Shown here: positions 1 through 41,026 of the stretch, piece after piece | How positions within the stretch are numbered: the stretch's first letter is position 1 | Layout: each line of letters opens with the position of its first letter | Assembly: GCF_014696135.1 (NCBI RefSeq) | Contig: NZ_JACJPP010000016.1 | Span: 1-41,026, forward strand | Length of the DNA: 41,026 bases | Origin: Nodosilinea sp. FACHB-141 | GTDB taxonomy: Bacteria > Cyanobacteriota > Cyanobacteriia > Phormidesmidales > Phormidesmidaceae | Direction: 5' to 3' | Program-made: the position numbers and the translations under genes | Notes under the pieces: model-generated | What the model saw: only the letters and a program-made list of their open reading frames with translations | Databases searched by the model: none | Told to the model about the DNA's origin: nothing

Positions 1-106
1 TGGCGCTGTGGTCCCACTCTGACCCATCCCGAACTCAGTCGTGAAACGCAGCTGCGGCGAAGATAGTGAGGGGGTTGCCCCTTGTCAAAATAGCTCGATG
101 CCAGGT
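1..106 (+). rRNA. rrf: 5S ribosomal RNA, 3' part (5' end outside the window)
   Basis: The first ~106 bases read as the body of a cyanobacterial 5S rRNA. They include the conserved CCATCCCGAACTC block of loop B/C at about 26-38, and the closing strand TCGATGCCAGG near 95-105. The first dozen or so bases of the gene are missing because the window begins inside it. 5S is normally last in the rrs-trnI-trnA-rrl-rrf operon, so an rRNA operon probably lies just upstream. The 3' end is placed by the terminal pairing strand, give or take a few bases. Confidence 0.93.
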
Positions 107-183
107 CCTTACTTGAACCCCTTCAACTGCTCCTCGGAGTGCTTGGAGGGGTTCTCATTTGAAGACATTTGATCCCCATTTAT

Positions 184-229
184 ACAACCAAAACCGCCTG
201 AATCAATTGATTCAGGCGGTTTTGGTTGT
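184..229. terminator. Perfect 46-bp palindrome, bidirectional terminator
   Basis: Positions 184-206 and 207-229 are exact reverse complements, with a GC-rich core (CCGCCTGAATC) flanked by A and T runs on both sides. It lies between the 5S rRNA reading rightward and the secreted-protein gene at 245-652 reading leftward. A two-way intrinsic terminator for these convergent transcripts is the simplest reading. Confidence 0.85.
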
Positions 230-244
230 GTGTAAATCGCGAGA

Positions 245-652
245 TCAGTTTTCTCGGATAGTGAGGCTATAGCTGGTAGAGGTAGGGCTACTATTGCCAA
301 TGAAGAAGGAGTAGGTACCCTGGTTTAGTAGCCCCGGTGCATTGATGGTACCGCCGCCACCAGTATGGCATTCGCTGAAGCCGTTGCTGCCTTGGATAAG
401 TAGGGTTAGACCACTGGTGCCGTTTACAGCAATATCGACGGCGGCAAAGTCTTGGTTGACCTGCAAAACTTGGACTGCACCATCGCCAAGAACACCACAG
501 CTGGAAGGGCGGCTGGGATTAACAGAACCGCTGGTTTGTATGGGCTGACTGAGAGGAGTTTGAGCAACGGATTGGGCTGAGGCCACGCCTGTGCCCAAAG
601 CCAAAGCAAGGGCGGCGGCGGGCAGAGAAAAGGATTTGAGCATAGCTTTCAT
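245..652 (-). CDS. Small exported protein of unknown function
   Basis: 135 residues from the chosen start, MKAMLKSFSLPAAALALA. A Sec signal peptide (two Lys, hydrophobic core, cleavage after GVASA) leads to a mature part of about 110 residues. That part is rich in Ser, Thr, Gly and small residues, with two Cys (in SSCGVLGDG and SECHTGGGG) that may form a disulfide. An upstream ATG at 676 would add eight residues, but 652 has a GGAGGA ribosome site eight bases before it and puts the signal peptide at the N-terminus. The fold resembles a small beta-sandwich such as a pre-peptidase C-like domain, but I do not recognise a named family. It ends against the palindrome at 184-229. Confidence 0.72.
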   Translation of the reverse strand: MKAMLKSFSLPAAALALALGTGVASAQSVAQTPLSQPIQTSGSVNPSRPSSCGVLGDGAVQVLQVNQDFAAVDIAVNGTSGLTLLIQGSNGFSECHTGGGGTINAPGLLNQGTYSFFIGNSSPTSTSYSLTIREN

Positions 653-913
653 GGCGTGTCCTCCAATTAGGAGCATTTGTCTATGTTTCTATCGTATTCA
701 AAGATACAGGCGGATGTGACAGTAAATGTGCCAGATTACAAGGTGCCTAGACCTTGTATAAACGGTTGAAATGTTGAGGGTTAAAATCCGCCGAAATGGG
801 AGGCCTTCGCTATTATGAAGGGCAACTGTGGTGGAAAACTAGGGCTAGTTTCCGGGCGTTGCTTGCTTAGTATTCCTTAGTAAATTCAAAACCTGGACTG
901 TATCGGGCTTTCT

Positions 914-3091
914 ATGGCGCAGACTTCTCCTTCTCAGCCGATTTCAGCTCAGGTGTCTGTCGCTCGGGTACAGGGGCGGTTATCAGTACCTCACAGTTTG
1001 TTGCTGCGGCGACTGGCGGCTTGGGGGCTAGAGGTGGGGCTGCTGGTGGGGAGTATAGCGCTTCCCTGGGGAGCAGGAGAGTTGGTCCGTCGGCATTCTA
1101 CCGCAGAGCTAGTGCCTGTAAATTCGGCGGTAACGGTGACCCAAAGCGCGATTGCCCGTCCATTGGGACTATCGCGCCAGCGTTTAGTGACGGAGGTGCC
1201 GCCTCTGACCAATGTGCTGTGGTTTAGCACATTGGTGTTGCCAGGGGTCTTTGTGGGCACTCAACTCTATGGTCTGGCGACCCGGGGTAAAACTTGGCCG
1301 AAGGGCTGGTTAGGAATACAGGTGGTGGCGAACGATCGCCCCTTACCCAGTGCCCGCAAGGTCTTAGTGCGAGAGCTAGGTCGCTGGGGGTTGCCCACAG
1401 TAGTGGCCTATGGAATTTGGCTTGGTAGCGGAGCGTTTCCTAGTTTGCCTTGGCTCGGTGGGCTGACTCTTGTCTGTGGATTGGGGGCAGGGGCTATTGG
1501 GCAGACTAGCCGTTCGCGGTGGACCTGGTATGACTGCCTGGCGCGCACTCGGGTTGTGCTGTTGCGGGGCGGGCAGATACCGACTCGGTATCATCCTGCA
1601 TCTGATAGCCAAAACAACGGTTCCTTGAATGGAGATGCTTCAGCCTCGCCGATGTCGTTGTCCCTAGCGAGACTGACTCCAGAAGAATATAGCGGTCTCA
1701 GGGCCATTGTGCTGTCTCCGGCTGAGTCAGCAGCGGTATTGTGGAGCCAAGGCTGGCGGCGGCATATACCTGTGATTAGCGCCCTGGCTGGGGTGGTTGT
1801 GCTGGGTGGTTTGGGAGCTGTATGGCTAGATCGACGGTTACCTGAGGCCAATCAAGGAGATGCGTTATTTTTGGCCCTGGTGGAAAACCTCAGCCGCAAT
1901 GCCACCTCGTTTAGCGATCGCCAGGCAGCCGCCTTGGCGCTAGCCAGCAGCCAGGATAGCCGTGCCATACCGCTACTAGTGGACATGCTAGCTCAGACTA
2001 GTGACCCTGACTTACTCAATACCTTGCAGCAGGCTTTAATTACCCTGGGACCACCGGCTATTCCTCACCTGCAGCGGCTCAACCTAGCTCTAGCCAACGA
2101 TCTGTTATCGCTACCGCCTGAGCAACGGCTGCTGCCACAGCTGCGACAGCGCACGGTGAAGCAAACTTTGACTAAAATTTTGGTGCTACACAGCGGCAAT
2201 CTCAACCAAATTGACCTCAGCGGCACCAGTTTGAGTTACATAATTGAAAGCCCCGACGCGTTTACCATGGTGTTGGAGCAGCAGCATTTGGCGGGGATTA
2301 CCTGGCGCAACGCCGTGCTTTCGGGGGCGAGAATGCGCAAGGCCAAGCTTTTCGATGTGGGGGCGGATGGTCGCCAAGACACCTTTGACGATTGGACAAC
2401 TGACTTTAGTGGCTCAGATCTAACAGAAGTCAGTCTAGTGGCTGCTCATCTGCGCCATACGGTGTTTCGCAATACCAGCCTGCTGCGGGCCAACTTGAGC
2501 AACTCCCTGGCGACCTATGCCGATTTCTCTGGGGCCAATGCGAGTAGCGCCTGGTTTATTGCTGCGGATGTTAGCCACGGCAAGTTTGACGGCACCAGTT
2601 TGGTAGGGGCAGATTTGACCGACGCCAACTTGACCCAGGCCAGCCTTGTAGATGCTCGCCTGCGGCAGGCTTATCTGGCTGGGGCTACGCTAACCTCTGC
2701 GGATCTAACCCGAGCGGATTTGGCCGACGCTAATCTGAGCGAGGCAGACCTAACGGCAGCTGATCTGCGCCAGGCTAACCTTACCCAGGGCCAACTGCAA
2801 GGGGCTGACCTGAGCCAGGCCAACCTGGAGGGAGCAAATCTGGCAGGGGCTAACTTGGAGGGCGCGGTTTTGAAAAAGGCGAACCTGGCTGGGGTAAATC
2901 TGGCTGGGGCACAATTTTTTACGCCGGAGCGATCGCAGGAAGATGCGTTTGTGACCACCATCGTGGCGCCAGAAACCACCGAACTGCTGGTGGGAGTAGA
3001 CTTTTCTCAAGCATTAAATCTTGAGGGTGAGCAGCTAGAGTATATCTGTGGTCAGGGGGGCATTCACCCTGCGTGCCGGTCTGAGTTTTAG
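914..3091 (+). CDS. RDD-domain membrane protein fused to HEAT-like and pentapeptide repeats
   Basis: 725 residues. The N-terminal ~200 residues carry hydrophobic segments and an RDD-like pattern ([17 protein letters not shown], then [14 protein letters not shown] and an ALVREL-like segment); the acidic residue is Glu rather than the usual Asp. Another membrane segment lies near 282-303. Residues ~320-390 look like HEAT/PBS-type helical repeats ([20 protein letters not shown]). From ~430 to 670 there is a long run of A(D/N)LxxA pentapeptide repeats, which fold as a right-handed beta-helix. The protein would be anchored in a membrane and present a repeat scaffold, probably for protein contacts; no enzymatic motif is visible. 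Function is unknown. It is followed 71 bp later by the Ycf20 gene on the same strand. Confidence 0.8.
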
Positions 3092-3162
3092 TTTTTGGTA
3101 GAACGATAAAACATCACTCGCGAACGGTCTAGATATGGCAGAGGCATTTTAGGGGTAAACCC

Positions 3163-3516
3163 ATGCAGCGCACCCGTTTAAGTACCCTGATTGACGACCT
3201 GGGTGATCAGTTTAGTCAGTGGCTAATTAACCCCTGGCGGCGGGTATCACTAGTGTTGCTGAGCCTGCTGCTAGGCTACTTCTTTACGGTGTCTCTGGCG
3301 GCGATCGCCGGTCAAGCCGCTGCGCAAGATACCGTTGTCTCAGCGTTTTTAGTGCTGGCGGCAGAGCTGATCAGCTGGCTCGTGTATAGTCGTCGCTGGC
3401 GCGACCCGGCCTTAGTAAAACCAGTGCCTAAACCAGTTTGGTTAGACTGCATCAACGGCTTCAAAATTGGAGCAATTTATGCCGTGAGCGTGGAGGCCTT
3501 TAAGCTGGCTAGTTAG
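3163..3516 (+). CDS. ycf20: Ycf20-family protein (DUF565)
   Basis: 117 residues. Residues ~1-25 are soluble, then come two to three hydrophobic helices (LVLLSLLLGYFFTVSLAAIAGQ, VVSAFLVLAAELISWLVY and the C-terminal GFKIGAIYAVSVEAFKL). This matches the DUF565/Ycf20 layout conserved in cyanobacteria and plastids. Plant homologues are linked to non-photochemical quenching and thylakoid acclimation; the molecular role is not settled. An AGGGG ribosome site lies upstream. The stop overlaps the stop of the convergent KDPG aldolase gene by four bases. Confidence 0.82.
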   Translation: MQRTRLSTLIDDLGDQFSQWLINPWRRVSLVLLSLLLGYFFTVSLAAIAGQAAAQDTVVSAFLVLAAELISWLVYSRRWRDPALVKPVPKPVWLDCINGFKIGAIYAVSVEAFKLAS

Positions 3517-4163
3517 AACGAGGAGTCTGTAATGGCTAGGGTATCCACCAACTGAGCTGCCAGAGTTGTAATTGCCGCCCAGTCTTGCTCAGCTACGGCA
3601 GCTTTGGGGAACAGGCTGGTGGAAAGGCCTACGGCGATCGCTCCTGCCCTCAGCATATCCCTGGCATTTTCAACGGTTACCCCACCGGTAGGAATGAGCG
3701 GAATGTGAGCCAGCGGACCCTGGAAGCTACAGATGTAGCTGGCCCCCCCCACGGCGTTGATCGGAAACACCTTTACGGCTGTTGCTCCGGCCTGCCAGGC
3801 GGTGACAACTTCGTTAGGCGTGAGAGCACCTGGCACAATAGGAATTTTCATCTCTTGGGCCAGCTCAATAATTGCCGAATCGGTATGAGGACAAAAGCAA
3901 AACTGCGCCCCAGCGTCCATAGCGGCTTTTAGATCGGCTTGAGATAGGGCAGTGCCGATACCGATGGTGCAGTGGGGTAATCGGTATCTGAGCTTGCTGA
4001 CTAGGTCCTCAGGACGCCAGCTATTCCAGGTAATCTCGATCAGGCGGATACCTCCGGTGACGGCGGCTTCTGCCATAGCCAGTCCCTGATTGAGATCAGG
4101 GGAGCGGATAACGGCGATCGCCCGGTGCTGTCGCAACAGGGCCAAAAAAGCATTTCTGTCCAT
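3513..4163 (-). CDS. eda: KDPG/KHG aldolase (2-dehydro-3-deoxy-phosphogluconate aldolase)
   Basis: 216 residues, a single class I TIM-barrel aldolase. It cleaves 2-keto-3-deoxy-6-phosphogluconate to pyruvate and glyceraldehyde 3-phosphate, the last step of the Entner-Doudoroff route; related enzymes also act on 4-hydroxy-2-oxoglutarate. Visible signature: Glu43 in LIEITW (general acid/base), Lys131 in AVKVFP (Schiff base), and the GGV phosphate-binding turn near 160. Length is normal for the family. It lies 61 bp downstream of the PotC-like permease gene on the same strand, so it may be the last gene of that operon. Confidence 0.92.
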   Translation of the reverse strand: MDRNAFLALLRQHRAIAVIRSPDLNQGLAMAEAAVTGGIRLIEITWNSWRPEDLVSKLRYRLPHCTIGIGTALSQADLKAAMDAGAQFCFCPHTDSAIIELAQEMKIPIVPGALTPNEVVTAWQAGATAVKVFPINAVGGASYICSFQGPLAHIPLIPTGGVTVENARDMLRAGAIAVGLSTSLFPKAAVAEQDWAAITTLAAQLVDTLAITDSSF

Positions 4164-4224
4164 TGGCCCATCCTAAAGGTGTCGGCAGAGGATGGGGCGG
4201 GGGCAGCAACTTTTGTAACGTAGC

Positions 4225-5040
4225 CTAGGCCTTGCCCCGCTGCCGCCTGACCACAGCGTTGTAGGCAAAGAAGGCAATCAAAATCAGCGACGCCGAGAAG
4301 ATGGTCGTCAACGTGCCCAAAGCGTAAAGGGCAGGCGAGGTAACGTTGGTGGTCATCCCGAAGATTTCCAGCGGCAGAGTGTTGCTCTGACCCGACACCA
4401 GTGATGTTCGGGTAAATTCGTCGTAGGAGAGGGTGAAGGTGAGCAGCCCTACTCCCAGCAAGCTGGGGGCAATCAAGGGCATCACAATTTCCCAGAAGGT
4501 CTTAGAGTCGGTAGCTCCCAGATCACGGGCAGCCTCTTCGTAGGAGGGGTTAAAGCGGTTGAAGATGCCCAACATAATCAAAAAGGCAATGGGCAAAGTC
4601 CAGGTTAGGTGGGCCCCCAGGCCGGAGGTAAACCAGTTGGTGGGCCAACCCATTACCTGAAACACGACCCCAATACCCAGGGAAACGAGGATGCTTGGCA
4701 CGATCAGACTGGCGATGGTCATGTAGAAAATCACCGTAGAGCCCTTAAACCGCTGGCGAAAGCCCATGCTGGCAAGCACCGAGGCGGCAATGGTGATCGC
4801 CATGACGGCTGCGCCTAGAATGAGCGATCGCACAAAGGGCTCAATAAAATTGCCCACTCGCTGCTCTTGAAACACCTGCCCCAGCCAATAAAAACTCAAG
4901 CCTCTCATCGGGAAGGTCAGCCCGCCATCTGGCCCCTGCATGGACAACATAAAAATGGTGATCATCGGGCCGTAGAGAAACAGCACGAATAGGCAGAAGA
5001 ACGCTAGCAGCAGGTAATAAGTCAGTGAACGTTTTTGCAT
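4225..5040 (-). CDS. potC: ABC transporter permease, PotC-like
   Basis: 271 residues with about six membrane helices and the EAA loop (EEAARDLGATDSKTFW, about 168-183) that docks onto the ATPase. The sequence is of the PotC half of polyamine-type importers. It pairs with the PotB-like permease at 5186-6082 to form the translocation channel in the plasma membrane. It is fourth in the order PotA, PotD, PotB, PotC. Polyamine uptake is inferred from family likeness; PotABCD-like importers can carry other small cations or organic solutes. Confidence 0.87.
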   Translation of the reverse strand: MQKRSLTYYLLLAFFCLFVLFLYGPMITIFMLSMQGPDGGLTFPMRGLSFYWLGQVFQEQRVGNFIEPFVRSLILGAAVMAITIAASVLASMGFRQRFKGSTVIFYMTIASLIVPSILVSLGIGVVFQVMGWPTNWFTSGLGAHLTWTLPIAFLIMLGIFNRFNPSYEEAARDLGATDSKTFWEIVMPLIAPSLLGVGLLTFTLSYDEFTRTSLVSGQSNTLPLEIFGMTTNVTSPALYALGTLTTIFSASLILIAFFAYNAVVRRQRGKA

Positions 5041-5106
5041 GGGTTTTTATCGGGAGTTGTCGGTGGGCTAATTGACTGACAAAACTGCTTAGCTCAATCC
5101 TAGAAG

Positions 5107-5170
5107 CTCTCACCTTAGCCCTCTCCCTCAGGGAGAGAGAACCGGGAAAGTAGCTTGGCTGCGGTGAGGG
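5107..5170. repeat. REP-like hairpin element between potB and potC
   Basis: CTCACC (5109-5114) and GGTGAG (5163-5168) bracket an inner hairpin CTCTCCCT/AGGGAGAG (5121-5128/5130-5137). The wording resembles a dispersed cyanobacterial intergenic repeat. It lies in the 145-bp gap between the permease genes and could affect mRNA decay or read-through. Confidence 0.55.
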
Positions 5171-5185
5171 CGCACAACCTCTGTT

Positions 5186-6082
5186 CTACAGCTCCTTACG
5201 AATATCTAGCACGCGTAGAATCGAGACGATGATCAGCATGGTCACGGCTAACAGCACGATCGCATTAGCCGCCGCCAAGGGATACTGCAAACTACCAATC
5301 TGGGTCTGAATCAGCTTGCCAACCGATGCTGACTGCCCGCCCCCCATGAGGCGAACGGTCACAAACTCGCCCATTACTAACGTGACAATGAAGATTGAGC
5401 CGATCGCAATGCCCGGTGCCGATAGCGGCAAAATCACTTCCTTAAAAACCTGCAGGCCAGAAGCGCCGAGGTCTTCAGCTGCAGTTACTAAGGAGCGCTC
5501 GATTCGCATCAAACTGTTAAAAATGGGCGCAATCATAAAAATGATGTAGAGGTGCACCATACCCAGCACCACCGCAAAATCGGAGTAGAGCAGAAACTCC
5601 ATCGGCTGCTGAATCAGTCCAACACCCATAAACATTTGGTTGACCAATCCCTCCCGCCCCAGCAGCGGCACCCACGAGATCATCCGAATGATGTTTGAGG
5701 TCCAAAACGGAATCGTGCAGACCAGGAACAGCAAAATTTGCCACTCTAGCTTAGGCACATGGAACGCCAAGAAATAGGCCACTGGGTAGCCAATCAAGAG
5801 CGTTGCTAGCCACACCATTCCCAAAAACTTAAACGTATTTAGATAGGTCTTAAAGGTAACGTCGGTCAAAATGCCCTGGTAGTTAGCCAGGGTAAAGGCT
5901 GGAGTCATTGAGTAGCCGTTGAACTCCCAAAAACTTACTACCCCAATCATGAGAATGGGGAACACTAGAAACAGCAGAAATACCAACGTCTGAGGCGTAA
6001 TTAGCGCGTAGGGCTTGAGGGCTTTCCAGGTTTCAGACATGGGGAGGGGAAGGGGGGTGATGGAGTGGAGAGTGATGGACAT
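5186..6082 (-). CDS. potB: ABC transporter permease, PotB-like
   Basis: 298 residues from the first ATG. A second ATG at 6040 (MSETWKALKPY) would remove 14 residues and is also plausible; neither has a clear ribosome site. Six membrane helices are visible, starting around residue 33. An EAA loop (AAEDLGASGLQVFKE, about 201-215) contacts the ATPase. PotB and PotC form the heterodimeric channel. The gene follows the binding-protein gene after a purine/pyrimidine-rich hairpin region. Confidence 0.86.
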   Translation of the reverse strand: MSITLHSITPLPLPMSETWKALKPYALITPQTLVFLLFLVFPILMIGVVSFWEFNGYSMTPAFTLANYQGILTDVTFKTYLNTFKFLGMVWLATLLIGYPVAYFLAFHVPKLEWQILLFLVCTIPFWTSNIIRMISWVPLLGREGLVNQMFMGVGLIQQPMEFLLYSDFAVVLGMVHLYIIFMIAPIFNSLMRIERSLVTAAEDLGASGLQVFKEVILPLSAPGIAIGSIFIVTLVMGEFVTVRLMGGGQSASVGKLIQTQIGSLQYPLAAANAIVLLAVTMLIIVSILRVLDIRKEL

Positions 6083-6090
6083 CAGGAAGG

Positions 6091-6170
6091 TAGGGGGGAT
6101 GGAGAAATAGAGAAAATGGGGGACGGGGAAAATCCTTACTCCCCTACCCCCTCACTCCATCCCCCCCCTA
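6091..6170. repeat. G-rich/C-rich inverted repeat between potD and potB
   Basis: TAGGGGGGATGGAG at 6091-6104 pairs with CTCCATCCCCCC followed by CCTA at 6155-6170; the stretch between is low-complexity G/A-rich then C/T-rich. In the mRNA this would be a strong hairpin between the abundant binding protein and the permeases, where it could lower downstream expression. It also resembles cyanobacterial intergenic minisatellites. Confidence 0.6.
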
Positions 6171-6175
6171 CTCTT

Positions 6176-7480
6176 CTACGACGCGATAAACTCGTTCCAC
6201 TTCTGCACCAGATAGGTGTTTTCTTCCATGGTCGAGTTCCAGCAGACGATGTTGCCAAAGCGCTCGTCGAAGGAGCCACCGTCGCGGGCCGCACCGGCCT
6301 TGGCAAGGGTTTTACCAAAGGGGTCAACGATGTCTTCGGCGGCGGGCTTGCCTTCGTACCAAAAATCCCATTCCGAGGTAGACATGAACTTGCGGGCGGT
6401 CTCGGGGGCGGCGCTGTAATAGCCTTGGCGTCCGAGGAAAGCGCCCACCCAGCCGTCGAGCATCCAGTTGATGTACTCGTAAGCGGCATCGAGGTTTACA
6501 CCCTCCAGGTTTTTGGAGAGGCCAATGCCGCCGCCCCAGCCCCGATAGCCCTCCTTGAGGGGAGCGTAGATGCACTCAGTGCCCTGGGACTGCACCGCTG
6601 TCACCGCTGGCGACCACATCGATTGCAGCACCACTTCCCCAGAGCTCATCAGGTTGACTGATTCGTCAAAGGTCTTCCAAAAAGCGCGGAATTGGCCGTT
6701 GGCCTTTTGCTCTTTGAGAATCTCGATGATTTGGTCAATTTCGGCCTTGGTCATGTTGCCCTTGTCGGCAAAGGTCATGAGGCCGAGTGACTCGGCCACC
6801 ATAGCCGCATCCATAATGCCGATTTGCGGAATGTCGAGAATGGAGGTTTTGCCCTTAAATTCTTCGTTGAACAGCTCGCCCCAGCTCTCAATGGTTCGAC
6901 CTACCAGGTCAGGGCGATAGCCCAAGGTGTCGGCGTTGTACTGGAAGGGAATCAGGGTGGCGTAGTCGGTGGGGGTGTCAGAAAACTCTTTGGAGTCGGC
7001 ACCCGCAAGGTATTGCACCTTGAAAGGAGCGGTACCCTGAGATTTTTCGACCGGCATGCCTTTGAACTCGCCGGTTCTGAAAAAGGACACAATCTTGTCG
7101 TAGTTGGTGATGCGCTTAATGTCGATGGGCTGAAGATTACCCGAGGGCACTACTAAGGGCAGGCTGAAGTACTCACCATCAAAGATGTCGTATTGGCCGG
7201 GCTGGGTGATGGCAATCTGGTTGTTTTCTTCAGTGCTGAGGGCCCGCATGTCGAACTTAAAGCCCAGGTCTTCCTGGGCCTTGTCTCGAATGTCATTGAT
7301 TTGCGACACGCCGGTACCGATTAGCCGCAGGGTTACATCCTTGCTTTGGTTGGTGTTGACCTGGGGGCCGGTGGCCGGGTTATTGGGGGTGCCTGAGGGC
7401 GCGGCGCAGCGGGTGGCGGTCAGGAAAGCGCCAGCGGCGAGGCTGGTGCGAATCACTTGGCGGCGAGAAAACTTACCCAT
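6176..7480 (-). CDS. potD: Extracellular solute-binding protein, PotD/spermidine-putrescine type
   Basis: About 434 residues from ATG 7480 (MGKFSRRQVIRTSLAAG); an upstream ATG at 7489 adds three residues. The N-terminus has a twin-arginine signal (SRRQVIR) followed by a hydrophobic stretch and a Cys near residue 25, which might be a weak lipobox. The mature part has the two-lobed family-1 binding-protein look (FDGEYFSLPLVVPSG, LIPFQYNADTLGYRPD, WGGGIGLSKN). It would capture the solute in the periplasm and deliver it to PotBC. The substrate is inferred from the cluster and not proven by ligand residues. Confidence 0.86.
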   Translation of the reverse strand: MGKFSRRQVIRTSLAAGAFLTATRCAAPSGTPNNPATGPQVNTNQSKDVTLRLIGTGVSQINDIRDKAQEDLGFKFDMRALSTEENNQIAITQPGQYDIFDGEYFSLPLVVPSGNLQPIDIKRITNYDKIVSFFRTGEFKGMPVEKSQGTAPFKVQYLAGADSKEFSDTPTDYATLIPFQYNADTLGYRPDLVGRTIESWGELFNEEFKGKTSILDIPQIGIMDAAMVAESLGLMTFADKGNMTKAEIDQIIEILKEQKANGQFRAFWKTFDESVNLMSSGEVVLQSMWSPAVTAVQSQGTECIYAPLKEGYRGWGGGIGLSKNLEGVNLDAAYEYINWMLDGWVGAFLGRQGYYSAAPETARKFMSTSEWDFWYEGKPAAEDIVDPFGKTLAKAGAARDGGSFDERFGNIVCWNSTMEENTYLVQKWNEFIAS

Positions 7481-7552
7481 GGTTAGCAATTCAGTAACGA
7501 CGAATGGTTGAGAAAGCGTAGGAGGAGAACGCTGGAGGTGTCTAGCTCAAAG

Positions 7553-8728
7553 CTAGTGGGGCAGAAAAACGCAGTCGGCGGCGGCCCAGTCGAGTACGAC
7601 CACCTGCCCTTCGGTAAAGGTGGTGGTGAGCCAGTCGGGGGTGCGGGCCTTGTACAGCACTTCTACACCGCTGCGCTCGAGCACTAGGGAAACGCGGGTG
7701 ACGTAGCCAGTGAACTCTACGGCGGTAATGCGGGCGGTGAGGCGGTTGGTGGCCGGGCTGCAGGCTGACGTTTCGGCGTCGGCGAGGGATTTGATCTGCA
7801 TGAGATCGGCGCGGATGCAGCAGGCGGCTTCAGTTCCTACCTGGGCGTAGTCGCCGAGGCACAGCAGGGTGCCTAGGGAGGGAATGTCGAGCTGAATCAG
7901 CTGGCCGTTGGTGTCTTGCACGGCGCTGGTGACGGTGCCGGGGAAGATGTTGTTGTCGCCGGTAAAGCGGGCCACAAACTTGGACAGAGGCTTAGAGAAG
8001 ATCTCGGCTGGGGTGCCGACTTGATCGACGCGGCCGTGATCCATCACCACAATTTGGTCGGAGAGGGAGTAGGCCTCGTCCTGGTTGTGGGTGACCTGAA
8101 TGAAGGTCATGCCGAACTGGCGCTGGAGCTTGCGCAGCTCGCCGCGAGTTTTAACCCGCAGCGATTCGTCGAGGGCGCTGAGGGGTTCGTCGAGCATAAG
8201 CACCTGGGGGCGAGTGACTAAGGCGCGGGCAAGGGCGACTCGCTGCTGTTGGCCGCCGCTGAGCTGAGCGGGTTTGCGATCGCTAAACCCACTCAACCCC
8301 ACCACCTCCAACATTTCTCCGACGCGGTGCTGCCGCTCGGCTTTGGTCATGCCGCCCATTTTGAGGCCAAAATCGACGTTATCCCATACGGTTTTGTGGG
8401 GGAACAGCGCGTAGTTTTGAAACATCATGGCGGTGTTGCGCTGGGTGGCCGGAATGTCGTTGATGCGCGTTTCACCGATATAGATGTCGCCCTCAGAAAT
8501 ATCTTCGTGGCCCGCGATCATGCGCATGGTGGTGGTTTTGCCACAGCCGCTAGGGCCTAGCAAACAGGTATATGAACCGGCGGGAATATCAAGAGTAATG
8601 TTTTGAACCGCTGCAAACGAGCCGTATTTCTTAGTCACATCTCGCAGGGAAACACCCTTGGCGTCTGCCTGAAGCACCTCAGGCACTGCTTCAACGGTAA
8701 GCACAGGTTCAATTTGAATGTCTTGCAT
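7553..8728 (-). CDS. potA: ABC transporter ATP-binding protein, PotA-like
   Basis: 391 residues. Walker A GPSGCGKTTT (58-67), signature LSGGQQQR (156-163), Walker B LMLDEP (177-182) and the switch His in VTHNQ (His214) are all present. The ATPase domain ends near residue 270 and a TOBE-type regulatory domain follows, as in PotA/UgpC. It energises the PotBC channel at the inner face of the membrane. It is the first gene of the minus-strand cluster; the promoter should lie in the 481-bp gap shared with the PTS operon. Confidence 0.92.
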   Translation of the reverse strand: MQDIQIEPVLTVEAVPEVLQADAKGVSLRDVTKKYGSFAAVQNITLDIPAGSYTCLLGPSGCGKTTTMRMIAGHEDISEGDIYIGETRINDIPATQRNTAMMFQNYALFPHKTVWDNVDFGLKMGGMTKAERQHRVGEMLEVVGLSGFSDRKPAQLSGGQQQRVALARALVTRPQVLMLDEPLSALDESLRVKTRGELRKLQRQFGMTFIQVTHNQDEAYSLSDQIVVMDHGRVDQVGTPAEIFSKPLSKFVARFTGDNNIFPGTVTSAVQDTNGQLIQLDIPSLGTLLCLGDYAQVGTEAACCIRADLMQIKSLADAETSACSPATNRLTARITAVEFTGYVTRVSLVLERSGVEVLYKARTPDWLTTTFTEGQVVVLDWAAADCVFLPH

Positions 8729-9209
8729 AGTGGGGCCGTTATTTAGAGCGGGAGGGAGCGAAAAAACAGCGCGGTAAAAGTCAGTTCACCTCATCGGTCA
8801 GCCAGACCCACTTATAAAATTCTCTCCGGTTGTGTACTGTATGCAGGGATACAATTCTGCTAGGAGAACAGCGGGACAGGAGGTAGTTTTGAGCTAATGT
8901 CATATCCCTAAAGGAGGGTTTGTGGCCAAATTATAGGACTAGTAGCGCTGGATTTTTGTGAAGTCTGCTGAGCTGACTTCTGGGCGATACAAATCTTTAA
9001 GCAATGTCTAAGGAAATATAACGAAGCTCTCCCAGATTGCTTCTAGTCTTCAACAATTAAGACATCGGAAAACGCCTCGTAGGTATTGATCCCTGGCCCG
9101 GAACGTCGAGATTCTGGGTGAGTTTTGTGCATTTAGATTACTTCATTAAATCCGCTTAAATTTCTTTGCAGATACTTTTTAATACCCCATAGAGAAGAGA
9201 GAAGTTTGA
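8729..9209. other. Divergent intergenic region, potA / PTS operon
   Basis: 481 bp without a supported gene between two divergent operons. It must contain both promoters. I see a GGAGG-like tract near 8879 and AAAGGAGGG near 8911 but no sizeable reading frame behind either. I found no convincing FruR/Cra-like operator or riboswitch. Confidence 0.6.
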
Positions 9210-11660
9210 ATGATTAACCTAACGCCGGAGGATGTGCGGCTGAAGGCCACGGCCCACAGCAAAAAAGACGCGATTCGGCAGGTGGGAGAGCTGTTGGTTA
9301 ACCGTGGTCGCATTCAGCCGGGCTACGTGGACAGCATGCAGATGCGGGAGACCCAAGCCAACACCTACCTGGGTAACAGCATCGCCATTCCCCACGGACA
9401 GCCTGCTCAGCGCGACCTGATTGTGACGACAGGCATTGCGGTGCTGCAAATTCCCGCCGGGGTCGAGTGGAACCCCGGCGAGGTAGTGCGTTTGGTAGTG
9501 GGTATTGCGGCGAAGTCGGATGAGCACTTGCAGATTCTCACCAACCTGACCCACGTGCTGGATGACCCAGCGGCGGTGCAGGCGTTGGTGGATACGGAGG
9601 ATGCTCAGGTAATTTGCGATCGCCTTACCGGCAAGTCATCCTCCAGCAGCAAAGGCCTCGACACCGAAGGCTTTGACCAGTTTTTCGATGTCACCATTGA
9701 CGCGCCGACGGGTCTGCATGCTCGCCCCGCCACCGTGTTTGCGGATTTGGCGAAATCCTTTAGTGCCGAGGTGCGGGTGCGCTATGGCGACCAGGTAGCC
9801 AACGGCAAAAGCCTGATGTCGCTGCTGAAACTGGGGGTTGAGCGAGATGGCATGGTGCGGGTGTTAGCTAAGGGCAGTGATGCCACCCAGGCGTTGAACG
9901 CTTTGCAGCAGGCGGTCGAAGACGGGTTGGAGGAAGAAGAGGAAGTAGCGGCCAGTCCGGCTTTGAAGCTACCGGCGCTGGAGCTAGAAAGTCGTTCTCT
10001 GTCTGGGGTGGCGGCGTCGCCAGGGCTGGCGATCGCGCCCTTGCACCGCTTCCACCGTACCAAGCTAGAGTTTGCCGAAACCGCTAGTGACCCAACCTCA
10101 GAGCAGGATCGCCTAAGGGATGCGATCGCCCTCGCTGATATTGATTTAACCGATCTCTACACCACCATCAAAGAGCGATCGGGCAAGGCCAAGGCCGCAA
10201 TCTTTCAGGCCCATCGCGAGTTTTTGGCCGATCCAGAGCTTCAGCAAGAGGCGCTAAACCAAATTCCGCCCAACCACAGCGCGCCTTGGGCTTGGCAGCA
10301 GGTAATCGAAACCAAGGCAAAAGAATTAGAGGCGTTAGCCGATCCGGTCTTGTCGGGTCGGGCAGCAGATGTGCGGGATGTGGGACAGCGGGTGCTGGCG
10401 CGGCTGGTGGGCGGGGGTGAGGCTGGATCAGCTCTGCCGGATCATCCTGTAATTTTGATTGCTGATGACCTGACGCCTTCAGATACTGCCGGGCTGGATC
10501 CAGAGAAGATTCAAGGATTCTGCACGGCGGCGGGTGGGGCGACCTCGCACACGGCAATCATTGCGCGGTCGCTGAACATTCCCGCTGTGGCTGGAGCAGG
10601 TAATGGAGTGATGGAGTTGCGGGAGGGTGCGATCGCCATTCTCGATGGCGACAAGGGCCAGCTCTATGCCGCTCCAACGGAAGCGGATCTGGCGAAGGCG
10701 AGGCAGGCCCAATTGGACCGCGCTCAGCTCCGCGATGTTGAGCAGCAAACCCGCTTCCAGCCCGCTATCACCACCGACGGCCATCGGGTCGAGGTGGTCG
10801 CCAACATCGGCGGGCCAGCGGAAGCCGGTCCTGCCGTGAATGCCGGGGGCGAAGGGATTGGGCTGCTGCGGACGGAATTCCTCTTCTTGAACCGCAGCGC
10901 TGCCCCTACCGAAGAGGAGCAGTACGACGCGCTCCGCCAGATGACCCAGGCCCTCAACAGTCTGCCGCTGATCGTGCGCACGCTAGATATTGGCGGCGAT
11001 AAGCATGTGCCCTACCTAAACCAGCCGGTGGAAGAAAACCCCTTCCTCGGCATTCGCGGCGTGCGGCTGTGCCTAGAGCGCACTGATTTGTTTGAGACTC
11101 AACTACGCGCAATTCTGCGGGCGGCTCGTGGCGGATACATCCGCATCATGTTCCCCATGATTGCCACGCTAGAAGATATTCGAGCTGCGAAGACGGTGTT
11201 GGAGTCAGTGCGGGCGGCGATCGATGGCCCGCCCGTGGAAGTCGGCATGATGGTCGAGGTGCCCAGCGCCGTGCTGATGGCGGCGGAGTTTGCTCAAGAA
11301 GTCGACTTCTTCTCGGTGGGCACCAATGACCTGACCCAGTACCTCTTGGCGATGGATCGGGGTCACCCCACGTTGGCCAAGCAGGCCGATGCCCTGCACC
11401 CCGCTGTGCTGCGGGCGATCTATCAAACTGTGCAGGGGGCCAAGCTGGCCGGTAAGTGGGTCGGCGTCTGCGGCGGCCTGGCCGGAGAGCCCCAGGGCGC
11501 GATGATTCTTGCTGGACTAGGGGTGAAAGAGCTGAGCATGGATATCCCCAGCATTCCTAAAGTTAAAGCCCGGCTTCGGGGCGCGTCGATGAAGCAGATG
11601 AAGCGGTTAGCTCAACGAGCGATCGCCTGTCGCACCGCCGAGGAGGTGAGAGCGCTATGA
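9210..11660 (+). CDS. fruB: Multiphosphoryl transfer protein: EIIA-HPr-Enzyme I fusion of the fructose PTS
   Basis: 816 residues. EIIA-Fru/Ntr domain at 1-140 with phospho-His62 in AIPHGQ. HPr at ~156-245 with phospho-His170 in GLHARPA and the NGKSLMSLLKLG stretch. Enzyme I at ~265-816 with phospho-His447 in GGATSHTAIIAR and the C-terminal PEP-binding barrel (LLRTEFLFLNR, FFSVGTNDLTQY, GVCGGLAGEP). Phosphate passes from PEP through EI, HPr and EIIA to the EIIB of FruA, all on one cytoplasmic chain. The arrangement resembles proteobacterial FruB/FPr proteins that carry their own EI. An Asp/Glu-rich linker follows HPr. The gene overlaps fruK by four bases (ATGA), so they are translationally coupled. 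Confidence 0.95.
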   Translation: MINLTPEDVRLKATAHSKKDAIRQVGELLVNRGRIQPGYVDSMQMRETQANTYLGNSIAIPHGQPAQRDLIVTTGIAVLQIPAGVEWNPGEVVRLVVGIAAKSDEHLQILTNLTHVLDDPAAVQALVDTEDAQVICDRLTGKSSSSSKGLDTEGFDQFFDVTIDAPTGLHARPATVFADLAKSFSAEVRVRYGDQVANGKSLMSLLKLGVERDGMVRVLAKGSDATQALNALQQAVEDGLEEEEEVAASPALKLPALELESRSLSGVAASPGLAIAPLHRFHRTKLEFAETASDPTSEQDRLRDAIALADIDLTDLYTTIKERSGKAKAAIFQAHREFLADPELQQEALNQIPPNHSAPWAWQQVIETKAKELEALADPVLSGRAADVRDVGQRVLARLVGGGEAGSALPDHPVILIADDLTPSDTAGLDPEKIQGFCTAAGGATSHTAIIARSLNIPAVAGAGNGVMELREGAIAILDGDKGQLYAAPTEADLAKARQAQLDRAQLRDVEQQTRFQPAITTDGHRVEVVANIGGPAEAGPAVNAGGEGIGLLRTEFLFLNRSAAPTEEEQYDALRQMTQALNSLPLIVRTLDIGGDKHVPYLNQPVEENPFLGIRGVRLCLERTDLFETQLRAILRAARGGYIRIMFPMIATLEDIRAAKTVLESVRAAIDGPPVEVGMMVEVPSAVLMAAEFAQEVDFFSVGTNDLTQYLLAMDRGHPTLAKQADALHPAVLRAIYQTVQGAKLAGKWVGVCGGLAGEPQGAMILAGLGVKELSMDIPSIPKVKARLRGASMKQMKRLAQRAIACRTAEEVRAL

Positions 11661-12613
11661 CCCACCCCCCCAGAACGCAACGGATCGCTACGGTGACGCT
11701 GAATCCTGCGATCGACCAGACCGTCTCAATTCCCAACTTTCAGGCCGATGTGGTAAACCGGGTCGATTGGAAGCAGGATGACGCGGGTGGCAAAGGGGTG
11801 AATGTGGCTTCCTTTCTTGCCGAGGCGGGCCATAGGGTCAGGGTTACGGGCTTTTTAGGACGCCAGAACAGCACCCTGTTTAAGACACTTTTTCTCCAAA
11901 AGGGCATCGACGACCACTTCGTCTACCTGCCCAGTGAGACCCGCGTCAACATCAAAATTGTGGACGATGCCCAGGGGCAAGTCACCGACATCAACTACCC
12001 CGGCCAATCGCCTACCCGCCAAGATGTTGACGGCTTAAGAAAGGTAGTGCAGGCTTTAGCCGAGAGCTGCGACTGGTTCGTTTTTTCGGGCAGCGTGCCA
12101 GCGGGGCTATCTACCGACATCTATGACGAGCTGATTGGCCCCCTCAAAGCCCAGGGCAAAACCGTGATTCTCGACACCAGCGGCGATGCACTGCGCTTTG
12201 GCCTGCCAGGCAAACCCGACTTGATCAAACCCAACCGGGTGGAACTGGAGGAGGTGCTGAACACTCGTCTGGAGAGCCACGGTGCGATCGTCGCCGCTGC
12301 CCGTGAGCTGATTGGTTCGGGCATTCCCTACGTGGTGGTGTCGATGGGGGGGGAGGGCGCGTTGTTTATCGATCGCACCCAGGCCTTCCACGCTCAGCCC
12401 CCAGCGGTTGAGATTAAAAGCACCGTCGGTGCGGGGGATGCCATGGTGGCGGGTACGGTAGCAGGATTGCTGGGTGGCGAACCGCTGCGAGACTGCGCCA
12501 CCCTAGCCACGGCCTTTTCCATGGGAGCGCTGGGTCAAATCGGCCCGCGGCTGCCGCCCATGAAAAACATTCAGGCGATGCGAAAACTTGTCACCGTGCA
12601 GGAGGTGAGGTGA
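11657..12613 (+). CDS. fruK: 1-phosphofructokinase
   Basis: 318 residues, PfkB/ribokinase superfamily. The N-terminal signature GGKGVNVA and the C-terminal STVGAGDAMVAG, with the catalytic Asp and anion hole, are intact. The opening TVTLNPAIDQTV is characteristic of FruK/LacC kinases. It phosphorylates fructose 1-phosphate, the PTS product, to fructose 1,6-bisphosphate for glycolysis or the Calvin cycle. It starts inside the end of fruB (four-base overlap). A ribokinase-like tagatose-6-phosphate kinase is the alternative, but the PTS context favours FruK. Confidence 0.94.
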   Translation: MTHPPRTQRIATVTLNPAIDQTVSIPNFQADVVNRVDWKQDDAGGKGVNVASFLAEAGHRVRVTGFLGRQNSTLFKTLFLQKGIDDHFVYLPSETRVNIKIVDDAQGQVTDINYPGQSPTRQDVDGLRKVVQALAESCDWFVFSGSVPAGLSTDIYDELIGPLKAQGKTVILDTSGDALRFGLPGKPDLIKPNRVELEEVLNTRLESHGAIVAAARELIGSGIPYVVVSMGGEGALFIDRTQAFHAQPPAVEIKSTVGAGDAMVAGTVAGLLGGEPLRDCATLATAFSMGALGQIGPRLPPMKNIQAMRKLVTVQEVR

Positions 12614-12618
12614 TCTCG

Positions 12619-12754
12619 GTAGGGTGCATTCGCGGCTAGATCCTCTAGGGATCCACCAAGCAACTTCGAAGCCACAATGCACCAACGCACACCATCCTTG
12701 GAATGCCGGTGGCACGGTCTCTAAACGGTGCATTGCTTCGCGAATGCACCCTAC
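12619..12754. mobile_element. Small MITE with 16-bp terminal inverted repeats
   Basis: GTAGGGTGCATTCGCG at 12619-12634 is the exact reverse complement of 12739-12754. The 136-bp element has no reading frame and is partly self-complementary inside (two more GGTGCATTG-like segments). If the outermost GTA and TAC are read as TA duplications around GGGTGC ends, it fits an IS630/Tc1-type MITE of the sort common in cyanobacteria. It nearly fills the 186-bp gap between fruK and fruA and would be transcribed through as a long hairpin. Confidence 0.8.
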
Positions 12755-12799
12755 TAAAAAAGCTTTTGAATCAGGTATTCACAGACCAGTAGGAAACCT

Positions 12800-14635
12800 A
12801 TGACAAAAATTGTTGCCGTTACCGCTAGCACCGCTGGCGAGGCCCATACCCAGATGGCGGCAGAGGCCCTCAAGCGCACCGCCCAAGCGATGGGCCACGA
12901 GATTGTGACTGAGGCCCAGAGTGGCGCTGTCGTCACGGCCCTCAGCCCCAATGACATTCAGCAGGCTGATGTGGTGATTGTGGGGACTGACGGAGCGGTG
13001 GAGCGCGATCGCTTCGCTGGCAAACCCATCTACGCCGTCTCCACCAGCGAAGCCATTCGCAACACCGAAATGGTAGTTCAGAGCGCTGTAGCCTTAGTAG
13101 GGCAGATTCCCAGCCTGGGGGCGATCAGAACCACCCCTCACCCCCACGACCCGCTGCCAGGGGAATTGCCCACGGTTGAGAGGGAAGTTGAGACGGGAGC
13201 CGTAGCTACCCCAATAGCCGCCCCGGCCAGCAAATTTTTTGTGGGCATTACCTCCTGCCCCACGGGCATCGCTCACACCTTTATGGCCGCCGAAGCTCTG
13301 AAACAGGGAGCCCTCAAGCTGGGCCACGACATCAAGGTGGAAACCCAGGGTTCTGTTGGGTCGCAAAACGCCCTCACCGATGACGAAATCGCCCGTGCTG
13401 AGGCGGTGATTATTGCCGCTGATACCCACGTCGATCTGTCGCGCTTTGGCGGTAAACGTCTGTACGAAACCTCGACTAAAGCGGCGATTCACAATGGGGC
13501 AAACGTCGTGACCGCAGCGATGGATGCGCCAGTGGCCGGAGGCGGCAGTGGCGGCTCGGGCAGCTATGTGGACGAGGTGAACCGGGCTAAGGCCGAGCGT
13601 TCCGAAAGCCGCTCTGGCCCCTACAAGCACCTGCTGACAGGGGTGAGCTATATGCTGCCGGTGATTGTGGCCGGCGGCTTGATCATCGCCCTGTCCTTTG
13701 TGTTTGGGATTGATCCTGCTGAAGGCACCTTTGGCGACGCGCTGATGCAGATTGGCGGCGGCGCAGCCTTTTCGCTAATTGTGCCGGTGCTGTCGGGCTT
13801 TATTGCCTTTTCCATTGCCGATCGCCCCGGTATTGCCCCTGGCCTGATCGGCGGTATGCTGGCGGCCAACCTGGGTATGGGTTTTCTGGGCGGCATTCTC
13901 TCGGGTTTTCTCGCCGGTTATGTCGCCAAGTTTGTGCGCGACAAGGTGAACCTGCCCGCCAACTTTGAGGGCCTCAAGCCGGTGTTGGTGATCCCTCTGC
14001 TGGCGACGCTGGTGGTGGGGCTGCTGCTGGTCTACGTCTTTGGTGGCCCGGTGCGGTTCATCATGGAGGGTATGACCACCTACCTCCAAGGGCTAACCGG
14101 CACCAACGCCTTGCTGCTGGGCCTGATTCTAGGCGCGATGATGGCAGTAGATATGGGTGGCCCGGTCAACAAAGCTGCCTATACCTTTGCGGTGGGCCTA
14201 CTAGCCAGCAACCTTTACGCGCCGATGGCAGCGGTGATGGCCGCCGGAATGACCCCGCCCTTGGGCTTGGCTCTGGCCACCTTTGTTTCTAAAAAACACT
14301 TCAACCAGGCGGAGCAGGAGGCCGGAAAAGTGGCCTCGGTGTTGGGCATTTCCTTTATTACTGAAGGGGCGATTCCTTTTGCGGCCAACGATCCGCTGCG
14401 GATTTTGCCCGCCTGCGTTGCCGGGTCAGCGGTGACCGGAGCCCTGTCGATGGTCTTTGGCTGCACCCTGCGGGCCCCCCACGGCGGTATTTTTGTGCTG
14501 GCGATACCCAACGCAGTGGAGCATGTGGGGCTGTATATTGTGGCGATCGCCGCCGGCACTTTGGTCACAGCCCTAGCGACTGTGCAGCTTAAGCACTTCT
14601 TCCCCCGCAAAAAAGTGGCGGTGGTTGAGGCTTAG
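12800..14635 (+). CDS. fruA: Fructose-specific PTS EIIB'-EIIB-EIIC
   Basis: 611 residues. Residues 1-105 form an EIIB-like domain in which the phospho-Cys position reads ASTAGEAHT, so it lacks the Cys and is a non-catalytic EIIB' as in enterobacterial FruA. The true EIIB follows, with Cys153 in TSCPTGIAHTFMAAEAL. A Gly-rich linker (GGGSGGSGS) precedes the EIIC channel (~280-600) with about eight to ten membrane helices and MAVDMGGPVNKAAY plus FITEGAIPFAANDP substrate-site motifs. It imports fructose and releases fructose 1-phosphate. Order fruB-fruK-fruA matches classical fructose operons; a MITE separates it from fruK. Confidence 0.95.
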   Translation: MTKIVAVTASTAGEAHTQMAAEALKRTAQAMGHEIVTEAQSGAVVTALSPNDIQQADVVIVGTDGAVERDRFAGKPIYAVSTSEAIRNTEMVVQSAVALVGQIPSLGAIRTTPHPHDPLPGELPTVEREVETGAVATPIAAPASKFFVGITSCPTGIAHTFMAAEALKQGALKLGHDIKVETQGSVGSQNALTDDEIARAEAVIIAADTHVDLSRFGGKRLYETSTKAAIHNGANVVTAAMDAPVAGGGSGGSGSYVDEVNRAKAERSESRSGPYKHLLTGVSYMLPVIVAGGLIIALSFVFGIDPAEGTFGDALMQIGGGAAFSLIVPVLSGFIAFSIADRPGIAPGLIGGMLAANLGMGFLGGILSGFLAGYVAKFVRDKVNLPANFEGLKPVLVIPLLATLVVGLLLVYVFGGPVRFIMEGMTTYLQGLTGTNALLLGLILGAMMAVDMGGPVNKAAYTFAVGLLASNLYAPMAAVMAAGMTPPLGLALATFVSKKHFNQAEQEAGKVASVLGISFITEGAIPFAANDPLRILPACVAGSAVTGALSMVFGCTLRAPHGGIFVLAIPNAVEHVGLYIVAIAAGTLVTALATVQLKHFFPRKKVAVVEA

Positions 14636-14658
14636 ACTACAGCCCAATCAAAATGGAT

Positions 14659-14699
14659 GCCAGGGAATCGACGCAGCAACTACCCGTCGATTCCCTGGC
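14659..14699 (+). terminator. Hairpin terminator after fruA
   Basis: Exact 15-bp arms GCCAGGGAATCGACG (14659-14673) and its complement (14685-14699) around an 11-base loop, about 24 bp past the fruA stop. Only a weak T-rich stretch follows, so it may act partly through mRNA 3'-end protection. Confidence 0.7.
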
Positions 14700-14867
14700 T
14701 CTTGCTGTAGCCCATAAATCTAGCCATGCTTTGTTAAGAACATAAGCAAAAGCAGAGCGGGCGGGATGAAACTTTTTGAAATAGAGATGATGCAGTTCTT
14801 TCTATAGACTTTTATCGATGAGAAAAAATATCATTTAGCCAAACTCAATAAGGAATAGGGGCTGGCG

Positions 14868-16556
14868 ATGAGCATCACCAATCACATTCACTTCCACAAT
14901 GTGCGAGGAGATATCTTTGGCGGCGTCACCGCTGCGGTGATTGCCCTGCCCCTGGCTCTGGCCTTTGGGGTGGCCTCGGGGGCAGGGGCGGCCTCGGGTC
15001 TCTACGGAGCCGTGATTGTAGGCTTCTTTGCGGCGCTATTTGGGGGCACGCCGACGCTAATCTCAGAGCCTACCGGGCCAGTGACCGTGGTGTTTACTGC
15101 CGTCATCGCTCAGCTCATGGCCGCTGACCCCGAAAACGGCATGGCTATGGCCTTTACCGTAGTGATGCTGGCCGGGGCGTTCCAAATTCTGTTTGGTTTT
15201 CTCAAGCTGGGTCGCTACATCACGATCATGCCCTACACCGTCATCTCTGGCTTTATGTCGGGGATTGGCATTCTTCTAATTATTCTGCAACTAGGGCCGT
15301 TGTTGGGCCATGCCACCCCTAAGGGCGGCGTGATCAATACTTTGGTTAGCCTGCCTACGATGGTGAGCACCTTCAACCCGTTGGAGGTGGCGCTGGGGGT
15401 ATTTGCCCTGGCGGTACTGTTTCTGATGCCCAAGCGGTCTAAGCGTTGGGTGCCACCTCAACTGTTGGTCTTGGTCGGTGGCACGCTGCTAGCTCTGGTG
15501 CTATTTCCCGATGCTGGGCTGCGGCTGATTGGCGAACTTCCTACTGCGCTGCCGAGCCTGCGGTGGCCCACCATTCAGCCCAGTCAGGTGCAAACCATTT
15601 TGGTGAATGGTCTGGCCCTCGGCATGCTGGGCTGTATCGACACCCTGCTGACAGCCATGATTGCCGACAGCATTACCCGTACCCAGCACGACTCCAACAA
15701 AGAGCTGATGGGCCAGGGCATTGGCAACATGGTGTCGGGTTTTTTGGGGGGCATGCCTGGGGCAGGGGCCACCATGGGCACTGTGGTGAACATTCAGGCT
15801 GGGGGCAAAACGGCGCTGTCGGGCATAGTGCGCGCGGGCATTTTGCTGGTGGTGGTGCTGTGGGCCGCGCCCTTGACCAAAATGATTCCCCTGGTAGTGC
15901 TGGCGGCGATCGCAGTGAAAGTCGGCTTCGACATTTTGGATTGGAGCTTTCTAAAGCGAGCCCATCGGGTCTCGTGGAAGGGGACGGCCATTATGTATGG
16001 CGTGATGTTTCTTACAGTCTTTGTAGATTTAATTGTGGCGGTGGGGGTAGGTGTGTTTATTGCCAATATTCTCACCATCGATCGCCTCAGCAAGCTTCAG
16101 TCTGATGTGAAGACTATCACTGACTTTGACGATGACCTGGCCATGACCCCTGAAGAGCAGGAGCTGATGGACCAGGCTAAGGGGAGAATTCTAGTGTTTC
16201 ACCTCAGCGGCCCAATGATTTTTGGCGTGGCGCGGGCCATTTCCCATGAGCAGATGGCCATGGCCAACCACGATGTGCTCATTCTCGACTTACAAGATGT
16301 GCCTCACCTAGGGGTGACGGCGGCTTTGGCCCTGGAAAGCGCCATTCAGAATGCTCAATACGCTGGACGGTCAGTATTTCTAGTGGGGGCGCAAGGCAAA
16401 ACTCTGAGCCGATTGCAAAAACTCGGGGCGCTCCAAGCCGTGCCCGCCGCTCACCGAGTTGACACTCGCACTGAAGCACTCAAATTATCCCTGGCGCTGC
16501 TGGGTGCGATCGACAGGGGAGAATTTGTGCCGACCCGGACGGTGATGCCTTCGTAG
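14868..16556 (+). CDS. bicA: SulP-family sodium-dependent bicarbonate transporter BicA
   Basis: 562 residues. The opening ITNHIHFHNVRGDIFGGVTA, the LISEPTGPVTVVFTAVIAQL segment and the NSNKELMGQGIGNMVSG-like loop closely follow the Synechococcus BicA sequence as I remember it. It has 12-14 membrane helices to ~residue 405, then a linker rich in acidic residues and a C-terminal cytoplasmic STAS domain (~430-550, GRILVFHLSGPMIFGVA, LILDLQDVPHLGVTAA). BicA is a low-affinity, high-flux bicarbonate importer of the CO2-concentrating mechanism in the plasma membrane. A sulfate-type SulP is the alternative, but similarity across the whole length favours BicA. An AGGGG ribosome site precedes the ATG. 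No regulator gene lies next to it. Confidence 0.92.
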   Translation: MSITNHIHFHNVRGDIFGGVTAAVIALPLALAFGVASGAGAASGLYGAVIVGFFAALFGGTPTLISEPTGPVTVVFTAVIAQLMAADPENGMAMAFTVVMLAGAFQILFGFLKLGRYITIMPYTVISGFMSGIGILLIILQLGPLLGHATPKGGVINTLVSLPTMVSTFNPLEVALGVFALAVLFLMPKRSKRWVPPQLLVLVGGTLLALVLFPDAGLRLIGELPTALPSLRWPTIQPSQVQTILVNGLALGMLGCIDTLLTAMIADSITRTQHDSNKELMGQGIGNMVSGFLGGMPGAGATMGTVVNIQAGGKTALSGIVRAGILLVVVLWAAPLTKMIPLVVLAAIAVKVGFDILDWSFLKRAHRVSWKGTAIMYGVMFLTVFVDLIVAVGVGVFIANILTIDRLSKLQSDVKTITDFDDDLAMTPEEQELMDQAKGRILVFHLSGPMIFGVARAISHEQMAMANHDVLILDLQDVPHLGVTAALALESAIQNAQYAGRSVFLVGAQGKTLSRLQKLGALQAVPAAHRVDTRTEALKLSLALLGAIDRGEFVPTRTVMPS

Positions 16557-16918
16557 CAGCGTACCTATGGCGCTGCATGGCTGGGACTGTGCTTTGAGCA
16601 ACGAATTTAGGGGCCAAGCTAGAGGTTTTTTATCACGCTAGTGGTATTGCTATATCCTTGTTTTGAATATTTTGGTTGCTTTTAAGGTGGCGCTGGGGTC
16701 GTGGACCGTCATGCTTCTTTATTATTCGATATCAAGGTTTGTTTAGGGCTCAAATGCTTTGAGCACAACGCTTTTCAAGGAGTCTAAAAAGTCCAAAAGC
16801 GGCTGATCCCTGATTGATCTCTCTCTGTGGAGTTACCTTACCCCTATCTCTGGGGAGATCAGATTTGGGGCCTGGGCTGACTACTATGCATACATAACTT
16901 CATTGGGAGAATGCCACT
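16557..16918. other. Intergenic region after bicA
   Basis: 362 bp without a supported gene. An imperfect inverted sequence (TGATCTCTC near 16817 and GGAGATCA near 16854) is visible. The last part must hold the promoter of the small gene at 16919. Confidence 0.5.
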
Positions 16919-17116
16919 ATGGCTAATACTGAAAGTGACCAAAAGGCTCAATCTACTGATGAGTCCAGCGATGGGTATAACACCCCCCTTGATGAGAGCC
17001 AGCGTCATACCGGCATGTACGAAGCCACCGACGCCGGAGAAAATGCCAAGCCCGAAAGCGGCACCAGTGCGACTGGCCCAGAGGGTGCGCCTAACCAGGG
17101 TACTGAAAAGCGCTAA
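16919..17116 (+). CDS. Small hydrophilic protein of unknown function
   Basis: 65 residues, MANTESDQKAQSTDESSDGY onwards, rich in Ser, Thr, Glu, Asp, Gly and Asn with no hydrophobic segment; likely disordered. A GGGAGA ribosome site lies about ten bases before the ATG and a strong hairpin terminator follows the stop, which together support a real monocistronic gene. The composition recalls stress-related hydrophilins, but I recognise no family. An overlapping frame beginning at 16911 is a shadow. Confidence 0.65.
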   Translation: MANTESDQKAQSTDESSDGYNTPLDESQRHTGMYEATDAGENAKPESGTSATGPEGAPNQGTEKR

Positions 17117-17153
17117 AGCTGAGCCTTTGAGGCTTGATCCTGGCTAAAGCGCC

Positions 17154-17188
17154 GGGGGCGATCGCAGCTAGCGCGATCGCCCCCTTTT
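17154..17188 (+). terminator. Intrinsic terminator built from HIP1 octamers
   Basis: GGGGGCGATCGC (17154-17165) pairs exactly with GCGATCGCCCCC (17173-17184) around a 7-base loop and is followed by TTTT. Each arm contains the HIP1 octamer. It lies 38 bp after the small gene's stop. Confidence 0.85.
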
Positions 17189-17246
17189 ACGTTTGGGGTA
17201 TGGGATAGGCGGCTAAGCTAAGCTGAGCTTAGGTCTGCTGAGAACT

Positions 17247-17876
17247 GTGAATCTACTGACTCGTTGGTCTGCCCTCTGGCGCAAGCTATATTTGCCCACA
17301 CCCGCACCGCAGGTGCTTTGGGATTTGTGCGATCGCTACACTGAACCCCAGCGGGCTTACCATACCCTGCAACACTTAAGCGAATGCCTGGACTGGTGCG
17401 ATCGGGCCGGCAATTTGGCCGAAAATCCAGCAGCGGTAGAGCTTGCCCTCTGGTTCCACGATGCCGTCTACAATACGCGTAGGGCCGACAACGAAGCGCG
17501 AAGTGCTGATCTTGCGACGCAGGCGATCGATAGCGTAGGCGGTGGAGATTTGCTCCAACGATCCATTCATGACTTGGTTCTGGCCACAAAACACGATGCT
17601 GTACCAAGCACAGTAGACACGGGCTTCGTTGTGGATATTGACCTGGCTATTTTGGGGGCGAAGGTGGGTCGCTTTGCGCAGTACGAGACTCAAATTCGGC
17701 AGGAGTACGCCTGGGTGCCTGAGAATTTATTTAGTCAAAAGCGGGCTGAGATTCTCCAGAGCTTGCTGAATCGACCTTCAATCTTTACCACTGATTTTTT
17801 TCGGGAACGGTTAGAACACCAGGCTCAGCGCAACCTGCATCGGTCGTTGGCTGTTCTGAGGAAAGACTCCGGTTAA
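17247..17876 (+). CDS. HD-superfamily metal-dependent phosphohydrolase (predicted)
   Basis: 209 residues from a GTG start. Metal-binding residues of an HD domain are visible: His39 and His43 in RAYHTLQHL, His71-Asp72 in WFHDAVY, and an Asp in DIDLAILG near residue 128. The family is conserved in bacteria and yeast and is often mislabelled as a receptor subunit; its substrate is unknown. It stands alone between the terminator at 17154 and the VOC genes. Confidence 0.8.
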   Translation: MNLLTRWSALWRKLYLPTPAPQVLWDLCDRYTEPQRAYHTLQHLSECLDWCDRAGNLAENPAAVELALWFHDAVYNTRRADNEARSADLATQAIDSVGGGDLLQRSIHDLVLATKHDAVPSTVDTGFVVDIDLAILGAKVGRFAQYETQIRQEYAWVPENLFSQKRAEILQSLLNRPSIFTTDFFRERLEHQAQRNLHRSLAVLRKDSG

Positions 17877-17932
17877 TTTTTGGGGTTGTCCGATCCCAGG
17901 ATTCATTGGCTACGCAATGCACTTGTTGATGC

Positions 17933-18364
17933 GTGAGTTATTCAGCTATGGATGTTTTGATTAACATAGATGTTAACGATCTGGCCGCTGCAGAAAAGTT
18001 TTATGGCTATACCTTCGGTCTAAAGCCCAGTCGCCGCTTGGGGGACACTATTGTTGAGCTAGTAGGCGGACCATCGAGCATTTTTCTGCTGCAAAAAGAA
18101 GCGGGTTCTCAGACGTCACCGCAGACCGCTGAACGGCGCCAATTTAATCGCCATTGGACCCCAGTGCATTTAGATTTTGTTGTAGAGAACATCGAGGCAA
18201 CCACAAACCGGGCCGTTGAAGCAGGAGCAGTGCAGGAGTCGCCCATTCAGCAAAACGCCTGGGGAAAAATTGCGCTCATGGCTGATCCCTTTGGCAACGG
18301 CTTTTGCATCATTCAGTTTGAAGGGCAGGGGTACGACGCGATTTGCGATCGCTGCCCCGACTGA
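17933..18364 (+). CDS. VOC-family (glyoxalase/bleomycin-resistance fold) protein
   Basis: 143 residues from a GTG; an in-frame ATG at 17948 (MDVLINIDVNDLAAAEKFYG) is an equally good start and places the first beta-strand at the N-terminus. One vicinal-oxygen-chelate domain is present: betaalpha-betabetabeta with VHLDFVVENIEAT in the middle and ADPFGNGFCIIQFEG at the end, the usual site of a metal-ligand Glu. Such proteins are lyases, dioxygenases or drug-binding proteins; the substrate cannot be read here. A second VOC gene follows 88 bp downstream but is not a close duplicate. Confidence 0.8.
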   Translation: MSYSAMDVLINIDVNDLAAAEKFYGYTFGLKPSRRLGDTIVELVGGPSSIFLLQKEAGSQTSPQTAERRQFNRHWTPVHLDFVVENIEATTNRAVEAGAVQESPIQQNAWGKIALMADPFGNGFCIIQFEGQGYDAICDRCPD

Positions 18365-18451
18365 ACCTTCAATGTTAATTAACTCTGCAAAGAAATTAGT
18401 ATATCTGAACTATTATGGTGATTTGCTCCCGCAGAACTCTGAGGTTTTCCT

Positions 18452-18886
18452 ATGGCAACCGATAACCCAAGCATTCTGTCCCACATTTCCCTAGGCACCA
18501 ACGATTTTGAAAAGGCCGTGGCCTTTTACGATCGCGTCTTGCCTACCCTGGGCTGCAAGCGAATTATGGAGCACCCTGGGGCGATCGCTTACGGCAAGGT
18601 CTATCCTGAGTTTTGGATTGGGGTACCCCACGACAACCAGACCGCCACCGTGGGCAACGGCACCCACATCGGGTTCGTTGCCCCCACAAAAGAAGCGGTG
18701 CATGCTTTCTACGAAGCGGCGATCGCCGCCGGAGCCCAGGACGATGGCCCCCCTGGCCCCCGCCCTGACTACGGCGAGCCCTACTACGGCTGTTTTGTGC
18801 GCGACCCCGACGGCCACAAAATTGAAGCCTCTTACTGGGATCTGGCGCTGATTGAAGAACTCTATGGGGAGCCTGCCCCGAGTTGA
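18452..18886 (+). CDS. VOC-family (glyoxalase-like) protein
   Basis: 144 residues. The start ILSHISLGTNDFEKAVAFYD and the end YYGCFVRDPDGHKIEASYWD are typical of a single-domain glyoxalase-like protein with His, His and Glu candidates for the metal (His11, His72-region GTHIGF, Glu near 130). This subgroup is common in proteobacteria and cyanobacteria with no assigned substrate. Neighbour of another VOC gene upstream. Confidence 0.82.
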   Translation: MATDNPSILSHISLGTNDFEKAVAFYDRVLPTLGCKRIMEHPGAIAYGKVYPEFWIGVPHDNQTATVGNGTHIGFVAPTKEAVHAFYEAAIAAGAQDDGPPGPRPDYGEPYYGCFVRDPDGHKIEASYWDLALIEELYGEPAPS

Positions 18887-18969
18887 GGAGGGGGTGGATA
18901 GGTAGATGGGCGAAGCGTTGGCAGAACCTAACCTATTCCCCACTCTAATAAAGCAAGTCGAATGGAGTT

Positions 18970-20277
18970 TTAGGGCGACCGCTCAGTCAGACTCAGATCT
19001 GCGGTGAGCCAGTCGATAAACTGCCGTGCTGTGCGGCCCGATCGCCCATTGTGGCGGGTGGCCCACTGGAGGGCGCGGGCGGTAAGGTCTTCCTGGGTGA
19101 GAGAAATGTTGGCTTGCTGGGCCAGGTGATAGACGATGGCTAGATAGGTGGGCTGGTCGGCGGGTTCAAAGGTGAGGGTAAGGCCAAAGCGATCGCTAAA
19201 GGAGAGCTTTTCCTGCATCGTATCCCACGACTGCACTTCGTCTTGGTCCTTGGGGCGGGGGCGATCGCTAAAAAATTCGCGCACCAGGTGGCGACGGTTG
19301 GAGGTGGCGTAGACCACCACGTTGGCGGGGCGGGCGGTGGTGCTGCCCTCAAGCACGACTTTGAGTGCTTTAAAGGTGTCATCGTCGTCCTCAAAGGAGA
19401 GGTCATCGACGAAAATGATGAATTTTTGGGGACGCGATCGCACCTCGCCTACAATTTGCGGCAGGGCTTGCAAATCGGCCTTGGCCACCTCTACCAGCCG
19501 CAGCCCCTGGTCAGCGTACTCATTCACCAGGGCTTTAACCAAGGATGACTTGCCCACACCGCGACTGCCGTAGAGCAGCACGTTGAGTGCCGGGTAGCCC
19601 TTGAGCAGCGCCAGGGTGTTTTGCACCAGCTGCTGTCGCGGGTGGTCGTAGGCGGTGAGGTTCCCTAAGCGAATAGAGTCGGGGTTGGCAATGCCGCAGA
19701 GCTGGTCCTGGTACCAGGTAAAGGCGCGGTACTGGGCCAGCAACCCTGCGCCATGGCGGCAATAGTGACTGGCTAGGAATTCTACGGTGTCGGCCCAGGG
19801 AGCGTCTTGGGGGAGCATCAGCGGCGGTGGAGTTGTCTCATCAATGGCCCAGGCTACGGGGGCTTGGGGGATCTGGGCGATCGCCTGTACCCACCCCGCC
19901 ACGGTGTCGCCGCTGAGCTGATGAAGCGACTGAAGGGTGCTCAAATCGCGGCGGGCGGCTTCCACCAAAGCGGTGGGCAGTTGGGCAAAATTGGTGCGCT
20001 GGGATTGTAGCGTAAACGGATTTTCGGCGTAGGCAATTTGTCGCAGCAGGTAGCTACTCCAACTGGCCTCGCTGGTAGCCAATGCTTGAAACCAAGCGCC
20101 GTAGGCGCGCAGGCTGAGGGCCGCATCTGCCGATTCTAGAGCCGTTAGCAGCGCCAGAAAGGCAGCTCCCACAGGTGGATCAAACGCCGAGCGGTAAAGC
20201 AGTAGCCCATCGATAAGCTGGCTGTATTGCTGCACCTTACTCTGGACGGTGGCTAACTCTGGGGTGCGATCGCGCAT
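18970..20277 (-). CDS. DUF815-family AAA+ ATPase
   Basis: 435 residues. An N-terminal helical part (~1-200) precedes an AAA+ core with Walker A GSRGVGKSS (237-245), Walker B FIIFVDDLSFED (~286-297), and sensor-like TSNRRHLVREFFSDR. The final part, RHNGRSGRTARQFIDWL, is the lid. DUF815 proteins are widespread single-copy ATPases of unknown target, sometimes described as RuvB/DnaA-like. It is monocistronic here and convergent with the VOC gene. Confidence 0.85.
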   Translation of the reverse strand: MRDRTPELATVQSKVQQYSQLIDGLLLYRSAFDPPVGAAFLALLTALESADAALSLRAYGAWFQALATSEASWSSYLLRQIAYAENPFTLQSQRTNFAQLPTALVEAARRDLSTLQSLHQLSGDTVAGWVQAIAQIPQAPVAWAIDETTPPPLMLPQDAPWADTVEFLASHYCRHGAGLLAQYRAFTWYQDQLCGIANPDSIRLGNLTAYDHPRQQLVQNTLALLKGYPALNVLLYGSRGVGKSSLVKALVNEYADQGLRLVEVAKADLQALPQIVGEVRSRPQKFIIFVDDLSFEDDDDTFKALKVVLEGSTTARPANVVVYATSNRRHLVREFFSDRPRPKDQDEVQSWDTMQEKLSFSDRFGLTLTFEPADQPTYLAIVYHLAQQANISLTQEDLTARALQWATRHNGRSGRTARQFIDWLTADLSLTERSP

Positions 20278-20454
20278 TCTAACCGTGCTTTGCGTAGATG
20301 ATTTTCCTGGAAAAGTTCACCTGACGAAGAACTCTAAACTCCAGTTTTCCTCAGGATATGGCTTTCGGACAGGTTGCGCGAGGCCAAAGCGGCTCATCAT
20401 ACCAGCGTAACGGCGCCAGATGCTCTATTCTAACAAAGTCGGGCTTAGCTGGGC

Positions 20455-20772
20455 CTATGTCCCGATCTCAGCTTTCATGCGCTCTAGGGTCTGATGCATT
20501 TGCTGAAACATCATGTCAGGGGTCATGCCAAACTGGCCTAGCTGCGTCTTGAGCTGTTCGACCGTCATTTGGGCCTGAAAGTCTTCGGAAAGCTCAAAGC
20601 GCTTCATGAAGATGTGGTAGCGCTCCATCATGGCTTCCATCTGGGCAATGTACATCTTCTTGCCCTCGCGATCGAACTTGCCGTAGCCACTCCCTAGCTG
20701 CACCAGCGACTGATAGTCCTGAAACAGCTGCATAGCCTCTTGCTGAACAATCTCTGAGTCAAAAAATCCCAT
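20455..20772 (-). CDS. DUF1825-family protein
   Basis: 105 residues starting at MGFFDSEIVQQEAMQLFQDY; an upstream ATG at 20823 adds 17 residues with no sign of conservation and is less likely. The protein is all-helical, with many Met and Gln residues, and ends GMTPDMMFQQMHQTLERMKAE. DUF1825 is a small soluble family restricted largely to cyanobacteria and is of unknown function. Confidence 0.85.
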   Translation of the reverse strand: MGFFDSEIVQQEAMQLFQDYQSLVQLGSGYGKFDREGKKMYIAQMEAMMERYHIFMKRFELSEDFQAQMTVEQLKTQLGQFGMTPDMMFQQMHQTLERMKAEIGT

Positions 20773-21185
20773 GGTTCTACGCTTAGCCCTAGCGTGAGCA
20801 ACTTGCGACACACTCGCGGGCAACCGAATGTATCTCTATTTATAAAGCCTAAGGTTTAGCTCAACCCCCGGCCAAGGGTAGATAACCCTACTTAGAGTGT
20901 TCCAGCTAGCCTTGCGTTGGCTGGGCGGCTTAAGCCATCAGCTGGTATCTAAATGCAATATTGACTGGGCTCACAAGCGCTCTAATCAAACTGACGCTCC
21001 CCATCCCTATTCACAGTCTTGCCACCGTTAACTCAATGGGCTGAGCCTACGTCTCTCAATGGGAGGTTTTTTTAGACGAAATACTCTGAAACTCTAAGAT
21101 TTTGCCGCTGGGCGCTAGAATCTAATAGCTGATTGGCACCACAGAATTCACGCCGCCAGCGCGCTGTACGTTCGAGAGAAACTCC
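20773..21185. other. Divergent intergenic region upstream of ybaB
   Basis: 413 bp without a supported gene between the divergent DUF1825 and YbaB genes. CTCAATGGG occurs twice in direct orientation (near 21032 and 21055), the second followed by a run of seven T (AGGTTTTTTTAG). I see no tRNA or riboswitch. Confidence 0.5.
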
Positions 21186-21530
21186 ATGTCACAAGGTCAA
21201 GGATTTGGGTTTGGGTTAGGCAAGATGAAGGAACTCACTGAGGCCTTCAAAAAAGCCCAGCAGATTCAAGAAGGGGCCAAGCAGCTGCAAGAAGAGCTGG
21301 AACAAATGGAGATCCAAGGAGAATCGGGCGGTGGCCTGGTCAAGGTCACCATGAGCGGTAACCAGGAGCCTAAGGGCGTCACCATTGCCCCCGAAGCTCT
21401 CAACGAAGGAGCCGAGGTGCTCTCTGACCTGGTGGCCACCGCCATGAAAGACGCCTACGAAAAATCGACGGCCACCATGCGCGATCGCATGGAGGTGCTT
21501 ACCGGTGGCCTCAACCTGCCCGGTCTGTAA
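21186..21530 (+). CDS. YbaB/EbfC nucleoid-associated protein
   Basis: 114 residues. An N-terminal Gly/Phe-rich start ([14 protein letters not shown]) leads into a helix rich in Gln and Glu ([20 protein letters not shown]), the central strand [19 protein letters not shown], and a C-terminal helix with [14 protein letters not shown]. The homodimer binds DNA with modest specificity and affects nucleoid structure. 18 bp separate it from the phosphatase gene downstream, suggesting an operon. Confidence 0.93.
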
Positions 21531-21548
21531 GGCTCGGTTGCCAGTGCT

Positions 21549-22037
21549 ATGACAACGCGCCTTTTGTTCGTGTGCCTGGGCAACATTTGTAGGTCGCCCT
21601 CGGCAGAAAACATTATGAATCACCTGATTGAGCAGCGGCAGCTGGGCGATCAAGTGGTGTGCGATTCGGCGGGCACCGCTAGCTACCACGTGGGCAGTGC
21701 CCCCGATCGCCGCATGGCCCAAGCTGCTAAAGCCTACGGTATCGATCTGGTGGGGCGCGCTCGCCAGTTTGGCACCGTTGACTTTGACTGCTTTGACTAC
21801 ATTTTGGCGATGGATCGCCAAAATTATCGCGATATTTTGGCCCTTGACCCCACTGGCCAACATCGCGATCGGGTGCGACTGATGTGTGATTTTTGCCGCA
21901 CTCACCCCGACAAAGACGTTCCTGACCCCTACTATGGTGGCCCTGAAGGGTTTACCTACGTCATCGATCTCCTGCTAGATGCCTGCGAAGGGTTGCTTGA
22001 CCACATTTCAGCACATCCTGTGGCTATTTCCCGTTAG
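21549..22037 (+). CDS. Low-molecular-weight protein-tyrosine phosphatase
   Basis: 162 residues. The catalytic loop C-X5-R-S is at Cys9-Arg15-Ser16 (VCLGNICRSPSAE) and the general-acid Asp lies in VPDPYYGG near residue 120. Length is normal. It dephosphorylates tyrosine on cytoplasmic proteins or, in some bacteria, arsenate-type substrates; the former is more likely because the ArsC triad is absent. Probably co-transcribed with ybaB. Confidence 0.93.
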   Translation: MTTRLLFVCLGNICRSPSAENIMNHLIEQRQLGDQVVCDSAGTASYHVGSAPDRRMAQAAKAYGIDLVGRARQFGTVDFDCFDYILAMDRQNYRDILALDPTGQHRDRVRLMCDFCRTHPDKDVPDPYYGGPEGFTYVIDLLLDACEGLLDHISAHPVAISR

Positions 22038-22075
22038 CGGCTTCTCTACGCACCGTGACCTGCAAAGGCCCTGCC

Positions 22076-23824
22076 ATGCTTTCTTTTATGAAAACCGCGT
22101 GCCCTTGGCGGCGGCTTTGGCTGTCTTGGACTCTAGGGCTTTTAGGGGCACTGGCGACGGCCTTGCCGAGCGCTGCTGCCGAAAACCTGATTGTGACCTT
22201 CGGCATTTTGCAGCGTTCCATTCCGATCGCTGATCTAGAAAGGTTTGCGACCACAGGCGAGCTGACTCCTCAGCTGCAAGCCTATCGACGACAGCTCCAG
22301 ATATCGGATGAGCAGCTCGGCCAAATTCGAGAGGTGTTGAGCACCCCAGCAGGGCTGAGCCCAGTGGCGGTGGCCCAGTTTCTCTACACCGAGCAGGGAG
22401 TGCTGCTGCTGGAGCAGATTGGTCGGGTGGTTCAAACCCCCGTGCGCCAAGCCAACGTGCAAGCTCTACGCGGGGCGCTGATTTTGGCCGCTGCAGATCC
22501 TGAGGGCGGATTTACTCTGGTCAACGTGCTCAAGACCTACCCCACTGAGGCGATGCGCATTGACCTGATCGAGGGGCTGGCGATCGCCCAGGAGATCAAC
22601 CAGACAATTCTGCAGTCGGAGGCGGCCTTTAATCAGGTGCAGGCGATCGCCAGCGCTGAGGCTGCTGCTAACCCAGTCGATGCCGACGCGCTGCTGCAAC
22701 TGGTGCAGAGCGAGCGTCAGTACAGCGTCGATCGCATTCAGGTGGTGGTGCCGGGGTTGCCCAGCCCGGTGCAGCTCTACCTACCCAAGGTGTTGCCGGG
22801 GCGACAGGGGGTACCGGCCACAGGGTTTCCCCTGGTGGTGATCTCCCACGGGCTAGGGGGCACCCTCAACAGCTACAGCTACCTGGCGGAGTATTTAGCC
22901 ACCGGGGGTATTGCAGTAGCGACCCTGGAGCACCCTGGCAGCAACGACCAGCAGCTCTACGCTCTACTGGCGGGGCGCTCAGATGCGGTAGTGCAGGACG
23001 AAGAGTTTTTGCGTCGACCTCGGGATGTTTCCCTAACCCTCAACACCCTGGATCGGCTAAACCAAAGCCCTTCCCCAATTCGCAGACGGCTCGATCTGGA
23101 GCGGGTAGGGGTAATTGGTCAGTCCTTTGGGGGCTATACGGCCCTGGCGCTAACCGGGGCGAATTTTGATGAAGCGGGGCTAGCGACGGCCTGCCCCCCC
23201 AGCACGCTGTCGTTCAATCCATCGCTGCTGTTGCAGTGTCAGGCGGCGCGGCTGGGCAACCCAGGCAATGGTCTGAGCGATCCCCGCGTCAAGTCGGTGT
23301 TTGTTATGAACCCCATTGGCAGTGCCCTATTTGGGCCGACTGGCTACGGCCAGATCCAGGTGCCCGTCATGGTGGTGGCAGGCACGGCCGACACGGTGGC
23401 ACCCGCCTTTCCAGAACAGATTGAGCCGTTTACTTGGCTGACTGCCCGCGATCACTACCTGCTGCTGGTCAACCGAGGCACCCATTTCTCAACGATTGGG
23501 GATATTACCCAAAGCGATCAGCCGCTTACGATTCCGCCCGAGCTCGTTGGGCTAAACCCTGAGCAGGTGTGGTCTTACATGCAGGTGTTGGGATTGGCCT
23601 ACTTCAAGCTCACTCTGGAGGGCGATCAGCGTTTTCAGCCCGCTCTGACCCCCGCCTTTGCGGCGGCTCTCGGCGGTGAGCCCTACCTGCTAAGCCTGCT
23701 GGCCACCCTCACCTCCGAGAGCCTGCGAGATCTACCCGATCGCGATCCTGAACCGGCGAGCGACTCCCCAAACCCGATGCCAGACCAGCCTTTGACCCCT
23801 CTTCCCCAGACGGGGAACCCCTAG
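22076..23824 (+). CDS. Exported alpha/beta hydrolase with DUF1400 domain
   Basis: 582 residues from ATG 22076 (a GTG at 22055 would add seven). A Sec signal peptide (RRLWLSWTLGLLGALATALPSAAAE) is followed by a DUF1400 domain (~40-200) with the helical PLQAYRRQLQISDEQL-like segment. An alpha/beta-hydrolase domain then shows the oxyanion strand LVVISHGLGG, nucleophile GQSFGGYTAL (Ser), and a C-terminal HFSTIGD His. It resembles platelet-activating-factor-acetylhydrolase-like lipases of cyanobacteria; the substrate is unknown. The Pro/Ser-rich tail after residue ~555 is likely unstructured. Confidence 0.85.
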   Translation: MLSFMKTACPWRRLWLSWTLGLLGALATALPSAAAENLIVTFGILQRSIPIADLERFATTGELTPQLQAYRRQLQISDEQLGQIREVLSTPAGLSPVAVAQFLYTEQGVLLLEQIGRVVQTPVRQANVQALRGALILAAADPEGGFTLVNVLKTYPTEAMRIDLIEGLAIAQEINQTILQSEAAFNQVQAIASAEAAANPVDADALLQLVQSERQYSVDRIQVVVPGLPSPVQLYLPKVLPGRQGVPATGFPLVVISHGLGGTLNSYSYLAEYLATGGIAVATLEHPGSNDQQLYALLAGRSDAVVQDEEFLRRPRDVSLTLNTLDRLNQSPSPIRRRLDLERVGVIGQSFGGYTALALTGANFDEAGLATACPPSTLSFNPSLLLQCQAARLGNPGNGLSDPRVKSVFVMNPIGSALFGPTGYGQIQVPVMVVAGTADTVAPAFPEQIEPFTWLTARDHYLLLVNRGTHFSTIGDITQSDQPLTIPPELVGLNPEQVWSYMQVLGLAYFKLTLEGDQRFQPALTPAFAAALGGEPYLLSLLATLTSESLRDLPDRDPEPASDSPNPMPDQPLTPLPQTGNP

Positions 23825-23865
23825 GCTAAAACCGTCCCCTGTCCTGTTATGCTCTCAGAGGTGGT

Positions 23866-24357
23866 ATGAGTTCTGGTGCTGCAACGGCTGCAATTATTGG
23901 TTGGCGAGAGTGGATAGCCCTGCCAACGCTGGGGGTTCAGGTCATCAAAGCCAAGGTTGATACCGGAGCGCGATCGTCGGCTCTCCATGCTTTTGCTGTG
24001 GAGCGCTTTGAGCGGACAGGCAGGGCTATGGTGCGCTTTAATGCCCACCCAATCCAGCGCAACGACGATTATATTGTTACCGCCGAGGCCGCTCTGCTGG
24101 AGGAACGCATGGTGCGTAACTCAGGAGGGCAGGAGGAACTGCGCCCGGTGATTGAAACCCTGGTGCAGGTGGGCGGCGCAGTATGGGCCATTGAGCTAAC
24201 GCTGACCAACCGAGATGAGATGGGCTTTCGCATGCTGCTGGGTCGCCAAGCGGTGCGCCGTCGCTACTTGGTGGATCCGGGGCGATCGTACCTGCAACCC
24301 CTGCCCGAACAGATCAATTTGCCGATATCTACCCCTAAGCACAACCCCCAAGGATGA
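23866..24357 (+). CDS. RimB-type zinc-dependent aspartic-fold protease (DUF785)
   Basis: 163 residues with an AGAGG ribosome site. The motif [16 protein letters not shown] has the retropepsin-like DTGA catalytic signature of the DUF785/RimB family; [13 protein letters not shown] closes the domain. In characterised bacteria RimB trims poly-glutamate tails added by RimK. Its stop overlaps the start of the RimK-like ligase by four bases (ATGA), so the two are coupled, as in many rimB-rimK pairs. Confidence 0.85.
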
Positions 24358-25301
24358 CTCCTAGAAGCGCCATGAAAATTGCGATCTTATCCAGGGATGC
24401 CACCCTCTACTCGACTCGACGGCTGAAGCAGGCGGGGGAAGAACGTGGCCACGAAATGCAGGTGATTGACCACCTGCGCTGCTACATGAACATCACCTCC
24501 CATCAGCCCAAGGTGATGTACCAAAGCCAACCCCTGATCGATATTGATGCGGTGATTCCCCGCATCGGAGCGTCAAACACGTTTTATGGCACGGCGGTGG
24601 TGCGCCAGTTTGAAATTATGGGGGTGTTTACGGCCAACACCTCCATGGCGATCTCCAGGTCGCGCGACAAGCTCAGGTCGCTGCAAATCATGGCCCGTCG
24701 AGGCATCGGCCTGCCAGTGACCGGCTTTGCCCACTCCACCAAAGATATTGATGGCCTAGTCGATATTGTTGGCGGTGCCCCCCTAGTGATCAAGCTGCTG
24801 GAGGGCACCCAGGGCATTGGCGTGGTGCTGGCCGAAACCCAGCAAGCGGCCAAGTCTGTGATCGAGGCCTTTCGCGGCCTCGACGCCAACATTCTGGTGC
24901 AGGAATTCATCAAAGAGGCGGGCGGCATGGATATTCGCTGCTTTGTGGTCGGCGACAAGGTGGTAGCTGCCATGAAGCGCCAGGGGGCACCGGGGGAGTT
25001 TCGCTCTAACCTGCACCGAGGTGGGTCGGCCAGCCGCGTGCGCCTCACCCCCGAAGAACGCAGCACCGCCATTCGCGCTGCTAAGGCCATGGGCCTGCGA
25101 GTGGCGGGGGTAGATCTACTGCGCTCTAACCATGGCCCTGTAGTGATGGAGGTCAACTCGTCGCCCGGCCTCGAAGGAATCGAAAAGGCTACCGACATGG
25201 ATGTGGCGGGCAAGATTATTGACTTTGTGGTCAAAAACGCCGCGCCCAACGTGCCCAACGTGCCCAAGAAGGATAAGGAGCGCGACGGCATCAAATACTA
25301 G
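24354..25301 (+). CDS. rimK: RimK-family alpha-L-glutamate ligase
   Basis: 315 residues from the coupled ATG; ATG 24372 ([20 protein letters not shown]) matches the usual RimK N-terminus and may be the true start. An ATP-grasp fold is visible: [38 protein letters not shown], then [21 protein letters not shown] with the Mg-binding Glu/Asn pair. RimK adds glutamates to the C-terminus of ribosomal protein S6 and can make poly-glutamate; in cyanobacteria the acceptor is not established. The upstream zinc-protease gene supports this assignment. Confidence 0.93.
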
Positions 25302-25330
25302 AGGGCCGGAGAGCAAGGTTTAAGGTGTAA

Positions 25331-25348
25331 TACCAAATCGATTTGGTA
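25331..25348. repeat. 18-bp perfect palindrome
   Basis: TACCAAATCGATTTGGTA reads the same on both strands. It lies 30 bp after rimK and 25 bp before a second palindrome. It may be the outer part of a dispersed repeat or an operator; no function can be read. Confidence 0.55.
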
Positions 25349-25373
25349 AACCCTGACTCATGATCAAAAACCC

Positions 25374-25401
25374 GTAGGGGCGTAGCATGCTACGCCCCTA
25401 C
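25374..25401. repeat. 28-bp perfect palindrome with GTAGGGGC ends
   Basis: 14-base arms beginning GTAGGGGCGTAGCA meet without a loop. The ends match those of the 29-bp palindrome at 27115 and resemble the MITE ends at 12619. It probably belongs to a dispersed family of GTAGGG-ended elements. It lies in the rimK-htrA gap and could end rimK transcripts. Confidence 0.7.
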
Positions 25402-25591
25402 AAATTGGGTGTATTCATCAGGATTTGATGTAAAGCCATTCCCTTAGCCCCATACCTCATCTCCCCTGCGCCGAATCGTCACAGTCAAATGGGCCAAAGT
25501 GTCACAGCTTCGCCACCCACCCGCCATTGCTGCGCCATACCATGACTCTATTGTTGTAGACATCATGCGACACATAAACGAGGTAACAGCA

Positions 25592-26899
25592 ATGGAGAAG
25601 GATGGTTCTGAGCGTTCTGAGCGGGGTTCTGGGCGCAGTGTGCGGCCCACCGTTAAGTCGTTAGCCCTAGTGATGTTGGGGGCAGGAATCGCCACTGCCG
25701 GTGGCCAGGCTATCAGTGCCCTGGTGCAGCCTTCGAATAATAGCCAGCCGATCACGACTGACGTCTTTTGGGACAATGGCTTCTGGAATAGCGATCGGGA
25801 TTCGGCCGTCCCTGAGGCGGAAGCTCAAGAGAGCCAGCCCCAGGGCAGCGTTGCTCAGAATGGTCTGGCGATCGCCCCCTCGGTGTCCAGTCCCAACGTC
25901 ATCGCCGACATTGTGCGCCAGGTAGAACCCTCGGTTGTTCGCATTAACGCGACCCGCACGGTGCAAACCAATCTGCCGCCGATGTTCCAAGACCCGTTCT
26001 TCCGGCAGTTCTTTGGCAACATGCAGGTGCCCCAAGGAGAGCAGGTGCAGCGGGGCGTGGGCTCTGGTTTTATTACCTCCGCTGACGGGCAAATCATCAC
26101 CAACGCCCACGTGGTAGCTGGGGCCGATGAAGTGGAGGTCACCCTGACGGACGGGCGTAGCTTTACTGGCGAGGTGCTAGGGGCCGACCAGGTGACCGAC
26201 GTTGCCGTGATCAAAATTGATGCCAACAACCTGCCTACCGTAGCCATCAGCGACTCGGATCAGCTGCAGACGGGTGAGTGGGCGATCGCCATTGGCAACC
26301 CACTAGGCCTCGACAGCACGGTCACCGCCGGGATCATCAGTGCCACCGGTCGCTCTAGCCGCGAGGTGGGCGTACCCGATAAGCGGGTTGAGTTTATTCA
26401 AACCGATGCCGCCATTAACCCCGGTAACTCTGGCGGTCCCTTGCTCAACCTCAACGGCGAGGTGATTGGCGTCAACACTGCCATTATTCAAGGGGCGCAG
26501 GGGATTGGTTTTGCCATTCCCATCAACACCGTGCAGCGGATCAGCGCTCAGCTGATTGAAACCGGTCGGGTGGAGCATGCCTACCTCGGCATTCAAATGG
26601 CAAATCTGTCGCCCGAGGTGAAGGAAAACATTAACAACAGTCCCGATCGGCCTTTTACCGTAGAGGAAGAGGAAGGTGTGCTGATTGTGCAGGTAATGCG
26701 CAACTCCCCAGCGGCCCAAGGCGGTCTGCGCCCAGGTGACGTGATTGTGGCCGTTGAGGGCCAGCCCGTCAAGGAAAGTGCCGCCGTTCAGCAAGCTGTG
26801 GAGGGCTCGACCGTCGGGCAAGATCTGGCTCTGACCCTGCGGCGTGACGGTCGCGAACAGACCATAACGGTTCGTCCTGGCAATGTGCCAACTCGCTAA
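25592..26899 (+). CDS. HtrA/Deg-family serine protease with PDZ domain
   Basis: 435 residues from ATG 25592 ([16 protein letters not shown]), which has GAGG ten bases upstream; the longer frame from 25499 is unlikely. A membrane segment near 24-45 ([20 protein letters not shown]) acts as anchor or signal. Trypsin-like triad: His173 (TNAHVV), Asp203 (DVAVIKID), Ser280 ([10 protein letters not shown]). One PDZ domain occupies ~320-430 ([31 protein letters not shown]). Cyanobacteria usually have three such proteases (HtrA, HhoA, HhoB), working on misfolded envelope and lumen proteins; which one this is needs a tree. Confidence 0.93.
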
Positions 26900-26942
26900 T
26901 GCATCTACCGGGTTCCCCTCGCTACGGTGGAACCGATGCATC

Positions 26943-26970
26943 AAGGCGCGGCCGAGGCCGCGCCTTTTTT
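26943..26970 (+). terminator. Intrinsic terminator after the htrA-type gene
   Basis: AAGGCGCGGCC and GGCCGCGCCTT pair exactly around a 2-base turn, followed by TTTT. A weaker hairpin (GCATC...GATGC with GGTTCC/GGAACC inside, 26900-26941) precedes it. Confidence 0.88.
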
Positions 26971-27206
26971 GTTGGGATAGACTAGGGCGTTAGGTCGTTG
27001 TTGGGTAGCGGAACATTGACGGCTTGTTGCATTGCGATCGCCACAGATTGGCCCGTAGAGCAACATTGACCCATGATAGATATTGCAGCAGTTGATTTAG
27101 TGCGGAATCCTCTGGTAGGGGCATTGCACTGCAATGCCCCTACGTTGAACCTGTCCTAACCCAATGGACATTTGCAATAGCACAGATAGCGCAGGGAAAT
27201 TTCACT
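26971..27206. other. Intergenic region with a GTAGGGGC palindrome
   Basis: 236 bp without a gene. It contains the palindrome at 27115-27143 listed separately. The promoter for the glycosyltransferase gene at 27207 should lie here. Confidence 0.5.
27115..27143. repeat. 29-bp palindrome with GTAGGGGC ends
   Basis: GTAGGGGCATTGCA (27115-27128) pairs exactly with 27130-27143 around a single C. The GTAGGGGC ends are the same as in the palindrome at 25374-25401, 1.7 kb away, while the inner bases differ. This pattern of conserved ends with variable core suggests a dispersed non-coding element. Confidence 0.7.
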
Positions 27207-27857
27207 ATGGCTCAACCACAGGCCAGCGCTGAAGAGCGGCCCTTTGGCCTGCTAATATTTACCCGCTACCCAGAGCCTGGACGCACCAAAACTCGCCTGA
27301 TTCCTCACCTGGGGCCAGAGGGTGCGGCAACGCTTCAGCGCCAAATGACTGAGCATGTGCTGGCTCAAGTAACCGCTGCTGCCCAACGTTTGCCCCTAGC
27401 GGTGGAGGTTCATTTTGCAGGGGGCAGTTTGGCGCAAATGCAGGGCTGGCTGGGCAGTGCTGTCACCTATTGCGCCCAAGGCTCGGGTTCCCTGGGCGAT
27501 CGCCTGATCGCTGCTTTTGGACAAAGCTTTGATCTGGGCCGCTCTGGGGCGATCGCCATTGGCAGCGACTGCCCCGCTCTAGGTACCGATCACCTCGCCG
27601 CCGCGCTCCAGGCCCTAGAGCGGGTTGATGTAGCGATCGGCCCCGCTACCGACGGCGGCTACTACCTGATTGGGCTACGGCAGCTAGAGATGGCTCTATT
27701 CAAAGACATCGACTGGGGCACCGACCGGGTATTGAAGCAAACCCTGGCGATCGCCAGGGCTCAAGGGCTCACCGTTGAGCAGCTGACCCCGCTTACCGAC
27801 ATCGACTATCCCGCTGACCTCCCTCAGTGGGAGCGCATCGTCAGCGGGGGCGTCTAG
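27207..27857 (+). CDS. TIGR04282-like glycosyltransferase (arsenosugar biosynthesis type, DUF2064)
   Basis: 216 residues, GT-A-like fold. The opening LLIFTRYPEPGRTKTRLIPH is the hallmark of DUF2064/TIGR04282, with a nucleotide-sugar loop (AIAIGSDCPAL, Asp of the DxD-like site) and ATDGGYYLIGL. TIGR04282 and TIGR04283 proteins are named for co-occurrence with arsenosugar genes, and their exact reactions are not firmly established. A TIGR04283-like gene is also in this window (35989-36729). An AGGGAAA ribosome site precedes the ATG. Confidence 0.85.
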   Translation: MAQPQASAEERPFGLLIFTRYPEPGRTKTRLIPHLGPEGAATLQRQMTEHVLAQVTAAAQRLPLAVEVHFAGGSLAQMQGWLGSAVTYCAQGSGSLGDRLIAAFGQSFDLGRSGAIAIGSDCPALGTDHLAAALQALERVDVAIGPATDGGYYLIGLRQLEMALFKDIDWGTDRVLKQTLAIARAQGLTVEQLTPLTDIDYPADLPQWERIVSGGV

Positions 27858-27873
27858 AGGATGCTGTTTTAGG

Positions 27874-28386
27874 CTACTCCCCAGTGTTTTTGTTCAGGGG
27901 AGCGGCGAAGCCAGGCTTGAGCAACATTCCCCAGATGGCGTTGTAGGGATGCACTCTGGGCTTTGATTGATTTTGGCTGACCAGCGATCGCCCTTCATTG
28001 GCCCACTTAAAGATGGATCCCGCCAGGTTATAGACCTCGGTATAGCCCAGCCCTTGCAGTTGCTCCACCAGCCGAGCCGAGCGATAGCCCACTGAACAGT
28101 AGGCCACAATGGGGCGATCGCGGTTTAACCCCAGAGCCAGTGCCGCATCTAGACTGGTGACGCGGTGGGCTTCCGGCAAGTGACTAACGGCAAACTCGTC
28201 GTCTCCGCGCACATCGAGCAGAATAGGGGAAGGTGCTCTGCCCTGGCTTAACCATTCGGCCAGCTGTTGAGTCGTTAGAGTTGGCACTCCCGGAAACGCC
28301 CGCTGCACCCAGCGGCCTACGGCCCACCAGGCCAAGGCTTGCGCTAAGGTCCGCAGTGGCACCGTCGGGATTGGCATTGAGAACAT
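27874..28386 (-). CDS. Rhodanese-domain protein
   Basis: 170 residues. A short hydrophobic N-terminal segment precedes one rhodanese domain (~40-145): LLDVRGDDEFAVSHLPEAHRV, catalytic loop VAYCSVGYRSARL (Cys plus six-residue loop), and YNLAGSIFKWANEGRSL. Such single-domain proteins carry sulfane sulfur or act as protein phosphatase-like modules; the loop length is that of sulfurtransferases. It is divergent from the DUF547 gene, with starts 26-32 bp apart. Confidence 0.88.
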   Translation of the reverse strand: MFSMPIPTVPLRTLAQALAWWAVGRWVQRAFPGVPTLTTQQLAEWLSQGRAPSPILLDVRGDDEFAVSHLPEAHRVTSLDAALALGLNRDRPIVAYCSVGYRSARLVEQLQGLGYTEVYNLAGSIFKWANEGRSLVSQNQSKPRVHPYNAIWGMLLKPGFAAPLNKNTGE

Positions 28387-28418
28387 AAGGCATTACGCGT
28401 CAGGCGCAGGAGATGGGC

Positions 28419-29126
28419 ATGGTGAATTTTACCCCCTGGAATACGCTGCTTCAGACCTACGTCGATGACCAGGGCCGGGTTGACTACGCCCGCTGGCAGC
28501 GCGAGGCTGCTCCCGATTTAGACGCCTGGCTGACTTCGTTGCCCGACAGCCGCGATGGCCTGACCTCTGAAGAATCGTTGGCTCTGATCATCAACCTCTA
28601 CAACGCCCTCGCCATTCAGCAGGTGCTGTCGCGCTACCCCATCGACTCGATTTTGCCCAAGGTGCTGGGGATCCCCAACTGGTTGGCTTTCTGGCGATTT
28701 TTTAGCCGCTCTCTCTACGGGCTCGATGGTAAATCTGTTAGCTTGAACAATTTGGAACACGACCTGCTGCGCCCCCAGTTCAAAGAGCCACGCACACACT
28801 TTGCCCTGGTCTGTGCTTCAGGGGGATGCCCGATTCTGCGGAACGAGGCCTACTGGCCCGATATTGTAGAGGCCCAGCTCGAAACCGATGCCCACCGCTT
28901 CATCCACAATCCTGACAAGGTGCGCTACGACGCCGAGACCGGAGTGCTCTACTGCAGCATGATCTTTAAGTGGTATGGCGAAGACTTTTTGCGGGTTGCC
29001 CCCTCGGTGCCTGATTACATCGGCACTTACCTGAGCCCGAGTCCACCCCTGTCGGCTCTGACCGAAATCCGCTACCTACCCTACGACTGGAGCCTAAACG
29101 AGCAATCCAACAGCGCTAATTGCTAA
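28419..29126 (+). CDS. DUF547-domain protein
   Basis: 235 residues from ATG 28419, which has AGGAG six bases upstream; an ATG at 28413 adds two residues. Characteristic DUF547 blocks are visible: LALIINLYNALAIQQVL, HDLLRPQFKEPRTHFALVCASGGCPIL and the C-terminal WYGEDF. The conserved Cys/His/Asn set recalls a papain-like fold, but activity is unproven. The end overlaps the convergent small secreted-protein gene by 11 bp. Confidence 0.87.
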   Translation: MVNFTPWNTLLQTYVDDQGRVDYARWQREAAPDLDAWLTSLPDSRDGLTSEESLALIINLYNALAIQQVLSRYPIDSILPKVLGIPNWLAFWRFFSRSLYGLDGKSVSLNNLEHDLLRPQFKEPRTHFALVCASGGCPILRNEAYWPDIVEAQLETDAHRFIHNPDKVRYDAETGVLYCSMIFKWYGEDFLRVAPSVPDYIGTYLSPSPPLSALTEIRYLPYDWSLNEQSNSANC

Positions 29127-29397
29127 AGATGGGTCTACCCGTGGCCGTGCAGGGTTTGCCATCGCTGTCTAAGAAATAGCAAGGCTCGGTGTTTTGAACC
29201 ACTGGTTGAGGGGTGGTATCTGCAGAGCTGCCGCAGAGCGATGACAGATCGCGCACTTGGCCGTCGGTGGTAACCATGTAGCAAAAGAGCGACACGACGG
29301 ATTCGGCCTGCCGGGGGGGTGCCGGATTAGCTAGGACGGGCGAGACAAAGGCGATCGCCAGGGGCAGGGTCATTGTCCAGCGCAGGAGAGTTGGCAT
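29116..29397 (-). CDS. Small exported protein, possible member of the metal cluster
   Basis: 93 residues from ATG 29397 (MPTLLRWTMTLPLAIAFVSP); upstream ATGs at 29406 and 29442 would put charged residues before the signal peptide. Cleavage is likely after VLANPA. The mature ~70 residues have four Cys (FCYMVTTDGQ, SLCGSSAD, EPCYFL, GKPCTA), suggesting two disulfides or metal ligands. No family recognised. It is the last minus-strand gene downstream of the NicO-type transporter (gap 75 bp). Confidence 0.68.
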   Translation of the reverse strand: MPTLLRWTMTLPLAIAFVSPVLANPAPPRQAESVVSLFCYMVTTDGQVRDLSSLCGSSADTTPQPVVQNTEPCYFLDSDGKPCTATGRPIFSN

Positions 29398-29472
29398 GGT
29401 GTGCATCCTGTAATTGAAAGGGGCAAATCGGTCGGTGAGCAAAAACGTTGACGGTGAAACTTTGGTCAGGCG

Positions 29473-30963
29473 CTAGAGCAGCTGCATGAGCGATCGGGTC
29501 GAAATGCCCAGACCGATAATGGTGATGCCCATCGCGCTGGCCAGCGGTAGCCACTGCAAGGACTGAAGGCGAGGCACGGGCACCTGCTTAAACACTTGTC
29601 TGGCTGAAACCAGCAGTAGACCCAAACCTGTTAAAACGCTGGCCAGCCCCAGACTAAAAGCCACCACTAGCAGCAACCCCGAAACCGGATTGCCAAAGGC
29701 GATCGCCCCCAGCAGCAACACCAGGGCCGCTGGGCAGGGCACCAACCCCGCCGACAATCCCAGCATGAGCAGGCTGCGCCAAGACATGGCGGTGCCGTCG
29801 GGTGTTATAGGCAAGTGGCTGTGGGAGTGTCCGTCGTGGTGATGATCGTGGGCATGAGCATGGGGGTTAGCGTGACCGAGGTGCTCGGGAGCGTGGGGGT
29901 GATGCCCATGAGAATGGTGTGGATTGGTGTGGGTATGGTGCTTGTGGGCGTGGGAATTGTTGTGGGCGTGGACGTGGGTTTCCCTAGGCGCGTGGGCATG
30001 GGTGCCGTGGTGGGCGTGAGCCAGTTCACCGTGGACATGGGCACTGGGTTGATGGCTAGAGCGCCGACGCCGCTGGGCAATCAAGTTGGCGCCGATGCAA
30101 ACAATCATGGCCCCTGAGAGCAGGCTCAGCCAGGGATAGATTTGCTCGGGCAGCACATAGCGGGCCGCCGCCAGAGTGATCAGCCCTAGGGCAAAGACGC
30201 CAAGGGTGTGGGTCACGGTGGTTGTCAGCGCCAAAAACAAGGCGTGGCGAGAGGTGGCCCGTTCGCCCACCAAGTAGGCCCCCACTAGGGTTTTGCCGTG
30301 CCCCGGCGACAGCGAGTGCACAGCCCCCCACAAGAATGCCCCGAGCAGCGTGACAAACCAGGCTTTGCTGCCCAAAGTGGCTGAGCCTGCGATTCTTACG
30401 GTAAAGGTGGGGTCTTGTGGGGTGAAGACATGGTTGGTGACCTGCCCGTTTTGGGCAATGGTGGCTAGACAGCTGGCCTCGGGCGCATCGGGTGGAAACA
30501 AGGTGTAAGCGATCGCCAACCCCGAGGGTGGCTCTGCCCAGGAGTACAACAGTTGCAGCGTGGTGTGGCTGCCGGGGGCAATCCTGGCGTTGGCAGAGGC
30601 GCTGTCTACGGTGGGCTGGAGGGTTAGCCGGGGCGATTGGTTACGACTGTCTTTGAGGGCGATCGCGGATTCAAGCTGTCGAGTTAGCGCCTCTCGATGG
30701 CGAATTAGTTCACCAGTAGAGAGTTGTCCGCTGCTGTCGTCATCGGCAAAGGCGGTCAACCCAGTTGGGTAGGTCAGGGCGATGCGCGTCTCCGCCCCCT
30801 TCGTGGCAATTTCAGCAGCGGCTAAATCTCCCCAGTGGGCAGCGGCAGGCGGGGCGATCGCCAGCCCAACCACAATGCAGCCGAGGGCAACCAACAGCCC
30901 CAAGGCACTGTACCAGCGGCAGCGAAGTCGGCGCAAATCCTGGTGAAACTGCTGGGTAATCAT
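29473..30963 (-). CDS. NicO/RcnA-type nickel/cobalt transporter with exported N-terminal domain and His-rich loop
   Basis: 496 residues. A signal-like helix (LGLLVALGCIVVGLAIAPPAAA) leads to an extracytoplasmic domain (~43-200) with an EF-hand-like loop DDDSSGQLSTGE (74-85). The membrane part has HSLSPGHGKT (216-225), the NicO-family motif, and about six helices. Between helices, residues 304-383 contain 33 His in 80 residues, a metal-buffering loop. Ni2+ or Co2+ export or import is suggested by family; direction and metal cannot be read. It overlaps the TPR gene by four bases (ATGA), so the two are coupled. Confidence 0.85.
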   Translation of the reverse strand: MITQQFHQDLRRLRCRWYSALGLLVALGCIVVGLAIAPPAAAHWGDLAAAEIATKGAETRIALTYPTGLTAFADDDSSGQLSTGELIRHREALTRQLESAIALKDSRNQSPRLTLQPTVDSASANARIAPGSHTTLQLLYSWAEPPSGLAIAYTLFPPDAPEASCLATIAQNGQVTNHVFTPQDPTFTVRIAGSATLGSKAWFVTLLGAFLWGAVHSLSPGHGKTLVGAYLVGERATSRHALFLALTTTVTHTLGVFALGLITLAAARYVLPEQIYPWLSLLSGAMIVCIGANLIAQRRRRSSHQPSAHVHGELAHAHHGTHAHAPRETHVHAHNNSHAHKHHTHTNPHHSHGHHPHAPEHLGHANPHAHAHDHHHDGHSHSHLPITPDGTAMSWRSLLMLGLSAGLVPCPAALVLLLGAIAFGNPVSGLLLVVAFSLGLASVLTGLGLLLVSARQVFKQVPVPRLQSLQWLPLASAMGITIIGLGISTRSLMQLL

Positions 30964-32300
30964 CGAAGCTCCTCCTGTTTGGTTAGGCCTAACCGTTGCC
31001 GGGTTTGGGGGGTAAATGTGGGATCTATCTCGGTCGCCCGCCGAAAAAATTCTGCCGCCTGGACGGGATGATTTAGGGCCAGCTCAATCTCTCCGGCTCG
31101 GTAGGCGATCGCCGCACTGCGCACCCCTTGATCTAATGCTTCTTGAAGCGCCTGCTGGGCCTCAAGCAACCGGCCCGCCGACCCCAGCGCCCAGGCCAAA
31201 GTGTCGAGGGTTTGGGCATCGCGGCGGTTAGCGGTTTCGGTTTCCATCAGCGCCACTGCCTCTGCCACATCGGCGGGGTCACCCCGTTCCAGCAGCAGAT
31301 GGGCTAAATCGCGCCGGTGCCCGAGGGCGTTGCCCTCAACATTGCGCCGCAGCTCGGTTTCAGCCACCTTCCAGGCCTCGGTTGCCGATCGCCCCTGCAG
31401 GGCTTGCAGCCGAGCCAAACCGTGCAGAGCCGTTGGTCCTCCGACCGCTTGGTAATGGTATTTGGCGGTGCGGTACTGGCCTTTCACCGTAGCCAACTCT
31501 GCCAGCTGGAGATGGACCAGCGGGTAGTCAGGAACGATCCGCAACGCTTCCCGGTAGAGGCCCTTAGCTAGGCTGTGGTCGCCCCGCTGAGCGTGAAATC
31601 GCCCCAAAAACACGCGGGCCTGGGCCGAAGCGGCGGAGTTATCAGGTTCTTCCGCAGCGATCGCCTGTTGAAAAGCCGCCAGGGCTTGGTCATCCTGCCC
31701 CCGGGCCTCGTGAGCCAATGCCTTGAGCGTCAGGCTCCCCAACGACGGATACTGCTCCGATAGCCTGCTCGCCTCGGCAACAGCGTCTTCAACCTCTCCC
31801 AGGGCGAGCTTGGTCGTGACCACATGCCCCAGGGCGTCGGGGGTACCGACGCTTTCGGCTAAACGAATGGCGGTTGCGAAGTCATGCTGGGCCTCAGCAA
31901 TCTGAGCTAGGGCTAAGACGGCTCCCTGATTCTCAAAAGGCAAATTTGCCAGCGACTGCTGGGCCGATTTTTCTGCCAACAAATACCAGCTGTCGTTACG
32001 CGTGGCGCGAGCCATCTGAATGTAAAGATTGGCTAGCGTCGCTTGATCGAGCCCATCGGTTGGATGCTTCTGAACTTGGCCTTGGTAGAACGAAATCGAC
32101 TGCTCTAAGGTTTGCTGATCTTGGCGATCTAGGAAGCCAGGAAATGCATATTTGTAGTCAGTCCGAGGCCCGAACCCCGGCCATTGCCAATTTGGAACCT
32201 GCGTTAGGGCGACTGTCCCAATCGCGAGCAGACCCAGGCCCAACGCTCGAGACGCAGATGCTCGCTTCGAGACTGACGTAATTGATTTAATGGATACCAT
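30960..32300 (-). CDS. TPR-repeat protein coupled to the NicO-type transporter
   Basis: 446 residues. One N-terminal membrane helix (SRALGLGLLAIGTVALTQVP) is followed by tetratricopeptide repeats over ~80-440 (for example ARVFLGRFHAQRGDHSLAKGLYREALRIVPDYP and AAEFFRRATEIDPTFTPQTR). It is probably anchored and facing the periplasm, acting as a scaffold. The coupling to the transporter gene and the DUF4331 gene upstream suggest a shared function. Confidence 0.83.
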   Translation of the reverse strand: MVSIKSITSVSKRASASRALGLGLLAIGTVALTQVPNWQWPGFGPRTDYKYAFPGFLDRQDQQTLEQSISFYQGQVQKHPTDGLDQATLANLYIQMARATRNDSWYLLAEKSAQQSLANLPFENQGAVLALAQIAEAQHDFATAIRLAESVGTPDALGHVVTTKLALGEVEDAVAEASRLSEQYPSLGSLTLKALAHEARGQDDQALAAFQQAIAAEEPDNSAASAQARVFLGRFHAQRGDHSLAKGLYREALRIVPDYPLVHLQLAELATVKGQYRTAKYHYQAVGGPTALHGLARLQALQGRSATEAWKVAETELRRNVEGNALGHRRDLAHLLLERGDPADVAEAVALMETETANRRDAQTLDTLAWALGSAGRLLEAQQALQEALDQGVRSAAIAYRAGEIELALNHPVQAAEFFRRATEIDPTFTPQTRQRLGLTKQEELR

Positions 32301-32469
32301 TGCGATCGCGTTCTGCGCTGGTCATTTCAGGTAGAGACTGTCGAAATAGGAAGAACCTAAATACAGGTTGAAAGGCGTGAACGTTCAAACCTTTCAACCT
32401 GCGAACCAGAACGATACAGACAGGCTCTGCCGCTCTGGGTGTGTTTGCTAATCAGCTAGTGGGCGAATG

Positions 32470-33693
32470 CTAATTAGCAGGAGCTAGATAGGGGAAAGAG
32501 GCCTCTAGGGGATCGTGGCCCTGGGCCGGGTTGCCGGGTGTGCCGCTGTAGGAAACGTTGTCGCTTGTAACCGCGCCGTTAGTGAGTACGGCGAGCGTGA
32601 TATCGATAACGTCATCCGTCAGCAGCCGTCCGGCAATGGGGCTGCCCTTAGCATTTAGGGCATTGGCATAACCGCTAGGCCCGGTCGTGTCGATCCGCAT
32701 AACATCGGGCAAAAACGCCTGGAGCAAGGCATCGGCTCTAGCATCGCTATTGCCGAGCGCCAGCAGCGTTTGTTTCGCCTCACCGACAATGGGGCCAGCC
32801 GCACTGGCCGCTGGTTCTTGACCCGCCAGGGCCGCGGCCTCAAAGGCTGGGTCAACGCTGTTGAGGGTGTTCAAAAAGTCGTTGGTGACAATCAGGCCTT
32901 CATTGACCGCGGGGCGGGCTAGGCGCTCGACCTGACTAAACTTTTTGCTCCCTGGCAGTGTCACCGTCATCCACACATCAAAGGTCGTAGCATTGCTTGA
33001 ACCCTGCAACAGCTCGATCGGCAGTTGAACGGCGATCGCATTGACGTTATACCCCTTGGTGAAATCCACTGCTTCTTCAGGAGGGCGAAACCCAACCGCA
33101 GGCCCTTTGCCTAGCGCCCCAGCCCGCACCCGAAAGAACTGCTCCACATCAAAAAAGAACGGATCTTCGCGCAGTCCAGCAAAGACTTGAACTTTTGAGC
33201 CATCGACGGTGCCTGTGTTTAAAACTGGCGGCTCTTTTAGCGCGGTTGTCTGTCCTTCAACCACGTCCTTGCTGCCGTCTTTTGTCACCGTCAGCTTATA
33301 GTCTTGGCGATTGTTGCCCTTCGGCGGGCCAAATTCAAACTCTAGAACAACGTCAGACAATCCTGTCGGTGTAGCATCATTGTCGCTAATTCGAGAAATA
33401 TTAAACTTGTACTTCGCGCGGGTGCTGAAATAATACTGCTGCCCCGCCACAGACCGGGGGTTGGTATTCATAATCAAAACCAAATTTTCTGGCGAAGCGG
33501 TGGTGTTTTGATCCACTTCCCGAAACACATACAAGTCGGTCAGGTTCAGGTTGCGCCCTTTGATTTCTGACTCACCATCATCGTGGTCAGACGCATTAAC
33601 AAACACTGCGCCAGCGCCAATAGTGGTCGCTAGCCCCAAGGCTAACCCAGCGGCATAAAAGGCTTTTTTGAAGGCTTTGTTCGTGGTCTTCAT
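32470..33693 (-). CDS. DUF4331-family exported protein
   Basis: 407 residues from ATG 33693 (MKTTNKAFKKAFYAAGLALG); an upstream ATG at 33747 adds 18 residues before the signal peptide. Cleavage is likely near VNASDHDD. The mature start SDHDDGESEIKGRNLNLTDLYVF is the DUF4331 signature, an acidic, possibly calcium- or metal-binding segment. The protein ends with GHDPLEASFPYLAPAN. DUF4331 proteins are secreted or periplasmic with no known role. It lies between DUF4394 and TPR genes on the same strand. Confidence 0.87.
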   Translation of the reverse strand: MKTTNKAFKKAFYAAGLALGLATTIGAGAVFVNASDHDDGESEIKGRNLNLTDLYVFREVDQNTTASPENLVLIMNTNPRSVAGQQYYFSTRAKYKFNISRISDNDATPTGLSDVVLEFEFGPPKGNNRQDYKLTVTKDGSKDVVEGQTTALKEPPVLNTGTVDGSKVQVFAGLREDPFFFDVEQFFRVRAGALGKGPAVGFRPPEEAVDFTKGYNVNAIAVQLPIELLQGSSNATTFDVWMTVTLPGSKKFSQVERLARPAVNEGLIVTNDFLNTLNSVDPAFEAAALAGQEPAASAAGPIVGEAKQTLLALGNSDARADALLQAFLPDVMRIDTTGPSGYANALNAKGSPIAGRLLTDDVIDITLAVLTNGAVTSDNVSYSGTPGNPAQGHDPLEASFPYLAPAN

Positions 33694-33802
33694 GGCAGAA
33701 ATAACCCTTAATTGTTGATAGGAATTACAAGGCTTGAGCCTAGACATCTACTCTGTAGTTCCTAGGCTTTTCGATTGGTCAAGCGACTGTTGAACCGATC
33801 GC

Positions 33803-35602
33803 CTAGGCGATCGCACTGATCTCAGGGGTGAGCGTTACGATTAGGTCGTTAAAGTCAAAATCTCCGGCATCTTCAAACAGCCACGTATTGCCCTCACGCT
33901 TGATGCGCGCCTGCCCTAGGGCCGCGTCGCCCACCGTTGCCAGGTTTTGCAGGCTGCCGTCGATCAGCAATGCTGGCGCATAGTAGGTTCCGCCAGGAAG
34001 GTTTAGCGTCACATCAATGCTTTGATTGTTGCCAACCATTAGCTCGATGCCGTCCAGCAGGTTGGCGGCGACAGCCACCTCATAACCAGCGTCTCCAGGC
34101 AGCAGACCATCCACCTGTCCTCGAGCATCGGTCTCGTAAAAAGCCAGCACGTTGTCAAAGAAGGCCTCGCGGAACAGCTGTTGAATCACGTTGACCGCCA
34201 CGTTGCCGTCAAAACCGGTCAGGTCAAACAATTCAGGCAAGGGCTCAACGTCGGCGATCGCGGGCGCGGCCGTCAATCCCTGAAAATTGATCGTGTCGTC
34301 GGTGCCGATTGCTCCCAGACTAGTTGCTACCCCAGACTCAAGATTGAGGGCATACAGGGTTGCATCAGACACCGCAAACGCTGTATTGTCTCCTGCCGAG
34401 GAAGCCACAATTTCGAACCCCCCCAAACTGTCAAGGTCAAAACCCAGCCCGCCTACCGTTTGCAAGGTGCCATCGTTGGGCGGGTTTTGCAGCACCAGAG
34501 TGTTGAGCTCAGCGTCAAGGTCAAAGAGCTGCGTCGCTGTAGTACCCGCAAACGAGTTGGTGTAGGCTGCCCCAGTTACCCTGGGGTTAGCTCCAGCATT
34601 GGCATCTCCAGGGCCAAAGGCTAAGGTTCCGTCCACAATTACCGCGCCGGTATCGACATTGATGCGGAAGCTTTGATCGTTCTCACCCACTAGACGCAGG
34701 CGATCGGCCACGGGGTTAAAGTCAAAGCCCGAAACGGCCCCGCCTTCAAAGGGCTGAGCTAGGGTGCTCACCAGCGTTGCTTCAGCCACGTCGCCCTTGA
34801 GGGCTAGAGTGTAGAGCTGGTTGGTGGTCGTGAGACCGTAGAGTAATCCATTGGCCGGACGCACATCCACGCCTATGAGGGTGCCTTCAAGACCAGTCAC
34901 AGATAACGAGGTTGTCTGAGCCAGATTTCCGGTAGAAAACAGCACGAGCTGATTGTCGTCAGTCAGCCCCAACAGGTCAAATTCTTGGGGTGGCGGGGTC
35001 GGCGCGACGGTTTGGGCACCGGTCAGGGCAATGGTGTAGGCACCGCCAGAGGCACCCTCGCCAGCAAACCCCATTAGCGGGGAGCCTGCACCCGATCCGG
35101 TGGGCAACAAAACGCCATCCAAGGATTCGTCGGGGAAGATTTCCCCACCGGTGCTGATAGGGTCGTAATCAAACCCAGAAATGGCCAGGTAGTAAATGCC
35201 GGGAGTGAGCAAGCCTGATTTGGAGGGCAAGGTTGCCTGGGCCGAGCCAAACAGATCGTCGTTGCCATAGACGCCTTTGCCCGCGCCATCGAACAAAAAG
35301 AGCTGGGGATCTTCCAGCAGGCTGTTGGGAATCCCCAACGCATTGTCGATGGGCAGGCCAAGCAGGGTTTCTGCACTTAGCGTCGTTGCAGAAAAGGGCT
35401 GCTCGCCCGAAATGAAGATTTGAAAGAGATCGGCATCTCCAGAGAGGCTGCCAGAGATTGACGCTAGTGGCTGTACTAGATCAGCAACGACGGAGAAGGC
35501 CCCGTCAGGCTGTTCTCCAGCATCATTAGCTTCGACAAAGGCAAGGGGCTGAGGGGCCGAGGGGGTCTCAGAATTGGGGGCTTCAGCATCAAGGGGGCTC
35601 AT
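33803..35602 (-). CDS. Exported-type protein with DUF4394 and DUF4114 domains
   Basis: 599 residues. The N-terminal ~190 residues resemble a pre-peptidase/DVUA0089-like domain (ISGSLSGDADLFQIFISGEQPF). DUF4394 spans ~208-460, a beta-propeller-like set (LLGLTDDNQLVLFST, RLRLVGENDQSFRINVDTG, GAAYTNSFAGTTATQLFDLD). A C-terminal DUF4114 has DAGDFDFNDLIVTL, an Asp/Asn calcium-type motif. No classic Sec signal is visible, and the acidic, Gly-rich composition recalls type I secreted calcium-binding proteins. Role unknown; 109 bp upstream of the DUF4331 gene. Confidence 0.82.
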   Translation of the reverse strand: MSPLDAEAPNSETPSAPQPLAFVEANDAGEQPDGAFSVVADLVQPLASISGSLSGDADLFQIFISGEQPFSATTLSAETLLGLPIDNALGIPNSLLEDPQLFLFDGAGKGVYGNDDLFGSAQATLPSKSGLLTPGIYYLAISGFDYDPISTGGEIFPDESLDGVLLPTGSGAGSPLMGFAGEGASGGAYTIALTGAQTVAPTPPPQEFDLLGLTDDNQLVLFSTGNLAQTTSLSVTGLEGTLIGVDVRPANGLLYGLTTTNQLYTLALKGDVAEATLVSTLAQPFEGGAVSGFDFNPVADRLRLVGENDQSFRINVDTGAVIVDGTLAFGPGDANAGANPRVTGAAYTNSFAGTTATQLFDLDAELNTLVLQNPPNDGTLQTVGGLGFDLDSLGGFEIVASSAGDNTAFAVSDATLYALNLESGVATSLGAIGTDDTINFQGLTAAPAIADVEPLPELFDLTGFDGNVAVNVIQQLFREAFFDNVLAFYETDARGQVDGLLPGDAGYEVAVAANLLDGIELMVGNNQSIDVTLNLPGGTYYAPALLIDGSLQNLATVGDAALGQARIKREGNTWLFEDAGDFDFNDLIVTLTPEISAIA

Positions 35603-35988
35603 GCAAACGCTCCTATGCCGGGCACTTGAACAAGGTTCAAGTCAACCCTGCTGGATAAGGTTTTCATGGCAACTACGCTTAACTTTGTAAGGCAGATTTA
35701 AACCCGGAAATACGTAAAGAAACTTTACACATCTTCCGTGGCGAAGTTCTTTCGCCTTGGCTAAACCGTCGAAATGGTTGTGCGTCGTTGGTTTTGGTCT
35801 AGCTATTAAAAATTTACGGTCGTCGCCGAGCAGCTAGAACGGTCTGCATTGCCTTTGATCGCGATCGCTGTACACCACGCACTACCTCAGTTTTTGCTGG
35901 TAGTACTGACTGGATGGCTTAAGCGCAGCAGCCATCACTATGAGGCCATTTTTATGGAAGCGGCTTGAGAGTTTTACCCGTCGCCGAC
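35603..35988. other. Intergenic region upstream of the DUF4394 gene
   Basis: 386 bp without a supported gene, between the DUF4394 start and the stop of the glycosyltransferase gene. It is AT-richer than its neighbours and should hold the promoter of the minus-strand cluster. One HIP1 octamer lies near 35862. Confidence 0.5.
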
Positions 35989-36729
35989 CTAACGAACCTC
36001 CTCATAGAATCGATTTAGGGTAGTAGCAGGTACCCCAATGCCCCACAGCACACCGATCATCAAATAAATGGCGTTGGCCTTTAAAGTTCCCCATGCAGCC
36101 ACCCGCCGGTCCGAGGATTGAACGACCCGGCTAAGCTGGCACAGGCGACCCCGGCGGCAAAGCTTGAGGCATAGGTCAGCTTCTTCCATAATCGGCAGGG
36201 CAGGGTCGAAGCCGCCACAGGCAATAAAGTCAGCTCGGCGGCAAAACATGACCTGGTCGCCAAACAGCAAGCGCAGCCCACGCACAAATAAATGGGGCCG
36301 AAACAGCAGCGGCGCGTAGTAGGTTTTGAGAGCATTGTGCAACGAAATGCCCCAGCGAATTTTTTGCGGTCCGGTCATTAGAGAAATGAATCCGCCGCCA
36401 GATACCGTCGGGTTGGCTAAGGTGCTTTCTACGACCTGTACCAAGTCGTCGGGAATGAGGGTGTCGGCGTGAAGAAAACACAGCACGTCGCCCTTGGCGG
36501 CAGCGGCTCCCCAGTTCATCTGTACCGATCGCCCCGGAGCTGGAGCTTGGAGCACCGTTAATGGCAGGCGATCGGTCCAGGCATGGGCGATCGCTAGGGT
36601 GCGATCGTGGCTGCCCCCGTCCACCAATAAAATTTCGCGCGGAGGTGGGTTGAGACCTTGCAACACATTTAGGGTACGGCCCAGACAGGTCTCTTCATTC
36701 CAGGTGGGGATGATGATAGAAACCGGCAT
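35989..36729 (-). CDS. TIGR04283-like family 2 glycosyltransferase (arsenosugar biosynthesis type)
   Basis: 246 residues from ATG 36729; a TTG at 36741 is also possible. GT-A fold with SIIIPTWNEE at the N-terminus, ILLVDGGSHDRT for nucleotide-sugar binding, and LCFLHADTLIPDDL as the metal-binding Asp region. A C-terminal hydrophobic segment (AIYLMIGVLWGIGVPATTL) anchors it. TIGR04283 proteins are named for their link to arsenosugar genes. The partner-type gene TIGR04282 is at 27207-27857, 8 kb away; no arsM is in the window. Confidence 0.83.
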   Translation of the reverse strand: MPVSIIIPTWNEETCLGRTLNVLQGLNPPPREILLVDGGSHDRTLAIAHAWTDRLPLTVLQAPAPGRSVQMNWGAAAAKGDVLCFLHADTLIPDDLVQVVESTLANPTVSGGGFISLMTGPQKIRWGISLHNALKTYYAPLLFRPHLFVRGLRLLFGDQVMFCRRADFIACGGFDPALPIMEEADLCLKLCRRGRLCQLSRVVQSSDRRVAAWGTLKANAIYLMIGVLWGIGVPATTLNRFYEEVR

Positions 36730-36942
36730 GGTACACCCCAAAGATGAATAAACCCCAATACGGCATAACTTTGCCGCCCAAAAGCAAAAACAGCCACCCT
36801 CACCAGGCTGAACCTCAGTCCCCTCAAATGTTTTTAGTCTGCTATATGCTACGGTATCTCGGCTTTGGAAACGATCAGAACAAAAGTTAGCTCAGTCGTG
36901 CACTGAGGTAATCATCGATGCTATATTAAGTATCGCGAATAC

Positions 36943-37016
36943 GGCGGGTGTAGCCAAGTGGTTAAGGCAGTGGATTGTGATTCCACCATTCGTGGGTTCG
37001 AGCCCCATCATCCGCC
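36943..37016 (+). tRNA. trnH: tRNA-His(GTG)
   Basis: Cloverleaf parts are all present: acceptor GCGGGTG (36944-36950) pairing with CATCCGC (37009-37015), an extra encoded G at 36943 opposite C at 37016 as is typical of tRNA-His, D-arm with AGTGGTTAA, anticodon loop TTGTGAT (GTG) and a T-arm GTGGGTTCGAGCCCCAT. CCA is not encoded. The gene is intact. Its anticodon-side segment at 36964-36982 is the target of the homing guide at 37249-37267. Confidence 0.97.
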
Positions 37017-37023
37017 CTTGTTT

Positions 37024-37088
37024 TGTTGAACGACAGTTTATCTGTCCGTGGCGACAATTTAGCTGTCACAGCGTCAGTTTAAGTGTCC
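37024..37088. mobile_element. Candidate type V-K CAST transposon end with three TnsB-site-like repeats
   Basis: TGT at 37024 is followed by GACAGTTTATCTGTCC (37032-37047), GACAATTTAGCTGTCA (37053-37068) and GTCAGTTTAAGTGTCC (37073-37088), spaced 21 and 20 bp. This layout resembles the ends of type V-K CAST elements as I remember them. The first base lies exactly 60 bp past the GTT PAM (36961-36963), and reported insertion distances are about 60-66 bp. The five bases TGTTT (37019-37023) are the predicted target duplication; the far copy is not in view. Which transposon end this is cannot be decided here. Confidence 0.8.
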
Positions 37089-37090
37089 TT

Positions 37091-37133
37091 CGCCCTTCTG
37101 TAACCTTTGCTGGTAAAGAGTTACAGAGGGGCG
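37091..37133. other. Long hairpin beside the transposon end
   Basis: CGCCCTTCTGTAAC (37091-37104) pairs with GTTACAGAGGGGCG (37120-37133) with one G-T pair, and CTTT/AAAG extends the stem inward. It lies between the TnsB-like sites and the homing guide. It could stop guide transcripts coming from the right or block read-in from the tRNA. Confidence 0.65.
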
Positions 37134-37248
37134 AGGCTTTCCATGAAAGCCACTTTTCCCTGCTAAGGCAGAGCACTGACTTTACACGAGCTTATTTTTA
37201 TTGAGCAATATTATGATTTGCAGTGCTTTTGGGACCGGTTTCTGTAGA

Positions 37249-37275
37249 AATCACAATCCACTGCCTTCTTTCAAC
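37249..37275 (-). ncRNA. Stand-alone (delocalised) homing guide matching tRNA-His
   Basis: On the minus strand the repeat-type 3' handle GTTGAAAG (complement of 37275-37268) is directly followed by AAGGCAGTGGATTGTGATT (complement of 37267-37249). These 19 bases match the tRNA-His gene at 36964-36982 without mismatch; the 20th differs. The target is preceded by GTT, the GTN PAM of type V-K. Only the last eight bases of the repeat are recognisable here, and 16 bases separate this handle from the last array repeat. This fits published delocalised guides used by V-K CASTs to home to tRNA genes. Confidence 0.85.
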
Positions 37276-37291
37276 TCGCTAAACTTGGACA

Positions 37292-37906
37292 ATTTTAACT
37301 TCCCCTGGCTAGGGTAATTGATTGTGACTAGCTGAAGACCTCGCGTGGAACTGGGCACAGCCCTTTCAACCTCTCCTGGCTAGGGTGATTGATTGTGACC
37401 TGTGCCACCTGTATATTTGCCAGCGACGACCAGATGGCCTTTCAACCTTCCCTGGCCAGGGTGATTGATCGTGACGAATTTCGTTGGCCTCCACTGCCGC
37501 CGTTAGTTGTCTTTCAACCTCCCCTGGCCAGGGTGATTGATTGTGACTGAAGTCGTTAATGGACCGGCATCTTTGCTAGTCTTTCAACCTCCCCTGGCCA
37601 GGGTGATTGATTGTGACATACCGATGTAGGTTCACCGGCGGACTACTCGTGCTTTCAACCTCCCCTGGCCAGGGTGATTGATTGTGACTTAGGGGTAATG
37701 TCGCCGCCAGTGAATTGCTCAATCTTTCAACCTCCCCTGGCCAGGGTGATTGATTGTGACGGCCTATGCAGCGCTCACGCAAGCGAGCACGCTGGTACTT
37801 TCAACCTCCCCTGGCCAGGGTGATTGATTGTGACCTCCGCGGGCGTAGGTTGCTGGGAACTTTGTATTTCTTTCAACCTCCCCTGGCCAGGGTGATTGAT
37901 TGTGAC
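37292..37906 (-). CRISPR. CRISPR array, 9 repeats of 37 bp, 8 spacers, type V-K-like
   Basis: Repeats start at 37292, 37363, 37439, 37511, 37581, 37652, 37724, 37798 and 37870. Spacers are 33-39 bp (34, 39, 35, 33, 34, 35, 37, 35). On the minus strand the repeat begins GTCACAATCAATCACCCTGG and ends CCAGGGGAGGTTGAAAG, close to V-K CAST repeats in its GGTTGAAAG end and CCC...GGGG core. The six right-hand repeats are identical; 37439 and 37363 have two changes each and 37292 has five. Decay at the left and the handle orientation place the leader on the right and transcription leftward. No adaptation genes are in the window. Confidence 0.96.
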
Positions 37907-38107
37907 CGCAGACTTCTCAAAAGCTCTTAGATTAAGGCTTTCAGAAGTCATTTGCGCGGATCGGCTCATCCATCCCGACTGTACTGGTTAATTAGTGGAG
38001 CTTTTAACCTCTACAAAGACCTGGAATGCCTGTTTGATAAGCATTTCAGCCTTTACGCGGATCGCTCAGGAGAATTGCACCTTGAGAAAGTCCCTCAAAC
38101 CCAGTAT

Positions 38108-38383
38108 TGGAGCGAGTTCCTCCTTGTTCGGAGGTGATTCGGTAGCCGCTACAGCAGTACATCCGCACCCCTATTGCTGGGAGCGCACCTACGCCATAAT
38201 TGAGGTTACTAGCACGTCAACTACGACTTAATCTCTTCGGAGAAGCCTAAGCCTCTCGTCCGACAGCATCAGGGCGAGTAGCTACCAGGGCCAGAAAGCA
38301 CGGCTGTCTTCTAACAGCCAAACTAACCCTTATTTCACACGACTCAGAGGCTAAAGCATGAGTCGCGGCGCTATTGAACTATT
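38108..38383 (-). ncRNA. tracrRNA of the type V-K system
   Basis: Read on the minus strand, this ~276-nt stretch follows the Scytonema CAST tracrRNA as I recall it: ATAGCGCCGC near the start, GGGTTAGTTTGGCTGT, TTTCTGGCCCTGGTAGCT, then GGTGCGCTCCCAGCAATA, GCGGATGTACTGCTGTAG and GGCTACCGAATCACC. It lies between cas12k and the array, the normal position. The middle part (about 38186-38265) is roughly 50 bases longer than the published RNA I remember and contains extra hairpins. The anti-repeat probably uses AAC and CTCC near 38108-38117 against GGAGGTT of the repeat, with a bulge. The ends are estimates. Confidence 0.88.
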
Positions 38384-38433
38384 CAGTTTTCCAGGTTCAA
38401 AGCTTTTGGCCCATTGTAGTACAGGCTTTAGTT

Positions 38434-38925
38434 CTAAGATACTACTGTCTGTCTGGACTCATAGGCTGCGATCGCAACTGCCTTGGCCATCTCACCAGCA
38501 TTCTGCTGCCAGGGCTGTTTAACGGCTTCTACGACAAGCCTGTTCTGAGCGGCTTTGCTCTCGATTTGAGCCAGTAGTCTGCCGTAGCTCCACTTGTGGA
38601 TGCTGCTTTTGTACTGCTTGGCATAGCGTTTCTGGCCTTCTACTGAACCTAAGGCCTTTTGCTCGGCTTTGGCCTCAATTTCGGCTTGGAGAATCTCACG
38701 GATGTTGTCTTACCTGGGAACGGCAATACTGCCCGCTCCGTATTGCTGGGCAGTGGCCACCACAGCCTTCGCTAGAAGCTGATCGACATGCTCACCCAGG
38801 TTAGAGTGTTCTTGCCCTGGCGCTGAGCTTCATGGCGATTATGGAATTGTTTACCTTGTTCTCGCCGTTGCCGGAGAAATAGGGCGATGACGTGGGGTAT
38901 AGGTTGTCGTTGAAAGAGTTTAGCA
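38434..38925 (-). pseudogene. cas12k: cas12k remnant (truncated, frameshifted, premature stop)
   Basis: The minus strand encodes the C-terminal third of a Cas12k. Segment one reads RQRREQGKQFHNRHEAQRQG (~38870-38810). After a frameshift near 38810 comes NLGEHVDQLLAKAVVATAQQ, then YGAGSIAVPR, a TAA stop near 38711, then DNIREILQAEIEAKAEQKAL and KWSYGRLLAQIESKAAQ, ending AYESRQTVVS with TAG at 38434. The WSYGRL and EIxAxAEQK blocks are characteristic of Cas12k, the naturally nuclease-dead effector of type V-K. The N-terminal two thirds are absent. The gene is therefore not functional in this copy, barring sequencing errors. Confidence 0.88.
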
Positions 38926-39715
38926 GTAAGCTTAAACCAAACCCTTTGCCTTACGTTTAATTGTTAGCTTAACAACAACGTAAAGCATGTATGAAGTTGA
39001 TGTATGTTTATGCCAACCTTTAACAAGTCATACTTCTACACAAATATATATCAGCCTTTGCTGAAAGGGTTGCGCTTGGCCCGCTTAAACCGAGTATGCT
39101 TATAAGTTATGCCGGTGAGAATTCCAGGCGGCTTGACTCCCCCTTAAACAAGAATTTTCTAGAAGAAATGCGAATGCTCTCATGGACTGAGAGCAGCATT
39201 TTCAGCATTCCAGGATGTTCCAATTCTGATCCCGCTTAGGACTAAAGCTAGCTAAGTCAAGCAATATCAGCTTTTCGCCTTGTTGATATTATTTTTGCCA
39301 TTGGCCAAGCTTACTAATGCTGTAACTACCTCTATCCTTAAGAGTCAAATTGACTTGTGGTAGCAAATTATTTGCTTCTTAGGGATGCGGTAGCACAGGG
39401 ATAAACATTCTGGTGCTGTACAGCAAAAATCTGGTTATTGATAGACAAGAGACTTAAACTCCTTGCCTAGGCTGAACTTAGGTCGGCATAGTTTATGCCA
39501 TCGAGAACTAGTACTCTAAAGGCGAAATCTCTTCGACTATCGTCGCGCCTGTGGTAAGCAATGACTTTGCGACAGCGGACAAATTTACGTCGTGAAGTGC
39601 TGGCATATAGCTGATGTATGCCTAGGTTCTCTGGGAGCAAGAAAATTGCGAATAAGCTTGCCTTAAAAGATGAATCTGCGAATTAAGTAAATCAAGAAAC
39701 TGAGAATTTAGAAAC
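38926..39715. other. Eroded intergenic stretch beyond cas12k
   Basis: 790 bp without a supported gene, AT-richer than the rest of the window and with stops in all frames. It contains no recognisable tnsB, tnsC or tniQ segment. A single motif GGACAAATTTACGTCG near 39578 faintly resembles the TnsB sites at 37032-37088, but stands alone. Confidence 0.55.
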
Positions 39716-40456
39716 ATGAATTATTTAAGACGGGGCCTCGAATCAATTATGACAGGGAGCTTAAGCGCTATTCCAACAAAAGCTGGAAAGGTAATGAGAG
39801 TCATAGGATTTCGGCCCTTATTAGGCAATTAGATAGTTCTGCAACAGTTGGCTCAAGAGATAGGTTCAGTGGCACAAATTGAATCGCTATTGAGAAAGGT
39901 GTTTGGATTAATCAATATGCTGAGATTCATAGTGGGGGTAATCTCATTCAAATTCGAGCTAATGCAGCTATTGACCTCGGTGTGAGCATTAGAGATTGTG
40001 ACCATCAGGGTCAGTCAAGTGGCATTGTTATTGGAAGAAAACTCGGGGTTAGGGCCTTACTGCTGCTTAGCAGGTCCTGGAGCAATTAATATTGGCAGAA
40101 ATTGTATGATTGCATCGCACTGCTGCATATATGCCAACAATCGTGGGTTTGACGATCTAACAAGACCTATACATTCTCAACCATTAACTACGGTAGGAAT
40201 AACAATTGAAGATGACTGTTGGCTAGGCACGGGAGTTAAAGTGCTTGACGGAGTAACTATTGGCACAGGGAGTGTGATTGGAGCTGGTGCCGTTGTTAGC
40301 CGTGATATCCCACCATACTCGGTAGCTGTAGGGATACCCGCTAGAGTAATTAAAAGCCGTAAAAAACAACTCTCTACTGGCGCGGATAGAGATAAAATTC
40401 ATTCGGAGTTAGGTAATCGCGACCTGCTCACGAAAAGCGTCGTAGATGAAAGATGA
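39716..40456 (+). pseudogene. Acyltransferase pseudogene (left-handed beta-helix, WcaF/LacA type)
   Basis: Begins at ATG 39716 (MNYLRRGLESIMTGSLSAIP). The frame breaks near 39830 (TAG) and again near 39885 (TGA), continues in a second frame (GVWINQYAEIHSGGNLIQIR), then shifts near 40045 to a third frame that stays open to 40456 (CLAGPGAINIGRNCMIASHC). Hexapeptide repeats and the GIPARVIKSRK end identify an O-acetyltransferase of the polysaccharide-modifying type. At least three lesions make it inactive. Only the last part, from 39998, looks like an intact reading frame, and its apparent N-terminus is out of frame for the family. Confidence 0.85.
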
Positions 40457-40676
40457 TTGTAAGCAAAGCCCCTCAGATCGTGTCTGGAGGACTTTGTTTT
40501 GTGCGGATGTTTGGTGGTCCTCACTGATGGTCCTTGGTGGATTTCACCGGTGCTACCAAGAGGTTTTAGAGTAGTTGAGTGGTAATAGTCCAGGATAGTG
40601 TTGGACAAATTTTGGAACGTTTCACGGAAGAGCTGCCAAGGGAGATTCAAAAGTTTTTGCGGCACAGCCAACCTTT

Positions 40677-40852
40677 CTACGCTGCGATCGCAGCGTGCTC
40701 GATGAGTCTAGCGACGGCATCTGGATGAGACACCATCACAACATAGGATACGCCACTGACGAACACCGTTTCCTTCGAGTTGGCGCGCTCCGCCATGAAG
40801 GAGAGGGCAGCTGCCGGAATGTTTAAGTCGCGATCTCCATAGATGAACTAGG
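40677..40852 (-). pseudogene. Alpha/beta-hydrolase C-terminal remnant
   Basis: The minus strand reads FIYGDRDLNIPAAALSFMAE, then SKETVFVSGVSYVVMVSHPD, then AVARLIEHAAIAA and a stop at 40677. This is the acid-His end of an alpha/beta hydrolase, though the catalytic His seems to be the H of SHPD rather than in the usual place (YVVM where HVVM is expected). A TAG replaces the Trp expected before FIYG, and no upstream part is present. Confidence 0.72.
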
Positions 40853-40857
40853 ACGCC

Positions 40858-40897
40858 CAAGTTCTCGGTAGGATGCGACCTCGCCACCGAGAACTTG
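40858..40897. repeat. Inverted repeat in the eroded end region
   Basis: CAAGTTCTCGGT (40858-40869) and ACCGAGAACTTG (40886-40897) pair exactly around a 16-base loop. It sits just upstream of the hydrolase remnant, where the rest of that gene should be, so it may mark an insertion or deletion junction. Confidence 0.6.
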
Positions 40898-40928
40898 AAA
40901 GCATTCCTTCGTCACCCTTCTGCGCCTG

Positions 40929-41026
40929 TTATCTGTAATCAGTCGATTCAGCTAGCGCGCGCCATTGTGCCGTTTCTTGCTCTACATAAGCGTTCTTCTT
41001 GGCAATCGCTTGAAGGGTATCGGTGC
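40929..41026 (-). CDS. 3' end of an unidentified gene running off the window
   Basis: The minus strand is open from the window edge to a TAA at 40929, reading TDTLQAIAKKNAYVEQETAQ then WRALAESTDYR. The even helical composition suggests a real C-terminus, but 32 residues are too few to assign a family. Confidence 0.45.
   Translation of the reverse strand, partial: TDTLQAIAKKNAYVEQETAQWRALAESTDYR

Follow-up and report, generated by a model that had tools for sequence, protein, structure and literature searches.

Does the short guide that lies beside a tRNA-His gene belong with the transposon end that separates the two? The window analysed here is a whole contig of 41,026 bp (G000:C16; G000 denotes its own genome). 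The original prediction took the agreement of handle, PAM and distance at this locus as a sign of RNA-guided insertion, and hence as a record of how the element arrived. Homing of type V-K CRISPR-associated transposons (CASTs) has reportedly been treated by Saito 2021 and by Hsieh & Peters 2021.

The homing target is a tRNA-His gene (anticodon GTG) at 36944..37017 on the plus strand, called by ARAGORN and as Rfam RF00005, which faces the element. Inside it lies a 19-nt protospacer (36964..36982, plus strand), detected as an inverted-repeat match and directly preceded by GTT at 36961..36963 (plus strand), a GTN PAM of the kind given in the excerpts of PMC9938897. The anchor, or homing, spacer occupies 37249..37267 on the minus strand; a genome-wide pattern search returned it through its 19-nt match to tRNA-His, with which it forms an inverted repeat of 19/19 nt (100%). 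Read along the minus strand, the truncated repeat R* (37268..37280, AGCGAGTTGAAAG) comes first and the spacer AAGGCAGTGGATTGTGATT follows; R* is identical in 7 of 10 tabulated loci. The 19-nt match with its coordinates, the abutting handle and the GTT had all been predicted correctly, and so had an end 60 bp past the PAM, where the transposon-like sequence TGTTGAACGACA starts at 37024.

The match is specific to this position. The window contains 12 GTTGAAAG sites on both strands, and the R* site alone is followed by 19 nt matched elsewhere in the window, the longest such match at the remaining 11 being at most 10 nt. With up to two mismatches allowed, tRNA-His and the guide copy are the sole two sites of the 19-mer in the whole genome, and its reversed control pattern has 0 occurrences there. 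A tRNA fragment of this kind could in principle stem from an integrase-type element, for which the tRNA-His of one relative, G017, is also an apparent site, or could be a chance repeat. We reject both origins for the guide copy as almost certainly wrong: R* adjoins the match, the copy runs in the opposite orientation to the tRNA and is unique in the genome, and the same layout recurs beside tRNA-His, tRNA-Gly, tRNA-Val (GAC) and tRNA-Val (TAC) genes. We are nearly certain that the window holds a homing site of some V-K CAST. The relatives' Cas12k, the array, the truncated repeat, the GTN PAM, the 60-bp spacing, eight other loci and the published description all agree with a type V-K CAST that homed to tRNA-His through a short delocalised guide, and together they support this reading well.

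Among the 10 tabulated loci, nine including the window have an intact guide, with 17 to 20 matching nt and a GTN PAM in every case (9/9); the tRNA-Gly locus on contig C11 of the own genome, with its degenerate guide, is left out of the intact count. A TGT end stands 59-62 nt from the PAM in eight of the nine, that of the own tRNA-Val locus (59) having been chosen by sequence only. The ninth, in G247, is altered: at 60 it reads AGTAGAGCGACA, and its presumed right end reads TGTAGAGCGACA. The guide pattern occurs in three stretches of an 84,980-species collection. L006, L007 and L008 are stretches that are also contained in G022, G017 and G019, respectively, and G008 is a fourth relative; the same-genus genomes include contigs of Nodosilinea sp. 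LEGE 07298, Nodosilinea sp. FACHB-131 and Leptolyngbya sp. FACHB-60, the last of these (L008) being held in G019. When the tRNA-His sites of 26 genomes of the genus were sorted by eye, an end with a guide was found in four (G008, G019, G022 and the own genome), end fragments with no guide in the fetched stretch in five (G003, G004, G009, G020, G023), a displaced end and guide in G017, and no end in 16.

Two of these sites deserve a description of their own, in which ends of the TGTACAGTGACAC type are called class A and those of the TGTTGAACGACA type class B. In G004:C22 (L043, L110) the tRNA-His is followed by TGTACAGTGACACTTTATTTGTCACTGTACA, a near-palindromic remnant resembling fused transposon ends. 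In L007 (G017:C23), positions 5481-6943, a class-A end and His guide adjoin the 3′ part of tRNA-His; the intact tRNA-His of G017 lies about 75 kb from this displaced end, and a frame beside the end has a sub-threshold Phage_integrase match (22.2 bits vs a cut-off of 27.1). Here an integrase element may have inserted into tRNA-His, between the tRNA and the transposon.

It is in its end that the window departs from its relatives. The class-A His elements of G008, G017, G019:C68 and G022 share guide and R* with the window, their guide match being 20 nt in G008, G019:C68 and G022 and 19 nt in the window. All four, however, carry the class-A end TGTACAGTGACAC that characterises the His-homing lineage, whereas the window carries TGTTGAACGACA, of class B. 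This class-B left end spans 37024..37088 (plus strand); it was recognised by the positions of its TnsB-site-like GACA/TGTC pairs and by its likeness (84% over 88 bp, E 3e-20) to G019:C44:251077-251165, its sole close match among 388 genomes of the class. The next matches, in G247 (E 2.5e-6), G221 (1e-4) and G162 (0.004), fall at ends that resemble those of V-K elements and adjoin tRNA genes or a stretch like a tRNA; at most two candidates per genome were scored in this search, so weaker relatives of the end may be missed. With all candidates scored, the class-B end is present in 2 of 63 family genomes, the own genome being one of them, and a comparison with plasmids gave no match. The junction at 37023/37024 agrees with G008, where the host bases CCCTTGTTT are identical and the different end of that element begins 2 bp later. 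TGTTT at 37019..37023 (plus strand), directly ahead of the junction, is a candidate target-site duplication, seen in this one copy; the contig ends at 41026 before any right end.

An element of class A throughout, brought in by its own guide as originally supposed and differing just by divergence of its left end, would fit guide, PAM and spacing. We consider it very unlikely, as the window end matches the class-B end of G019:C44 and the class-A end is kept in every His-guide relative, with flanks and module 86-93% alike. Because the end class at 37024 is unlike the end beside the His guide in these relatives, end and guide may, by their sequences, differ in history. The original prediction is therefore sound as to guide-directed V-K homing and too strong in reading the element's arrival directly from the sequence; the agreement of handle, PAM and distance is real, but it is the expected signature of a known transposon type and nothing new.

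Inward of the guide, the window's array, tracrRNA region and cas12k remnant are all class A by similarity. A repeat search places the CRISPR array at 37292..37906 (minus strand), with nine repeats of 37 nt of which the terminal ones are degenerate; its spacers matched neither phages nor plasmids. The tracrRNA region, assigned by homology and position, follows at 37907..38436 (minus strand) and contains an 8-nt complement of R* at 38111-38118; Rfam over 35000-41026 returned tRNA alone and no match for this region. In all six elements that were examined, R* carries AGCGAGTT, the exact complement of AACTCGCT in the tracrRNA region, and the array repeats read GAGGTT at the position of AGCGAGTT in R*. 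The energy of the R*-tracrRNA duplex is no better than that of shuffles (67/200 as good).

The cas12k gene, as had escaped the original prediction, is a broken remnant: similarity identifies 38437..38906 (minus strand) as the C-terminal part (about residues 468-628 out of 628), which changes frame once, contains a TAA stop and is 90% identical to the Cas12k of L007. The effector of the relatives (L007 Cas12k) matches Cas12k proteins whose structures have been solved. Neither a tns gene nor a right end is reached before the contig stops at 41026, and we predict that the element as assembled could not move by itself. An open frame with hexapeptide transferase repeats (PF00132) at 39998-40456 is perhaps cargo of the element or of its remnant.

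Over 37907-38890 the window is 86.3-92.3% identical to G017, G022, G008, G019:C44, G012 and G016 (975-979 positions), 89.1% to G019:C76 (847 positions) and 79.6% to G002 (900 positions). Its nearest match is the class-A His element of G017 (92.3% over 979 positions), with G019:C44 at 87.9%. Over array flank, tracrRNA and cas12k together, the class-A His elements of G008, G017 and G022 are 88-92% like the window, and in G019:C68 only 88 nt matched. A module tree of 11 rows, nine of them different, from which G021 (no match) and L008/G019:C68 (for its 88 matched nt) were left out, does not decide between the two leading accounts of the locus set out below.

The same pairing of a class-B end with a class-A module occurs in the element that supplied the closest match to the window's end. 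G019:C44 lies at a tRNA-Gly gene and spans 251077-290024 (38,948 bp). Its left side reads, in order, class-B end at +60, hairpin, relic of a class-A end and 17-nt Gly guide, and inward of the guide come an array and a tracrRNA region, both of class A, and a Cas12k frame that is open. TniQ, TnsC (TniB family) and TnsB (Pfam) of another lineage follow 32 kb on, and then a class-B right end of the TGTTGCGCGACA type. The gene content is thus mosaic. Its Cas12k is 85.2-89.3% identical to those of class-A G008, G012 and G017, while its TnsB reaches 41.5-42.7% and its TnsC 38.7-39.1% against the same three genomes, among which TnsB is 90% identical. Against G247 the values are 58.4% for TnsB, 60.4% for TnsC and 35.1% for Cas12k, and those for TniQ fall in between (58.9-60.7% to G008 and G017, 54.4% to G247). 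In these comparisons Cas12k and TnsB stand on separate contigs in G247 and in G017, each pair being assumed to belong to one element, and the TnsB of G000:C11 was left out. By similarity, the class-A module would represent a lineage common in this genus and class B a second V-K lineage.

The right end of G019:C44 is directly adjoined, on its outer side, by a class-A end that is older and has a relic of a Gly guide, so that two V-K elements are stacked at one tRNA gene. G019 is listed with 6% contamination; a misassembly is nevertheless disfavoured, because two joins would be needed and the window, in another genome, combines end and module in the same way.

We therefore ask how the window came by its combination. 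Because its end class differs from the end beside the His guide in the four relatives, we favour, at a probability of roughly 60%, a decayed mosaic in which a class-A guide, array and Cas12k module lay between class-B V-K ends as in G019:C44. Class-B ends on both sides of G019:C44 give a full precedent. Both loci have a class-B end at +60 and a hairpin ahead of a class-A guide, array, tracrRNA and cas12k module; in the window the hairpin is an inverted repeat just inside the end (37090..37134, arms 37090-37104 and 37120-37134), at the place equivalent to that in G019:C44. Unlike the window, G019:C44 has a 17-nt Gly guide, a class-A end relic between hairpin and guide, open Cas12k, TniQ, TnsC and TnsB frames, and a right end.

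The main rival accounts for the same sequence. A class-A CAST may have come first to tRNA-His, a class-B CAST may then have inserted ahead of it at +60, and a deletion may have removed the class-B body together with the class-A end, leaving the guide of the older element beside the end of the newer. Between hairpin and guide, where relatives have the class-A end, the window has 108 bp (37141..37248) whose similarity to the class-A end and to the class-B right end is no better than that of shuffles; just short matches of 23-34 nt were found, which we treat as chance. By eye, some of these fall within a conserved host gene, and one adjoins a hairpin in another genome. A stretch that matches neither end class suits this sequence of events, as do the protospacer, still intact after insertion, and the module, nearest to the class-A His element of G017; the class-B right end of G019:C44, next to its older class-A end and Gly guide relic, is a precedent for stacking. 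This account nevertheless requires an insertion plus a deletion, and it leaves the class-B end and hairpin ahead of a class-A module to be explained in the window and in G019:C44, which a shared mosaic explains once. We regard it as somewhat unlikely.

The same observations count against the mosaic: its module is nearest to G017 rather than to G019:C44, and the class-A end relic of G019:C44 is absent. The shuffle-like energy of the R*-tracrRNA duplex counts against it as well, as do the contamination listed for G019 and the own genome, in which no class-B TnsB was found at E<=1e-100 and no right end like that of G019:C44 by similarity search. One Mu-transpos_C match is present, on C11, 43 kb from the open Cas12k frame of a tRNA-Val element.

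That tRNA-Val (TAC) element, at G000:C11:760218-763306 and 806742-806921 (L099, L100, L156), is a second V-K element of the own genome; its open Cas12k frame is 39% identical to class A, it has a 17-nt anchor guide with a GTA PAM, and TnsB, TnsC and TniQ matches lie about 43 kb on. At G000:C11:248436-248800 (L190), a relic of another V-K element stands after a tRNA-Gly gene and consists of a class-A end, a Gly guide that is degenerate and a single repeat.

If the window descends from a mosaic, its guide would have been transcribed, R* would have paired with tracrRNA, TnsB would have bound the class-B end, and the class-A His guide would have directed that end to tRNA-His, the missing right half presumably encoding class-B TnsB and TnsC. 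We see an even chance of something more general, namely that V-K transposons swap whole guide-plus-Cas12k modules between distant transposase backbones at common tRNA sites, the window being a decayed product and G019:C44 an intact-looking one. Ends and transposase from one lineage would then be directed by the guide and Cas12k of another, although TnsB is about 42% and TnsC about 39% identical to the proteins usually found with them, and stacked insertion at one tRNA gene would provide the meeting place. No title on V-K module swapping was found in the open-access literature and listings, and we do not claim that it is unpublished. What would matter here is the mismatch of guide and end, from different V-K lineages: in a full relative, G019:C44, the transposase set that accompanies Cas12k shares only about 40% identity with the sets usually found beside it. 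Such a mismatch would make the contacts that limit Cas12k-TniQ-TnsC compatibility directly testable with natural parts, and it suggests that sharing one tRNA site is a route by which V-K transposons trade targeting modules.

The homing mechanism itself is known, as "anchor spacer" homing of type V-K (Cas12k) elements is described in the excerpts of PMC9938897, which covers 118 V-K systems that have a clear cas12k. According to those excerpts, the left end usually lies downstream of a tRNA gene that points at it, with the array in reverse orientation; R* carries a spacer, usually of 17 nt, that matches the tRNA next to a GTN PAM; and the distance from PAM to end is 46 to 82 nt, with one exception of 147. 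The excerpted part of PMC11406308 adds that the att-site crRNA is truncated and apart from the array in nearly all cases and that most att sites are tRNA genes; PMC11656645 and PMC10293859 were likewise consulted in excerpt. With anchor-guide homing already known, the finding as originally posed adds one member. Like the published systems, the window has a left end downstream of a facing tRNA gene, an array of 37-nt repeats in reverse orientation near that end, a truncated repeat with a short spacer matching the adjoining tRNA gene, and a GTN PAM (GTT) at a distance, 60 nt, within the 46-82 nt range. Unlike them, it retains cas12k as a remnant, has no tns genes or right end on its contig, and bears an end of a class that does not go with its guide module.
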